In this document: positions 1 through 55,337 of the stretch, piece by piece
How positions within the stretch are numbered: the stretch's first letter is position 1
Layout of the letters: the number at the start of each line of letters is the position of its first letter
Source of the DNA: Fundidesulfovibrio magnetotacticus
GTDB lineage: Bacteria; Desulfobacterota; Desulfovibrionia; Desulfovibrionales; Desulfovibrionaceae
Reading direction: 5' to 3'
Assembly: GCF_013019105.1 (NCBI RefSeq)
Contig: NZ_BLTE01000021.1
Location: 1 to 55,337, forward strand
Length of the DNA: 55,337 bases
The notes under the pieces: generated by a model
The model's input: the letters and a program-made list of their open reading frames with translations, nothing else
The model's database searches: none
Told to the model about the DNA's origin: nothing
Made by a program: the position numbers and the translations under genes

Positions 1-1
1 G

Positions 2-169
2 CAGATCCAGGCCGAAAACCTGCAGGCCGCCGAGTCGCAGATCTCGGACGTGGACGTGGCCGAGGAGATGACCAGCTTCGTGCGCTCGCAGATCCTCACC
101 CAGTCCGCCATCGCCATGCTCTCGCAGGCAAACAGCCTGCCCAAGATGGCCATGCAGCTCCTCGGCTAG
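2..169 (+). CDS. Flagellin, C-terminal fragment (cut by window edge)
   Basis: This open frame enters from the left edge and stops with TAG at 167-169. The roughly 55 visible residues include [20 protein letters not shown] and end in [11 protein letters not shown]. This is the conserved C-terminal D0 coiled-coil helix of bacterial flagellin, which packs inside the filament core. A hairpin terminator follows, then fliD and fliS, which fits a flagellar filament locus. The N-terminus and the variable central domain lie outside the window, so the full length and number of paralogues cannot be judged. Confidence 0.93.
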
Positions 170-199
170 CCGGGAACCAGGAAGGAGAGGGGAAACCAA

Positions 200-226
200 C
201 GGCCGGGCCGCGAGGCCCGGCCGTTT
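200..226 (+). terminator. Rho-independent terminator after flagellin
   Basis: A perfect GC-rich stem (200-209 with 214-223) closes a four-base GCGA loop and is followed by TTT. It lies about 30 bases after the flagellin stop and upstream of fliD, so it probably ends the abundant flagellin transcript. Confidence 0.8.
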
Positions 227-374
227 CAGCTTGAAAGGCCGCGCGGCAGGGTCCGCGCGCCGCACGCGAAGCCGCACCCCCGGTTTCGCGGCCCGGTGCT
301 CCGGGTACGGCGCGAAGCTTGCTAGCTTCCGGTCACGGCGAAAGCCCGGGAAAAATTTACCTAGGGGTGCGGCC

Positions 375-2057
375 ATGGCAATCGGCGACGCCACGTCGGG
401 AACGAGCACATCAGGTCAGGTCTATTTCGCGGGCCTGGGCAGCGGCACGGACTTCGACACCCTCATCAAGAAACTGGTGGAGGTGGAGCAGAGCCGCGTC
501 AAGACCTACCAGACCTGGCAGAAGTCCTGGCTCACCAAGAACACGGCCTTCAAGGACCTCAACTCCAAGATGCTCTCCCTGCGCACCACGCTGCAGGGCA
601 TGGACACCGTGAACGAGTTCCTCAAGAAGTCCGCCGATTCCACGGACAGTTCCTCTCTCACGGCCACGGCGGGCGGCGAGGCCGAGTCCGGCACGTACAC
701 CTACACGGTGAAGCAGCTGGCGCAGAACAAGATGATGGTCACCGGGACAGGGTACAACACCAATACGGAAGACATCAACTCGCAAGCGACGGCGGTAAGC
801 TTCAATTACACCTATAAGGGCGTCACCATTTCGAATTCCGTTCCTGCCAGCGCAACCATCAACGATCTTGCCGCGATCATCAACGCCAATCCATCCAACA
901 ATGGCGTACGTGCAAGCGTTCTTTACGACGGAACCAAGTACTACATGCAGCTGCGCGGGCTCGATACCGGCGCGGCGTCCTCCCTGGTGGTGGCCTCCAG
1001 CTCCTCCCTGCCGGGCTTCAGCAACGGTTCCTTCAACATCACCCAGGCCAACCAGGACGCCCAGATCAAGATCAACAACTGGCCGCTCTCCAACGCCTGG
1101 ATTTCGCGCGCCAGCAACACCATCAGCGACGTGGTGACGGGGCTCACGCTCACGCTCAAGAACTCGGGAGCGGGCACGCTCACCGTGGGAACGGACGCCG
1201 ACGCCGTGCTGGAGAACGTGCGTACCTTCGTAAACCAGGTGAACACCGTGCGCAAACAGGTGCGCGACCTGACGAAGTTCGACTCCAACACCAAGGAGGG
1301 GTCCATCCTCACGGGCAACTACGGCCTGCAGATCATCGGCACGATCATGCAGAACATAACCGCCGCGCCCGGCATCGGCTTCAACGACGCAACGGACCGC
1401 TACACCTCTCTTTCGCCGCTGGGGCTTTCCACGGACTCCGTGGAAGGGTCGGCCACTTTCGGCCAGATCATCCTGGACGAGGACAAATTCAAGGAAGCCC
1501 TGGAGGCAGACCCCCTGGCCGTGGGCAAAATCTTCGCGGCCCAGTATTCGGGCGACACCGACTCGGCCCAGATCACCTATTCGTCCTATATCCAGGGCAT
1601 CACCAAGGCCGGGGAGTACAACGTGCAGTACACCGTGGCCGGCGGCAAGATCACCTCGGCCACCATCAACGGGCACGCGGCCAGCTTCGCCTCCAACTCC
1701 GCCAACATCACCGGCGCGTCGGGCCAGGACGAGGCCGGTATGGTGGTGCGCGTCAACGACCTCACCGACGGCACTTACAGCCACAACGTCTACCTGCGCC
1801 TGGGCAAAGCCCCCGAACTGGTGGACGAACTGGCCGACCTGACCAACGCCGACACGGGTCCGTTGAACATCCTCCAGAAGAACTACGTGACCATTTCCGA
1901 CAACATCCAAAAGAAGATAGACAGCGAGAACAGACGCATCTCCGCCATGGAAACGCACATGCGCAACCGGTTCGCACGGCTGGACGCTCTCCTGGGGCAG
2001 TACAGCCAGATCCAGGGGCAGCTCTCCTCGCAGATCGCGCAGATTTCCAAGGCCTAG
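375..2057 (+). CDS. fliD: Flagellar hook-associated protein 2 / filament cap FliD
   Basis: A 560-residue protein that caps the flagellar filament and promotes insertion of flagellin subunits at the distal tip. The N-terminus (GLGSGTDFDTLIKKLVEVEQ) is the typical FliD coiled-coil start. The Ser/Thr/Asn-rich middle matches the exposed domains, and the last 60 residues return to a coiled coil rich in Gln and Ile. Length is usual for the family. I chose ATG 375 because AGGGGTG lies just upstream and the family homology starts here. An in-frame TTG at 231 would add an arginine-rich, non-conserved extension inside the terminator region. fliS follows after 19 bases, so the two are probably co-transcribed. 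Confidence 0.95.
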   Translation: MAIGDATSGTSTSGQVYFAGLGSGTDFDTLIKKLVEVEQSRVKTYQTWQKSWLTKNTAFKDLNSKMLSLRTTLQGMDTVNEFLKKSADSTDSSSLTATAGGEAESGTYTYTVKQLAQNKMMVTGTGYNTNTEDINSQATAVSFNYTYKGVTISNSVPASATINDLAAIINANPSNNGVRASVLYDGTKYYMQLRGLDTGAASSLVVASSSSLPGFSNGSFNITQANQDAQIKINNWPLSNAWISRASNTISDVVTGLTLTLKNSGAGTLTVGTDADAVLENVRTFVNQVNTVRKQVRDLTKFDSNTKEGSILTGNYGLQIIGTIMQNITAAPGIGFNDATDRYTSLSPLGLSTDSVEGSATFGQIILDEDKFKEALEADPLAVGKIFAAQYSGDTDSAQITYSSYIQGITKAGEYNVQYTVAGGKITSATINGHAASFASNSANITGASGQDEAGMVVRVNDLTDGTYSHNVYLRLGKAPELVDELADLTNADTGPLNILQKNYVTISDNIQKKIDSENRRISAMETHMRNRFARLDALLGQYSQIQGQLSSQIAQISKA

Positions 2058-2076
2058 GAGCAAGGAGCGACGCACC

Positions 2077-2586
2077 ATGTACAAGGCAGCGCAAGCCTAT
2101 TTCCAGACGCAGGTCACCACCACCACACAGGGGGACCTGCTCATCATGCTCTTCGACGGGGCGCTCAAGTTCCTGCGACAGGCCAAGGAGCGCATGGATG
2201 CCAAGGACTACGCCAAGAAGGGCATCCTCATCTCCAAGGCCCTGGACGTGCTCGCCGAGCTTCAGGGCAGCCTCAACGCCCAGAAGGGCGGCGAGCTGGC
2301 CGAGAACCTGCGCAAGCTCTACCTGCTGTGTTCCACCAAACTGCTCATGGCCAACATGCGCATGGACCAGAAGCTCGTGGACGAAGTGATCGGGGTGCTC
2401 ACGGGCATCCGGGACGCCTTTGCCCAGATCAACACTCCCGAGTTCGCGCCCAAGGCCCCGTCCCCGGCGCAGACCTCGCGCGGCCCCGTGCCGCTCACCA
2501 ACCAGACCGCCGTGGCCGCCCCCTCGCTGGGGGCTTCCATGAACAAGGCCTTTTCGGCCTATTCCCAGGCCAAGAAGGCCGGTTAG
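2077..2586 (+). CDS. fliS: Flagellar export chaperone FliS
   Basis: A 169-residue cytoplasmic chaperone that binds the C-terminal helix of flagellin and prevents premature polymerisation. The first 125 residues are classic FliS: an AYFQTQV start, then GDLLIMLFDGALKFLRQA and a helical bundle with paired Leu/Met. The family is usually about 125-140 residues. Here a Pro/Ala/Ser-rich tail of about 40 residues is added and looks disordered. The ribosome site AAGGAG lies 10 bases upstream of ATG 2077. It is 19 bases from fliD and is followed by a strong hairpin terminator. Confidence 0.95.
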   Translation: MYKAAQAYFQTQVTTTTQGDLLIMLFDGALKFLRQAKERMDAKDYAKKGILISKALDVLAELQGSLNAQKGGELAENLRKLYLLCSTKLLMANMRMDQKLVDEVIGVLTGIRDAFAQINTPEFAPKAPSPAQTSRGPVPLTNQTAVAAPSLGASMNKAFSAYSQAKKAG

Positions 2587-2610
2587 ACCGCCGCGCGGGC
2601 GGAAGTCGAA

Positions 2611-2642
2611 GGCCCGGCGCGCCAGAGGCGCGCCGGGCCTTT
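2611..2642. terminator. Strong bidirectional-looking terminator after fliS
   Basis: A perfect 13-bp inverted repeat (2611-2623 with 2627-2639) has a three-base AGA loop and is followed by TTT. The reverse strand also has TT after the stem. It terminates fliS and may back up ilvD termination from the other side. Confidence 0.85.
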
Positions 2643-2736
2643 GCTGCTTTGGAAGCAGCCCTGCGCGAAGCGCAGCCTGGAGCAGGGCGGCTTTGCCGCC
2701 CGTAAACGGCTCCCACAAACCCGTTTCGGGGTTTGT
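2643..2736. repeat. Four consecutive small inverted repeats
   Basis: Between the two flanking terminators lie four perfect hairpins: 2643-2649/2653-2659 (7 bp, loop TGG), 2661-2666/2670-2675 (6 bp, loop GAA), 2685-2691/2695-2701 (7 bp, loop TTT) and 2715-2722/2729-2736 (8 bp, 6-base loop). No open frame of interest occupies them. Together with the two terminators they make six hairpins in 167 bases between convergent genes. Confidence 0.75.
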
Positions 2737-2750
2737 CGTCAAACTGGAAA

Positions 2751-2781
2751 GCCCGGCGCGTCTTTGACGCGCCGGGCCTTT
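2751..2781. terminator. Terminator between convergent fliS and ilvD
   Basis: A perfect 12-bp stem (2751-2762 with 2766-2777) has a TTT loop and a T run on both sides. It can end ilvD transcription on the minus strand. The arm shares its CCCGGCGCG core with the terminator at 2611. Confidence 0.8.
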
Positions 2782-2832
2782 GCGTTGTGGTTTGGGGCGT
2801 TTTGCCGTGGTCGAGCCTTGGGCGGAAGGGTG

Positions 2833-4497
2833 CTAGTCCTTGTAGGCCGCGCCGTGGGCGGCGGACTTCACGCTGCGCGCGTAGCGGCGCAGAAGCCCGG
2901 AGGGCAGGGGCTTTTCCACGGGCTTGAAGGCCGCGCGGCGCGCCGCCAACTCCTCCTCGGAAACCATGAGGTCCATCCTGCGGGCCGGAATGTCGATCTC
3001 CACCACGTCGCCGTCGCGTGCCAGGCCGATAGGGCCGCCCTCGGCGGCCTCGGGGGAGACGTGGCCGATGGCCGGGCCGCGCGTGCCGCCCGAGAAGCGC
3101 CCGTCGGTGATGAGCGCCACGTCCGAGCCCAGGCCCATGCCCATGATGGCCGCCGTGGGCGAGAGCATCTCGCGCATGCCCGGTCCGCCCTGGGGGCCTT
3201 CGTAGCGGATGATCACGGCCAGGCCGGGCACGATCTCTCCGGCCAGGATGGCCTTGTAGGCCTCCTCCTCGGAGTCGAAGCAGCGGGCGGTGAGGGTGCG
3301 GCGCATCATCTCCGGGGCCACGGCCGACTGCTTCACCACCGCGCCCTCGGGGGCCAGCGAGCCCTTGAGCACCGCGATGCCGCCCTGCTCCGAATAGGGG
3401 GCGGCGTCGCGGATCACGTCCGGGTCGCGAATGTCGGGGGTGAGGGCCTTGAGGTTCTCGGCCACGGTGGCCCCCGTGACGGTGAGCACGGAGGTGTCGA
3501 TGAGCCCGCGTTTGGCCAGGGCGTTCATCACGGCGGGGATGCCGCCCGCGCGGTGGAGGTCTTCGATGTGGTGGTGTCCGGCCGGGGAGAGCTTGCAGAG
3601 GTTGGGGGTGCGCGCGCTCACGGCGTCGAAGATGTCCAGGGTGAGGTCCAGGCCCGCCTCCGCGAAGATGGCGGGCAGGTGGAGCACGGTGTTTGTGGAG
3701 CAGCCCAGGGCCATGTCCATGGTCACGGCGTTGGCCACGGCGGCGGAGGTGACGATCTTGCGGGGCGTCACGTTGTTTCTGAGAAGCTCCATCACGCGCG
3801 CCCCGGCGGTCTTGGCCAGGCGCACGCGCTCGGCGGTCACGGCGGGGATGGTGCCGTTGCCGGGCAGGGCCAGGCCGATGGACTCCGAGAGGCAGTTCAT
3901 GGAGTTGGCCGTGAACATGCCCGAGCAGGAGCCGCAGCCGGGGCAGGCCTTGAGCTCCAGGTCGGCCAGCTGGGCCTCGTCCATTTCGCCCCGGCGCACG
4001 CGGCCCACGGCCTCGAAGACGCTGATGAGGTCCACGGGGCCGCCCGCCGAGGCCCCGGCCAGCATGGGGCCGCCCGACACCAGGATGGAGGGGATGTCCA
4101 GGCGCAGCATGGCCATGAGCATGGCGGGAACGGTTTTGTCGCAGTTGGGGATGAAAACCAGGGCGTCGAAGGGGTGCGCCGTGGCCATGATCTCGATGGA
4201 ATCGGCGATGATCTCGCGCGAGGGCAGCGAGAAGCGCATGCCCGCGTGGTTCATGGCCAGGCCGTCGCAGACCCCGATCACCGGGAATTCGAGCGGCGTG
4301 CCCCCGGCCGAGCGCACCCCGGCCTTCACGGCCGTGGCGATGGTGTCCAGGTGGATGTGCCCGGGGACGATCTCGTTGGCGGAGTTGACCACGCCCACCA
4401 GGGGGCGGTCGATCTCCTCGCGGGTCAGGCCCAGGGCGTGGAGAAGGGAGCGGTGGGGGGCCTTCTCGACCCCGCCGGTCATGAGCTTGCTTCGCAT
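2833..4497 (-). CDS. ilvD: Dihydroxy-acid dehydratase
   Basis: A 554-residue iron-sulfur dehydratase that converts 2,3-dihydroxy-3-methylbutanoate and its isoleucine counterpart to the 2-oxo acids, the third common step of valine/isoleucine synthesis. Visible signatures are [10 protein letters not shown] (Cys119), [15 protein letters not shown] (Cys185/188/191) and, near the C-terminus, [10 protein letters not shown]. Length and motif order are standard for IlvD/Edd. I chose ATG 4497 because GAGGTG lies 8 bases upstream and MRSKLMTGG is the usual family start. An upstream in-frame start near 4554 adds a non-conserved segment. The gene is convergent with fliS and divergent from the Hpt gene. 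Confidence 0.97.
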
Positions 4498-4662
4498 GGC
4501 TGCACCTCGTGCTGGAATCCACGTGGCATAGCCGCAAAGCGGGGGGCCTGTCACCCGCCCCGCCGGGCATGGCCTTGAAATTCGAAACGGCTTGTGGGAA
4601 TAAAGCCTTTCCTATCAGAGAGCACCACTCTACGCCGGAGCACCCGGCAAGGCCACGGAACA

Positions 4663-5028
4663 ATGGACGAAAGCCCGTATCCCGCCAGCCGCGAACCGTG
4701 TCCGCCCTTCGATCTGGAAGAGCGCGCCAGCCGTTTCGCGGAAATTGAGGACTGCCTCCCCGAGTTGCTCGCCATTTTCAGGAGCAACGGCCCCGCGGAC
4801 CTCTCGGCCATCGCCAAGGCCCTGGACGGGCAGGACCTCCAGGCCGCCGCCAATCTCTGCCACACACTCAAGGGCATGGCCGCCGTGGTCTGCGCCCCGG
4901 TGGTGGCCCGCACCGCCTCCGAGCTGGAGTCCGCCGCCCGCGCCCTGGATGTCCCGGCCAGCCGCGCCCTGCTGGAGGAACTCTCCCGGGCCATGGCCCA
5001 GGCCCTGGACTCGCCGCACTGCCTGTGA
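4663..5028 (+). CDS. Histidine phosphotransfer (Hpt) domain protein
   Basis: A 121-residue single-domain protein. The segment [12 protein letters not shown] carries the phospho-accepting histidine (His67) of Hpt domains, in an all-helical context with [10 protein letters not shown]-like flanks. Hpt proteins pass phosphate between response-regulator receivers in phosphorelays. No kinase or receiver sits next to it, so its partners are unknown. ATG 4663 with AAGG upstream is preferred to a GTG at 4594. The metX start is only 13 bases after its stop, so the two may share a transcript by position rather than function. Confidence 0.85.
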
Positions 5029-5041
5029 GAACAAGCGGGCC

Positions 5042-6232
5042 ATGAGCGAATACGCCGACCTCTCCCCCGGCGGCCCCGGCGTGGGGGCGGTGGAGAAACG
5101 CTTCTTCACCTTCGCCCAGGACGAGCCCTTCGTCCTGGAAAGCGGCGCGGCCATCGGCCCGGTCACACTGGCCTACGAGACTTACGGCGCCCTGGACCCC
5201 GACGGCGCCAACGCCGTGCTCGTCTGCCACGCCCTCACGGGAGACTCCCACGCGGCGGGCGTCTACCACGGGGCCGACCCCAAGCCCGGCTGGTGGGAAG
5301 TGATGATCGGCCCGGGCAAGGGCATCGACACAAACCGGCATTTCGTGATCTGCTCCAACGTTCTCGGCGGCTGCATGGGCTCCACCGGACCCGCCAGCCT
5401 CAACCCCGAGACCGGCAGACCCTGGGGGCTGGCCTTTCCCGTGCTCACCATCGGCGACATGGTGCGCGCCCAGAAGGTCCTGCTGGACCACCTGGGCGTG
5501 AAGCGCGTGCTCGCCGCCGTGGGCGGCTCCATGGGCGGCATGCAGGTGCTCGAATGGGCCGCGCGCTACCCCGAGACCGTGGTCTCCGCCATCGCCCTGG
5601 CCACCGCCGCCAAGCACTCCGCCCTGCACATCGCCTTCCACGAGGTGGCCCGCCAGGCCATCGTTGCCGACCCCGACTGGAACGGCGGAGACTACTACCA
5701 CGGCCCCAAGCCCGCCCACGGCCTGGCCGTGGCCCGCATGATCGGCCACATCACCTACCTCTCCGACGAGGCCATGCGCCACAAGTTCGGACGCGGGCTC
5801 CAGGACCGCGCCGACTTCTCCTTCAGCTTCGACGCCGACTTCCAGGTGGAATCCTACCTGCGCTACCAGGGGCGGAAGTTCGTGGAGCGCTTCGACGCCA
5901 ACAGCTTCCTCTACATCACCCGAGCCGCCGACTACTTCGACCTGGGCGCCACCCACGGCCAGGGCTCCCTCACCAAGGCCTTCTCCCGGGGCGACACCCG
6001 CTTCCTGGTGGTCTCCTTCAGCTCAGACTGGCTCTACCCCACCTACCAGTCCCGCGAGCTGGTCCAGGCCCTCAAGCGCGCCGGACGCGACGTGAGCTTC
6101 TGCGAGATCGAGGCCCAGTGGGGGCACGACGCCTTCCTCCTGGACAGCCCGCGCCTTTCGGGGCTCGTCGCCGGACACCTCGAACGCACGCGCCGAGACC
6201 TCGGGCGCGACCTCCGGAGGGGCCTCCCGTGA
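5042..6232 (+). CDS. metX: Homoserine O-acetyltransferase (MetX)
   Basis: A 396-residue alpha/beta-hydrolase-fold enzyme that acetylates homoserine (acetyl-CoA donor; some homologues use succinyl-CoA) for methionine synthesis by direct sulfhydrylation. The triad is visible: nucleophile Ser163 in [10 protein letters not shown], Asp329 in FSSDWLYP and His362 in WGHDAF. The early [12 protein letters not shown] and [13 protein letters not shown] blocks are typical MetX. The real start is ATG 5042; the long open frame upstream is a shadow of the Hpt gene. Its stop overlaps the metW start, the classical metX-metW pairing. Acyl-donor specificity is not decided from sequence here. Confidence 0.95.
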
Positions 6233-6831
6233 TCCGCTACGACCTCGACCTCGTGGCCTCCTGGATCGCCCCCGGATCCAAAGTGCTCGACCTGGGCTGC
6301 GGCCAGGGCGAACTGCTCCAGCACCTCCACGACACAAAGGGCGTGCAGGGCTTCGGCGTGGAGCAGGACGAGGAAAAGGCCGCGACGGGCATCAGCCGGG
6401 GCGTCTCCATCCTCCAGGGAGACATGGCCGGAGAAGTGCGCGACTACCCCGACAACGCCTTCGACGTCGTCGTGCTCTCCCAGACCCTCCAGCAGGTGGC
6501 CGAACCCCTGGGCCTCATCCGCCAGATGCTGCGCGTGGGCAAGCGCGCCGTGGTCAGCTTCCCCAACTTCGCCCACTGGCGCAACCGCTGCCAGCTCTTC
6601 TTCCAGGGCAACGCCCCCGTCACCCCGGAACTGCCCTACGACTGGCACGACACCCCCAACATCCGCGTCATCACCTTTCGGGACTTCCACCGCTTCTGCA
6701 ACCGCTTCGGCTTCACCATCCTCGAAGCCGTGGCCGTCAAGACCGACCCGGCCTCCCGGGGCGGACTCGTGCTGCGCCTGCTGCCCAACCTGCGCGCCAC
6801 CTACGGCATCTTCCTCCTCGCCCGCTCCTGA
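6229..6831 (+). CDS. metW: Methionine biosynthesis protein MetW (SAM-dependent methyltransferase fold)
   Basis: A 200-residue class I methyltransferase-fold protein. [12 protein letters not shown] is the SAM-binding motif I, and [13 protein letters not shown] and [20 protein letters not shown] are hallmark MetW blocks. In MetX-dependent bacteria MetW is thought to partner with or activate MetX. It starts at GTG 6229 inside the metX stop (GTGA overlap), with GGAGG about 10 bases upstream, so translation is coupled to metX. Confidence 0.94.
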
Positions 6832-6858
6832 CCACGCCCCCCGTACCCCGGCCCCCCC

Positions 6859-6889
6859 TTGACACCGTTCCACGAGGCGGTCAGATACC
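6859..6889 (+). promoter_or_regulatory. Candidate sigma-70 promoter for the superoxide dismutase gene
   Basis: A consensus TTGACA (6859-6864) sits in the metW-sod gap. The best -10 match is GATACC at 6884-6889, a weak hexamer with a 19-base spacer. The -35 is perfect but the -10 is poor, so this is tentative. Confidence 0.4.
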
Positions 6890-6940
6890 CTTAAGCCTGA
6901 AGCCCCACGGCCATTCCACACCAGGCCCATAGGAGCCCCC

Positions 6941-7654
6941 ATGACCACAGATGACAACGGACTCCTCACCCGCAGGCAGTTCAACGCCCTGGCCGCCGCC
7001 ACGGCCGCCACGGCCGCCGCCGCAACCCTTTTCCCGGGCGCGGCCAGCGCCCAAGGAGCCGCCGTGTTCCCCTTCCCGGCTCTGCCCTACCCCGAAGACG
7101 CCCTGGAACCGGTCATCAGCGCGCGCACCCTCTCCTTCCACTACGGCAAGCACGCCAAGGCCTACTACGACAACATGAACAAGGCCCTGGAGGGCAAGCC
7201 CACCGCAGGGCTCACCCTGGAGCGCGTGTTCCTGGACGCCTCCAAGGACGCAGCCAGCGTGGGCCTCTTCAACAACTCCGCTCAGGCCTGGAACCACACC
7301 TTCTACTTCTCCTGCATGAAGAAAGGCGGGGGCGGCGCGCCCGCGGGCAAGCTCGCCGACGCCCTCAAGGCCGCCTTCGGCGGACTCGACGAGTTCAAGA
7401 AGGCCTTCTCCGAGGCCGCCATGACCCAGTTCGCCAGCGGCTGGGCCTGGCTCGTGGACGACGGCGGCACGCTCAAGGTGGTCAAGACGCCCAACGCCAT
7501 GAACCCCCTCGTCAACAACCAGAAGCCCCTGCTCACCGTGGACGTCTGGGAGCACGCCTATTACCTGGACTACCAGAACCGCCGCGCCGACTACGTGAAG
7601 GAGTTCCTCGACAAGCTCGTCAACTGGGACTTCGTGGCCAAGAACCTCGGCTAG
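6941..7654 (+). CDS. sodB: Exported iron-type superoxide dismutase
   Basis: A 237-residue Fe/Mn-superoxide dismutase that disproportionates superoxide. Metal ligands are visible as His67 (FHYGKH), His119 (WNHTFYF), Asp201 and His205 (DVWEHAYY). Gln115, just before WNH, is the position that marks Fe-type enzymes. The first ~38 residues are extra: LLTRRQFNALAAA has a twin-arginine-like start, an Ala-rich hydrophobic stretch and ASAQGA as a likely cleavage site. I infer periplasmic targeting by Tat, sensible for an oxygen-exposed anaerobe, although Sec is possible. It is a single gene, followed by a hairpin. Confidence 0.93.
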   Translation: MTTDDNGLLTRRQFNALAAATAATAAAATLFPGAASAQGAAVFPFPALPYPEDALEPVISARTLSFHYGKHAKAYYDNMNKALEGKPTAGLTLERVFLDASKDAASVGLFNNSAQAWNHTFYFSCMKKGGGGAPAGKLADALKAAFGGLDEFKKAFSEAAMTQFASGWAWLVDDGGTLKVVKTPNAMNPLVNNQKPLLTVDVWEHAYYLDYQNRRADYVKEFLDKLVNWDFVAKNLG

Positions 7655-7676
7655 CGTCGCGTTCTTGAAAGACATG

Positions 7677-7700
7677 GCGCCGGGTTTCAAAACCCGGCGC
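7677..7700 (+). terminator. Hairpin after the superoxide dismutase gene
   Basis: A perfect 10-bp stem (7677-7686 with 7691-7700) and a four-base loop lie 22 bases past the stop. No T run follows, so termination may be weak or the hairpin may only protect the 3' end. The arm shares the GCGCCGGG core of the 2611 and 2751 hairpins. Confidence 0.55.
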
Positions 7701-8138
7701 GACGGTCTTGGCTGTTGGCCTTGGAGATCCGCCTGGAAGGATGTCGAGAGCGCTTCACCGGCGCCCTCGGAGGATCCGTTGCGCCGCGCCCCGCGCCGCC
7801 GTCGGCACGTGGCGCGGCCGACGTTGCGGAGGGCCCCTGCAGCCGGGCCGGGCCCCGCCATGCCGGGGTTTCTGTCGGAAGCCCCCCCGTTCGGCGGCTT
7901 CACGCGCGTGAGTGGGGGGGGCTCCTCAGGGGCCGCCGCCGTCCTTGCGGCTGGATCGTGCCGAACGGTCCCGCCGCCAGCCGGAGGGACAGCCTGCCGG
8001 AGGAGCCGGGCAGGCGGGTTGGCGACCACCCGTCCGGCGGGCGCGCGCATTTGACCGGAGAGGCCGTCGGGCTTACATGTCTGGTCCGCGCCGGGCTTCC
8101 CCGCGCGGCCGACGCGGCTTCACGGAGGAACTGGAACG
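7701..8138. other. Long intergenic region with no recognisable gene
   Basis: About 440 bases of very GC-rich DNA separate the sod hairpin from the transporter. Several short open frames exist on both strands, but their translations are arginine/proline-rich and look like random GC-rich sequence. The only site I can support is GGAGG at 8124-8128, the ribosome site of the next gene. Confidence 0.6.
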
Positions 8139-9542
8139 GTGCCCGAAGACGAACAACGCATGGGGTCAAGAGGCCTTGAGGCATCGCTCCCCTGGCTTCT
8201 GACGCGGGCCGCCGCCCGGCGTCGCGGGAGCGCACCCCGGCGCGGGCGCGCGCCCCTGCGCACGAACATGCTGGGCGGCGTCGCGGGGAACGCTCTCGAG
8301 TGGTACGATTTCGCCATTCTCGGCTTCCTCGCCCCCCAGATCGGCCGGAATTTCTTCCCCTCGGACGACCCGCTGGTCTCGCTGCTCGGGGCGTTCGGGG
8401 TGTTCGCCGCGGCCTTCCTGGCCCGCCCGGCGGGCGGCCTGCTCTTCGGCTACATCGGGGACCGCCGGGGCCGCAAGACGTCGCTTCAGCTCTCCGTGGC
8501 CCTCATGGCCGTGCCCACGTTCCTGGTGGGGCTGCTGCCCACCTACCGGGACGCCGGGGTGCTGGCCCCCCTGCTGCTCGTGTTGTTGCGCATGGCGCAG
8601 GGGCTCTCGGTGGGGGGCGAACTGGTCGGTTCCATCGCGTTCGTGGCCGAGAACGCGCCGGAAGAGCGGCGCGGGTACTACTGCAGCTGGACTTTCGCCA
8701 GCGAGTACGGCGGGATGATGCTGGGTTCGCTGCTCACGGCGGGGTTGAGCCTGGGGCTCGGCGCGCAGGCCATGGACTCCTGGGGCTGGCGGGTTCCGTT
8801 CCTCGCGGGGGCGCTGATCGCCGTGGTGGCCTTTTGGATGCGCAAGAGCCTCTCGGAGACGCCGGTGTTCCTCGCCCTGGAGGACCGCAAGCGCCTGGGG
8901 CGAAATCCCGTGGCCGAGGCCGTCCAGCTCGTGCCGGAACGCATCCTTCACCTGTTTTTCCTGGTGATCCTGGTGGGCGCGGGGTTCTACACGCTCTTCG
9001 TCTGGTGGCCCACGTACCTCGGCAGCGTCCTTCGTCCGGATGTCCCCGGGGTGGCGGGACTCAACGCCTTTTCGCTGTTGCTGCTCATGGTGTTCATCCC
9101 GTTCACCGGCAGCCTTTCCGACCGGCTGGGCCGCAAGCCGCTTCTGGTCTGGAGCTGCGCGGGGATGACGGTCTTCACGCTGCCGCTGTTCCAGTTGGCC
9201 CAGCAGGGGGGCGTGGCCGGCCTGTTCGTGTCCCAGACGGCGTTCACGGCGCTCATGGCGCTGTATCTCGGCCCTGTCCCGGCGGCGCTGGTGGAGATGT
9301 TCCCCCCGCGCATGCGCTACAGCGCCATGGGCATCGGCTACAATCTCTCGCTGTGCGTTTTCGGCGGCGCGGCGCCCGTGGCGGCCACGTGGCTGATGCA
9401 GGGCCGGGAAACCGCGTTCGCCCCCGCGCTGGTCCTCACGGTTCTGTCCGGGATCAACCTGCTCGCGGCGCTGACCATGCGCGAGAGAAGCCCCGGGGCC
9501 GCCGACGGCGTTCCGGGCAAGCGAAGCCGCGACCTGGCCTGA
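8139..9542 (+). CDS. MFS transporter, metabolite:H+ symporter (MHS) family
   Basis: A 467-residue membrane protein with about 12 hydrophobic segments. Signatures are LFGYIGDRRGRKTSLQ in the loop between helices 2 and 3, RMAQGLSVGGELVGS, and a second SDRLGRKP loop after helix 8. This places it near ProP/KgtP/ShiA-type proton symporters for organic acids or osmolytes. The substrate cannot be read from sequence. I use GTG 8139 because GGAGG is 10 bases upstream; ATG 8160 is an alternative, and the first ~40 residues are Arg-rich and not family-like. It stands alone between two long gene-poor stretches and may be acquired, but this is weak. Confidence 0.85.
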   Translation: MPEDEQRMGSRGLEASLPWLLTRAAARRRGSAPRRGRAPLRTNMLGGVAGNALEWYDFAILGFLAPQIGRNFFPSDDPLVSLLGAFGVFAAAFLARPAGGLLFGYIGDRRGRKTSLQLSVALMAVPTFLVGLLPTYRDAGVLAPLLLVLLRMAQGLSVGGELVGSIAFVAENAPEERRGYYCSWTFASEYGGMMLGSLLTAGLSLGLGAQAMDSWGWRVPFLAGALIAVVAFWMRKSLSETPVFLALEDRKRLGRNPVAEAVQLVPERILHLFFLVILVGAGFYTLFVWWPTYLGSVLRPDVPGVAGLNAFSLLLLMVFIPFTGSLSDRLGRKPLLVWSCAGMTVFTLPLFQLAQQGGVAGLFVSQTAFTALMALYLGPVPAALVEMFPPRMRYSAMGIGYNLSLCVFGGAAPVAATWLMQGRETAFAPALVLTVLSGINLLAALTMRERSPGAADGVPGKRSRDLA

Positions 9543-9869
9543 CGGGCATTGCCTGCCAGGAAGAGCGGCGCGGTCCGCGGCTCAGGGCGGCAATCTTCGG
9601 CCGTCGGCCGCCTGGGGGACAATCCTCGTCGGCAGCATTGCAGGGAACAAACCGACGAGTGGTTTGAACTTCAAGAACCGACCGTTTCAACAGGCCCCCG
9701 GCCGTTCGCCGAGGCATAGGCGGCCGTGCGCCGTTCAGTCCCGGGCTCCGGCGCAGGACGCCTTGCCCCGCCCGGTGAAGCCCGCGACGCCCTCCGGGAG
9801 CGCGGAGAGCGCGGCCCCTCGCCCGCTGGAGACATCTTTCCCCCCCCCCGCCGCTCCCGTCTTGCGTAG
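9543..9869. other. Intergenic region between convergent transporter and chemoreceptor genes
   Basis: It contains no convincing gene. Two overlapping inverted repeats are visible: 9625-9632 with 9652-9659 (8 bp), and 9648-9653 with 9661-9666 (6 bp). They share bases, so only one can form at a time. Neither is followed by a T run. Confidence 0.5.
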
Positions 9870-12395
9870 CTAGGCCGCCAGCGCCGTCTGTGGCTTCGCC
9901 ATGGCGAGTCGCGGCCAGTCGCGCCCGGCGGGTTCGAGGCAGGTCGCGTCGTGGCCGTCGTCCTGGCAGTGCATGGCGTCGATGAGGCTTTTGAGCTCCG
10001 AGGCCTGCTGGGCGAGGTAGCCGATGGCTTCGGCGGCGTGGACCGTGGCGGCGGAGGTCTCCTGGGCGATGCCGCTGATTTCGCTGACGGCGAGGTTCAC
10101 TTCGTGGTGTGTCGCGGATTGTTGTTCCGTGCTGGAAGCGATGAGGCGCACCTGATCCGCGGCGTCGTGGGCGTCCTGGAGGATGCGCGCGAGGGCTTCG
10201 CCCGAACGTTGGACGAGTTGCTGGGCCTGTTCGATGGCTTCGAAGGTCTTGGCGGTCTCCTCGATGTTCTGTCGGGTGCCGTCCTGGATCTCCGTGATGC
10301 CGCGCGAGACCTCGCGTGTGGCGAGCTGTGTCTTCTCGGCCAGTTTGCGCACCTCGTCGGCCACCACGGCGAAGCCGCGCCCGGCGTCGCCCGCGCGCGC
10401 CGCCTCGATGGCGGCGTTGAGGGCCAGGAGGTTGGTCTGGTCCGCGATGTCGTCGATGACGCCGATGATGCGCCCGATGGAGCCCACCCGGCGGCCGAGC
10501 TCGTCCATGGACTGCTGGTGCTGCAGCGAGAGCTGGTGGACCTGGTCGATGGAGACGACGCTCTCCTTCACCACGCGGGAGCCGTCGGCGGCCTGGGCGC
10601 TCGCGGAATCGGAGCTGGAGGCCGCCAGGGCCGCCACGCGGGCCACCTCGGTGAGCGCGGCGTTCATCTCCTCCATGGCGCGGGTGGTCTCCTGGATGCG
10701 CTCGCTCTGGTGGTCCGCGCCGGATTTGACGCCGATCATCTGCTGGGAGAGTTCTTCCGCTCCCTGGGCCACGTGGAGGGCGATCTGGTTGGCCTCGCGC
10801 GCCACCTGGAGGGTCTGGCGGTTCTGCTCCAGGATGAGCGCCTGCTGACGCCTGATTTCGGTGAGGTCGGCGAAGAGGGTGAACGCGCCCAGGGGCTGCC
10901 CGTCCAGGTCGTGAAGCGGCGCGCAGTCCAGGCGCACGTGGAAGGGCCTGCCTTTTGCGCCCTGCCCGGGGGCTTCCACTCCGCGCACGGGCTGGCACTG
11001 GCGCAGACAGGCGGCGGGCGCGTTGGCCAGTTCGAGGTTCTGGGCGAAGAGGTCTTCCAGGCGGCGTCCCAGGTGTCGGCCGGGTTCGCCGTCGAGTTGG
11101 AGGAGGTCCAGCAGGGGCTGGTTGACGAAGCTCACCAGGCCCCGGGTGTCGGTGACGAGGCAGGGCACGGTCATGGCGTCGAGGATGCCCTGGGAGAAGC
11201 CCAGGCGGGTTTTGAGTTCCTCCACCATGCGCGCGAGGCCATGGGCCAGGGCTGCCAGTTCGGCCTTGAAACGGCCTTCGAGCGTGGCCCGGAGGTCCCC
11301 CTCGCTGACGCGTTCCAGGAAGGTCCCGAGGTGCCGGAAGGGCTGGCCGATCTCCCGGCGCAGGAAGAACAGGGAGCAGGCCAGCACGGCCAGGGCGGTG
11401 AGCGCGCCGAGGATCAGGGACGCGCCGCGCAGGCGCTCCACGGCGGCGAAGGCGCGGGCCTCGTCGGCCACGGTGACCAGGGCCCAGGCGGCGTCGCCGG
11501 TCTTGATGGGGGCGTAGGCGGCGAGCACGGGCTTGCCGGAAATGTCCTCGGTGACGAGGCTGCCGGTGAGCCCTTCCAGGGCGCGGCGCACGGGCTCGAT
11601 GTCCATGCGCCCCCGAGCGGGGTCCGCGAAGGAGGCCTGCACGGAGTGGGTGAGGGCGTGCGTGGGGGAGTCCGAGCGCATGAGACGGTCCGCGCCCACG
11701 AGGCGGGTTTCGGCGTCGTCGTCGTAGCCGGTCTTGAGGATGGGGGCCAGGTCGGCGGGGTCGATGCGCAGGAGCGCCACGCCGTCGATGCCGCCAACGT
11801 GGTTGCGCACGGGGGCGGCCAGGAAGGCGGCGGGGCGGCCCTCCTGGGGCGGGTAGGCGGCGAAGTCCTCGAAGACGGCCCGGCCCTGCATGGCGGCCTT
11901 CCAGGCGCGGCCAAGGCTGGAGTCCTTGAGGGGACCGTCCTTGATGTCTTCGAGGAGTTCGCGGCCCTTGCCGGTGGAGAAGATCACCCGGCCGTACTCG
12001 TCGGCCAGGAGCACGTCGGCGTAGCCCAGCACCTTGCGGAAGGGCTCGAAGGCGGGGGCCACGAACTGCGCCATTTCGACGTATTCGGGGTCGTTGACGT
12101 CGGCGCGCTGCCCGGGTTTGGCCTTGCCCATGAAGATGTCGCGCAGCATGGCGATGGAGTTGTAGACCTCCTTGACCGAGGCGTAGATGCGAACCTCGGC
12201 GAACCATTTGTCGGTGAGCTGGCGCAGGGCCTGGGCGCGGGAGTCCCGCACGGATTCGAGCTGGCCGAAGGCCTGGCGGGAGAGGCTTTCGGAGGCCTGG
12301 CGCACGGAGTAGACGCCCATGAAGGCCAGGGGCAGGATGCCGATGGCCAGGCAGAAGGCGATGAGCTTGGCGCGAAGGGTGAGACGCAGTGGCAT
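9870..12395 (-). CDS. Methyl-accepting chemotaxis protein with periplasmic Cache-like and cytoplasmic PAS domains
   Basis: An 841-residue transmembrane chemoreceptor. The order is: helix 1 (about 9-30), a periplasmic sensor of about 300 residues with Cache-like features, helix 2 (about 335-357), HAMP (about 358-410), a PAS domain (about 420-530) and a signalling domain. The hairpin tip [20 protein letters not shown] and the following [17 protein letters not shown] are the near-invariant CheA/CheW contact region. It would tune flagellar direction to an unknown ligand. There is no C-terminal CheR-binding pentapeptide. ATG 12395 has AAAGGAG upstream. It is transcribed alone, divergent from the PIN-PhoH gene. 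Confidence 0.95.
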
Positions 12396-12671
12396 GGTGG
12401 GGCTCCTTTGGTGCGGCGAAAGGGACCCGAAGGTACCCGCCGACCGGGAACCGTTGAACGACGAAAGGTGACAACTTCATGGCGATGGGGTTAAATGACG
12501 GGGCGCGCGGCAGTGCGCGGCGCGACAGGAGGAACGCTCGGGAAGGGGAAAAACGAGACGCGGCGGGGCCGCGAGGGAGCGGACGCCGCAAGGTCATGGA
12601 TTCGTCACACCGCGTGGATACTGAGACGTCGGGGCGCATGGCGCATCCGGCGCGTCCCGAAGGAAGGCCCA

Positions 12672-13877
12672 ATGACCCAGGAATCGCCCGGCAGGAAGAA
12701 CTACGTCATCGACACCAACGTCCTCATCGAAAACCCCAACTCGGTCCGGACGCTTCGCAACGGCAGCGAAAACAACATCTTCATCCCCTACCACGTGCTC
12801 ATGGAGCTGGAAACGCTCAAGAACACGCCCAAGCTGCGCCACATCGTCTCCAAGGTCATCACCAGCCTCATCGAAAACCGCGAGCACATCACCTTCATCC
12901 GCGACGGCGTGGAGGATTCTCCCTACACGCACATCGTGGACAACTACATCCTGCGCGAGATCGAGTCGGCCCAGGGCATCCAGGACCCGATCCTGGTCAC
13001 CAACGACCGGCTGCTCCAGCTGCAGGCGTCGCTGCGCAACATCAAGAGCGAGGAGCTGCGCGATTCCAGGCCCTTCGAGTCCGAGTCGCAGCTCTACACG
13101 GGGTTCGTGGAGGAGGCCGAGGGCGCGCCGCCCAACTCGTTCCTCTGGCGCGAGGGCAAGCCGGTGCTCCTGGCCCCGGACGGCGAGAAGACGGTGGGCT
13201 ACGTCAACGACGTGTGGAACCTCAAGCCGCGCACGGTGTACCAGAATCTGGCGCTGGAGCTTATCGTCTCCCCCCACGTGGACCTGGTGTCCATCCAGAG
13301 CGAGGCGGGCTTCGGCAAGACCTACCTGGCCCTGGCGGCGGCCCTCTACCTGACCCTGGAGCGCAAGGAGCACGAGAAGATCTTCGTGGTGAAGCCCACC
13401 ATCGAGATCGGCGCGAAGCTGGGCTTTTTGCCCGGCGACGTGGCCGAGAAGATGGAGCCCTACATGAAGTACGTCTACGACCTGCTCATCAAGCTGCACA
13501 AGCAGCGCCCGGCCAACAAGCTCTTCACCAACCCCAACGACGAAACCCCGCGCTTCAACCCCAAGAAGTTCGAGGTGCTGCCCCTGGCCTACGTGCGCGG
13601 CATGAACATCGAGAACGCCGTGGTGGTGATCGACGAGGCCCAGAACCTCTCGCGGGCCGAAGTGCGCGCGCTGCTCACACGCATGGGCGAGGGCGTGAAG
13701 TGCGTCTGCCTGGGCGACACCTCCCAGGTGGACAACCCCTACCTCAACGAGGCCAACAACGGCCTCAACTGGATCGTGCGCAAGTTCAAGGGCTTCGACA
13801 ACTACGGGCACATCGTGCTCAAGGGCGACCGCTCGCGCGGGCCCATCACGGACATGGTGCTCAAGAGCAAGCTGTAG
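12672..13877 (+). CDS. PIN-PhoH fusion ATPase (PhoH2/YlaK-like)
   Basis: A 401-residue cytoplasmic protein. The N-terminal PIN nuclease domain (about 10-140) has YVIDTNVLIENP with Asp14 and a later VTNDRLLQ acidic motif. The C-terminal PhoH ATPase (about 190-400) has Walker A at 210-217 (SEAGFGKT, Lys216) and Walker B VVVIDEAQN. PhoH2 proteins of this architecture are reported as RNA helicase/RNases. The first glycine of the usual Walker A is serine here and the next residue is glutamate, a conspicuous variation. ATG 12672 has AAGGA upstream. An in-frame GTG at 12495 would add a non-conserved Arg-rich leader. No antitoxin-like gene is adjacent. Confidence 0.93.
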   Translation: MTQESPGRKNYVIDTNVLIENPNSVRTLRNGSENNIFIPYHVLMELETLKNTPKLRHIVSKVITSLIENREHITFIRDGVEDSPYTHIVDNYILREIESAQGIQDPILVTNDRLLQLQASLRNIKSEELRDSRPFESESQLYTGFVEEAEGAPPNSFLWREGKPVLLAPDGEKTVGYVNDVWNLKPRTVYQNLALELIVSPHVDLVSIQSEAGFGKTYLALAAALYLTLERKEHEKIFVVKPTIEIGAKLGFLPGDVAEKMEPYMKYVYDLLIKLHKQRPANKLFTNPNDETPRFNPKKFEVLPLAYVRGMNIENAVVVIDEAQNLSRAEVRALLTRMGEGVKCVCLGDTSQVDNPYLNEANNGLNWIVRKFKGFDNYGHIVLKGDRSRGPITDMVLKSKL

Positions 13878-14048
13878 GATCAGGCGGCCTGGGCGGCCCG
13901 AAGGGCCTGGCGTCGGTTGTCCGGCCCACGGCGCGGCTGGGAGACGGGTTGTGCCCCGGTCGAGGAGTTCCCGGCCCTGACGGCCAGGGCCGGGCCGCGC
14001 GTCAGGTCCGTGGCCTTGCCCTGTGTCGGTGATCGTGCCGGGCCTGCC

Positions 14049-14795
14049 TCAGCGCCCGGCCAGCCCCGCCGCAATCGCCTGCCAGCAGAGATTGAGCCCG
14101 ATGAGCGCCAGAAGCGCCAGCACCGCCTTGCGGAACCCCGCCTCCCCCACGCGCCCCGAACACGCCCCGCCCGCCCACAGCCCCGCCAGCATGGCCGGAA
14201 GGCACGCCCCGAAGAGCGTGAGCACGCGCTGCGTGGCCAGCCCCGTCACGGCCTGCACCCCCACGATGGCCGCGCCCGTCACCAGGAAATAGAAAGTCAG
14301 GGTGGCGCGCAGTTCGTCGCGCGCCCAGGGCTGGCGCGCGGCCCAGGCGATCACCGGCGGGCCGTTGGCCCCGGTGGTCAGGCCGATGCAGCCGCTCAGG
14401 AACCCGGCCGCCAGGGTCCAGCCCGTGCCCAGGGCGGCGCGGGGCCGGTTGCTGGTGAGCGAATGGAACACCAGGAAGAGGATGGCCCCGCCCAGAAGGC
14501 CCTTGATGAGGCTGTCGGGCGCGCCTTCGAGGATCCAGCCGCCCACGGCCATGCCCGGCAGGGAGCTGGCGAAGAGCAGGCGCATGGAGCGGAACTGGAT
14601 GTGCCCGCGCAGCTTCGTGGCCATGACCACGTTGATGGAGAGCGCCAGAAGGCTCACCAGGGGCACTGCCTCGCGCAGGTCGAGCACGGCCAGGAGCACG
14701 GGCAGAGCCACCAGCACCGACCCGAAGCCGGAAAAACCCTGGATGAAGCCCGCCAGCACGGCGGCGGCGAGACAGGCGGGGAGCGCGGAATCCAT
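14049..14795 (-). CDS. TauE/SafE-family membrane transporter
   Basis: A 248-residue protein with about eight hydrophobic segments in two similar halves. GFIQGFSGFGSVLVALPVL at the start and GFLSGCIGLTTGANGPPVI in the middle are the duplicated Gly-rich signatures of the TauE/SafE (DUF81) family. Members export sulfite, sulfoacetate or related anions. In a sulfur-metabolising organism sulfur oxyanion export is plausible, but the substrate is inferred. AAGGAC lies upstream of ATG 14795. It is convergent with the PhoH gene and is not in an operon. Confidence 0.88.
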   Translation of the reverse strand: MDSALPACLAAAVLAGFIQGFSGFGSVLVALPVLLAVLDLREAVPLVSLLALSINVVMATKLRGHIQFRSMRLLFASSLPGMAVGGWILEGAPDSLIKGLLGGAILFLVFHSLTSNRPRAALGTGWTLAAGFLSGCIGLTTGANGPPVIAWAARQPWARDELRATLTFYFLVTGAAIVGVQAVTGLATQRVLTLFGACLPAMLAGLWAGGACSGRVGEAGFRKAVLALLALIGLNLCWQAIAAGLAGR

Positions 14796-14970
14796 GGAGC
14801 GTCCTTGCGTGGAATGAAGGCGGGGAGTCTACGCCCGGCGGGGAATGGCGGCAAGGGTCACGGTGGCGTCAGGAAACCGCCGGTGGAACGCAGGATCGTG
14901 CGGCGCGCGGGGAGCGGCGGGAAGTGCGCCGCGAGACGTGCAGGAAAGCGCGGTGGAAAACCGTCGCGGT

Positions 14971-16431
14971 CTAGCCGGCCTGGAGCGCGCCTTCGCGGTA
15001 GACCTCGCGCAGTTCTTCGCGGCTGGGGGCGATGGAGACGCGGTTTCGTCCGGCGTGCTTGGAGGCGTAGAGGGCCTGGTCGGCCTGGGCCAGCAGGGAG
15101 GCGGGGGTGGCGGCCTGTCCGGGCACGAAGGCGGCCAAACCCATGGACACGGTGAGGGCGATGGTGCGCCCGGCGTAGCGCAGGGGGTGCGCCCCAACGC
15201 GGCGGCGCAGGCGCTCGGCCAGCATCCAGGCCTGGGAGGCCCCGGTGTGCGGCAGGATGGCCGCGAATTCCTCGCCGCCGTAACGGGCCAGGAAGTCGGT
15301 GGTGCGCAGCCCCGCGTCCATGGTCTGGGCGGCGTGGCGCAGGGCGGCGTCGCCCGCCAGGTGGCCGTGCACGTCGTTGACCTTCTTGAAGTGGTCGATG
15401 TCGGCCAGGATCAGGGCGAAGCCCTCGCGGTGGCGCATGTGGCGCTTGAGCTCCTGGTCCAGGCGTGCGTCAAGGGTCCGGCGGTTGAAGAGGCCGGTGA
15501 GGCCGTCTCGGTCGGCGCGGCGCTTGATGAGCAGGTAGTCCAGGCCGTTCTTCAGGCTGGGGGCCAGCTGCTGCAGGGCCTGGCGCGCGGTCTCCTGCTC
15601 CTGGCGGGAGAGGTCGCGGTGGATGAGCACGGAGAGGCAGCCGAAGGCCTCCTCGCCGTGGCGCAGGGGCACCAGCAGGGCGCGGCCGGGCGCCACGGGG
15701 GCGGCCTGGTCGCCGCCGGGCACGGCGTGGGTGCGGAACTGGCCGGAGGGCTGCCCGCGCAGCCGTGCGGCCAGGTCCAGCAGGTAGTCCGTGCGCGCGG
15801 AGCGGGCCTGGGTCGAAAGGCCCTCGGCCACGAAGAGTTCGCACTCGGGCGAGGCGCCCCAGAACACGGCCAGCACCTCGGAGACGGGGAAGGCCAGGCC
15901 CAGGTCCTCCCGCAGCCCGGCCAGAACGGCGGGCAGCTCCAGGGAGGACATGGCCCGGGCCATGAGCTGCTGGAAGAAGGCCAGGCGGCCGTTTTCCTGC
16001 ACCAGCATGTCGCGCTCGCGCTGGGCCTCGCCCAGCAGGCGGGAGATGTCCTCCAGGGCGCTTTCGTTCTCGCGGGCGGCCTCCAGGGCGGAAAGGATGC
16101 GCGCCTTGCCCAGGGGCGGGGTCAGGCAGGCCAGGAAGCCCTGGGAAAGCACCTCGTCGTGCAGGCCCTCCTCGCCCTCCGCGAGCACCAGCACGCGGCG
16201 CGCGCCGGCCAGCCAGGCGGGGGCGTCGTCGCGCAGGGCGCGCCAGGCGGCCAGGTCCAGGAACACGGCCAGGGGCGCGGCGCGGTCGTACTCGGGCTGG
16301 CCGGGCAGGTCGCGCGGGTCGATGCGACGGACCTCGGCCAGGGTCCCAACGGCCTGACGGACGCGCTTGGCGGGCTGTCCCGCCAGGCCCAGCAGCCAGA
16401 CCGTCGAAGGTCGCCTTGCGGACTTGCGCAT
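14971..16431 (-). CDS. GGDEF diguanylate cyclase with N-terminal receiver-like and GAF-like regions
   Basis: A 486-residue cytoplasmic protein. The N-terminal ~120 residues resemble a degenerate response-regulator receiver (VFLDLAAWRALRDDAP, VLVLAEGEEG). A central ~150-residue region is GAF-like, and the C-terminal GGDEF domain carries RYGGEEF (near residue 386). RTTD precedes GGEEF by five residues and matches the RxxD inhibitory site for c-di-GMP feedback, so an active, product-inhibited cyclase is expected. I chose ATG 16431 because AGGAGAG is upstream; ATG 16458 has no ribosome site. It is divergent from the GAK operon with a 183-base gap, so the control regions are adjacent. Confidence 0.92.
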   Translation of the reverse strand: MRKSARRPSTVWLLGLAGQPAKRVRQAVGTLAEVRRIDPRDLPGQPEYDRAAPLAVFLDLAAWRALRDDAPAWLAGARRVLVLAEGEEGLHDEVLSQGFLACLTPPLGKARILSALEAARENESALEDISRLLGEAQRERDMLVQENGRLAFFQQLMARAMSSLELPAVLAGLREDLGLAFPVSEVLAVFWGASPECELFVAEGLSTQARSARTDYLLDLAARLRGQPSGQFRTHAVPGGDQAAPVAPGRALLVPLRHGEEAFGCLSVLIHRDLSRQEQETARQALQQLAPSLKNGLDYLLIKRRADRDGLTGLFNRRTLDARLDQELKRHMRHREGFALILADIDHFKKVNDVHGHLAGDAALRHAAQTMDAGLRTTDFLARYGGEEFAAILPHTGASQAWMLAERLRRRVGAHPLRYAGRTIALTVSMGLAAFVPGQAATPASLLAQADQALYASKHAGRNRVSIAPSREELREVYREGALQAG

Positions 16432-16614
16432 GGGGGCTCTCCTGGTGGATGGTGTCATCGCGGTATTTTTGCAAGATTGATGCCTTGGGAAAGTTCTGCC
16501 GGGTCCGGCGGACGGTCACCGATTCGTCACGGGAAGGCTGCTAGAAGCTCCTTGCCTCGATCCCGGTTGATGGTAGAGGCTAAGTCCTTCACCGGAATCA
16601 CGGGAGGAAACCAC

Positions 16615-17169
16615 ATGGCGACATCAGGCAAGTACAAGGCGGAGGCGGCGCTGGACCGCGAGGGTCTCTCGGCATGGCTGCGCGGCCTGGCGGACGCGCT
16701 GGACGCCGGCGAGCTGGCCACGGACACCGGCCCCCTGGCCCTGGAAGGTTTCAAGGGCCTGAAGATATCCTTCAAGGCGGGCTGGCCCCAGGGCTACGCG
16801 GCCAAGCTCTCCGTGAAGTTCCCCCGGCCCGCGCTCGCGCCCGGTGAGGACCCCGCGGACGAGGAGGGCGGCGAAGAAGCCATGCCCAAGTACTCCTCGC
16901 TGAAGAAACACATGAAATACACCTTCAAGGCCATCGGCCAGGCCCTGGCCGCCGGGCAGCTGCCCCCGCTCCAGGAGGCCCGGAGCTTCCTGGCTGATTC
17001 GCGGCTCATGTGCGCCTACTCCGGCAAGGGCGACGAATACTACGCCCACTACCTGGACGCCGTGCAGGCCTTCGAACAGGCCCTGGAACAGAGCGACCTG
17101 GAGGCCCTTGGCCTGGCCTACGGCGAACTGGCCCGGCTCAAGCGGGAGTGCCACTCCCGTCACGCCTAG
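16615..17169 (+). CDS. GAK system XXXCH protein
   Basis: A 184-residue, apparently cytoplasmic protein and first gene of the GAK operon. The N-terminal region (about 18-70, GLSAWLRGLADALDAGEL, then GLKISFKAGWPQGYAAKLSVKF) resembles amphi-Trp domains. An acidic linker (77-89) follows. The helical C-terminal domain (about 92-184) ends in ELARLKRECHSRHA with Cys179-His180, the family's CH motif. That tail recalls the CXXCH of cytochrome c'-like bundles with the first Cys missing (my inference). There is no signal peptide, so ordinary cytochrome maturation is unlikely. A strong GGGAGGAAA site precedes ATG 16615. The biochemical role is unknown. Confidence 0.85.
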   Translation: MATSGKYKAEAALDREGLSAWLRGLADALDAGELATDTGPLALEGFKGLKISFKAGWPQGYAAKLSVKFPRPALAPGEDPADEEGGEEAMPKYSSLKKHMKYTFKAIGQALAAGQLPPLQEARSFLADSRLMCAYSGKGDEYYAHYLDAVQAFEQALEQSDLEALGLAYGELARLKRECHSRHA

Positions 17170-17178
17170 GAGGCCTCC

Positions 17179-18354
17179 GTGACCGCCAAGACCTTCGGGC
17201 TCGTCAAGGCCGGGGGCAAGGCCTGCCAGGAGTTCGACCTGGCCAGCCTGCCCCGTGAAGTCACCGACTGGGACATGGAAACCTACCTGGCCCTCACCTG
17301 CGCGGGCGTCACGCCCGAGCAGGCCCGGGCTGTGCGCACGCCGCCCGCCGCGCATCCGCGCCAGGAGTACGTGCTGGCCGTGCACTGGCACCCCGAGCAG
17401 GTCCCGCTGGATCTCATCCGCGAGCGCCTGGAGGCCATGTACCCCAACGCCCGCGACCAGCTGATCATCCCCACCCAGCACAACCAGATCATGACCTGGG
17501 ACGGCTACGCGGGCGTGGAGGTGGACTGCTACTCCCACGGCTTCAACCGCAAGGTGCAGCTGCTCGTGCACCTCAAGGCCGAACGGGTGGAGCAGGCGGG
17601 CGTGCTGGGGAACATGCTGCGCCACACCTTCAAGTACCGCTCCTCGCAGCTCTTCGAGTACCTGGACGCCCTGTGCGCCCCGGCCTGGGAGGAGCGCCGC
17701 CAGAAGGCCGCGCGCGCCGCGGGCTCCGACGAGGAGGTGGTGGAGTTCACCGCCATCCACGCCGCCCGGCTGCGCGAGATGCTCTCGGCCAACGAGATGC
17801 GCACCCCCGAAGACGCCGTAAAGAACAAGCTCGTGCGCAACTACCTGGACTGCCTGCGCGAATTCTACGACGACCGCCTGATCAACAAGGTGCAGGTGTA
17901 CGCCAAAGCCGTGAAGGAAGTGGTGAAGGAGAATTTCTCCATGGCCTACTTCTACCGCGCCTCGGAGGTGATCGAGGAGGCGCGTTCCCTGGGCGCGGGC
18001 GTGGTGATCCCCCACCCCGAGCAGTTCTGGCCCATCCTCCTGCGCAATTACGACGTGGACGGCATCGAGGTGTGGAACCCCCAGTCGCAGCAGTACACGG
18101 AGTTCCTCATCAGCGTGGTGCTCGACCAGAACCGCCGGGGCTACCACAAGGACAGGCCCCTGCTCATATTCATGGGCGACGACTGCCACATGAGCGAGAA
18201 GCTCAAGAAGCCCGAGGAGCAGGACAGGGACAAGGCCGCCCGCGAGGTGGGCCTTCAGCCCGCCTGGGACGACCTGGGCATCGCCAAGGGGCTCATCGTG
18301 GCGGGGGTGAGCCGCAAGACCGTCATGGACGAATACCGGGCCCGCCTAGGCTGA
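17179..18354 (+). CDS. PHP-like metal-dependent hydrolase candidate of the GAK operon
   Basis: A 391-residue protein of uncertain family. Metal-ligand-like clusters occur in PHP-superfamily order: VHWH (His69, His71), QHNQ (His101), GVEVDCYSHG (Glu114, His120), IPHPEQFWP, DGIEVWNPQ and GDDCHM. This suggests a TIM-barrel phosphoesterase, but the match is by eye. The middle (about 180-270) is helical and charged and does not look like PHP. It starts at GTG 17179 with AGGAGG directly upstream, nine bases after the XXXCH stop, and ends 16 bases before the amphi-Trp gene. It is not one of the named core GAK families I recall, so it may be an extra component. Confidence 0.6.
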   Translation: MTAKTFGLVKAGGKACQEFDLASLPREVTDWDMETYLALTCAGVTPEQARAVRTPPAAHPRQEYVLAVHWHPEQVPLDLIRERLEAMYPNARDQLIIPTQHNQIMTWDGYAGVEVDCYSHGFNRKVQLLVHLKAERVEQAGVLGNMLRHTFKYRSSQLFEYLDALCAPAWEERRQKAARAAGSDEEVVEFTAIHAARLREMLSANEMRTPEDAVKNKLVRNYLDCLREFYDDRLINKVQVYAKAVKEVVKENFSMAYFYRASEVIEEARSLGAGVVIPHPEQFWPILLRNYDVDGIEVWNPQSQQYTEFLISVVLDQNRRGYHKDRPLLIFMGDDCHMSEKLKKPEEQDRDKAAREVGLQPAWDDLGIAKGLIVAGVSRKTVMDEYRARLG

Positions 18355-18370
18355 GGCCCACGGAGCGACG

Positions 18371-18682
18371 ATGGACACACTCAGCGATTCCGAACAGCCC
18401 TCGCGCGAGGGTAAGTTCTCCTACCAGTCCGTGCAGGACGCCGAGAGCCTGGCCGCCTACCTGCGCGCCCTGGCCGACGGCATCGAGCGCGGCAGCATCC
18501 TCTTCGAGCGCAAGGACGCCCGTTTCGTCATGTCTCCGTCGGGGCTCCTGGGCTTCGCCGTGGAGGCCAAGGCCAAGGAAGGGCGCATGAAGCTGGCCCT
18601 CAAGCTCGCCTGGCGCGAGAAAACGGCCGAAAAGGAACGCGAGGAAGACCTCCTGGTGGTCCGGTCCGGAGGCGGTGAGTAG
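18371..18682 (+). CDS. amphi-Trp domain protein
   Basis: A 103-residue small protein. Residues 17-82 show the amphi-Trp pattern: FSYQSVQDAESLAAYLRALA, an amphipathic helix, DGIERGSILF, then strands MSPSGLLGFAVEAKAKEGRM and KLALKLAW ending at Trp81. The tail is charged. Members are small and of unknown function, often encoded beside GAK genes. It lies between the PHP-like gene and the PhoU-kinase gene; the next start is two bases after its stop. The same motif pattern is visible in the XXXCH protein, suggesting the two share a fold. Confidence 0.85.
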   Translation: MDTLSDSEQPSREGKFSYQSVQDAESLAAYLRALADGIERGSILFERKDARFVMSPSGLLGFAVEAKAKEGRMKLALKLAWREKTAEKEREEDLLVVRSGGGE

Positions 18683-18684
18683 CC

Positions 18685-20331
18685 ATGCGTTTTCTGGAGG
18701 GCGTTGAGGAGAACTTCCGCTTCATGGTCCTGGAAGTGACCAAGCAGGTGGAAAACACCCTGAAGGTGCTCGAAAACCCGGACCCCGGCCTCGTCACCAA
18801 GATCGAAAGCCGCGACGACTACATCGACAACCTCAAGAGCGTCATCGAGAACAAGTGCTTCTCGCGCATCCACACCGGGTTCGGCGGCGACAAGCGCGCC
18901 ATCGACATGGCCCGCGCCGTGAACATCATCACCTCCAACCTGGAGCGCCTGGCCGACCATGCGGTGAACATCGTCATGCAGTCGCAGTACCTGCGCGACC
19001 CGGCCTTCATCAAACGCTACGACTACAAGGCCTTCTTCGCCGAGATCATCAAGGCCCTGCGCCTGGTGGTGAAGGCCCTCTTCAACCAGGACATCACCCT
19101 GGCCTTCAAGATCTGCCGCGCCGAAGTGACCCTGGACGCCCTGTTCAAGGAAAACTTCGACATGGTCCTGCGCGACCTGCGCACGGGCGAATCGCCCGAG
19201 AACTGCATCACCGCCCACAACATCTTCCGCTACCTGGAGCGCATGGGCGACACCATCCTGAACATCGGCGAGGCCGTGATCTTCGCCGCCGTGGGCGAGA
19301 AGTTCAAGATCCACCAGTTCGAGGCCCTCAAGGAGAGCCTCTCGGGCCTGGGCCGGGACGTGCCCATCACCGACGGCGAGTTCCAGTCCATCTGGGGCAC
19401 GCGCTCGGGCTGCCGCATCGGCCGGGTGGACGCCGGGCGCAAGGGGCCGCGCTCCAGCGGCGTGCTCTTCAAGGAGGGCAACGCCGTGAAGCTGCGCGCC
19501 GAGGCCGAGAACATCCGCCGCTGGGAGGCCGTGATGCCCGGGCTGCCCCCCAAGGTGCAGGCCTTCCACGTGGACGGCGACTCGGCCAGCATGCTCATGG
19601 AATACCTGGGCGGCTGCACCTACCAGGAGGTGGTGCTCTCCGGCGCGCCCGAGATTGCCGCCAACGCCACCTTCGTCCTGGAGCAGACCACCCGCCAGCT
19701 CTGGCAGGACACCCGCCGCCCCGGACCCGTCAAGGCGGGCTACGTGCGCCAGCTCTCCTCCCGCCTGGACGACGTGTTCCGCATGCATCCGGGCTTCAGG
19801 CGGGGCGAAATGCGCCTGGCGGGCAGGCGCATCCCCGGCTTCGACGAGGTGCTGCGCCGCGCCGAGGAGGCCGAGACCTCCCTCGAGGCCCCCTTCAGCG
19901 TGCTCATCCACGGCGACTTCAACAGCAACAACATCGTCTACTCCCACGACGAGGAGCGCATCCACTACATCGACCTGCACCGCTCCCGCGACACCGATTA
20001 CGTCCAGGACGTGTCCGTGTTTCTCCTCTCCAACTTTCGCCTTCCCGTGCTGGACACCCTGCTGCGCGCCCGACTCGACCGCGTGATCCGCCAGTTCCTG
20101 GCCTTCTCGCGCGAGTTCGCCGTCGAGGCCGGGGACGCCTCCTTCGAGGCCCGCCTCGCCCTGGGCCTGGCCCGCTCCTTCATCACGTCCAGCCGTTTCG
20201 AATTCAACCAGGGCTTCGCGCGGGAGATGTTCCTGCGCGGGGTCTACCTCCTGGAGTCCGCCGCAGACTTCGGGGATTCCGGCAAACCCTGGAGCGCGTA
20301 CGTCCTGCCGGACGCCGTGCTCATCTATTGA
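18685..20331 (+). CDS. PhoU-domain / APH-like kinase fusion protein
   Basis: A 548-residue two-part protein. The N-terminal ~215 residues are a helical PhoU-like bundle (DYIDNLKSVIENKC, NIITSNLERLADHAVNI, LERMGDTILNIGEAV). The C-terminal ~310 residues resemble aminoglycoside phosphotransferase/choline-kinase folds. LIHGDFNSNNIVY (His409, Asp411, Asn416) is the catalytic loop, and YIDLHRSRDTDYVQD (Asp430) is the Mg-binding motif. It would phosphorylate a small molecule or protein under control of a PhoU-like module; the substrate is unknown. ATG 18685 follows the amphi-Trp stop by two bases. The fusion is unusual compared with stand-alone PhoU regulators of phosphate transport. Confidence 0.82.
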   Translation: MRFLEGVEENFRFMVLEVTKQVENTLKVLENPDPGLVTKIESRDDYIDNLKSVIENKCFSRIHTGFGGDKRAIDMARAVNIITSNLERLADHAVNIVMQSQYLRDPAFIKRYDYKAFFAEIIKALRLVVKALFNQDITLAFKICRAEVTLDALFKENFDMVLRDLRTGESPENCITAHNIFRYLERMGDTILNIGEAVIFAAVGEKFKIHQFEALKESLSGLGRDVPITDGEFQSIWGTRSGCRIGRVDAGRKGPRSSGVLFKEGNAVKLRAEAENIRRWEAVMPGLPPKVQAFHVDGDSASMLMEYLGGCTYQEVVLSGAPEIAANATFVLEQTTRQLWQDTRRPGPVKAGYVRQLSSRLDDVFRMHPGFRRGEMRLAGRRIPGFDEVLRRAEEAETSLEAPFSVLIHGDFNSNNIVYSHDEERIHYIDLHRSRDTDYVQDVSVFLLSNFRLPVLDTLLRARLDRVIRQFLAFSREFAVEAGDASFEARLALGLARSFITSSRFEFNQGFAREMFLRGVYLLESAADFGDSGKPWSAYVLPDAVLIY

Positions 20332-20346
20332 GGCCAAGGAGCCGTG

Positions 20347-21222
20347 ATGAAGAAGATAGGAGTTGTGGGGCTCACGGACGGCTGGTCCTCGGAGGTCCTG
20401 GCCGACGCGTGCGGGAAGCTCACGGGCTTCCGCCTCCTGGTGGACATGGACAAGGCCGTGCTGGACCTGGACGCCGGGACCGTGCGCCACGAGGGTCAGG
20501 ACCTCCTGGAGCTGGACGCCCTGATCGTCAAGAAGATCGCCCCCCAGTATTCCCCCGACGTGCTCGACCGCCTGGAGATGCTGCGCTTTCTGGAGCTGCG
20601 GGGCCTGCCGGTGTTCTCGCGGCCCTCGTCCATCCTGCGCCTGGTGGACCGCCTGAGCTGCACCGTCACGCTGCGCGCCGCCGGGCTGCCCATGCCGCCC
20701 ACGGTGGTCACCGAGAGCGTCGAGGAGGCCCGCGACGCCGTGGAGCGCTTCGGCCGGGCCGTGTTCAAACCGCTGTACTCCACCAAGGCCCGGGGCATGG
20801 AGGTCATCGAGGCCGGGCCGGACGCCCTGCGTCGCGTGCAGGCCTTCAAGGACGCGGGCAACGCGGTGATGTACCTCCAGAAGATGCTCCCGCCCCTGGA
20901 AAAGGATCTGGGCGTCACCTACCTGGGCGGCAAATACCTGGCCACCTACGCCCGCAAGTCCGGCGGGTCGAGCTGGAACACCACCACGGCCGCCGGAGGG
21001 CGCTACGTGGCCCACGAGCCCTCTGCCGAGATCGTGGCCCTGGCCGAGAAGGCCCAGTCGCTCTTCGACATGGCCTTCACCTGCGTGGACGTGGCCGAAA
21101 CGGCCCAAGGCCCCATCGTCTTCGAGGTGTCGGCCTTCGGCGGCTTCCGGGGCCTGCGGGACGCCTGCGGCATCGACGCGGCCCAGGCCTACGCCAAGCA
21201 TGTTCTGGAGGTCCTGTCGTGA
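20347..21222 (+). CDS. GAK system ATP-grasp enzyme
   Basis: A 291-residue RimK-like ATP-grasp protein. The N-terminal part (KKIGVVGLTDGWSSEVLAD, then LDALIVKKIAPQYSP) is the pre-ATP-grasp domain. RPSSILRLVDRLSCTVTLRAAGLPMPPT, split over the hinge, precedes the ATP-binding FKPLYSTKARGMEV. VFEVSAFGGFRGLRDACG is the C-terminal metal/substrate region. The family makes carboxylate-amine bonds such as peptide-like links; the substrate here is unknown. I prefer ATG 20347 because AAGGAG is five bases upstream; the GTG at 20344 is too close. Its stop overlaps the next start (GTGA). Confidence 0.87.
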   Translation: MKKIGVVGLTDGWSSEVLADACGKLTGFRLLVDMDKAVLDLDAGTVRHEGQDLLELDALIVKKIAPQYSPDVLDRLEMLRFLELRGLPVFSRPSSILRLVDRLSCTVTLRAAGLPMPPTVVTESVEEARDAVERFGRAVFKPLYSTKARGMEVIEAGPDALRRVQAFKDAGNAVMYLQKMLPPLEKDLGVTYLGGKYLATYARKSGGSSWNTTTAAGGRYVAHEPSAEIVALAEKAQSLFDMAFTCVDVAETAQGPIVFEVSAFGGFRGLRDACGIDAAQAYAKHVLEVLS

Positions 21223-22337
21223 GCGCATCCACCGCTTCCTCCCCGTCGAACTCCGTGGCCGGGCTCATGGACCGCTACGCCACCCAATGGGCCGCGCCCC
21301 ACGCCGTGCGCCTGGCCCTGGGCGCCTGGCGCGCCGATCTGCGCACCAACGACCTCGAGCTGGCCGGATGGCTGCGCGCCTACTTCCGCGATTTCCTGGC
21401 CGACGACGACGCGGCCCCGCCCGCGCCCTGCCAGCTGCTGGCCCTGGAAACCCCGCCCCAGGACCTGGGCCTGCGCTACGCCACGCGCGAGCCGGACCCG
21501 GGCAAGACCAAGGTCAAGGAGGAGTACGCCGACCTCCCCGACGGGCGCGTGGTGCGCAAGCGCCTCACGGGCATGGTGTTCGTCTTCGGAGAGGGCCGCA
21601 ACCTGGCCCTGGGGCCCTGCCGGGAGAACCCCAACCAGGTGGTGAACTTCGTCAACAACCGCTTCATCGAGCACAAGCTCCACCAGGGCTGCCTGCTGGG
21701 CCACGCGGCCGGAGTGGCCCATGGCGGGCAGGGCCTGGCCCTGGCCGGGTTCTCGGGCATGGGCAAGTCCACCCTGGCCCTGCACCTGATGAACCATGGG
21801 CTCGATTTCGTCTCCAACGACCGCGTCCTGGTGGGGAAGGACAACGGGGATCTCATGATGTACGGGGTGGCCAAGATGCCGCGCGTGAACCCCGGCACCG
21901 TGCTCCACAACCCCTCCCTGGCCCCGGTAATCCCCCCGGCGGACCGCGAGGCCTTCCGCGCCCTGCCCCAGGACGAACTCTGGACCCTGGAGCACAAGTA
22001 CGACGCCTTCATCGACCAGTGCTACGGTCCCGGGCGCTTCCGCATCGAGGCGCGCATGAAGGGGCTGGCCATCCTCAACTGGTCGCGCGCGGGGCAGGGG
22101 CTCAACGTGGCGGCCGTGGACATCGCCCGGCGGCGCGACCTCCTGGAGGCCTTCATGAAATCCACGGGCCTCTTCTACGAGGAGCCCGAGGGCGCGCACG
22201 CCCCGGACTTCTCCGAAGACGCCTACGTGGACATGCTCGCGGGCTGCACGGTGCTGGAGGTGACGGGCCGCGCGGACTTCGAGGAGGCCGCCCGCGTGCT
22301 GGCGGGGTTCCTCAAGGGAGAGGGCGCGGGGGCATGA
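21219..22337 (+). CDS. HprK-related kinase B
   Basis: A 372-residue protein whose P-loop GFSGMGKST (177-185, Lys183) and following DFVSNDRVLVG (Asp201) match the arrangement of HPr kinase/phosphorylase. The N-terminal ~170 residues (LTGMVFVFGEGRNLALGPC, FVNNRFIEHKLHQG) are specific to the HprK-related B group. No HPr or PTS gene is present, so the substrate is probably not HPr. It starts at GTG 21219 inside the ATP-grasp stop and ends in an ATGA overlap with the CofD-like gene, so all three are translationally coupled. Confidence 0.87.
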   Translation: MSASTASSPSNSVAGLMDRYATQWAAPHAVRLALGAWRADLRTNDLELAGWLRAYFRDFLADDDAAPPAPCQLLALETPPQDLGLRYATREPDPGKTKVKEEYADLPDGRVVRKRLTGMVFVFGEGRNLALGPCRENPNQVVNFVNNRFIEHKLHQGCLLGHAAGVAHGGQGLALAGFSGMGKSTLALHLMNHGLDFVSNDRVLVGKDNGDLMMYGVAKMPRVNPGTVLHNPSLAPVIPPADREAFRALPQDELWTLEHKYDAFIDQCYGPGRFRIEARMKGLAILNWSRAGQGLNVAAVDIARRRDLLEAFMKSTGLFYEEPEGAHAPDFSEDAYVDMLAGCTVLEVTGRADFEEAARVLAGFLKGEGAGA

Positions 22338-23527
22338 CGAAGGTCACGGTCACGCACACGGTGCGTCTGCCCGATCCGGTGAAGATCGCGCGCTATCTCA
22401 AGGCCCCGGAGCTGGGGCCGCGCGTGCTCTTCTTCAGCGGCGGCACGGCCCTGCGCGACCTCTCGCGGGAGCTGGTGCGCTACACGCACAACTCCATGCA
22501 CCTCATCACGCCCTTCGACTCAGGCGGCTCCTCGGCCAAGCTGCGCAAGAGCTTCGGGATGCTGGCCGTGGGCGACCTGCGCAACCGGCTCATGGCCCTG
22601 GCCGACCGCACCCTGCACGGCAACCCCGAGATCTACGCCCTCTTCGCCCGCCGCCTGCCCAAGGACCAGCCCCAGGAGGCCCTGCGCGAGGAGCTGGAGG
22701 GCCTCATCGCCGGGCGCGACCCCCTGGTGGCCGCCGTGCCCGACCCCATGCGCAAGATCATCCGCACCCACCTGAAGTTCTTCGCCCAGGCCATGGAGCG
22801 CACGCCCTTCGACCTGCGCGGGGCCAGCGTCGGCAACCTGATCCTGGCCGGGGGCTTCTTCAACTACAACCGTCAGATCGACCCGGTGATCTACATGTTC
22901 TCCATGCTCGTGAAGGCCCGGGGGCTGGTGCGCCCCATCATCAACCGCGACCTGACCCTCTGCGCCGAGCTCGACGACGGCTCGGTGCTGGCCGGGCAGC
23001 ACCTGCTCACGGGCAAGGAGAGCGGCCCCGTGGGGCGCAAGGTGCGCCGCGTGTGGCTCTCGCGCGGACAGGAGGACACGGCGCCCGTGGAGATCGACGT
23101 GCGCCGCAAGGTGAAGGAGAACATCCTCTCCGCAGAGTTGATCTGCTACCCCATCGGCAGCTTCTACTCCTCGGTGGTGGCCAACCTGCTGCCCCGGGGC
23201 GTGGGCGACGCCGTGAGCAAGGCCCAGTGCCCCAAGGTGTTCGTGCCCAACCCCGCCGGAGACCCGGAGCAGTACGGCCTGGGTTTGGGCGAGAGCGTGC
23301 GCGCCCTGCTGGAATACCTGCGCGCCAGCTGCACCAAGCCCCGCCCCGCCAACACGCTTTTGAACCACGTGCTCATCGACCGGCGGCGCAACTACCAGGA
23401 ACCCCACGGCCTGCGCCAGATCGAGGCCATGGGCATCGGCGTCATCGAGGCCGACCTGGAGAGCGCCGCGCGCGCCCCCTACTTCGACGAGCAGGCGGTC
23501 ATAGAGAACCTGCTCTCCCTGGCCTGA
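22334..23527 (+). CDS. GAK system CofD-related protein
   Basis: A 397-residue protein of the CofD/YvcK fold. Visible motifs are FFSGGTALRDLSREL (SGGT at 35-38), TPFDSGGSSAKLRKSFGMLA (59-78), GDLRNRL (80-86), ASVGNLILAG (near 165) and YPIGSFYSSVVANLLP. CofD transfers a phospholactyl group to form coenzyme F420, and YvcK regulates cell-wall metabolism. The GAK version is distinct and its reaction is unknown. No other F420 biosynthesis gene is in the window. It is last in the operon. The next gene converges 10 bases away, and I saw no obvious terminator in that gap. Confidence 0.88.
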   Translation: MTKVTVTHTVRLPDPVKIARYLKAPELGPRVLFFSGGTALRDLSRELVRYTHNSMHLITPFDSGGSSAKLRKSFGMLAVGDLRNRLMALADRTLHGNPEIYALFARRLPKDQPQEALREELEGLIAGRDPLVAAVPDPMRKIIRTHLKFFAQAMERTPFDLRGASVGNLILAGGFFNYNRQIDPVIYMFSMLVKARGLVRPIINRDLTLCAELDDGSVLAGQHLLTGKESGPVGRKVRRVWLSRGQEDTAPVEIDVRRKVKENILSAELICYPIGSFYSSVVANLLPRGVGDAVSKAQCPKVFVPNPAGDPEQYGLGLGESVRALLEYLRASCTKPRPANTLLNHVLIDRRRNYQEPHGLRQIEAMGIGVIEADLESAARAPYFDEQAVIENLLSLA

Positions 23528-23537
23528 GCCCCGCCTT

Positions 23538-25871
23538 TCACCGCTCCGGCGAGCAGGGGCTCAGGGGGCCGCGCCGGTCGCGCACCCACACGTTGCCCTC
23601 TTGGGTCTTGGCGTACTTCTTCATCTCCGCCGCGCGCTGGGACACGGCCTCGGGCGTGCAGCGCCCCAGGCAGTCCACCACGGCCAGGGAAACGCTGACC
23701 AGGGGGATGATGCCCTCGCGGCCCTCGCGGTCGCGCCCGGGCACGCCCCCGGCCAGGCGGTGGGCCTCGCCGTAGCAGCGCGGGGCCAACCTGCCGAAGC
23801 AGCGGACCACGGCGCGGCAGACGCGTTCGGCGCGCTCCGGGGTGGTGCACAGCACGAAGTCGTCGCCCCCCACGTGGCCGATGAAGTCGCCGGGCTCGCC
23901 GTGGCGGCGCAAGGCCCAGGAGAGAATGCGCGCCGTGAGCAGGATCACCTCGTCGCCCGCCTTGAAGCCGTAGGCGTCGTTGTAGGCCTTGAAGTGGTCC
24001 AGGTCGGCGTAGACGAAGCTCACTGGGCGCTCGCCGGCCACGCGGGTTTCCAGCTCGCGCTCGATGGCCACGTTGCCGGGCAACCCGGTGAGGGGGCTTG
24101 CGCCCTTGGCCATCTCCATCTGCACCTGGGCCAGGGCGTCCAGGATCTTCTGCACCGAGGCCAGGCCGGAAAGCTTGCCGTCTCGCGTGACCACCACGTG
24201 GTCGTAGACCTTGGCGCCCTCGCGGGTCATGGCGGCCTGGGCCACCAGTTCAACGGGGGTGTGCCAGTCCACGGTAAGGGGCTGGCCGTCCATGATGCGG
24301 CTCACGGGGCGGTTGGAATAGAGGGCCTGGCCGTACTGGGTGGAGAGCATCCGGTCCAGGAGGTGGCGCGTCACCAGGCCCACGGGCCGCCTGCCCGAGA
24401 CCACGGCGGCCGAGACGGTGAGGGGATGCTGGTCGAAGTGCCGTTTGAGGTCCGACACGCGGGTTTCGGCCGGGAAGCTCGGGGCCTCCTCCACCAGCAG
24501 GCCGATGGGGCTCGAACACTTCAGGTCGCCCGCGCCGCGCCGCCTGCGCTCCTGGATCAGGGCCAGGGCCTCGCGTCCGGCCTCGGGCCTGGGGCTGGCC
24601 GGGCGGGCCAGGAAGTAGCCCTGGCCGTAGTGCACGCCCATGGAGACCAGGCTGGAGAGCTCCGAAGCCGTCTCGATGCCCTCTGCCACGATCTTGCAGC
24701 CCACCTTGTCCGAGAAGGTGAGGAACGTCTCGATGAGCGCGCGCTTCACGGGGTTGGCGTCGATGCCCCGGATGAGCGACATGTCCAGTTTGATGAAGTC
24801 CGGGCGGATCTCCGCGATGGACCACAGCCCGGAGTAGCCCGTGCCCACGTCGTCCACGGCCACCTTGTAGCCCTCTCCCCGGTAGTGGTCCAGGGTGCGG
24901 TGGAAGAGGGAGAAGTCCTTGGTGGAGTGGCGTTCGGTGATCTCCAGCACCACGTCATGGGGGGCCAGGCCCAGCTCGTCCAGGAGACGGATGGTCTCCC
25001 CGGGGTTGAAGGAGGGGTCCACCAGGGTGCGCGGGTGCACGTTCAGGAAGAGCTTGCGCCCCCCGGCGCGGGGGCCGAACCCGGCCAGGGCCGCGCGGCG
25101 GCAGGCGCGCTCCAGGGGGAAGACCAGGCCGTTCTCCTCCGCGAAGCCGAAGAGCATGGAGGGCTGTTCGAAGGGGCTCCCGGCGGGGCCGCGCGAGAGG
25201 GCCTCCCAGGCGAAGATGTCGCCGCCGCGCAGGTCCACGATGGGCTGGTAGAGCGAGCGCACGGAGTCCTCTTCCAGGATGGCCCGGAACTCGGTGAGCA
25301 GCATGGCCCCGGAGGCGTCCAGGCCGCCGCGGGCCATGCGCTGGGCGTCGCCCACGGCGGAGTGCACGGCGTTCTCCAGGTTCCGCTTGAGTCCGGAGGG
25401 CAGGCGACCCACGCCGAGGGCCACCTCGGCCTCCTGGCCGGTGAGGTCCAGGGAGGCCTGTTTGAGCCGCGAGCGCAGGCCCAGGCGCAGGATGGAGGCC
25501 GTGCGCGGCAGGGCCTGGGCCTCCTCGCGGTCGCAGCCCACGGCCAGGAGGAAGCGGTCGGCGTCCAGGCGGTCCAGCAGGGTGAAGGGCATGCCCGGGA
25601 AGGACTGGTCGGCCAGCTCGCGCAGGGCCTTCTCGGCGGCGCGGGCCAGGGTCTCGGCGGCGTCCAGGCCGTAGATTTTGGTGAAGACGGTGAAGTCCTG
25701 GATCTCGAAGAGCATCAGGCTCACGGAGTGTCCGTGGCGCAGGAGTTCCAGCGCCCGCTCCCGGTGGGGGCTGTGCAACAGGGCCAGGGTGCGGCGCTGC
25801 TCGGCGCTCGCCGGGCGCTGGCGCAGGGCCTGTACCGAGGGCGGGGGCAGCTCCTTCATGACGGTATGCAT
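23538..25871 (-). CDS. c-di-GMP signalling protein: degenerate GGDEF, EAL, CBS pair, GGDEF
   Basis: A protein of about 777 residues. The first ~190 residues look like a degenerate GGDEF module with no catalytic loop. An EAL phosphodiesterase domain (about 200-440) keeps EALSR, LEITER, DDVGTGYSG, FIKLDMSLI and VAEGIET, so hydrolysis is expected. CBS-like sequence (about 470-590; VSGRRPVGLVTR, DGKLSGLASV) precedes a C-terminal GGDEF with GHVGGDDF, so it may also synthesise c-di-GMP. The start is uncertain: ATG 25871 is chosen, ATG 25859 is nearby, and a TTG at 25952 lacks a ribosome site. It is convergent with the GAK operon and divergent from the next gene. Confidence 0.9.
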   Translation of the reverse strand: MHTVMKELPPPSVQALRQRPASAEQRRTLALLHSPHRERALELLRHGHSVSLMLFEIQDFTVFTKIYGLDAAETLARAAEKALRELADQSFPGMPFTLLDRLDADRFLLAVGCDREEAQALPRTASILRLGLRSRLKQASLDLTGQEAEVALGVGRLPSGLKRNLENAVHSAVGDAQRMARGGLDASGAMLLTEFRAILEEDSVRSLYQPIVDLRGGDIFAWEALSRGPAGSPFEQPSMLFGFAEENGLVFPLERACRRAALAGFGPRAGGRKLFLNVHPRTLVDPSFNPGETIRLLDELGLAPHDVVLEITERHSTKDFSLFHRTLDHYRGEGYKVAVDDVGTGYSGLWSIAEIRPDFIKLDMSLIRGIDANPVKRALIETFLTFSDKVGCKIVAEGIETASELSSLVSMGVHYGQGYFLARPASPRPEAGREALALIQERRRRGAGDLKCSSPIGLLVEEAPSFPAETRVSDLKRHFDQHPLTVSAAVVSGRRPVGLVTRHLLDRMLSTQYGQALYSNRPVSRIMDGQPLTVDWHTPVELVAQAAMTREGAKVYDHVVVTRDGKLSGLASVQKILDALAQVQMEMAKGASPLTGLPGNVAIERELETRVAGERPVSFVYADLDHFKAYNDAYGFKAGDEVILLTARILSWALRRHGEPGDFIGHVGGDDFVLCTTPERAERVCRAVVRCFGRLAPRCYGEAHRLAGGVPGRDREGREGIIPLVSVSLAVVDCLGRCTPEAVSQRAAEMKKYAKTQEGNVWVRDRRGPLSPCSPER

Positions 25872-25984
25872 GCCGCATGAGGTATCCGCTTTCGCGGCCG
25901 AAGCGTCGCGGAATGGTGGAATGCCCGTGAAGAAACGGTTACGATAAGTCAAAGCGCCGCGCCGGGAGCGCGGCCGGGAGAGCC

Positions 25985-26761
25985 ATGGGCCCGCACCAGA
26001 ACTTCTTCGACGAGTTTTATGCCGAAACCATGACGGAGATGGCCGAGAGCTTCTTCGCGCGCCGCAAGGAGCTGGAAGTCCGCCAGGAGGCCTTCACGCG
26101 TCTGGCGCTCCAGGTGCGCGACCTGGGGGGCAAGGCCCTGCGCCGCTGGGGCAGCTTCTTCGCCCTGCTGGCCGACGCGGGGGTGTCCCGCGCCTTCTGC
26201 GAGGCGGCGGGCCTGCGAGCCTGCGAACTCCCCGCCCTGGCCGCCGGGGCGGGAGATCCCTGCCGCTACCGCTTCCCCCTGGCCCTCACCGCGCGCGGGC
26301 GCTACGAAAAGGCCGTGCGCTACGCCTACGAGGCCATGCGCCTGGCCACCCGGGATTACATGGAGGGCGGCTACGGCCAGGACCCGCGCAACCCGGCCAA
26401 GAAGATCCTCCTGCCCAACCACGCCTCGCTCAAGCGCATGGCCGAGGCCATCAACGCCGAAGTGGACAAGGTGAACACCTGCCAGACCCCCTCCACGGTG
26501 CTGGCTTACGCCAAGTCCCTGGACCCGGTCAGCGCCGGGCGCGAGGCCGTGGCCGGGGGCTTCACCGGGGAGAACGTCTGCAAGATCGATGAGGACATGG
26601 CCTTCAAGCCCGTGGATTTCGACGCCCTGGGCCTGCCGGAGCTGCCCGTGCCGCCGGAGACGGAGGCGGTCCGCCCGGCCCTGGACGCCGCCTGCGACGC
26701 GGCCTGGAGCGGCCACCGCGAGGCCGCCGTGCGCGCCCTGGCCTGCCTGACGCGCGGCTAG
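25985..26761 (+). CDS. Conserved-looking protein of unknown function
   Basis: A 258-residue, apparently cytoplasmic protein that I do not recognise. It begins with an acidic helical segment (NFFDEFYAETMTEMAESFFA), followed by a basic/helical region and a polar motif-like block (KKILLPNHASLKRMAEAINA, then EVDKVNTCQTPSTVLAYAK). There is no signal peptide or transmembrane segment. ATG 25985 is preceded by GGGAGA. It is divergent from the EAL/GGDEF gene (113-base gap), so a shared control region is possible. It converges on the amidotransferase gene with a 25-base gap. Codon use is like its neighbours. Confidence 0.72.
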   Translation: MGPHQNFFDEFYAETMTEMAESFFARRKELEVRQEAFTRLALQVRDLGGKALRRWGSFFALLADAGVSRAFCEAAGLRACELPALAAGAGDPCRYRFPLALTARGRYEKAVRYAYEAMRLATRDYMEGGYGQDPRNPAKKILLPNHASLKRMAEAINAEVDKVNTCQTPSTVLAYAKSLDPVSAGREAVAGGFTGENVCKIDEDMAFKPVDFDALGLPELPVPPETEAVRPALDAACDAAWSGHREAAVRALACLTRG

Positions 26762-26786
26762 CCGCGCCCTTTGGCCGCGTGAATCT

Positions 26787-28670
26787 TCAGACCGAGGCGT
26801 GGCGCGACAGCCAGAGCTCCAGGGCCGCCAAGGCCCAGAGGCGCTTGCCGTGGTCGGCGCGCCCGCGCGCGTGCTCGTCCAGGAGCGTCCGCACGGCCTC
26901 GGGGCGCAGGTAGCGCGCCACGGCGCGCCCGCCCAGCAGCAGCTCCCGGCTCCAACCCGCCAGCCCCTCCCGGAACCACCTGCCCACGGGCACGCCGAAG
27001 CCCTGCTTGCCTTGGGCCGTCACCTCGGGGGGCAGAAGGTCCGCGAAGGCCCGGCGCAGGAGCCACTTGCCCGTGCGTCCGCGCATCCTGAGCCCGTCGG
27101 GCAGCCGGGCCGCCCACTGGGCCAGCTCCTGGTCCAGAAGCGGGGAGCGCCCCTCCAGGCCGTGGGCCATGGCCATGCGGTCGGCCTTCACGAGCAGGCA
27201 GCCGGGCAGGTAGCAGGAGAGGTCCGCCGCCAGGGTGCGGTCCAGGAAGGTGACGGCGCGGGCGTTGTCGAAGCGCCGCGCCAGCAGGGCCACGGGGTCG
27301 GCGTGCGGCGCAAGCCCAGGCCGCCAGAGGCGTGCGGCGTCCTGGGGGGTGAAGTAGGAGCCCCAGCGCACGATGCTGGCCTTGGGGGAAAGGGCCGCCA
27401 CCTGGGCCAGGCGCTTGAGGGCCGCCACGCGGTCGCGTTCGATGGGCACGTCGCCGGGCTGGGGCAGGCGGCGGGCCAGCCAGGGAGTCAGGCGCTGGGT
27501 GAGGGCGGCGGGCAGGGCGCTCCAGAGTGCGGCCAGGGGGTCCAGCCAGTAGCGCTGGTAGCCGGCGAAGAGCTCGTCGCCGCCGTCTCCATTGAGCGCC
27601 ACGGTGACGTGGGCGCGCGTCTCGCGCGCGAGAAACCACATGGGCAGGGCCGAAGGGTCCGCGAAGGGCTGGCCCGCGTGGGCCACGATCTCATCCAGCA
27701 CGGCGGGCACGTGGCCGTAGCGCACGGTGAACTCCCGGTGCTCCGTGCCCCAGCGTCGGGCCACGGCGCGGGCCTTGGGCAGCTCGGAGAAGGCCTCCTC
27801 CTCGAAGCCGATGGAGAAGGTCTTCACGGGTCCGGACATGGCGCGGGCCATGAGGGCCGTGACGATGCTCGAGTCGATGCCCCCCGAAAGGTGCGCGCCC
27901 AGGGGCACCTCGCTCATGAGCCGGATGCGCGTGGCCTCTTCGGCAAGCCCGCGCAGCTCCTCCAGAAGCTCCTGCTCGGGCGCCCGGCGCTTGGGCGCGA
28001 ACTCCAGGCTCCAGTAGCGGGCCACGCGCGGAGCGCCGCCGCGCCAGAGGAGCGTGTGGGCCGGGGGCAGCGTGCGCACGGCGCGCAGGGCCGTGCGCGG
28101 GTCGGGCACGTACTGCAGCGAGAGGTAGAGGCCCAGGGCCTCCAGGTCCGGTTCGCGCGAGACGCCCGGATGGAGCGTGAGCGCGCCGATCTCCGAGGCG
28201 AAGAGGAAGGCCCCGTCCGCCAGGGCGTAATGGAAGGGCTTCTTGCCCAGGCGGTCGCGCGCGGCGAAGAGGGTGCGGGCGTCGCGGTCCCAGACGGCGA
28301 AGGCGAACATGCCGCGCAGGTGCTCCACGCAGGCGGGGCCGTACTCCATCCAGGCCTGGAGGATGGCCTCGGTGTCCGAGCGGGTGGCGAAGCGCCTGCC
28401 CCGGGCCTCCAGGCGCGCGCGCAGTTCCAGGTGGTTGTAGATCTCGCCGTTGAAGACGATGGTGGCCCGGCCGCAGGCCGTGGTCATGGGCTGGTCGCCG
28501 GTGGCCAGGTCGATGATGGCCAGGCGGCGGTGGGCCAGGCCCGCGCGGCCCTCCAGGAAGAGGCCCTGGCCGTCGGGGCCTCGATGGGCCTGGGCGCGGG
28601 CCATGGCCTCCAGGATGTCGCGGTCCGCCCGGGAACCCTCGGGCGCGACGATGCCCGCTATGCCGCACAC
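26787..28670 (-). CDS. Asparagine synthase-type glutamine amidotransferase (copy 1)
   Basis: A 627-residue class II amidotransferase. It starts GTG-TGC-GGC, so Cys2 becomes the N-terminal nucleophile after Met removal. HRRLAIIDL, FNGEIYNHLEL and SDTEAI are the glutaminase signatures, and SGGIDSSIVTAL is the ATP pyrophosphatase loop. Its place among glycosyltransferases suggests amidation of a sugar acid or glycolipid rather than asparagine synthesis, but this is inference. It overlaps the upstream glycosyltransferase by 13 bases. It is last in the minus-strand run and is about 40% similar by eye to the copy at 30612. Confidence 0.9.
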   Translation of the reverse strand: MCGIAGIVAPEGSRADRDILEAMARAQAHRGPDGQGLFLEGRAGLAHRRLAIIDLATGDQPMTTACGRATIVFNGEIYNHLELRARLEARGRRFATRSDTEAILQAWMEYGPACVEHLRGMFAFAVWDRDARTLFAARDRLGKKPFHYALADGAFLFASEIGALTLHPGVSREPDLEALGLYLSLQYVPDPRTALRAVRTLPPAHTLLWRGGAPRVARYWSLEFAPKRRAPEQELLEELRGLAEEATRIRLMSEVPLGAHLSGGIDSSIVTALMARAMSGPVKTFSIGFEEEAFSELPKARAVARRWGTEHREFTVRYGHVPAVLDEIVAHAGQPFADPSALPMWFLARETRAHVTVALNGDGGDELFAGYQRYWLDPLAALWSALPAALTQRLTPWLARRLPQPGDVPIERDRVAALKRLAQVAALSPKASIVRWGSYFTPQDAARLWRPGLAPHADPVALLARRFDNARAVTFLDRTLAADLSCYLPGCLLVKADRMAMAHGLEGRSPLLDQELAQWAARLPDGLRMRGRTGKWLLRRAFADLLPPEVTAQGKQGFGVPVGRWFREGLAGWSRELLLGGRAVARYLRPEAVRTLLDEHARGRADHGKRLWALAALELWLSRHASV

Positions 28671-29818
28671 GGCCGGTCTCCGAAGAGCGCGAGGTAGCGC
28701 TCTGCCACGCTGCGCCAGGAGTAGTGCTCCAGCACCAGTGCGCGGGCCTCGCGGCCCATGGCTTCCAGCAGTGGCGGATCGGCCAGGAGCCGGGCGAGCG
28801 CCCCGGCCAGGGCTCCGGCGTCTTCCGGCGGGACCGTTAGCCCGGTGCGCCCGGGAAGCGCCAGGTCCTCGTTGCCCGAGATGGCCGTGGCCAGCACCGG
28901 CAGGCCCGAGGCCATGGCTTCCAGCACGGCGTTGGGCATGCCCTCGTCGCGCGAGGGGAAGACGAAGAGGTCGGCCCGGCGCAGGGCCAGGGCGATGTCG
29001 GCGCGGTCCATCCAGCCCAGGAAACGCACCCGGTCCGCCAGGCCCAGGGCGCGCAGCTGCGATTCCAGCCCGGGCCGCGCGGGCCCGTCCCCGGCGATGG
29101 AGAGCTCCCACGCCAGCCCCCGGGGGAGCTGGGCAAGGGCCTGGACCAGCACGTCCAGCCCCTTCTGGCGCACCACGCGGCCGTGGAAGAACAGGCGCAT
29201 GGGGCCGGGCTCGCGCGCGCCCTGGCGGGGGGCGTAACGCTCGGGGTCCACGCCGTTGGGGATCACGGGATAAGCCAGGCCGGGCTCGAAGGCGCGGGCC
29301 AGGGCGGCCAGACCCCGGCTGTTGGGAACCACGGCCAGGGCGCGCCGCCACAGGAAGCGGATGAGCGGCCCCGTGAGGCGGTGCATGGCGGCCAGGTCGT
29401 AGGGCTGGAAGCCGGGCACGTCGCCGCCGCGCAGGGAGACCACGTAGGGCGTGCCCGCCAGGGCCTTGAGGATCCACGCCGACGGGCCGCCGGGGATGCC
29501 GAAGAAGGCCACCGCGCCGTCGGGCCGGAAGGCGCGGGCCGCCAGGGGCAGCGTCAGGCAGGAGGAGGCCATGAAGGCGGCCATCTCCCAGGCCGCGCAG
29601 CGGTCCGCGTGGCGTCGCACGGTGGGGATGCGCGCGATCTCGAAGCTCGCGCCGCCGGGGACCTGCACGGTCTCGTGCCGGGGCAGGCCCCTGAAGGCCG
29701 AGGTGAGCACCATCACCCGCGCGCCCAGGAGGGTCATCTCGCGGGCGATGTTGGCCGTGGCGTTGCCCGCGCCCCCGCCCAGGGGCGGGTATTCGTAGTT
29801 CACCAGGAGCAGGCGCAT
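28658..29818 (-). CDS. GT4-family glycosyltransferase
   Basis: A 386-residue GT-B fold enzyme. The N-terminus LLLVNYEYPPLGGGAGN is the typical acceptor-domain loop. VIPNGVDPERY marks the linker to the donor domain, and FVFPSRDEGMPNAVLEAMAS holds the E-x7-E catalytic motif. Retaining hexosyl transfer from a nucleotide sugar to a cytoplasm-facing lipid acceptor is expected; the sugar is not predictable. ATG 29818 overlaps the methyltransferase stop by one base (TGATG), so translation is coupled. Confidence 0.92.
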   Translation of the reverse strand: MRLLLVNYEYPPLGGGAGNATANIAREMTLLGARVMVLTSAFRGLPRHETVQVPGGASFEIARIPTVRRHADRCAAWEMAAFMASSCLTLPLAARAFRPDGAVAFFGIPGGPSAWILKALAGTPYVVSLRGGDVPGFQPYDLAAMHRLTGPLIRFLWRRALAVVPNSRGLAALARAFEPGLAYPVIPNGVDPERYAPRQGAREPGPMRLFFHGRVVRQKGLDVLVQALAQLPRGLAWELSIAGDGPARPGLESQLRALGLADRVRFLGWMDRADIALALRRADLFVFPSRDEGMPNAVLEAMASGLPVLATAISGNEDLALPGRTGLTVPPEDAGALAGALARLLADPPLLEAMGREARALVLEHYSWRSVAERYLALFGDRPCAA

Positions 29819-30615
29819 CAGTGGGGCTTGCGGCAGGCGATCACCGCCGTGGTGGTGGCCAGCATGTCGGGGTTGCGTCCGTCGAAGGGCGGGGCCAGGA
29901 AGGGGGCCACGGCGCGCAAGGCGCGGTGGTCGGTCTCGCGCTCCAGGACGTGGGCCTCGAAGCCCGCGCGGGAGAGGGCGGCCAGGTGGTCGTCCAGGCG
30001 GTGGCGCGGCAGGTCGCCGGGGTCCAGAAGGTTGTCCCAGACGCTCTGGGAGAACGTGAGGAAGTGGAAGGGATATTTGAAGAAGTGGTCGCGGTAGTCC
30101 ACCCTGTGCAGCATGGCCCCGCCGGGCGCGAGCACCCTGAAGCAGTGGCGGAACACCTCCGGCGGACGGCGCAGGTGCTCGAGCACCGAGTTGGAGACGA
30201 TGAGGTCCGCGCCAGCGTCCGGCAACAGGGCGAGGTCGCGCACGCGGCCCACGTTTCCTGAAAGGCCGTAGGGGTGGCGGGCGCGCGCCTGGGCCTGGAG
30301 CGTGGCGTCCAAGGCGGCGTCGAAAAGGGCGAAGGGCTCCACGCCGGTCCAGGACCCGCCGAAGCGGGCCGTCCACTCGTGGCCCGTTCCGTTGGCCGCG
30401 CCGCAGCCCAGCTCCACCACGCGGCATCCGTCGGTCGCGATGCCCGCCCTGAGAGCCAGGCGTTCGTAGGCGTCCACGATGGGCGAGGGGTCCAGGCGCC
30501 CCTGGTTCACGCGCCAGTAGGGCATCCAGCCACCCAGGCGGTCCAGGGCCTGGCCGGAGAAGAGGAAGCGCCGGATCAGGCGAAGGGTCACGTATTCCAG
30601 GTTCGACCAGATCAC
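29818..30615 (-). CDS. SAM-dependent class I methyltransferase
   Basis: A 265-residue protein. RVVELGCGAANGTGH is motif I, followed by GVEPFALFDA, ADLIVSNSVLEHL and LAPGGAMLHRVDY, the usual order for small-molecule or glycan methyltransferases. The first ~55 residues are basic and hydrophobic and could touch the membrane. GTG 30615 lies inside the stop of the upstream amidotransferase (GTGA) with GAAGG before it. Within the run it probably methylates a sugar or lipid head group. Confidence 0.85.
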   Translation of the reverse strand: MIWSNLEYVTLRLIRRFLFSGQALDRLGGWMPYWRVNQGRLDPSPIVDAYERLALRAGIATDGCRVVELGCGAANGTGHEWTARFGGSWTGVEPFALFDAALDATLQAQARARHPYGLSGNVGRVRDLALLPDAGADLIVSNSVLEHLRRPPEVFRHCFRVLAPGGAMLHRVDYRDHFFKYPFHFLTFSQSVWDNLLDPGDLPRHRLDDHLAALSRAGFEAHVLERETDHRALRAVAPFLAPPFDGRNPDMLATTTAVIACRKPH

Positions 30616-32471
30616 GCGGGGCCTTCGTTGCGCCAGTGGCCCAGCGCCCACAGACACCACAGGGCCAGGCGGCGGTCGGCGCGGCCTTCGCGGTGTTCGC
30701 GCTCCAGGGCCATGGCCGCTTCGGGCGAAACGCCCGCCGGGAAGGAACAGCCCTCCAGGGTGAGCCTGCCCTCGTGGAACCACTTGCCCAGGGGCGCCGC
30801 GAAGCCCTGCTTGCGCCGCGCCAGCACCCAGCGGGGCACCAGGGGCTCCAGGGCCTTGCGCAGGATGTGCTTGCCACGGCCGTGGCGGAACTTGAGCCGG
30901 TGCGGGATGCGCCGGGCCAGGTCGGCCACCTCGGGGTCCAGGTAGGGGGCGCGCACCTCCAGCGAGTTGAGCATGCTGGCGCGGTCCACCTTGGCCAGGA
31001 TAGCGTCCTGGAGGTAGAAACGGGTGTAGAACTCTAGGGTCTTGTCCGTGAAGTCCTTGGGGCCGGTCTCGTCCCAGGCGGCGATGGCCTCGGAATAGAC
31101 CTCCTCGGGGTCCGCGGGGGCCTGGAAGAGTTCGGCCAGCAGGTCCGGCCCGGCAGGCCCCATCCACACGGGGTTCCACAGGCGCATGGGGTGTTCGATT
31201 CCCGTGAAGAAGCGCAGGGCTTTGAAGCCCAGGGTCATGTAGCCGTGGCTCACGGGCAGGCGTGCGGCCATGGCCGTGAGCGCCCGGTGCACGGGCCTGG
31301 GGCAGAGGGCGTGGAAGCGCTCGGCGGCGCGCAGGGCCTTGAAGGTCTCGTAGCCCGCGAAGAGTTCGTCCGCCCCGTCCCCGCCCAGCGCCACGGTGAC
31401 GTGGGGGCGCGTCTCGCGGCAGAGCAGGTAGGTGGGCAGGATGGAGCTGTCGCCCAGGGGTTCGTCCAGGCGGGAGGCCAGATCGGGCAGGAGGCTCAGG
31501 GCCTGGGAGAGGCTCAGGGTGTGCTGGAGGTGGCGCGTGCCGTAGCGGCTGGCGGCGTTGCGGCTGTGCAGGGACTCGTCGAAGGAGGCCTCCTCGAAGC
31601 CCACGGAGAAGGTGTGCAGGTCCTGCACGCGCCGGGCGGCCAGGGCCGTGACGGAGGTGGAGTCCACGCCGCCGGAGAGGAACACGCCCAGGGGCACGTC
31701 GCTCATGAGCCTGCGCGACACGGCGCGGTCCAGGGCCTCGCGCAGGGCCTCGGCCAGTTCGGCCTCGGGGCGTCGGGCCAGGTCCTCGTCGGGCTCCACG
31801 GTGAAGGCCCACCAGCGTTGGAGGCGGGAGGAGAAGTCGTCCAGGTCCACGGTGAGGCAGTAGCCGCCGGGAAGCTTGTGCACGCCCTCCAGGAGGCTGT
31901 TGGGGGCCGGGATGAAGCCGTGGGCGAAGTACTTGCGCAGGGCCGGCAGGGAGGGCGACGTGGGCACGCCGGGGTGTGCGGCCAGGGCCGAAAGCTCCGA
32001 GGCGAAGGCGAAGAATCCCGGGCGCAGGTGGTAGTAGAGGGGCTTCTTGCCGAAGCGGTCGCGGCTGGCGAAGAGCAGGCGCTTGCGGGCGTCGTGGAGC
32101 ACGAAGGCCCACATGCCGCTCATGCGTTCCTGGAGGCCCGGCCCCCACTCGCGCCAGCCGTGCAGGATGGTCTCGGTGTCGCTGTGGTGGGTGCGGAAGC
32201 GGTGACCCTTGGCCTCCAGCTCGCGGCGCAACTCCAGGTGATTGTAGATTTCGCCGTTGAAGGTGACGGCCAGGTCGCCCGCGGCCGAGAGCATGGGTTG
32301 CGCGCCGTCGCTCAGGTCCACGATGGCGAGGCGTCGGTGCGCCAGATGCACGCCCTGGTCGGGATGGTGGTGGACGCCGTGCCCGTCGGGCCCTCTGTGG
32401 GCCAAGCGGGCGTTCATCGCCGCCAGCTGCTCCGGGGTTCCGGGCCCGGCGAAACCGCAGATGCCGCACAC
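30612..32471 (-). CDS. Asparagine synthase-type glutamine amidotransferase (copy 2)
   Basis: A 619-residue amidotransferase starting GTG-TGC, giving the catalytic Cys2. MCGICGFAG, HRRLAIVDL, FNGEIYNHLEL and SDTETI form the glutaminase half; FLSGGVDSTSVTAL is the PP-loop of the synthetase half. It lies seven bases downstream of the GtrB-like glycosyltransferase. Two related amidotransferases in one run suggest two amidation steps or two alternative acceptors; which is unknown. Confidence 0.9.
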   Translation of the reverse strand: MCGICGFAGPGTPEQLAAMNARLAHRGPDGHGVHHHPDQGVHLAHRRLAIVDLSDGAQPMLSAAGDLAVTFNGEIYNHLELRRELEAKGHRFRTHHSDTETILHGWREWGPGLQERMSGMWAFVLHDARKRLLFASRDRFGKKPLYYHLRPGFFAFASELSALAAHPGVPTSPSLPALRKYFAHGFIPAPNSLLEGVHKLPGGYCLTVDLDDFSSRLQRWWAFTVEPDEDLARRPEAELAEALREALDRAVSRRLMSDVPLGVFLSGGVDSTSVTALAARRVQDLHTFSVGFEEASFDESLHSRNAASRYGTRHLQHTLSLSQALSLLPDLASRLDEPLGDSSILPTYLLCRETRPHVTVALGGDGADELFAGYETFKALRAAERFHALCPRPVHRALTAMAARLPVSHGYMTLGFKALRFFTGIEHPMRLWNPVWMGPAGPDLLAELFQAPADPEEVYSEAIAAWDETGPKDFTDKTLEFYTRFYLQDAILAKVDRASMLNSLEVRAPYLDPEVADLARRIPHRLKFRHGRGKHILRKALEPLVPRWVLARRKQGFAAPLGKWFHEGRLTLEGCSFPAGVSPEAAMALEREHREGRADRRLALWCLWALGHWRNEGPA

Positions 32472-32477
32472 GGCGCG

Positions 32478-33440
32478 TCATTCCCCGCCGGGACAGTTCT
32501 GCGTCCTGTCCACGATGTAGGTCGGCTTGTTTTGTGACTCGTGGTACGTTCGCATGAGAATCTCCGAGATGAGGCCCATGAAGATGGACATGAACCCCAT
32601 GAGGAAGAAGAGCACCACGGCCAGGGGGAGCGGCGTCTCGATGAAACTCTTGCTGCCGAAGAGCTTCAGGTAGAGCATGGCCAGGAACATCAGGAAGGAA
32701 ACGCCCAGTGAGACCAACCCGAATCCGCCGAAAAGGTACATGGGCTTCTGGGCAAACTTGTCCAGGAACTTCACAACGATGAGGTCGAGGATCACCTTGA
32801 CGGTGCGTTCGATGCCGTACTTGGAGACCCCGTGCACCCTTGGGTGGTGGGTGACGCCCACCTCGGTGACCTTGGCCCCCTGCCAGCAGGCGTAGATGGG
32901 GATGAAGCGGTGCATCTCGCCGTAGAGCTTCACGCCCTTGATGATCTCCTTGCGGTAAGCCTTGAGGGAGCAGCCGTAGTCGTGCAGGTGCACGCCCGAG
33001 ATGCGCGAGATGAGGAAGTTGGCCACGCGGCTGGGGAAATTGCGCTTCAGAGGGTGGTCCTGGCGGTCCTTGCGCCAGCCGGAGACCACGTCGTAGCCCT
33101 CGTCGAGCTTGGCCAGAAGCTTGGGAATGTCGCCGGGGTCGTTCTGGAGGTCGCCGTCCATGGGGATGAGGATGTCACCGGTGGCGGCGTCGATGCCCGC
33201 CATCATGGCAGCGGTCTGGCCGAAGTTGCGCCGCAGGTGGATGACGCGCACGCGGGAGTCGGCCTGGGCGATTTCGTGGAGTCGCTGGGCCGTGGCGTCG
33301 GTTGAGCCGTCGTCCACCAGAATGATCTCGTAGACGTGGCCCATGGCGTGCAACACGGGGAGGAGCCGTGCGTGCAACGGCAGTACGTTATCTTCCTCGT
33401 TGAAAAGCGGAATGATGATGGAGAGCGATCTGTTGGGCAT
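32478..33440 (-). CDS. GtrB/DPM1-like membrane glycosyltransferase (GT2)
   Basis: A 320-residue GT2 enzyme with two C-terminal transmembrane helices. SLSIIIPLFNEEDNV, ILVDDGSTDAT and IPMDGDLQNDP carry the nucleotide and DxD-type motifs. GVSKYGIERTVKVILDL is the conserved linker before the membrane helices (about 230-290). These enzymes load glucose, phosphoribose or similar groups onto undecaprenyl or dolichyl phosphate. The product would feed the GT-C enzymes nearby. ATG 33440 is 36 bases after the polytopic protein. Confidence 0.93.
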   Translation of the reverse strand: MPNRSLSIIIPLFNEEDNVLPLHARLLPVLHAMGHVYEIILVDDGSTDATAQRLHEIAQADSRVRVIHLRRNFGQTAAMMAGIDAATGDILIPMDGDLQNDPGDIPKLLAKLDEGYDVVSGWRKDRQDHPLKRNFPSRVANFLISRISGVHLHDYGCSLKAYRKEIIKGVKLYGEMHRFIPIYACWQGAKVTEVGVTHHPRVHGVSKYGIERTVKVILDLIVVKFLDKFAQKPMYLFGGFGLVSLGVSFLMFLAMLYLKLFGSKSFIETPLPLAVVLFFLMGFMSIFMGLISEILMRTYHESQNKPTYIVDRTQNCPGGE

Positions 33441-33476
33441 GGATGGTCTTTTTCTTACACGAGTTGCACTGTTCCC

Positions 33477-35126
33477 TCAACCCCGCCCGGCGGGGCGCAC
33501 GTCCACCAGGAAAGCCCCGGGGGCCAGGGGGATGCGCGGAAAGAGGGCCGGGTTCAGCAGGGCGAAGGCCGTGCGGCCGCGCACGGATTCGCGCACGATG
33601 GCCCCGAAAGGCTCGAACACGGGCCTGCCGGAGAGGAACTCCGGAGTGAAATGGGCTTCATTGACCACCAGGAAGTCCACGCCCCAGTCGCGGGCCAGGG
33701 CGCGCACGTCGGCGGGGTCCTGGGCGTAGTACGCCTTGAGCACGGCCTCCAGCCGCGGGCGGAAGCGCTCCCAGTAGCCCCTGCTCCAGGGGTGGGCCAG
33801 TTCGAAGGTGACCAGGGCGTTGCGCCGGGAGAAGGTCATCACGTTGTCCATGAGGTCCGGCAGCCCCGCAAGCAGGGCGCTCTTGGGCGTGGCGGCCTCG
33901 ATGGCGGCGTAGAGAGGGGCCTGGGCCGAGTAGTCGTAGAGGGCCACCCCCTTGAGCCGGACGCCGCCGCCCAGGCACGCCGCCAGCACGAGACCGGCGC
34001 AGGCCGTGCGCGAAAGACCACGGCGCGAGACGGCCCCGGCCAGGCACCACGCCAGGAGCAGGGCGTAGAGCAGGTTCAGGGGGTACTGCACGTAGCGGTC
34101 GGGCACGAAGAGCTTGAAGGCCAGGAGGCGCGCTGCCGCGTAGAACACCAGGAAAGCCCCGCCGGTCCAGGCCAGGGGTTTGAGAGCGCGTCCGAGCAAC
34201 CGCCAGTCCGCGGCCCTGGCCCCGAACCAGAGCGCCGGGGCCAGCAGGGCAAGGGTGACGATGCCCGCGGCCAGCCCGAGTTCCTTGAAAAGCCCCACGC
34301 CCTCGAATGGAAAGTAGACGAAATCCAGGAAGGGATTGGGCAGCGGGGCCAGGTCCAGGCGTCCCTGGGGGCCGAATTCTGGGCGTCCGGCCGTCTCGGA
34401 GAGCCAGACCAGCGGCCCGAAGCCCCCGCCCTGGGGTTTGAGGGCGTTTGCCAGGGTGAGCCCCGCCGGAACTGCCCAGCCCAGCCAGCCCCTCCACGAG
34501 GCGAAGCTTTCGTCCAGGCGCTTGTGGCGCAGGCTCCAGGCCGCGCGTTGCGCGAAGAGCCCGGCGGCGCAGGGCAGGCAGATGTAGGGGATGAACAGGC
34601 CCAGGAGCGTGAGCGCCGCGAACTGTCTGCGGCCGTGCAACGTCGCCAGGACGAAGAGCGCCAGCAGCGGGCTGGCGTAGCCCCGGGCAAGGGCCCCTGA
34701 GATGTTGTCCAGGAAGAAAGGCATGAGCCATGTCATGGCCGCGGCGGCCCAGGCCGTTGCGCGTCCCCCCAGGCGCAGGCCCAGGGCGAAGAGGTACAAG
34801 GCCTCCAGCACGAAGAGCCCCCCCGTGAGGCGTTTGGAGGCCATGAGCGGGTCGACGAAGAAAGAGGCGATGCGGTAGACCGCCTCGACGCCCAGAGTCA
34901 CGTAGGCCCGGGCGTAGTCACCCAGGAGGTCCGGCGGGTAGAGACCTGGGTCCTGGAAACGCTGCATCCAGTAGACCTGCTGGCGCAGGTCGTCGTTTAC
35001 GGCGTAGGGGTTGGCGAAGCCGTGTCCGTGGGCGGCCCAGAACACGGCCAGGGACAGAAGCGCCGCCAGGGGCCAGTCCCAGGGTTCGGCCGGGCGCTTC
35101 GGGCCCTGCTCAGACGGCGCGGTCAT
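33477..35126 (-). CDS. Polytopic membrane protein of unknown function
   Basis: A 549-residue protein with about 10-12 hydrophobic segments and a C-terminal soluble part (about 430-549, FRPRLEAVLKAYYAQDPADV, FLVVNEAHFTPEFLSGRP). The first loop (HGFANPYAVNDDLRQQVYWM) has the acidic/aromatic character of GT-C glycosyltransferase first loops. It could be a GT-C enzyme or an uncharacterised envelope protein; no firm family match is visible. It overlaps the GNAT-like gene upstream by 17 bases, so translation is coupled. Confidence 0.75.
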   Translation of the reverse strand: MTAPSEQGPKRPAEPWDWPLAALLSLAVFWAAHGHGFANPYAVNDDLRQQVYWMQRFQDPGLYPPDLLGDYARAYVTLGVEAVYRIASFFVDPLMASKRLTGGLFVLEALYLFALGLRLGGRATAWAAAAMTWLMPFFLDNISGALARGYASPLLALFVLATLHGRRQFAALTLLGLFIPYICLPCAAGLFAQRAAWSLRHKRLDESFASWRGWLGWAVPAGLTLANALKPQGGGFGPLVWLSETAGRPEFGPQGRLDLAPLPNPFLDFVYFPFEGVGLFKELGLAAGIVTLALLAPALWFGARAADWRLLGRALKPLAWTGGAFLVFYAAARLLAFKLFVPDRYVQYPLNLLYALLLAWCLAGAVSRRGLSRTACAGLVLAACLGGGVRLKGVALYDYSAQAPLYAAIEAATPKSALLAGLPDLMDNVMTFSRRNALVTFELAHPWSRGYWERFRPRLEAVLKAYYAQDPADVRALARDWGVDFLVVNEAHFTPEFLSGRPVFEPFGAIVRESVRGRTAFALLNPALFPRIPLAPGAFLVDVRPAGRG

Positions 35127-36237
35127 AGAGGCGGAAGGTCCGCCAACGCCGGCCGCCGAACATCTGCAGGGTCTTGTTCCACTTCACCAGCGACTCGGGG
35201 ATGAGCGAGCAGTCGCAGTGGTTGTTGTACTTGAGCCAGCGCGAGAGGGTGATCATCACGTTGAGGATCAAGGCGTGGTGGAGCTTGCGCCACTGGTGGG
35301 ACTTTTTCACGCCCATGATGATTGCGCGCGAGGAGACCAGCGGGGCGACGCGGCAGTCCCAGAGCAGACGCAGCATGCCCCAGAGGCCCAGCTTGCCCCT
35401 AGTCTTGTGCAGGGTGTGGTTGATGTCCGGGGCCACGATGCAGAAGGCGAGCATCTCGCCGTTCTCCTCGATGAAGCTCACCAGCTCCGGGCGCAGGATG
35501 GGCTTGAGCTGCATGAAGGCGTCGTTGAACTGGCGCTCCGTGAGGGGCACATGGCCCCAGTTCTTGCTCCAGAGGGTGTTGAACATCTCCAGCACCTCGG
35601 GGGCGCGGGCGATGAATTCGCTGGGCTTGCCCTGGGTGATGATGAGCCCGGCGGCCTTGAGCAGGGCGTCGCGGCGCTCGATGAGCTGCTCCACGGGCTG
35701 GACGAGGTGGTCGATGATGTAGCCGTACCAGTCGAAGGTCTTGGTGAAGCCCCAGCTTTCCACGAGCTGTTCGTAGTAGGGATGGTTGTAGCTGTGGAAC
35801 ATCACGGGGCGCTGATGGTAGCCCTCCACGAGCAGGCCCACCTCGTCGTAGATGCCGAAGGAGAGGGGACCGTGCAGGCGCGTTTTGCCGCGCTCGCGCA
35901 CCCACTGGGCGGCGGTCTCGAAGAGGGCGTGGGCGGTGGGCTTGTCGTCGATGCACTCGAAGAAGCCGAAGAAACCGGTGTGGGGGTCGTGGTGCTTTTC
36001 GTAGGCGAAATTCAGATGCGCGGAGAGCCTGCCAAGGGTGCGAGAGCCGTCCTTGGCCAGGAAGTACTGCGCCTGTCCCACCTCGAAAAAGGGACCTTTC
36101 TTGGGGTCGAGGAAGTCGCGAAGGTGCGAAAGAACGGGGGGGACCCAGTGCGGGTCCCCCTCGTAGATGGCGAAGGGCAGCTGGAGGAAGTCCTCCATGT
36201 CCTGGGGGGTGGACACGGGGACGATGTGCGCGGCCAT
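35110..36237 (-). CDS. GNAT-superfamily N-acyltransferase candidate
   Basis: A 375-residue protein. The N-terminal region FAIYEGDPHWVPPVLSHLRD, then FFGFFECIDDKPTAHALFE and LHGPLSFGIYDEVGLLVEG, resembles the large GNAT-like family annotated as N-acetyltransferase. A second half (about 190-375, FNTLWSKNWGHVPLTERQFN, FCIVAPDINHTL) resembles a duplicated acyltransferase unit. Because the adjoining cluster has a serine-palmitoyltransferase-like enzyme, an N-acyl transfer onto a long-chain base is my hypothesis. It starts at ATG 36237 or GTG 36243, which overlaps the HlyD stop; neither has a clear ribosome site. Confidence 0.75.
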   Translation of the reverse strand: MAAHIVPVSTPQDMEDFLQLPFAIYEGDPHWVPPVLSHLRDFLDPKKGPFFEVGQAQYFLAKDGSRTLGRLSAHLNFAYEKHHDPHTGFFGFFECIDDKPTAHALFETAAQWVRERGKTRLHGPLSFGIYDEVGLLVEGYHQRPVMFHSYNHPYYEQLVESWGFTKTFDWYGYIIDHLVQPVEQLIERRDALLKAAGLIITQGKPSEFIARAPEVLEMFNTLWSKNWGHVPLTERQFNDAFMQLKPILRPELVSFIEENGEMLAFCIVAPDINHTLHKTRGKLGLWGMLRLLWDCRVAPLVSSRAIIMGVKKSHQWRKLHHALILNVMITLSRWLKYNNHCDCSLIPESLVKWNKTLQMFGGRRWRTFRLYDRAV

Positions 36238-36239
36238 GG

Positions 36240-37193
36240 TCACTTCTTGGGGGTGATGGACACCTGCGCCTTGAGGCCTTCCTTGAGGGAAAAGTCCGGG
36301 TTGGGCAGGGTCAGTTCGATTTCATAGTAGGAGGGCTGGTGCAGCGCGGTGGGCAGGGGAGCCCAGGGGATGCGGCTGATGCTGGCCTCCAGGGTCTTGC
36401 CGGGGAGGGAGTCGAAGGTGACCTTGGCTTTGTCGCCCAGCTTCAGGCGCAGGGCCTCGATCTCGTGAACCTGGGCGCGGATGAGGATGGGATCGAGCAG
36501 GCCTACCTGGAAGAGTTCGGTGTCGCGGGAGAGCTTGACGCCCTGGCGCAGTTCCGGGTTGATCCAGAGCACGTAGCCGTCGACGGGGGCCTTGACGATG
36601 CCCTCGTTGGGGAGGCTGCCGAAGTTGGCCTTGGGGCCGAAGCGGTCGCGGGCCAGTTCGAGGCGCTGCTGGGCCATGTCCTTTTCGAGATTGAGGCGCT
36701 CGGTGAGGGCCACGCGCTGTTTCTCGACGGCATCGATCTCCAGGGCGTTCTGGGCCAGGGCCTGGGATGTGGCGAGGTTTTGCTTCTCCATCATCTCCAG
36801 TTCCTTGCGCTTGACGCGGAACTTTTCCAGGTCGCGGTTGGCGGCGGAGAGCAGGTGCTCCACCTCCTTGACCTGGGCGAGGTTGAGGTTTCGCTTCTCG
36901 GCCATGCGCGTTTCCATGGGGATCTCGAAGGTGGCCAGGACGTCGTTCTTTTTCACCTTCTGGCCGATCTGCGTGGGCATGGTGGCGATCTGGGACGTGA
37001 AGGGCAGCTGCACGGAGAGCTTCAAGGGGCTGTAGAGCTTGCCCGAAAAGATGATTTCGCTGGCCATGGGCGATGGGTCGGCCGCCTGGGGAGCCGCAGG
37101 GGGCGCAGCGGGAGCGGCGGGCTGTTGGGCGCGGACGGGCAAGGCCGTCGCGGCCAGGAAGGCCAGAGCCAGGAGGAGGTTGCGCAGGGTCAT
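36240..37193 (-). CDS. Periplasmic adaptor (HlyD/MacA-like) of the tripartite exporter
   Basis: A 317-residue protein with a signal peptide (first ~23 residues, ending VRAQ) and a Pro/Ala linker. A coiled-coil region (about 95-195, EKRNLNLAQVKEVEHLLSAA) lies between lipoyl-like halves (IGQKVKKNDVLATFEI; GIVKAPVDGYVLWINPEL), and the C-terminus is a beta-barrel. It would link the MacB-like permease to the outer-membrane factor. It is shorter than typical MacA and has no lipoprotein Cys. GGGAGAAA precedes ATG 37193, four bases after the outer-membrane factor stop. Confidence 0.9.
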   Translation of the reverse strand: MTLRNLLLALAFLAATALPVRAQQPAAPAAPPAAPQAADPSPMASEIIFSGKLYSPLKLSVQLPFTSQIATMPTQIGQKVKKNDVLATFEIPMETRMAEKRNLNLAQVKEVEHLLSAANRDLEKFRVKRKELEMMEKQNLATSQALAQNALEIDAVEKQRVALTERLNLEKDMAQQRLELARDRFGPKANFGSLPNEGIVKAPVDGYVLWINPELRQGVKLSRDTELFQVGLLDPILIRAQVHEIEALRLKLGDKAKVTFDSLPGKTLEASISRIPWAPLPTALHQPSYYEIELTLPNPDFSLKEGLKAQVSITPKK

Positions 37194-37197
37194 CGGG

Positions 37198-38820
37198 TTA
37201 TTTCTCCCAGGATTCGATGTCGACGTATTTCTGGCGCAGGTCGCCGGAGAGGCCCATGAGCGTGAGCAGGGCGATGTCGCGCTTGGACTGAGCCAGGAGC
37301 ATCTTCTGCTTGTTGTCGTAGAGCAGCGAGCGGGAATCCACGAGCTTGTCGAAGTCGGTCTGTCCGCTCTTAAACTGGTATTCGCTCTGCTCGTCCCTGA
37401 GGCGGTGGAACTCCACGGTGGCCGTGGACATGCGCAGTTCGGAGGCGGCGGTCTGGTAGTCCGAGAGAGCCTTCTGAACGCTGACGATCAGTTCGAATTC
37501 CTTGGCCTTGTTCTGGGCGTTGGTCTGCTCGAGCTTCTTGTACTGGCGCGAGATTTCGCGTCCCTTGGTCCAGTAGTCAAGGGGCATGGAGATGTTGATG
37601 CCGGGGTAGAAGGGGAAGCCTTCGTTCTTGTAGGTGGTGGAGCTGTTCAGGGAGTCCACGGTCTGGAAGGTGAAGCCGAAGGACGGCAGGAGCTTCACGT
37701 AGGAAAGGCCGATGTTCTTCTTCTGCAGGCGGCGTTCGTATTCGGCCATGCGCAGGTCGAAGGAGTTGGCGCGGATCTTCTCGTCGGTGACGTCGGCGAT
37801 GGTGAAGGCGCCCATGATCTGCTTGCGGGCGGCGGCCACGTCGAGTTCGAGCTTGTTGGTGAAGGGCACGCCCAGGATGAACTTGATGTCGTCCATAACC
37901 GAGTTGCGGATGGATTCGATCTGTTCGAGTTCGGCCTTGGCGATGTCGATGCGCGTCTCCGCGAGCTTTATCTCAAGCTGGGTGGCCTGCCCGATGCCGA
38001 GCCTGGTTTTGTAGAAGGTGAGGTTCTTCTGGGCCAGCTCCAGGCGGTCCTTGGAGACAGCGCGCTGCGATTCCACGGCCTCGAGCTGAATGAAGTCGGT
38101 GGCCAGGCGAACGAGCCCGGCCGAAATCACTTTCAGGTGGCCCAGCACGGCGATGTTGGCCATCTCGTTGCGGGCCTGGACCTCGAAGGTGGAGAGCACG
38201 GGGTTCCACTGGCCGGTGGAGAAGCTGATGGTGTAGGGTTTGTCCTGGGTTCCGTCGATCTTGGTGGGCATGCGGAACCAGTAGGTGGTGTTGATGGAGA
38301 CCGTGGGCACGAACGTGGACCAGGCGTCCTGCACGTCCAGGCGCTTGGTTTCGATCTCCAGGGCCGAGCGCACCAGCAGGGGGGACTGCACCAGGGCCAC
38401 GCGCACGCATTCGTGGAAGTCGGCGGGCTGCTTGATGGAGGTGGACATGGGCCGCTCGCCGTTGGCGGGCATGGCGCCGGAAGGCAGAGGCTCGCTGCCG
38501 GGGAGACCGCTTTTGGCCTGGGCCTGCGCCGGCGGCTGCGCTTGAGTTTGCGCCGCGGGCTTGGCGGGGACGGCCGGCTGGGCCTGCTTCGCATGCTTGG
38601 CGTCGCCGGGCTGTTGGGCCTGACCCGCGTCCATGGGCTGCACGGGTTTATCCGGCGCGGGCGGAGCGGTGGGGAGGGTCTCGTAGGAGCGTATCTTGTC
38701 GGGCTTCTCGGCCGAGTTGCTTTTGTCCTTGGCGGCCAGCGCGGGCGCGGCGAAAAGCATGATGAGCGCCGCGAGGCACAGGGCGGTGAGTCGAAAATTC
38801 GGCCGTCTGGCAAGACGCAT
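37198..38820 (-). CDS. TolC-family outer-membrane factor
   Basis: A 540-residue protein: signal peptide (about 1-30, ending ALAA), a Pro/Ala/Gln-rich linker (about 60-130), then an OEP-type domain with two long helical halves. Examples are VESQRAVSKDRLELAQKNLT, LEIKLAETRIDIAKAELEQ and YRKLEQTNAQNKAKEFEL. It provides the outer-membrane tunnel for the exporter encoded beside it. I chose ATG 38820 with AAAGGGG upstream; an earlier in-frame start adds 28 unrelated residues. The linker is unusually long. Confidence 0.9.
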   Translation of the reverse strand: MRLARRPNFRLTALCLAALIMLFAAPALAAKDKSNSAEKPDKIRSYETLPTAPPAPDKPVQPMDAGQAQQPGDAKHAKQAQPAVPAKPAAQTQAQPPAQAQAKSGLPGSEPLPSGAMPANGERPMSTSIKQPADFHECVRVALVQSPLLVRSALEIETKRLDVQDAWSTFVPTVSINTTYWFRMPTKIDGTQDKPYTISFSTGQWNPVLSTFEVQARNEMANIAVLGHLKVISAGLVRLATDFIQLEAVESQRAVSKDRLELAQKNLTFYKTRLGIGQATQLEIKLAETRIDIAKAELEQIESIRNSVMDDIKFILGVPFTNKLELDVAAARKQIMGAFTIADVTDEKIRANSFDLRMAEYERRLQKKNIGLSYVKLLPSFGFTFQTVDSLNSSTTYKNEGFPFYPGINISMPLDYWTKGREISRQYKKLEQTNAQNKAKEFELIVSVQKALSDYQTAASELRMSTATVEFHRLRDEQSEYQFKSGQTDFDKLVDSRSLLYDNKQKMLLAQSKRDIALLTLMGLSGDLRQKYVDIESWEK

Positions 38821-38836
38821 TGTGGATCCCCTTTGC

Positions 38837-39529
38837 TTAATAGGGCTTGAGCATTCCGTCGGACAAAAGGCTTCTGCGGGAGCAGCGTTCGGCCGTTCCC
38901 GCATCGTGGGTGACGATGACCATGGCCACCCGTGCTTCCTCGGTGATCTTCACGAAGTAGTCCATGACGCGCGCGGAGTTGTCCTTGTCGAGCTGTCCCG
39001 TGGGTTCGTCGGCGAGGATGAATTCCGGCTCGTTCACCAGGGCTCTGGCAATTGACACGCGCTGGCGTTCGCCGCCGGAGAGGCGGTTGGATGGCTGGCG
39101 CACGCGGTGCTCCAGGTTCACCAGCTTCAGGGCTTCCATGATCATGTCTTCCCGTACGCTGCGTTTAACCCCGGTGTAGATCAGGGGCAACTCCAAATTC
39201 TCGTAGACGGTGGAGTTTTCGAGCAGGTCGCAGCTTTGGAACACGAAGCCCATTTTTTCGCGGCGGAAGATAGCCTGTGCGGCGCGGTCCAGCGTGAGCA
39301 CGTTCACGCCGGCCACCTTGTACACGCCGTCGGTGGGCGGCTGGAAGATGCCCAGGATGAAGAGCAGGGTGGACTTGCCCGAGCCCGAGGGGCCCATGAT
39401 GGCCACCATCTCGCCCCGGCGCACCTCGAGGTTGATGTCCTTGAGCACCGGGATGGCTTCCACGCCGGTGTTGTACACCTTGGTGAGGTGCTGGATGTCG
39501 ATGACGATTTCGTTGTGGCGGCTATTCAT
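38837..39529 (-). CDS. ABC transporter ATPase (MacB/LolD type)
   Basis: A 230-residue nucleotide-binding domain: Walker A GPSGSGKST, Q-loop VFQSCDL, signature LSGGERQR, Walker B FILADEPTG and switch histidine in IVTHD. Length and motifs fit stand-alone LolD/MacB ATPases. Its start overlaps the permease stop by eight bases. In other systems such ATPases drive export of lipoproteins, antibiotics or peptides; the lipid-synthesis neighbours point to a lipid-like cargo here (inference). Confidence 0.95.
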   Translation of the reverse strand: MNSRHNEIVIDIQHLTKVYNTGVEAIPVLKDINLEVRRGEMVAIMGPSGSGKSTLLFILGIFQPPTDGVYKVAGVNVLTLDRAAQAIFRREKMGFVFQSCDLLENSTVYENLELPLIYTGVKRSVREDMIMEALKLVNLEHRVRQPSNRLSGGERQRVSIARALVNEPEFILADEPTGQLDKDNSARVMDYFVKITEEARVAMVIVTHDAGTAERCSRRSLLSDGMLKPY

Positions 39530-40775
39530 AGCGCATGGCGTCCACGACCTGCATCCGGCTTGCGCGGATGGAGGGATAGAGTCCCGCGCCCACTCCCAGC
39601 ACGGCGGCGAAGGCCAGGCCGGCCGCGAGGCACAGCGCGAAGAGGCCCTCGGGCGGCCGCGAACCGAGCATGCGGCTCATGTATTCGATGCCGAAGCGGC
39701 CCAGGAGCACGCCCAGCATGGCCGAGCCGAACGTGACCGAGAGCGCCTCGAAGAGGAACTGCCAGAGGATGTCGGAATCTTCCGCGCCCATGGCCTTCTT
39801 CAGTCCGATCTCGCGGGTGCGGGCCGTCACGGCGGCCATCATGATGTTCCAGATGCCGAAGCCGCCCAGCACCAGGGTGGCCCCGATGGAGGCGTAGATG
39901 AACAGGCTCACCCACCAGAACATGCGCTGCACCTGCTTGAGGGGCTCCCAGCCCACCTGGACGCGCAGGCCCTTGTCGGTCTGGTTGGCCTTGATGATCC
40001 TGCCCAGGGCGTCGGCCACGGGGGCCACGTCGTCCCAGGTGTTGCAGCGCACGTAGAGGCTGGAGATCTGCGAGATGTCCTGGATGCGGGCCTTGGCGGT
40101 TGTCACGGGGACGAAGGCCATGAGGGTCTTGTCGGCCGCGCGTACGCCGCCGATGATGCCCACCACCTGGTAGAGGTTGTTGTCCATGTTCAGGTACTGC
40201 CCGAGGGACGCCTCGGGGCTGCCGAAGATGGTCTTGGCCAGATCCTGGCCGAGCACGCAGACCTTGCTGCCATGGGCGATGTCTTCGGGCGTGAAGAGCC
40301 TGCCCAGCCGGGGCGTGAAGGAGAAGAGCGACCAGTAGTTCACGTCCACCCCGTGCAGGTTGAAGCCGTAGACTTTCTCCTGGTAGGTGGTGGTGACTCC
40401 GGCGCGCGTGCGGATGCCCGTGACGTCCTTGACCCCCGGGATGGCTTCCACGGCCTCGATGGTGTGGGTGCGGAACCACTCCTGGCGGTCGTACATCTGG
40501 GGGTCGAAGTGTGCGGCGATGATGGTCGCGCCGCCGAGGAGGTCGAGGTCGTTGTTGAAGTTGGCCTTGAGGTCGCGGCCCATGGTCACGATGGTGATGA
40601 AACCGGCCGTGCCCAGGGCGATGGACGCCATGACGCCGATGTAGCGCCGCCTCTTGCGCATCACCTCCCGCAGGCTGATGCGGATGAGGTCCATGAAGCG
40701 CAGGAAGCGGGTTCCCCTGTCGGGAGGTAGAAAACCCGCCGCCCTGAGGCTGTGGAGTGTGGTCTTGTTGGTCAT
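39522..40775 (-). CDS. MacB/FtsX-type ABC permease
   Basis: A 417-residue protein: helix 1 (about 47-65, YIGVMASIALGTAGFITIV), a large periplasmic domain with MacB-PCD-like sequence (VEAIPGVKDVTGIR, GRLFTPEDIAHGSKVCVLGQ), then three C-terminal helices including the FtsX pattern ARTREIGLKKAMGA. It pairs with the ATPase encoded after it and with the adaptor and TolC-like protein. It lies 57 bases downstream of the oxoamine synthase gene. Confidence 0.93.
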   Translation of the reverse strand: MTNKTTLHSLRAAGFLPPDRGTRFLRFMDLIRISLREVMRKRRRYIGVMASIALGTAGFITIVTMGRDLKANFNNDLDLLGGATIIAAHFDPQMYDRQEWFRTHTIEAVEAIPGVKDVTGIRTRAGVTTTYQEKVYGFNLHGVDVNYWSLFSFTPRLGRLFTPEDIAHGSKVCVLGQDLAKTIFGSPEASLGQYLNMDNNLYQVVGIIGGVRAADKTLMAFVPVTTAKARIQDISQISSLYVRCNTWDDVAPVADALGRIIKANQTDKGLRVQVGWEPLKQVQRMFWWVSLFIYASIGATLVLGGFGIWNIMMAAVTARTREIGLKKAMGAEDSDILWQFLFEALSVTFGSAMLGVLLGRFGIEYMSRMLGSRPPEGLFALCLAAGLAFAAVLGVGAGLYPSIRASRMQVVDAMRYE

Positions 40776-40832
40776 GCGTCTCCGTGCTGGGCCGTGTCCC
40801 TTCCCTGCTAGACTTGCGTTCCTGCCGCCGGG

Positions 40833-42122
40833 TTACAGCAGCGACTGGCTGGAACGCGCTCCAGGGATGGTGGAGGATGCCTGGGCGCCCTCGCCCTCGG
40901 GCTGGTCCCCGTCCTGGTCCTGGATGCGGATGCGGTATTTGCGGGCCATCTCGTCCATGACCTCCAGCACGAAGTCCATCTGGCGGTCTTCATGGGTGGA
41001 CATGCAGGCCGTGCGGATGAGCGCCTGTCCGCGCGGCACGGCGGGGTAGATGGCGGGCAGGGCGAAGATGCCCCGTTCGAAAAGTTCCTGGGCGAACATG
41101 AAGGCCTTCTCGTCCGACCCGATGGTGATGGGGATGATGGGCGCGATGGACTCCGAGAATCGCAGGCCGATGTCCTTGTAGCCCTGGCGCATCCGGCGGG
41201 TGTTGGCGCGCAGGCGCTCCACGCGTTCGGGCTCGGCCTCGAGGATGTCGATGCAGGTGAGCGCGGCGGTGGTGCAGGCCGCGGGCAGCGCGGCGGAGAA
41301 GATCTGCGTGCGCGACTGGTGCTGGATGTAGTCGAGCACGTCCGTGTGGTCCGAGGCCACGAACCCACCGATGGAGGCGAAGGCCTTGGAGAACGTGCCC
41401 ATGATGAAGTCGGTCTGTTCGGTGACGCCGAAGTGTTCGGCCGTGCCGCGCCCGTTGGCGCCCAGCACGCCCAGGCCGTGGGCGTCGTCGAGGTAGAGCA
41501 GCATGTCGGGATACTGCTTCTTGAGTTCGGCCAGTTCGTCCATGACGGCCACGTCGCCGGACATGGAGAAGATGCCCTCGGTGATCAGGAGCACCTGGCC
41601 GTCGAAATCGGGCTTGCCCATTTCGGAGGCGATCTTGCGCGCTGCGGAGGGGGCGTCGTTGTGGGCAAAGGTGCCCATGCGCTTGGTGCCGCCCAGGCCC
41701 GCGAAGATGGAGGCGTGGTTCTCGCGGTCGCAGAGCACGTAGTCGCTGGGGGTGAGCAGGCAGCCCAGGGCGCCCAGGTTGGTGGAGAAGCCCGTCACGT
41801 GAAGCACGGCGCGCTTCTTGCCCACGAAGGCCGCCAGGCGCTCCTCCAGGGTCTGGTGGAGCACCATGTTGCCCGAGAGGAAGCGCGAGCCGCCGGGGCC
41901 GGTGCCCATGCGGTAGATGGCCTGGGCGGAGGCCTCCTTGACGCGGGCGTCGTGGGAGAGGCCGAGGTAGTCGTTGGAGCCGATCATCACGAGGCGTTTG
42001 CCGGCGCACTCCACTTCCGTGCCCCAGGAGCGGCTGATGGGGCGGAAGTAGGGGTAGATCCCCGCATCGCGGATGACGCGGATCATTCCGGTGACTTTCT
42101 GGCAGCGGTCGTGCAATTTCAT
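40833..42122 (-). CDS. Alpha-oxoamine synthase, serine palmitoyltransferase-like
   Basis: A 429-residue PLP enzyme that condenses an acyl-CoA/ACP with an amino acid. GTGPGGSRFLSGN, YLDDAHGLGVLG (Asp213/His215), MGTFSKAFASIGG (Schiff-base Lys246) and IFSAALPAACTTAAL are visible. The overall pattern, including ITEGIFSMSGDVAVMDELA and PAIYPAVPRGQALIRTACM, is closer to bacterial serine palmitoyltransferases than to BioF or Kbl as I recall them. The amino acid and acyl chain are not determined. A ~25-residue polar tail is extra. ATG 42122 is preceded by AAGGATA. It appears to lead into the exporter genes. Confidence 0.88.
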   Translation of the reverse strand: MKLHDRCQKVTGMIRVIRDAGIYPYFRPISRSWGTEVECAGKRLVMIGSNDYLGLSHDARVKEASAQAIYRMGTGPGGSRFLSGNMVLHQTLEERLAAFVGKKRAVLHVTGFSTNLGALGCLLTPSDYVLCDRENHASIFAGLGGTKRMGTFAHNDAPSAARKIASEMGKPDFDGQVLLITEGIFSMSGDVAVMDELAELKKQYPDMLLYLDDAHGLGVLGANGRGTAEHFGVTEQTDFIMGTFSKAFASIGGFVASDHTDVLDYIQHQSRTQIFSAALPAACTTAALTCIDILEAEPERVERLRANTRRMRQGYKDIGLRFSESIAPIIPITIGSDEKAFMFAQELFERGIFALPAIYPAVPRGQALIRTACMSTHEDRQMDFVLEVMDEMARKYRIRIQDQDGDQPEGEGAQASSTIPGARSSQSLL

Positions 42123-42232
42123 CGGCTGGTTATCCTTGGAGTGTGGTGAGCCCGCGGGCGTGCGGACGGCATACGAGCGCCATTTTGGAACGGGCCTCTA
42201 CACCAGATAGGAAGACGCCGCAACCCTTCGTG

Positions 42233-42718
42233 CTACGTGGCGGAACCCATGAGGTATTCGCGTACGTGCCGGGCGTTTTCCCGCATGATCTTCCCGAGCG
42301 CCGTGGCCGCGCGGCCGTATTGCCCCGGGAACGTGGGCGTGTAGTAGATTTCGTCGTCAGAGTCGGCCAGCACGGTGGTGTAGCCGCGCATCCAGAGGTC
42401 GCGCTTGGTGGACCATTCCAGATAAATCCAGGCCAGGCGCTGGCGGCCGTCGGCCGTGCGGCAGCGGGCGACGCCCCACACGTAGGCCTCGCCGCCCGTG
42501 GAAGGGGCGCGCTGCTTGATGAAGTCGACCCGCTCGAAGGTGAGGCCCGAGGAGGCGCAGAAACCGCGCGCCGCGATGTCCCAGGCTTCGGCGGACTGTT
42601 CGCGCGCAAGGCGCTCCAGGCCGTGGGGCGGGTAGAACCAGGCGTTGAACAGGGCGAACCCGGCAATGCAGACGGCCAGCAGGCAGCCCAGGGCGATCAG
42701 GGGCTTCTTCACGTTCAC
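42233..42718 (-). CDS. Small membrane-anchored protein of unknown function
   Basis: A 161-residue protein with one N-terminal hydrophobic segment (PLIALGCLLAVCIAGFALFN) and a periplasmic remainder (EAYVWGVARCRTADGRQRL, MRGYTTVLADSDDEIYYTPT). It looks like an exported, anchored protein with a mixed alpha/beta fold, but I do not recognise the family. GTG 42718 overlaps the stop of the next upstream gene (GTGA), so the pair is coupled. There are 110 bases to the oxoamine synthase. Confidence 0.7.
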   Translation of the reverse strand: MNVKKPLIALGCLLAVCIAGFALFNAWFYPPHGLERLAREQSAEAWDIAARGFCASSGLTFERVDFIKQRAPSTGGEAYVWGVARCRTADGRQRLAWIYLEWSTKRDLWMRGYTTVLADSDDEIYYTPTFPGQYGRAATALGKIMRENARHVREYLMGSAT

Positions 42719-43296
42719 GGCGCGTTGCCTCCCCGCGCTGCGTCCCGGAACCGCGTTTCGAGGGGGGCCGTGCCGGGAGCGGGCGGCAGCGTGGGCGCCA
42801 CGCCGACCGCCCCCCCGTAGAAGCCGCCGGACCCGGAGCGGACCCGGGCCTCGCCAGAGGCTTCGGAGACAGGGTCTGGAGCGGGTTCGCCAGACCACGT
42901 GAGACGCCAGCGCGCCGCTTCGCGCAGCCTGGCGCGGGCGAGCTTCTCCTCGGCCAGAAGCACGTAGTCGGCGTTGCGCACGTCCTTGGTCAGGGCCTTG
43001 AGCAGGGCCAGCTCGGCGCGCTCGCGCGTGACCAGTTCGTCGTCGGCGGGCTCTTCGCCGCGTTCGCGCATTTCCTCGAGCCGAAGCTCGATGGCCTTGC
43101 CGGTGTGGTAGTTGATGTCGAAGTGGCGCTCTTTCATGATGGCCACGTTCTCGCCGTCGTTCACCTGGCCCCGGTAGAAGCGCTCAGGTTCCAGCGCGGG
43201 GTAGACCTCCGGGAGCTTCATGAAGCCCTTGTGGAAGGTCAGTGCCAGGCAGGCGAAAAGCCCCAGCTTCACCAGGCGCTCGGGATCAATCCGCAC
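42715..43296 (-). CDS. Membrane-anchored protein of unknown function
   Basis: A 193-residue protein with a short N-terminal hydrophobic segment (LVKLGLFACLALTFHKGF), then a charged, mainly helical region (KERHFDINYHTGKAIELRLE, ERAELALLKALTKDVRNADY) and a Pro/Gly-rich tail. I do not recognise it. Its start overlaps the end of the GT-C gene by 11 bases and its stop overlaps the 42718 start, so all three are translated together. Confidence 0.7.
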   Translation of the reverse strand: MRIDPERLVKLGLFACLALTFHKGFMKLPEVYPALEPERFYRGQVNDGENVAIMKERHFDINYHTGKAIELRLEEMRERGEEPADDELVTRERAELALLKALTKDVRNADYVLLAEEKLARARLREAARWRLTWSGEPAPDPVSEASGEARVRSGSGGFYGGAVGVAPTLPPAPGTAPLETRFRDAARGGNAP

Positions 43297-44902
43297 GGGC
43301 CGTCTCCTTGCGCTTGTAGACCACCAGCGGGGCCTGGGGCGGACCTGCGGGCACGAAATAATGGAAATAGGGGTCGGCGCGGTTGCCGAAGGTTTCGTCG
43401 GGGCGGTTCAGCTCGATGCGCTCGTAGTCGCGCGCCAGATCGAGTCCCCGCGTGACGAACTCCCTTGGCGCGAAGACCTGGCCGTCGCGGTTCACGCGCA
43501 CGGCGCGGCGCACGCTCACCCAGTCGGGCTTCTCGGCCGGGTTGATGGGGCCTTGCAGGCCGCCGATCACCCGGAAGGGCGTGTGGAACTGGAGCACCAT
43601 GTCGGAATATTCGGCCAGGATGGTCTGGCCGGGCCTGGCGTTGGCCAGGAAGAAGTCGATGAGGGCCTGGTTCACGTCGGCGGGGTAGCCGTTGAAGAGC
43701 TCCGTCAGGTGCAGCTTCAGGGGCACGTTGACGCTGGTGAGCATGGTCAGGTCGTTCTCCCATGGGCGGTTCACGATCTTCAGGCGCTCCATGGGCAGCA
43801 GGTTCAGCCAGTTGGTGAGCCCCACCAGGATCAGGAACAAAGCCCCCGACGGCCTGGAGAAGCGCCAGAGCCTGAGCCCGGCCCAGGCCAACAGGATGGC
43901 GCAGGCCGGGTAGAAATGCACGATGTAGCGGTGGAAGCGCTGGGGGAACAAGGCCAGGATCACGAAGCTGCCCATCATCACCAGGGCCATGAAAAGGCAG
44001 AAGCGCTCCCCGGGTTCGTCTGGGCCGCCCCGGCCCAGGAAGAAGCCGCGCCAGCGCCAGCCCAGCCAGGCCAGAACGGGCAGGGGCAGCATGAACATCA
44101 CCCAGTCCGAGAAATAGAGCATCAGGTTCTCGGGCACGAGCATGATGTTGAAAAGCGTGGACTGGCGTCCCATGCGGTAGAGCAGGATGCCCGGCACGAT
44201 GAGCGTGCACGACAGGGCGATCACCAGCCCCGTGCGCGCCAGGCTGGTCCTTTCGCGGTAGAGCAGCAGGGCCGCGCCCAGAAGCGGCGGGGCCAGGGAG
44301 AGCAGCAGCAGGTAGTTGGCGTGGAACAAAACGCCAAGCCCCAGGGCGATGGTCAGCAGGGGCGGCCAGCGCCGCTTCCAGTCGCCCAGGAAGCCCCAGA
44401 GGATGGCCAGGAAGACCAGCCCCCCCGCCGAATAATAACGCCCCTGGCGCGCGAACAGCAGGAAAGGCACGTTCAGCGCCAGCAGCAGCGCCGAAAGCCT
44501 GGCCCAGGCAAGGTCTCCGAAGCGGCGTGCCACCAGCAGGTAGGTGGCGGCGATGCACGCCAGCCCCGTGAGGGCGAAGAAAAACCTTGCCCAGAAGGCG
44601 TCGCGCGGGGCGATGAGCTGACCGGCCGCAGACATGTAGATCTGCAGCCAGGGCGACCAGCGCCAGATCATGTCCGGACCGAACTCGCGGCGCTCCTCCT
44701 GGGAGACCACGTTCACGCCGTCGGTGACCATCGGCAGCCCCGTGGCAAGCACGTTGCGGGCCAGCGTGGCCGTTTCGGCCTCGTCCTGCCAGAGCGGGCG
44801 GTCGCCGAGTCCTTTAAAGATGAGAAACGCCCCCAGGATCAGGATGGCCCAAAAGGCCCAGTCCCGGCAGGCGGCGAGGGAGGTGGTGTCGTTGGTGTGC
44901 AT
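43286..44902 (-). CDS. GT-C family glycosyltransferase (ArnT/PMT-like)
   Basis: A 538-residue membrane protein with about 11 hydrophobic helices and a C-terminal periplasmic region. The first loop contains LWQDEAETATLARNVL, the Asp-Glu motif that binds divalent metal and the lipid-linked sugar phosphate in ArnT/PMT-like enzymes. It would transfer a sugar from polyprenyl phosphate in the periplasm to a lipid, protein or glycan. ATG 44902 is chosen by homology; there is no good ribosome site. It appears to start the long minus-strand run. Confidence 0.88.
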   Translation of the reverse strand: MHTNDTTSLAACRDWAFWAILILGAFLIFKGLGDRPLWQDEAETATLARNVLATGLPMVTDGVNVVSQEERREFGPDMIWRWSPWLQIYMSAAGQLIAPRDAFWARFFFALTGLACIAATYLLVARRFGDLAWARLSALLLALNVPFLLFARQGRYYSAGGLVFLAILWGFLGDWKRRWPPLLTIALGLGVLFHANYLLLLSLAPPLLGAALLLYRERTSLARTGLVIALSCTLIVPGILLYRMGRQSTLFNIMLVPENLMLYFSDWVMFMLPLPVLAWLGWRWRGFFLGRGGPDEPGERFCLFMALVMMGSFVILALFPQRFHRYIVHFYPACAILLAWAGLRLWRFSRPSGALFLILVGLTNWLNLLPMERLKIVNRPWENDLTMLTSVNVPLKLHLTELFNGYPADVNQALIDFFLANARPGQTILAEYSDMVLQFHTPFRVIGGLQGPINPAEKPDWVSVRRAVRVNRDGQVFAPREFVTRGLDLARDYERIELNRPDETFGNRADPYFHYFVPAGPPQAPLVVYKRKETARAD

Positions 44903-44963
44903 GGTGTGACGCGGCGTCTCTAACCGCATTGCGCCGGAAAAACAAGCACGCCGCAATTCGGGC

Positions 44964-44992
44964 TTGACAGCCCCGGGGGTTTGAGGATTAAT
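44964..44992 (+). promoter_or_regulatory. Sigma-70-like promoter for the GT2 gene
   Basis: TTGACA (44964-44969), 17 bases, ATTAAT (44987-44992). The gap is well placed upstream of GGAGG and ATG 45042. It sits in the divergent space with the GT-C gene. Confidence 0.65.
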
Positions 44993-45041
44993 CCGCCGTT
45001 TCGTATCATCCGCCATCGATCTCTTTCGGAGGAACCCCCCG

Positions 45042-45854
45042 ATGATGAACGGCAAAAAAGTGGTGGTGGTCATGCCGGCCTACAATGCCGCCACCACCCT
45101 GGAGCGCACCTTGGCCGAGGTGCCTCGCGATATCGTGGACGACGTCATTCTCGTGGACGACGCCAGCCGCGACAACACCATCGAGCACGCGCGCAAGCTG
45201 GGCATCCGCTGCTTCCTGCACGAGCGCAACTGGGGCTACGGCCGCAACCAGAAGACCTGCTATTCCGAAGCCCTCAAGCTGGGCGCCGACGTGGTGATCA
45301 TGGTCCACCCGGACTACCAGTACACCCCGCTCATCATCCCCGCCATGGCCAACCTGGCCACCTCGGGCCTCTACGACGTGGTCATCGCCTCGCGCATCCT
45401 GGGCGGCACGGCCCTGGCCGGCGGCATGCCCGGATACAAATACGTCTCCAACCGTTTCCTCACCCTCGCCCAGAACCTGCTCATGGGCGCGAAGCTTTCG
45501 GAATACCACACCGGCTACCGCGCCTTCACCCGCGAAGTGCTGGAGAAGCTCCCCCTCTGGGAAAACTCCGACGACTTCGTCTTCGATAACCAGATGCTCG
45601 CCCAGTCCATCTACTTCGGCTTCAAAGTGGGCGAAGTGAGCTGCCCCACCAAATACTTCGACGAGGCCAGCTCCATCAACTTCAAGCGCTCCTGCATCTA
45701 CGGCCTGGGCTGCCTGGGCACCGCCTGGAAATTCCGCATGCAGAAATGGGGCAAGGCCAAACACGCCATCTTCGACCCCAACGGACGCGGACTCTCCGAC
45801 CCCGAAGCCAACTACTATTCCGACCAGACCGCCACCATCTTTCCCCCCGAATAG
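45042..45854 (+). CDS. DPM1-like glycosyltransferase (GT2)
   Basis: A 270-residue soluble GT2 enzyme. [39 protein letters not shown] and [10 protein letters not shown] are the GT2 motifs, with Asp in VHPDYQ at the DxD position. It has no transmembrane helices. It probably transfers a sugar to polyprenyl phosphate or a lipid acceptor. ATG 45042 has GGAGG upstream (45045 is an alternative). It is transcribed alone from the promoter above and closed by a hairpin terminator. Confidence 0.92.
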
Positions 45855-45880
45855 ACCAGGCGGATCAAGCTTTTATACGA

Positions 45881-45909
45881 AGGCCCCCGGACTCGCGCCG
45901 GGGGCCTTT
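45881..45909 (+). terminator. Rho-independent terminator after the GT2 gene
   Basis: A perfect 10-bp stem (45881-45890 with 45898-45907), a 7-base loop and TTT. It is 26 bases past the stop. Confidence 0.85.
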
Positions 45910-46077
45910 CGCGTCGCGGCCCCGGGAAAAAGACCCGGCGCCCTCTCCGGACGCGGGGGGCTCTTCCTTCGACCGCACCTCCCCTCGCCGCCGCCCCACC
46001 GCCCTTATGGCGTCGGGCGCTTCCGCCAACAGTTGCCCGGTCCGTGGTCGTAGGCTGAAGCGGCGTCGCGACCCTGT

Positions 46078-47286
46078 TCAGATCCTGGGGGCGAAGGCCA
46101 GCTTCATGGAGCCGGAGCCGGACTTGTCGAACGCGGCCTGGAAGGCTTTCTTCCACTCCGCGAGAGGGTATGCTCCGGAGAAGAGTCCGGCGGTGGGGTA
46201 GCTGCCGGAGGCGAGCAGGTCCAGGCAGAGCTGGTAGGTGCGCACACGCTCGCCGTTCCAGGGGGCCGTGGCGTACATCGCCGTGCCCGTGACGGTGAGC
46301 TGTCGGAACCAGAGGCTGGAGAAATCCGTGTTTTTGAGGGTCCCGGCCGTGCCGATCATCACGTAGCGGCCGCGCGCGCGCAGTGTCACCAGGGAGTCCT
46401 CGAGGGTGCGCGGGGAGGCCACGCAGTCGAAGACCACGTCCACGCCGCCTTCGATGTTGCCGCCGCCCATGGTGGTGGGGAGGAAGCGCCCCTGGAAGGC
46501 GCGGGCCAACTCCTGCCGGGTGGCCTTGCGCAGGATCTCGTCCGCGCCGCCCTGGCGGCCCAGGTCGGCCTGGAAGGGGTGGCGCGCGGCCAGGACGATG
46601 CGCCCGGCGAAGCCCAGTGCGCGCAGGCAGCGCACGGTGTGCTGCCCCAGGATGCCCGCGCCGATCACGAGCACGGACTGCCCGGGCTCGGGGAAGTTTT
46701 CCAGCACGGGCTGCATGGCGGAGGCCATGGAGTCGGTAAGGATGGCGTCCTCGTCGGAGACGTTTTCGGGCACGGGGAGGAGCTTGCCGGGGTGCGCGGC
46801 GGTGAGCGGGGCCATGCCGCCGGATGCGGCGGCGTTGAAGCCCAGCACGGAGCCCGGGGGGAGCGCGCCGTCGAGGAAGCGTTCGCAGAGGTTGTAGTCG
46901 CCCCGGGCGCAGGCGGGGCAGGGGGGCAGCTCGCGGACCGAGCAGTCCAGGACGGGTTCCACCACCACGCGAACGCCGGGCGCGGGGCCGTTGCCCGAGG
47001 GCGCGGCCTCCACGTCGGCGAGGATTTCGTGCCCGAGGACCATGGGCAGGGAGGCGTAGGGCTCCAGGAGCATGGACTCCGCGCCCTTGAGCAGGTTCAC
47101 GTCGGAGCCGCAGATGCCGCACAGCCGGGTGCGCAGGGTGGACCAGCCGGGGCGTGCGGGCTTGAACGCCACCTCCTCCAGGGCCAGGGGGGTGACCAGA
47201 TGGTGGAAGCGGCGGCGCTGGACGGCGCTGAAAAAGGCCGAAAGCAGGTAGCGCGGGATGGAGCGTCGGTAGAGCAGGGCTTTCAT
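46078..47286 (-). CDS. Zinc-dependent medium-chain alcohol dehydrogenase
   Basis: A 402-residue NAD(P)-binding oxidoreductase. CGICGSDVNLL and GHEILADVE supply catalytic zinc ligands; CPACARGDYNLC holds the lobe-zinc cysteines. VLVIGAGILGQHTVR is the Rossmann dinucleotide motif. The substrate is likely a polyol, cyclitol or sugar alcohol given the neighbouring radical SAM enzyme and glycosyltransferases, but the family is broad. The N-terminal ~30 residues (SIPRYLLSAFFSAVQRRRFH) are an unusual basic extension. It is divergent from the radical SAM gene with a 156-base gap. Confidence 0.9.
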   Translation of the reverse strand: MKALLYRRSIPRYLLSAFFSAVQRRRFHHLVTPLALEEVAFKPARPGWSTLRTRLCGICGSDVNLLKGAESMLLEPYASLPMVLGHEILADVEAAPSGNGPAPGVRVVVEPVLDCSVRELPPCPACARGDYNLCERFLDGALPPGSVLGFNAAASGGMAPLTAAHPGKLLPVPENVSDEDAILTDSMASAMQPVLENFPEPGQSVLVIGAGILGQHTVRCLRALGFAGRIVLAARHPFQADLGRQGGADEILRKATRQELARAFQGRFLPTTMGGGNIEGGVDVVFDCVASPRTLEDSLVTLRARGRYVMIGTAGTLKNTDFSSLWFRQLTVTGTAMYATAPWNGERVRTYQLCLDLLASGSYPTAGLFSGAYPLAEWKKAFQAAFDKSGSGSMKLAFAPRI

Positions 47287-47380
47287 GGGCGGGTTGTGGG
47301 GCAGGGAGGCTGCTCTGTCAAGGTTGACGGGGGGCCTGGAGCGGCGTAGAGACCCCGCGTTTCAGGGGGAGCCGCGCGGG

Positions 47381-47408
47381 TTGACAAACCCGTGCGGTTG
47401 CCTACACT
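47381..47408 (+). promoter_or_regulatory. Promoter with an overlapping inverted repeat, for the radical SAM gene
   Basis: TTGACA (47381-47386), 16 bases, TACACT (47403-47408). A six-base inverted repeat CGGGTT/AACCCG with a four-base spacer overlaps the -35, a possible operator. Confidence 0.6.
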
Positions 47409-47442
47409 CCGCCTTCGCCGAATTTTCGGCCCGCGAGGTACC

Positions 47443-48657
47443 ATGTCCAAGCGCTCCAGCATCGCCCTGGGAACCATCCTCAAGAACTTCGCCCGCGTCT
47501 CGCGCCATCCGTGGATCGCCTCCCGGCTGGCGGCTTTGGAGAAGGAGAAGATCCTCTTCAAGCCCCTGAACCCGCGCGCCCACGAGGGCGTGGCCCGGTC
47601 CATCCGCCAGGTGTCCGTGCGCATCACCGACATCTGCAACCTGCGCTGCCACACGTGCGGCCAGTGGGGCGACCAGGGCTTCCTGCACTGCGCGGACCTG
47701 AAGGCCCTGAAGAAGTCCGAGGTCTCGCCGGAGCGCTACCACCTGCTCCTGGCGGACCTGGCCACGCACGGTCATTTCCCGTCGGTGTACCTGTGGGGCG
47801 GCGAGCCCACCATGTACAAGGGCTGGCTGGAGATCATCGAACACGCCACGGTGCTGCGCATGCCCACGTCCATCGCCACCAACTCCACGGGCATCGCCAA
47901 GGCGGCCGAGCGGCTGGTGAAGGCCCCCATGTTCCTGCTGCAGATGTCCATCGACGGCCCCGACGCCGACACCCACAACGCCGCGCGCCCCTCTGCCTCG
48001 GGGGCCGACAACTTCCAGTCCATCCTGGACGCCCTGGACGCCGTGAACCAGGCCAAGAAGGCCGCAGGCAAGAAGCTGCCGCTCACGGCTTCGCTCACCA
48101 CCATCTCCCAGGCCAACGTGGGGCGTCTGGTGGACATCTACGAGACCTTCAAGGACAAGGTGGACCTCTTCGTGTTCTACCTCTCCTGGTGGATCGACGA
48201 GGACTCGGCCAAGGCCCACGACGCCGACTTCGAGCGCCGCTTCGGGCAGAAGCCCAAGCTGCACTGGGGCTGGGTGGGCGACTGGACCATCAAGGAGTAC
48301 GCCCTGCTGGATGCGCAGCTCAAGGAAGTGATGCGCCGCTCCAAGGGGTGGGATTCGCCCGCCGTGAACATCATCCCCAACATCACCGGGGTGGACAACC
48401 TGCGCGAATACTACACCGACCACTCCCAGCACTACGGCTACGACCAGTGCATCTCCATCTACCAGGCCGTGGAGATCGACTCCGGCGGCGACATGTCGCC
48501 GTGTCGCGACTACCACGACTACGTGGTGGGCAACGTGAAGCAGAACACCATCACGGAGATCTGGAACAACGAGGCCTACCGCAAGTTCCGCGCGAGCCTC
48601 ACCACCCAGGGGCTCATGCCCGCCTGCACGCGCTGCTGCGGGCTCATGGGCTACTAG
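47443..48657 (+). CDS. Radical SAM protein with SPASM-like C-terminus
   Basis: A 404-residue protein. ICNLRCHTC (Cys65, Cys69, Cys72) binds the SAM-ligated [4Fe-4S] cluster; YLWGGEPTMY is the GGE-type SAM motif. The C-terminal region with CISIYQAVEI, MSPCRDYHDY and CTRCCG looks like a SPASM/twitch segment for auxiliary clusters. Known SPASM enzymes modify peptides or oxidise cyclitols. The adjacent dehydrogenase and glycosyltransferase suggest a small molecule here, by inference only. ATG 47443 has GAGG upstream. Confidence 0.9.
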   Translation: MSKRSSIALGTILKNFARVSRHPWIASRLAALEKEKILFKPLNPRAHEGVARSIRQVSVRITDICNLRCHTCGQWGDQGFLHCADLKALKKSEVSPERYHLLLADLATHGHFPSVYLWGGEPTMYKGWLEIIEHATVLRMPTSIATNSTGIAKAAERLVKAPMFLLQMSIDGPDADTHNAARPSASGADNFQSILDALDAVNQAKKAAGKKLPLTASLTTISQANVGRLVDIYETFKDKVDLFVFYLSWWIDEDSAKAHDADFERRFGQKPKLHWGWVGDWTIKEYALLDAQLKEVMRRSKGWDSPAVNIIPNITGVDNLREYYTDHSQHYGYDQCISIYQAVEIDSGGDMSPCRDYHDYVVGNVKQNTITEIWNNEAYRKFRASLTTQGLMPACTRCCGLMGY

Positions 48658-48664
48658 GCTGCCC

Positions 48665-49741
48665 TTGAGCGGACCCTGTCGGCTCGTCCTGCTCCTGCAG
48701 GACCTGTGCTACGGCGGCACCCAGCGCCACGCCCTGGAGCTTGCGCGCGGCATCGACCGCGCGCGCTTCGCCCCGGAGCTGTGGTCGCTCTGCAAGGGCG
48801 CGGACTTCGCGCCCGAGGCGGCGGCGGCGGGCATTCCCGTGCAGTGGATTACCGATCAGCGATCGGTAAGTTTTCGGTCCGTGCTGGCCCTTCGCGCCGC
48901 CATCCTCCGGGAGCGCCCCGCCGTACTCATGCCCCTCACCGCCGTGCCCAACATCTGGGGCCGCCTCTGGGGCCGCCTGGCCGGGCTCCCCCTGGTGCTC
49001 GGCACCGTGCGCGGAGGCGGCAACATCAAGCGCCAGCACGAACGCTTCCTGGCGCCCCTGGCCGGGCACCACATCACCAACACCCAGGCCCTCAAGGACG
49101 CGCTCCTGAAGCTCGGCAGGCCCGACCACGCCGTCACCGTGATCCGAAACGGCGTGGACACCGACCGCTTCAGCCCTGACCCCGACGGCATCGGCCCCGT
49201 GCGCAAGGTGGTGCTCTGCGTGGCCCGCTTCGTGGACGACAAGGACCATCCCACGCTCCTGGCCGCCTTCGAACGCCTCCACGCCCGCATGCCCGACGCC
49301 GAACTCTGGCTCGTGGGCGACGGCCCTCTCAAGGGCCGCTTTGAGTTCGCCGCGCGCCGCCTGGAGTGCGGGCGCAACATCCGCGTCTTCCCCGGCGGGC
49401 CGAACCTGGTGCCCTTCTACCGGCAGGCCTCGGTGCTGGCGCTCTCCTCGCTGCGCGAGGGGCTGCCCAACGTGGTGCTGGAGGCCATGGCCTGCGGCGT
49501 GCCCGTGGCCGCCACGGCCGTGGGCGGCATTCCCGAGGTGGTGGAGGAGGAGCGCACCGGACGTCTCTCCCCCGCTGGGGACCCGGAGGGCCTGGCCCGT
49601 AACCTGGAGCGCCTACTGGCCGACGAGGAGACCAGGGAGCGCATGGGCCGCGCGGCACGCGCCCGCGCCGTGGAGGACTTCTCCCTTCGGTCCATGGTGG
49701 CGCGCCACGAGGAACTGCTCGATCGCCTCCGGCAGCCCTGA
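48665..49741 (+). CDS. GT4-family glycosyltransferase
   Basis: A 358-residue GT-B enzyme: LVLLLQDLCYGGTQRH at the N-terminus, VIRNGVDTDRF, then LSSLREGLPNVVLEAMACGV with the E-x7-E motif and VGGIPEVVEE. The likely start is TTG 48665, seven bases after the radical SAM stop, with no strong ribosome site, so coupling is expected. It carries a perfect inverted repeat inside its coding region (48849-48869). It would add a sugar in the same pathway as the radical SAM/dehydrogenase pair. Confidence 0.88.
   Translation: MSGPCRLVLLLQDLCYGGTQRHALELARGIDRARFAPELWSLCKGADFAPEAAAAGIPVQWITDQRSVSFRSVLALRAAILRERPAVLMPLTAVPNIWGRLWGRLAGLPLVLGTVRGGGNIKRQHERFLAPLAGHHITNTQALKDALLKLGRPDHAVTVIRNGVDTDRFSPDPDGIGPVRKVVLCVARFVDDKDHPTLLAAFERLHARMPDAELWLVGDGPLKGRFEFAARRLECGRNIRVFPGGPNLVPFYRQASVLALSSLREGLPNVVLEAMACGVPVAATAVGGIPEVVEEERTGRLSPAGDPEGLARNLERLLADEETRERMGRAARARAVEDFSLRSMVARHEELLDRLRQP
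48849..48869. repeat. Perfect 9-bp inverted repeat inside the GT4 gene
   Basis: 48849-48857 pairs with 48861-48869 around AGC. TTTT follows shortly after (48871-48874), so it also resembles a terminator on the plus strand. It is inside coding sequence and may have no role. Confidence 0.6.
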
Positions 49742-49912
49742 CGGCCCTTTGACGAAGCCCTCTCCCGCGGCCGACCGGGGGGCCTTCGCACCGCACCCCG
49801 CGCGATGGTTCCGCCAGTCTGCCGGGGGGCTGTTCAACCCGCACGGAAGCGTCTATAAGCGGCGCGTCGCGCGTTCCAGCCGGGGCGCGCCGCATACCTC
49901 TTCGGAGCCGTC

Positions 49913-50323
49913 ATGAAAACGATCTGTCTCGCCGTAGCCCTCCTGTTGGCCCTGCCGGCCTTGGCCGCTCCCCAGCCCCAGAACGTGGAGGGCCTCTGGA
50001 CCGCCGATTTCTTCGGCAACACCGTGGAATGCCACCTGGAGCAGAAGGGCCAGTTCCTCTGGGGCGTGGCTTACGTGACCACCCGGGCGGGCGAACGCAA
50101 CACCTACCACCTCATCGGGATCGTGGCCGGCAATTCCGTGGAGGCCTTCCACGGCAGCAGCGGCAACCGCTTCAGCGGCCAGGTATCCCCGGAAGGCCGC
50201 GTCTCCGGCAACTTCATCATGAAGGACGGCCCCACCATCGCCATGGACGCCAGGCGCGTGAAGCCCGGCCGCACCCATCCCGGAGGCCTGGAATGGCCGC
50301 CCAACTACCCCCCCGCGCAGTGA
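49913..50323 (+). CDS. Small secreted protein of unknown function
   Basis: A 136-residue protein with a classical signal peptide (first ~18 residues, ending ALAA). The mature part is beta-rich: GLWTADFFGNTVECHLEQKG, FLWGVAYVTTRAGE, YHLIGIVAGN, RFSGQVSPEGRVSGNFIM. The pattern of repeated Gly-X-hydrophobic strands is like small periplasmic beta-barrel proteins, but no family is certain. GGAG precedes ATG 49913. It is 19 bases from the next gene. Confidence 0.78.
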   Translation: MKTICLAVALLLALPALAAPQPQNVEGLWTADFFGNTVECHLEQKGQFLWGVAYVTTRAGERNTYHLIGIVAGNSVEAFHGSSGNRFSGQVSPEGRVSGNFIMKDGPTIAMDARRVKPGRTHPGGLEWPPNYPPAQ

Positions 50324-50342
50324 AGCGCCCGAGGATCATTTC

Positions 50343-51515
50343 GTGAAGACCCTCTTCGTCCTTTCGGCCCTGGCCGAAGCCCTGCTGCTCCTGGCCTTGT
50401 GGAACGCCGGGCGTCGCCACGTGCTGGCCGGGCTGCGCAACCCCTACAAAGGCCCCGAACCCTTCGAGCCGTCGCCCCGCGTGGCCATGATCGTGCCCGT
50501 AACCGGCGACACCCCGGCCGTGCGCGCGGGCCTGAAAAGCCTTTTGGAGCAGGATTATCCCAACCTGCGCTATTTCCTTGTCACCCGCGACGGGTCCGAC
50601 CCGGCCGTGGGCGTGATCGACGCCCTTATCGCGGGGCGCGGCGACGCCGTGCGCCTGGTGAGCGGCCCCGCCGAGACCAGCGGCCAGAAGAACCACAACC
50701 TCCTGGCGGGCGTGGCACAGGCCAGGCACTGGGCCGACATCTACGTCTTCTGCGATTCCACCCACGTGGCCCGGCCTGATCTGGCCCGGCTGCTGGCCCG
50801 GCCCATCGCCGAGGGCAAGGGCGTCATGTCCGGCGGGTTCCACCGCGTGGTGCCCCACAACGACACCACGCCCACCCTGGGCATGCTCCTGGCCTGCATG
50901 TTCCTGCACTGCCTGCAGCCCGTGCGCGCCGTCACCCAGCCCTGGGGCGGGGCCATGGCCGTCTCCCGCAAGGCCTTCGAGGAACACGGCATCCAGGCCG
51001 TCTGGTCCACCAACATCGTGGACGATTTCTCCCTGGGGCCGCATCTGGCCAAGAAGGGCATCCGCACCTGGCCCGTGGGCGAGGCGTGCCTGGAGACGCC
51101 GCTCAAGAGCGTGCCCTTCGCCATCTGGCAGGACTGGCTGACGCGCCAGCTCCTCTACCTGAAGTTCTGCACGCCGGAGATGTGGCTCGGGGTCGTCCCC
51201 GTGATCTGGCTCTTCTTCGGCCCGGCGCTTCTGGCCCTCTTCGGCGCTCTGGGGGCCGTGTTCGGCGCGGCGGACCCCTGGTGGCTGGGCGCCGCCGCGC
51301 TCTACGGCGCGGCCTTCTTCGGCCTGGGGCTTCTCTACCGCCAGCTCGCCCCGCTCCGCGTGCGCCTGCTCCCCTGGACCCTGGGCTTCTTCGCCACGCC
51401 CCTCATGGCCGCCTGGTGCTACCTGCGCACCTGGACCACCTTCCACATGCGCTGGAGGGGCACGTCCTACAAGGTGGGCTGGGGCGGCAAGGTGCTGCGG
51501 GTGATCCGCCAGTGA
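50343..51515 (+). CDS. Membrane GT2, ceramide-glucosyltransferase (GT21)-like
   Basis: A 390-residue protein with an N-terminal helix, a GT2 domain and four C-terminal hydrophobic segments. VAMIVPVTGDTPAVRAGL, SGQKNHNLLAG, FCDSTHVARPD, IVDDFSLGPHL and the RQLLYLKF segment after it match the general D-D-D-(Q/R)xxRW plan of ceramide glucosyltransferase and HpnI-like enzymes; the final motif is imperfect. A lipid acceptor is likely. GTG 50343 has GAGGAT upstream. It overlaps the DUF2867 gene start by four bases. Confidence 0.82.
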   Translation: MKTLFVLSALAEALLLLALWNAGRRHVLAGLRNPYKGPEPFEPSPRVAMIVPVTGDTPAVRAGLKSLLEQDYPNLRYFLVTRDGSDPAVGVIDALIAGRGDAVRLVSGPAETSGQKNHNLLAGVAQARHWADIYVFCDSTHVARPDLARLLARPIAEGKGVMSGGFHRVVPHNDTTPTLGMLLACMFLHCLQPVRAVTQPWGGAMAVSRKAFEEHGIQAVWSTNIVDDFSLGPHLAKKGIRTWPVGEACLETPLKSVPFAIWQDWLTRQLLYLKFCTPEMWLGVVPVIWLFFGPALLALFGALGAVFGAADPWWLGAAALYGAAFFGLGLLYRQLAPLRVRLLPWTLGFFATPLMAAWCYLRTWTTFHMRWRGTSYKVGWGGKVLRVIRQ

Positions 51516-52012
51516 ACGGCCAGCCTTCGGAGCTCTCGCTGCCGCCCGAGGTGCTCGAGGCCGTGGGGGCCTACGATTTCGCCGACCAGTTCGCCGCTGC
51601 GAGCCGCAAGGAAATCCGCCGCTATCTGGCGGATTTTCTTTCGTACAGGCCCTGGTGGCTACGGGCGCTCTTCGCCCTGCGAGCGCCCCTGGCGCGCCTG
51701 CTGGGCATCCGCCACGCGTTCCAGCCGGACGCGCCGACCGGGCCGGAATCCATCCCCTTCGAGCCGGGGGGCATGCTCTGGATCTTCAGGACCGTTGCGG
51801 CCCGCGAGGGGTCCTACTGGGCGGGCGAAGCCGACGACGCGCACCTGCGCGCGGTGCTGGCGGTGACCGCAGACACCCTGGAGGGCGGAGCAAGGGGCTA
51901 CCGCGTGATGACCTTCGTGCGCTTCAAGAACTGGCGCGGCCCGCTCTATTTCCGGCTGGTGCGCCCCTTCCACTCCCTGGTGGTGGGGGCCAAGACGCGC
52001 CGGGCGGCGTAG
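51512..52012 (+). CDS. DUF2867-type protein
   Basis: A 166-residue protein. LPPEVLEAVGAYDFADQFAA begins it; a central W/F-rich region (SYRPWWLRALFALRAPLARL) and the C-terminal YFRLVRPFHSLVVGAKTRR are characteristic of DUF2867. Members are of unknown function, often near sugar or lipid genes. The GTG 51512 start overlaps the GT2 stop (GTGA), so it is coupled to it. Confidence 0.8.
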   Translation: MNGQPSELSLPPEVLEAVGAYDFADQFAAASRKEIRRYLADFLSYRPWWLRALFALRAPLARLLGIRHAFQPDAPTGPESIPFEPGGMLWIFRTVAAREGSYWAGEADDAHLRAVLAVTADTLEGGARGYRVMTFVRFKNWRGPLYFRLVRPFHSLVVGAKTRRAA

Positions 52013-52057
52013 GCGGCGTCAGCCATCCGCCCTGGCGGCGTTGAAGCGCCCCGGGCT

Positions 52058-53506
52058 TCAGGCCGCGCGCGCCTGGGCCTTCATCTCCTTCCACCATTTC
52101 CAGCCGAGCACCGCGAAGGGCGAGAGCGCCCCGGCCTCGGCCAGCTCGCGCACGTGGGTCAGGCCCAGGGCGTAGTAGAGCGCCCCGCCCAGGCACGCGG
52201 CCCCCAGCACGGGCCTCACGGCGCGCCACTTGATGAGGCCCATGGAGCGCTGGCAGGTCACGGTGGAGCACAGCGCCACGACGCCCTTGGTGAGCACGAT
52301 GGCCATGCCCGCGCCCAGCAGCGGGTCGCCCGGGATGAACACGCTGCACAGGGCGATGTTCAGGATCAGCCCCGCCCCGTAAATCCAGAAGAGGGTCCAC
52401 TGCCGGTGCTGGCTCATGAGCAGGTAGGCGGCCAGGTTGTGGATGAAGCTGAAGAGCACGGAGGGCACGAGCCATTTCTGGAGCAACGCGGCCTGGTGGT
52501 AGTCCGGGCCGTAGATGATGCCGATGATGCGGTCCGATTCGGCCCACAGGAAGAACATCACCGGGATGGAGGCCCCCAGGAGCCATTTCACGGAGTTGTC
52601 CTTGAGCCGGTCGAAGGCTTCCTTGTCGTGCCGCCACAGGCCCACGAAGAGGGGGTAGAGCACGCTCTTCATGAGCAGGCTGGAGATGGGGATCTGGATG
52701 GCGTCCACCACCTCCCAGGTGGCGGCGTACTGGGCCACGGAATGCGGCCCGGCGTACTTCTGGAGGAAGAAGAGGTTGGCCTTGTTGTAGAGGATGGAGA
52801 AGAGCGCCATGAATACGAAGACCACGCCGCCCTTGGCGGTGTTCCAGGTCCTGGCCAGTGCCTTGCCCTTGAAGGCCAGGTCTTGCACGTCGGTGCGGTT
52901 CACGGCGATCCAGGCTCCGCCCAGGAGGTTGATGCCGTTCTCGATGATCTTGAAAAGGGCGATCCAGTGGGGCTGGAAGCCCAGGGCCAGGGTGGCCAGG
53001 GCCCAGCCGTAGCCGCACACCGCGCCGATGGAGCGGATGCGGGCCTCCAGGTCCTGTCGCCCCTGCACGCGGCAGGCCACGAAGAAGGTGGAGGCCAGGG
53101 CCTCCAGGCCCACCCCGGCGGTGATCACCTGGATGAGGTTGGTGAGCCCCCCCGTGTAGCGCTGCTGCATGATGAAGGCCGTGACGCCCAGCCAGCCCAG
53201 CACGAGGATCACGCCCTTGATAAGCGTGTACTGCATGAGGATGTCGCCCTTGTGCCCGTATTTCTTGGACAGGGCGGACACCAGGGGCTGGTTGAGCCCG
53301 AACTCCCCCAGGAAAAGCACGATCATGGCCGTGCTGAAGGCCAGCTGGAACTCGCCGTAGTGGCTCTGGTCCACGCGGGCCAGGTAGATGAAGAAGGCGG
53401 TGTGGAGGAGATCCTTGATGGTCTGGGCCGAGGCAAGGTGCAGGAACTTGCCGATGACGCCGTGGGACGCGGCGGCCGCTCCCCCGTTGTCCGAGGGCTG
53501 GCTCAT
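52058..53506 (-). CDS. Wzx-type polysaccharide flippase (MOP superfamily)
   Basis: A 482-residue membrane protein with about 12-14 hydrophobic segments. FYLARVDQSHYGEF-like sequence near the N-terminus, LGEFGLNQPLVSALSKKYG and NKANLFFLQKYAGPHSVAQY are the O-antigen-transporter pattern. It would flip undecaprenyl-linked oligosaccharide across the inner membrane. It is convergent with the DUF2867 gene and downstream of the second radical SAM gene (78-base gap), probably co-transcribed with it. Confidence 0.92.
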   Translation of the reverse strand: MSQPSDNGGAAAASHGVIGKFLHLASAQTIKDLLHTAFFIYLARVDQSHYGEFQLAFSTAMIVLFLGEFGLNQPLVSALSKKYGHKGDILMQYTLIKGVILVLGWLGVTAFIMQQRYTGGLTNLIQVITAGVGLEALASTFFVACRVQGRQDLEARIRSIGAVCGYGWALATLALGFQPHWIALFKIIENGINLLGGAWIAVNRTDVQDLAFKGKALARTWNTAKGGVVFVFMALFSILYNKANLFFLQKYAGPHSVAQYAATWEVVDAIQIPISSLLMKSVLYPLFVGLWRHDKEAFDRLKDNSVKWLLGASIPVMFFLWAESDRIIGIIYGPDYHQAALLQKWLVPSVLFSFIHNLAAYLLMSQHRQWTLFWIYGAGLILNIALCSVFIPGDPLLGAGMAIVLTKGVVALCSTVTCQRSMGLIKWRAVRPVLGAACLGGALYYALGLTHVRELAEAGALSPFAVLGWKWWKEMKAQARAA

Positions 53507-53584
53507 GCTGGGCGGGGGTGGGTCATGGGGGATTCCGTGGGGGCGGGCCGGGCGGCCCGCCCCTCGTGAGGTCGCTTGTGGGTG

Positions 53585-55153
53585 CTACTTTCTGCCCTTG
53601 CCCTTGGCGGGCTTGGCTTTGGAGGCGGGCTTGGGGGCCGCTTTGGGAGCCGACTTGGGCGCGGGCGCGGCCTGGGGCTCGGCGGCCAGGAGCGGGGCCT
53701 GTTCCGGGGCCTTCTCCGCGGGAGCGGTGGCGGCGGCCTGGGCTTCGGCAGGGGCGGCCACGGCCACGGGGGCCTCGGGCTTCACTGCCAGGGGCGCTTC
53801 GGGCTTCACGGCCACCGGGGCGGGCGCCTTCACGGCCGGAACGTCGGGCGATTTGACGGCCGGGACGTCGGGCGATTTGACGGCCGGAGCTTCGGGCGCG
53901 GGGGCCGGGGCGGCTTTCTGTCCGCCGCCGCAGCAACCGCCGCGCGGCGTGCAGGTGATGAACGTGCCGTACTTCTCCAGTTCGTCCACGCGGCAGCTCC
54001 AGACCATGCGGCCCTTGTGCAGGATGGCGTCGGGGCAGCCGTCGCACATGTTCTGGCGTCCGTCCTCGGAGACGTCGCAGGGCTGGATGATCATCACGGA
54101 CTGGATGTGCAGGCATTCGGCCATGCGGGAGGGCTCCTTGAGCCATTCCCAGAAGATCTTGCGCACGCTCTTGTTCACCAGGGCCAGGGGGAAGAGGGCC
54201 TGGGCGGTGTTGGTGAGGGTGGGGCGCGCGTATGCCAGGTAGGTGCCGGTGAAGAGGTGGTGGAACACCTGGACGATCTCGGCGAACTTGTGGTCGAGGT
54301 AGCCCAGGGTCTTGTCCTTGCGGCCCACCTTGAGGGTGAGCAGCCACTTCATGGAGCGGGGGTCTTCGGTGCCGTTGAGGTAGGCGCAGGGCTCGAAGGC
54401 CGGGTCCTGGGTGCGGATCACGTCGGCCACGTCCTGGGCCACGATGTCCTTGTGGGCTTCCATGTGGTCCAGCTGGTAGACGAGCTGGTGCATGTCCACG
54501 GGCTTTCCGCCGGCGTGGCAGTCGAAGCCGGCCTGGGCCTTGGCGGAGCGGAAGAGGATGAACACCATGGTCTGGACGCGGTCCATGTGGTCCTGCGCCC
54601 AGCGGGTGAGCATGGGGATCTTGTCCAGGGTGTCGCGGTAGATGGTGGCGTTGAAGGCGCAGGCCACCTTGCCGCCGCCGTGCTCGTGGATCATGTTGGC
54701 GAGCTTCAGGCGCAGGTCGCAGAGTTCCTCTTCGGTCTGGCCGGAGAAGCCGGGGCGCTTCTGGTGGGAGTCCACGTGCATGGTGAAGCCCACGAGCCCG
54801 GCCTTGGTGAGGTCTCGCACCAGGGCGGGGGTGAGGGCGTGCCCGTTGGAGTTGATGATGGGCTTCCATCCCTGGGCGGCCACGTAGCGCACCAGCTCCA
54901 CGATGTGGGGGTAGATGAGCGGCTCTCCGCCCGCGATGGAGATGCCGTCGGTGCGGCGCAGGGTGCGCACGGTCTCCAGCTCTCGGATCACGTCCTCCAG
55001 GGGCCTGTGGCCGTCGGGGTCGTTCTCGCGGTAGCAACCTTCGCAGTAGAGGTTGCACTTGGTGGTGGGTTCGAGCCAAGTGATGGAGTTGTCCGACAGG
55101 TTCCAGGGGAGACGGTAGTAGGTCTCCGGCGTGAGGGGGCGCTTTGGGTTCAT
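53585..55153 (-). CDS. Radical SAM protein with long Ala/Pro/Lys-rich tail
   Basis: A 522-residue protein. CNLYCEGC (Cys33, Cys37, Cys40) is the SAM cluster motif; ISIAGGEPLIYP follows. Further cysteines occur (CAYLNGTED, CDVSEDG, MCDGCPDAI, CRVDELE and GGCCGGG), so auxiliary clusters are likely. After about residue 405 the protein becomes a ~115-residue low-complexity tail of VKSPDVPA and VKPEAP repeats ending in Lys-rich sequence, unlike standard members. The substrate is unknown. ATG 55153 is chosen by homology; the ribosome site is weak. Confidence 0.88.
   Translation of the reverse strand: MNPKRPLTPETYYRLPWNLSDNSITWLEPTTKCNLYCEGCYRENDPDGHRPLEDVIRELETVRTLRRTDGISIAGGEPLIYPHIVELVRYVAAQGWKPIINSNGHALTPALVRDLTKAGLVGFTMHVDSHQKRPGFSGQTEEELCDLRLKLANMIHEHGGGKVACAFNATIYRDTLDKIPMLTRWAQDHMDRVQTMVFILFRSAKAQAGFDCHAGGKPVDMHQLVYQLDHMEAHKDIVAQDVADVIRTQDPAFEPCAYLNGTEDPRSMKWLLTLKVGRKDKTLGYLDHKFAEIVQVFHHLFTGTYLAYARPTLTNTAQALFPLALVNKSVRKIFWEWLKEPSRMAECLHIQSVMIIQPCDVSEDGRQNMCDGCPDAILHKGRMVWSCRVDELEKYGTFITCTPRGGCCGGGQKAAPAPAPEAPAVKSPDVPAVKSPDVPAVKAPAPVAVKPEAPLAVKPEAPVAVAAPAEAQAAATAPAEKAPEQAPLLAAEPQAAPAPKSAPKAAPKPASKAKPAKGKGRK
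53832..53903. repeat. 24-base tandem repeat coding the radical SAM tail
   Basis: Copies at 53832-53855 and 53856-53879 differ at one base; a third at 53880-53903 is diverged. A related 24-base period is seen around 53781-53808. Each unit encodes eight residues. Confidence 0.85.
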
Positions 55154-55337
55154 GGCTGGTCCGTGTGGTTGGATTCGTAAAGGCACGCCAAATCTGAGCC
55201 GCTGTACAGCAAAAGGGCCCGGGTTGGCAACGCCCGGGGGAGGCGGCGCCGACCCCGATGCCCAGCGGCGCAACGCCCCACGTGCACACTTTCGGGACGG
55301 GCGCACGCTCCACAGTGGACCCGTACGGCAGGAACGG

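Follow-up and report, generated by a model that had tools for sequence, protein, structure and literature searches.

The window, a 55,337-nucleotide stretch of Fundidesulfovibrio magnetotacticus DNA, raises the question of what the seven proteins of a GAK operon do together. The original prediction knew of no pathway assigned to this set, and the literature that we searched likewise gave no function. Gene calls and coordinates confirmed seven coupled plus-strand genes at 16615-23527, and families were assigned by NCBIfam and Pfam models at their curated cut-offs. The operon and one neighbor comprise the following features.

16615..17169, plus strand: XXXCH protein, 184 aa (TIGR04358, 94.7 bits)
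17179..18354, plus strand: PHP-like metal-dependent phosphoesterase by predicted fold, 391 aa, GTG start (no Pfam or NCBIfam family)
18371..18682, plus strand: amphi-Trp protein, 103 aa (TIGR04354, 66.7 bits; PF20068, 37.3 bits)
18685..20331, plus strand: PhoU domain (about 4-206) joined to an APH-type small-molecule kinase (about 267-465), by Pfam
20344..21222, plus strand: GAK ATP-grasp enzyme, 292 aa (TIGR04356, 437 bits)
21219..22337, plus strand: HprK-related kinase B (HprK-B), 372 aa, GTG start (TIGR04355, 517 bits)
22334..23527, plus strand: CofD-like (GlmR/YvcK-type) protein, 397 aa (TIGR04357, 526 bits; PF01933, 122 bits)
12495..13877, plus strand: PIN-PhoH (PhoH2) protein, a neighbor outside the operon, about 2.7 kb upstream (PF02562 and PF13638)

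The genes are separated by 9, 16, 2, and 12 bases, followed by two 4-base overlaps, in agreement with the predicted spacing; the fourth gap is 15 rather than 12 bases if the ATG at 20347 starts the ATP-grasp gene. All five NCBIfam GAK families (TIGR04354-TIGR04358) score above their curated cut-offs in this one operon, with the ATP-grasp, HprK-B, and CofD-like proteins encoded by adjacent genes and reaching 437, 517, and 526 bits against cut-offs of 300, 200, and 340. The window operon is a typical member of the named GAK system. NCBIfam does not name the PHP-like protein and the PhoU-kinase as part of that system, yet their co-occurrence is comparable.

Co-occurrence was counted across 297 genomes of the phylum, setting aside G208 and G252 (weak ATP-grasp matches, 1e-42 to 1e-44) and G269 (weak CofD match). 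The 21 genomes with the ATP-grasp gene also encode HprK-B (20/21), PhoU-kinase (20/21), PHP (17/21), and CofD-like (16/21), with HprK-B and PhoU-kinase both present in 19. Fisher p values for the ten gene pairs lie between 2e-14 and 3e-30, uncorrected for kinship. The set thus travels together as a real co-inherited system, as had been predicted, and because PHP and PhoU-kinase co-occur with ATP-grasp across these genomes, we add both as core GAK parts even though neither has a GAK model. Independent occurrence, which would speak against a common system, was found in part: CofD-like appears without the other four enzymes in 9/25 genomes, PHP stands alone in 2/21, and two genomes hold PHP and PhoU-kinase without the rest.

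Gene order tells a similar story. Of the 29 loci that carry a GAK ATP-grasp gene (plasmid loci and the divergent ATP-grasp loci L031 and L051 were left out of this count), 15 have their genes in exactly the order PHP/amphi-Trp/PhoU-kinase/ATP-grasp/HprK-B/CofD, so the operon is more than chance. Seven of the 14 other loci end at contig edges (L012, L027, L028, L029, L032, L034, and L037). The remainder are rearranged (L026), carry broken genes (L038), lack cofD (L048) or PHP (L095), end after ATP-grasp (L044), or split the set over two places (L045 and L046); among the 15 in exact order, L047 encodes hprKB as two overlapping ORFs. Conservation of the order extends to a second phylum, and GAK genes occur on plasmids in a third. 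A gene block retained across families and two phyla, and carried on plasmids in another, must be useful.

The description of a complete seven-gene operon proved too narrow, as GAK loci of other lineages bear a histidine phosphatase, a metallophosphoesterase, or a NUDIX protein. Three Rhodobacterales plasmids lack PHP and encode in its place both a histidine phosphatase and a metallophosphoesterase, a difference reported here for the first time; PHP had no match at 1e-10 in the plasmid collection. The PHP-like label for gene 2 comes from predicted fold and not from family models: no Pfam PHP match was found in 20/20 members, no NCBIfam family matched the window protein, and a profile search against the PDB gave chance-level matches only. 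The structure model (pLDDT 73.7) resembles RNase AM and BAD_1165 at moderate confidence (probability 1.00, E 1.8e-4 to 6.4e-4, TM 0.38-0.51). His69, His71, Glu73, His101, Glu114, His131, His279, Asp334, Asp335, and His337 are invariant in 20/20 members and are candidate metal ligands. Such a protein could remove phosphate and reset the system, a role that the histidine phosphatase and metallophosphoesterase might fill elsewhere.

A first testable clue to function, also new here, came from the neighborhood of GAK-type loci. We looked for Pst, PhoU, PIT/DUF47, and PhoH2 genes around 47 such loci and in 40 control stretches drawn from the genomes of 13 relatives. The 47 include the divergent L031, L051, and L065 together with L097 (on the contig of L028), none of them positive; fragments and duplicates (L012, L032, L066, L074, L096, and L098) were excluded, as were the plasmid loci found later. 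Phosphate genes lie near 18/47 loci versus 0/40 controls (p 2e-6), a comparison in which the query proteins were picked after the loci were seen and the control positions were chosen by hand. With kin collapsed, the count is 10/37 (p 3e-4), and Pst/PhoU alone gives a weaker signal (5/47 versus 0/40, p 0.04). PhoH2 occurs in the examined stretch at 8/47 loci versus 0/40 controls and is the sole basis for six of the 18 positives; its tie to phosphate is by name. The other 29 loci have none of these genes in the examined stretch.

Where tested, Pst and PhoU identities exceed NCBIfam cut-offs. In the clearest cases, pstSCAB is co-oriented with the GAK genes of L029 and 0.8 kb upstream of them, pstSCAB-phoU precedes cofD in L063, pstSCAB-phoU-phoH2 adjoins the operon in L050, phoU and a histidine kinase are near L047, and phoU is close to the lone PHP gene of L067. 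An Alloyangia plasmid carries a lone GAK CofD-like gene among annotated NUDIX, PhoX, inositol monophosphatase, and ugpC genes; three plasmid GAK operons and a lone Catenovulum CofD-like gene have no annotated phosphate-uptake neighbor. We scanned the regions upstream of 26 genes for PhoB-box-like repeats with the E. coli consensus, and 25 failed to outscore the best of 30 single-base shuffles, L047 being the sole exception. Excerpts of PMC3333781 quote a form of the PhoB-box consensus and list pst, phoU, and pta-ack genes as D. vulgaris PhoB targets, with GAK genes not named there.

From the observed gene content, co-inheritance, different phosphoesterases, phosphate-gene neighborhood, family kinships, and conserved residues, we infer each reaction, the step order, and the product of a possible pathway. 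Our tentative reading, to which we assign a probability of roughly 40%, is a phosphate-linked pathway in the cytosol by which a phosphorylated small molecule, either a cofactor or a messenger, is made, edited, and broken down. The enzyme families fit the earlier suggestion that a small product is assembled or phosphorylated. The two core enzymes added here, together with the differing phosphatases and the tie to phosphate, make the function concretely testable.

The CofD-like protein bears on two other readings. Its designation as CofD-related stands at the level of CofD_rel_GAK (526 bits) and PF01933 (122 bits, cut-off 30), the latter a superfamily model that includes YvcK types, but its closer kin appear to be GlmR/YvcK rather than the F420 enzyme CofD (2-phospho-L-lactate transferase), a resemblance newly noted here. 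By score it is a GlmR/YvcK relative and not a member (TIGR01826, 107.5 bits against a curated cut-off of 196). At NCBIfam E values up to 0.1, only CofD_rel_GAK and YvcK matched, with no F420 CofD model, and the family profile matched five solved sequences, all UPF0052/YvcK-type or unnamed. The DSGGSS...GDxRNRLMAL core and the C-terminal GSFYSS region align with GlmR/YvcK, whereas GAK proteins invariably have Ser in place of the GlmR motif's second Asp and the Asn matched to Listeria Asn198 is Ser in some members. GlmR has been reported as a uridyltransferase (PMC10128056), and the GAK relative might activate or transfer a nucleotide-linked or phosphorylated group.

This kinship, the phosphate-gene neighborhood, and the location of AhpC, pta, and ackA in L045, where they separate hprKB from cofD (similar ORFs in L046), with ackA adjoining the PHP/amphi-Trp/PhoU-kinase trio in L068, would suit a regulatory module, in which a GlmR-type sensor, the kinases, and the PhoU domain adjust the flow of carbon and phosphate through protein-protein contacts and perform little chemistry of their own. 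We consider this unlikely, as PHP, PhoU-kinase, and HprK-B retain invariant catalytic-type motifs that pure regulation would not need.

Borrowed function, meaning an F420-type cofactor pathway or classical HPr phosphorylation, is highly improbable, in line with the original prediction. The Pfam CofD score and matches of the F420 ligase model CofF to 3/22 ATP-grasp members at 1e-5 or better favor it, but CofF gives the window protein 11.9 bits against a cut-off of 300, and the F420 CofD model is absent from the matches. The window indeed contains no HPr gene, as predicted; the genome has one, at C3:241688-241918. HprK-B has a P-loop (GFSGMGKST) and an SND motif, but it scores 27.6 bits with the HPr kinase model (cut-off 240), and the similarity is confined to about 64 residues around these motifs (148-211), placing it outside the HPr kinase/phosphorylase family. 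Model scores thus disfavor both the F420 and the HPr routes.

The predicted PhoU-kinase fusion was recovered by Pfam in gene 4, with scores of 90.7 bits for PhoU (PF01895), 36.2 for EcKL, and 28.3 for APH. His409-Gly410-Asp411, Asn413, Asn416, and Asp430 are invariant in 21/21 members. In the small-molecule pathway, this protein and HprK-B would phosphorylate the substrate, and the PhoU half could couple the former to phosphate status. A phage link was rejected, with no PhoU-kinase match at 1e-10 in 50,697 phage records.

For the ATP-grasp enzyme, the nearest other named family is MptN, which matches 22/22 members and, with 136 bits against a cut-off of 350, is the next-best NCBIfam model for the window protein. 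L051 encodes a divergent sister, 27% identical to the GAK enzyme, among the C1-cofactor genes mch and fhc. Compared with MptN and MyfB, α-glutamate ligases for tetrahydromethanopterin and methylofuran, the GAK enzyme belongs to a different operon and is altered in the glycine loop, D-x-R, and EVN. Asp249 and Glu261 are shared with the sister, while the R and N positions are changed in aligned GAK members; we take these four to be the metal and acyl-phosphate residues of RimK-type ligases. The family thus appears nearest to cofactor glutamate ligases, with three consistent active-site changes, which is new here. Because these three places differ from the sister, ligase activity is uncertain, and the enzyme might add either an amino acid or another phosphate. 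MyfB, the MptN-like enzyme of Methylorubrum, was identified as a methylofuran glutamate ligase (PMC8141765).

By analogy, GAK could be a bacterial phosphate-messenger system akin to eukaryotic inositol pyrophosphates, in which ATP-grasp and the kinases make a highly phosphorylated signal, a histidine phosphatase, NUDIX, or PHP protein breaks it, and its connection to phosphate uptake runs through PhoU and GlmR-type domains. In that case, the altered active site of the ATP-grasp enzyme would be the sign of a kinase, not a ligase. PPIP5K/NUDIX turnover shares a similar cast of folds (ATP-grasp, histidine phosphatase, and NUDIX) and a phosphate link, but no inositol-kinase family is among the NCBIfam and Pfam matches of the GAK operon, and we regard this specific version as quite improbable.

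The two small proteins might serve the small-molecule pathway as carriers or binding partners; alternatively, they could be the substrates. HprK-B and PhoU-kinase would then phosphorylate amphi-Trp and XXXCH, the RimK-like enzyme would extend their tails with amino acids, and the phosphoesterase would erase the mark. Relatives of HprK and RimK use proteins as substrates, and small non-enzymatic proteins are encoded within or beside the operon; a single locus can have as many as three amphi-Trp-type ORFs, and some of these proteins end in long, charged tails. We judge protein modification rather unlikely, as no Ser, Thr, or Tyr is invariant among the operon-internal amphi-Trp proteins (the best conserved, Ser20, is Ala in 2/20), APH-type kinases mostly act on small molecules, and the ATP-grasp enzyme has a cofactor ligase as its nearest other family.

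XXXCH combines an N-terminal amphi-Trp-like domain (about 5-69; TIGR04354, 17.5 bits, below the cut-off of 31) with a cytochrome c′-type four-helix domain (93-182) that lacks the first heme-linking cysteine, an assignment made here. No Pfam family matched. In Foldseek, the structure model (pLDDT 82.4, five sequences) placed cytochrome c′ at the top (probability 1.00, best E 4.7e-3), with no match reaching E 0.001, and the family profile matched cytochrome c′ in the PDB at E 8.4e-6. The fold and the C-terminal Cys-His pair, Cys179-His180, invariant in 14/14 members, are common to both; XXXCH differs in keeping only this pair of the CXXCH heme site and in showing no signal peptide by eye. The main text of PMC12389409 does not contain the name XXXCH, which PMC8879037 uses for a phage tail-fiber protein.

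Neither small protein is exclusive to GAK, and both are looser members. XXXCH scores above its cut-off in 20 genomes, 7 of which lack the GAK ATP-grasp, and below it in 13 further genomes, all without that gene. The amphi-Trp profile gave chance-level matches only against the PDB. Trp81 is invariant in 26/26 amphi-Trp members, and the F. magnetotacticus genome encodes four amphi-Trp proteins, three of them away from the operon.

The original prediction had described seven tightly coupled genes on the plus strand of the window, and all were present as described:

16615-23527, plus strand: GAK operon of XXXCH, PHP-like, amphi-Trp, PhoU-kinase fusion, ATP-grasp, HprK-related kinase B (HprK-B) and CofD-like genes

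Five of the seven exceed the cut-offs of GAK-group NCBIfam models. Gene 4 combines PhoU with an APH/EcKL-type kinase in Pfam. Gene 2 was assigned no family in Pfam or NCBIfam, and none of its 20 relatives matches PHP in Pfam; its predicted fold (mean pLDDT 73.7) resembles those of RNase AM and BAD_1165, both PHP-type enzymes, with TM values of 0.38-0.51. A literature search by family names, accessions and component combinations, conducted largely without subscription papers, retrieved no paper on the GAK system.

The genome survey proposed with the prediction was performed on a draw of 297 genomes from the same phylum. ATP-grasp was found in 23 genomes (20 over cut-off), CofD-like in 26 (24 over cut-off), PhoU-kinase in 22, PHP in 21, and HprK-B in 20. 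Three weak rows were removed before joint occurrence was counted. All five enzymes occur together in 15 of 34 positive genomes. CofD-like occurs without the other four in nine, seven of which belong to a single genus. Part of the incomplete sets come from draft assemblies whose contigs end at the GAK locus. HprK-B and PhoU-kinase each accompany ATP-grasp in 20 of 21 genomes, the missing genome differing between the two. Given this co-occurrence within the draw, PHP and PhoU-kinase belong to the GAK system as much as its name-giving enzymes. XXXCH is a looser member: 13 of the 20 genomes with XXXCH over cut-off also carry the GAK ATP-grasp, which was found in none of 13 additional genomes with weaker XXXCH matches. 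The Fundidesulfovibrio magnetotacticus genome encodes a second XXXCH gene and three more amphi-Trp genes elsewhere.

The order from PHP through amphi-Trp, PhoU-kinase, ATP-grasp and HprK-B to CofD is kept at 15 of 29 ATP-grasp loci. In two genomes of one genus, the set is divided between an XXXCH-PHP-amphi-PhoU-kinase-HprK-B locus (L072, L073) and a second locus (L045) in which AhpC, pta and ackA separate ATP-grasp-HprK-B from the following CofD; L046 shares the latter layout, its inner genes being known just as similar ORFs. At locus L068, the PHP-amphi-PhoU-kinase trio stands without the remaining enzymes. Acetate kinase or phosphotransacetylase genes adjoin GAK modules in two lineages:

L068:6788-7990
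L045:12344-15690

A further sample of 149 genomes was drawn from the phylum to which a genome titled Phycisphaerae belongs; ATP-grasp exceeded the cut-off in two of them, including the sample's centre genome. In genome G405 of this phylum, the order is intact from amphi-Trp through CofD, and no PHP was seen in the stretch examined. The L038 operon (genome G046) has stop-interrupted PHP, PhoU-kinase and CofD genes and is a copy either decaying or poorly assembled.

We tentatively favour a phosphate-linked small-molecule pathway (probability roughly 40%), every reaction of which we infer from the observed kinship, co-inheritance and neighbourhood. Protein modification is a less likely reading, and a purely regulatory role is somewhat less likely again. 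MptN is the second-best NCBIfam model for the window ATP-grasp protein (136 bits) and matches all 22 ATP-grasp members. A weak relative at locus L051 (grasp_GAK 153 bits versus a cut-off of 300) is surrounded by mch, fhcD, fhcA and fhcC, and locus L031 resembles L051 by eye; between six aligned GAK members and these relatives, the glycine loop, D-x-R and EVN are all changed. The CofD-like protein is, by sequence, of the GlmR/YvcK type, and uridyltransferase activity has been reported for GlmR (PMC10128056). The HGD-x-N...D set of PhoU-kinase is invariant in 21 of 21 proteins and in nine diverse members. The likeness of HprK-B to HPr kinase is limited to the P-loop and SND motif. XXXCH is related to cytochrome c' (profile E 8.4e-6; best fold E 4.7e-3), retaining Cys-His but lacking the first Cys, and is presumably cytosolic, as inspection by eye revealed no export signal.

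Pst, PhoU, PIT, DUF47 or PhoH2 genes, families picked after the loci had been inspected, occur at 18 of 47 GAK-type loci versus none of 40 control stretches (20 kb each, from 13 related genomes). Seven of the 18 come from a single genus, in which PIT/DUF47 lies close to a CofD-like gene standing alone, separated from it by another gene; in six, including the window and two close kin, PhoH2 is the only one of these families present. With kin collapsed, the counts are 10 of 37 versus 0 of 40 (p 3e-4); Pst/PhoU alone mark 5 of 47 (L029, L047, L050, L063, L067; p 0.04), and all ten re-tested Pst or PhoU proteins (L029, L050, L063, L067) pass NCBIfam cut-offs. A PhoB-box scan with the E. coli consensus upstream of GAK-locus genes gave no support for a phosphate link. 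The same type of PhoH2 gene lies in seven other GAK-locus stretches as in the window:

12495-13877: PIN-PhoH (PhoH2) gene preceding the GAK operon

In a plasmid collection, the ATP-grasp gene occurs on five records, all from Rhodobacterales genera. Each of the three examined among them carries PhoU-kinase, ATP-grasp, HprK-B, histidine phosphatase, metallophosphoesterase and amphi-Trp consecutively; CofD-like adjoins divergently in two, one of them also with a NUDIX gene. The PhoU half is weak in these (Pfam E 2.4e-5 at plasmid locus L145), and PHP had no match among the plasmid records at 1e-10. Outside the phylum, five plasmid regions were examined for neighbours, namely these three and two with a lone CofD-like gene (Alloyangia, Catenovulum); phosphate-scavenging genes adjoin the one in Alloyangia and none of the other four. 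A phosphate-removing step would seem to be part of the GAK task, irrespective of the fold supplying it.

Amphi-Trp genes were also observed in other settings:

L100:5837-6190 (contig C8 of F. magnetotacticus): second amphi-Trp gene, ~0.8 kb upstream of a dsrMKJOP-like run
L035:12811-13254 and L033:6824-7189: additional amphi-Trp proteins that carry a long tail rich in either Lys/Ala or Glu

In the dsrMKJOP-like run, RsbRD-type and 4Fe-4S proteins were confirmed by Pfam and the others by eye. The long charged tails suggest that these proteins bind a charged polymer.
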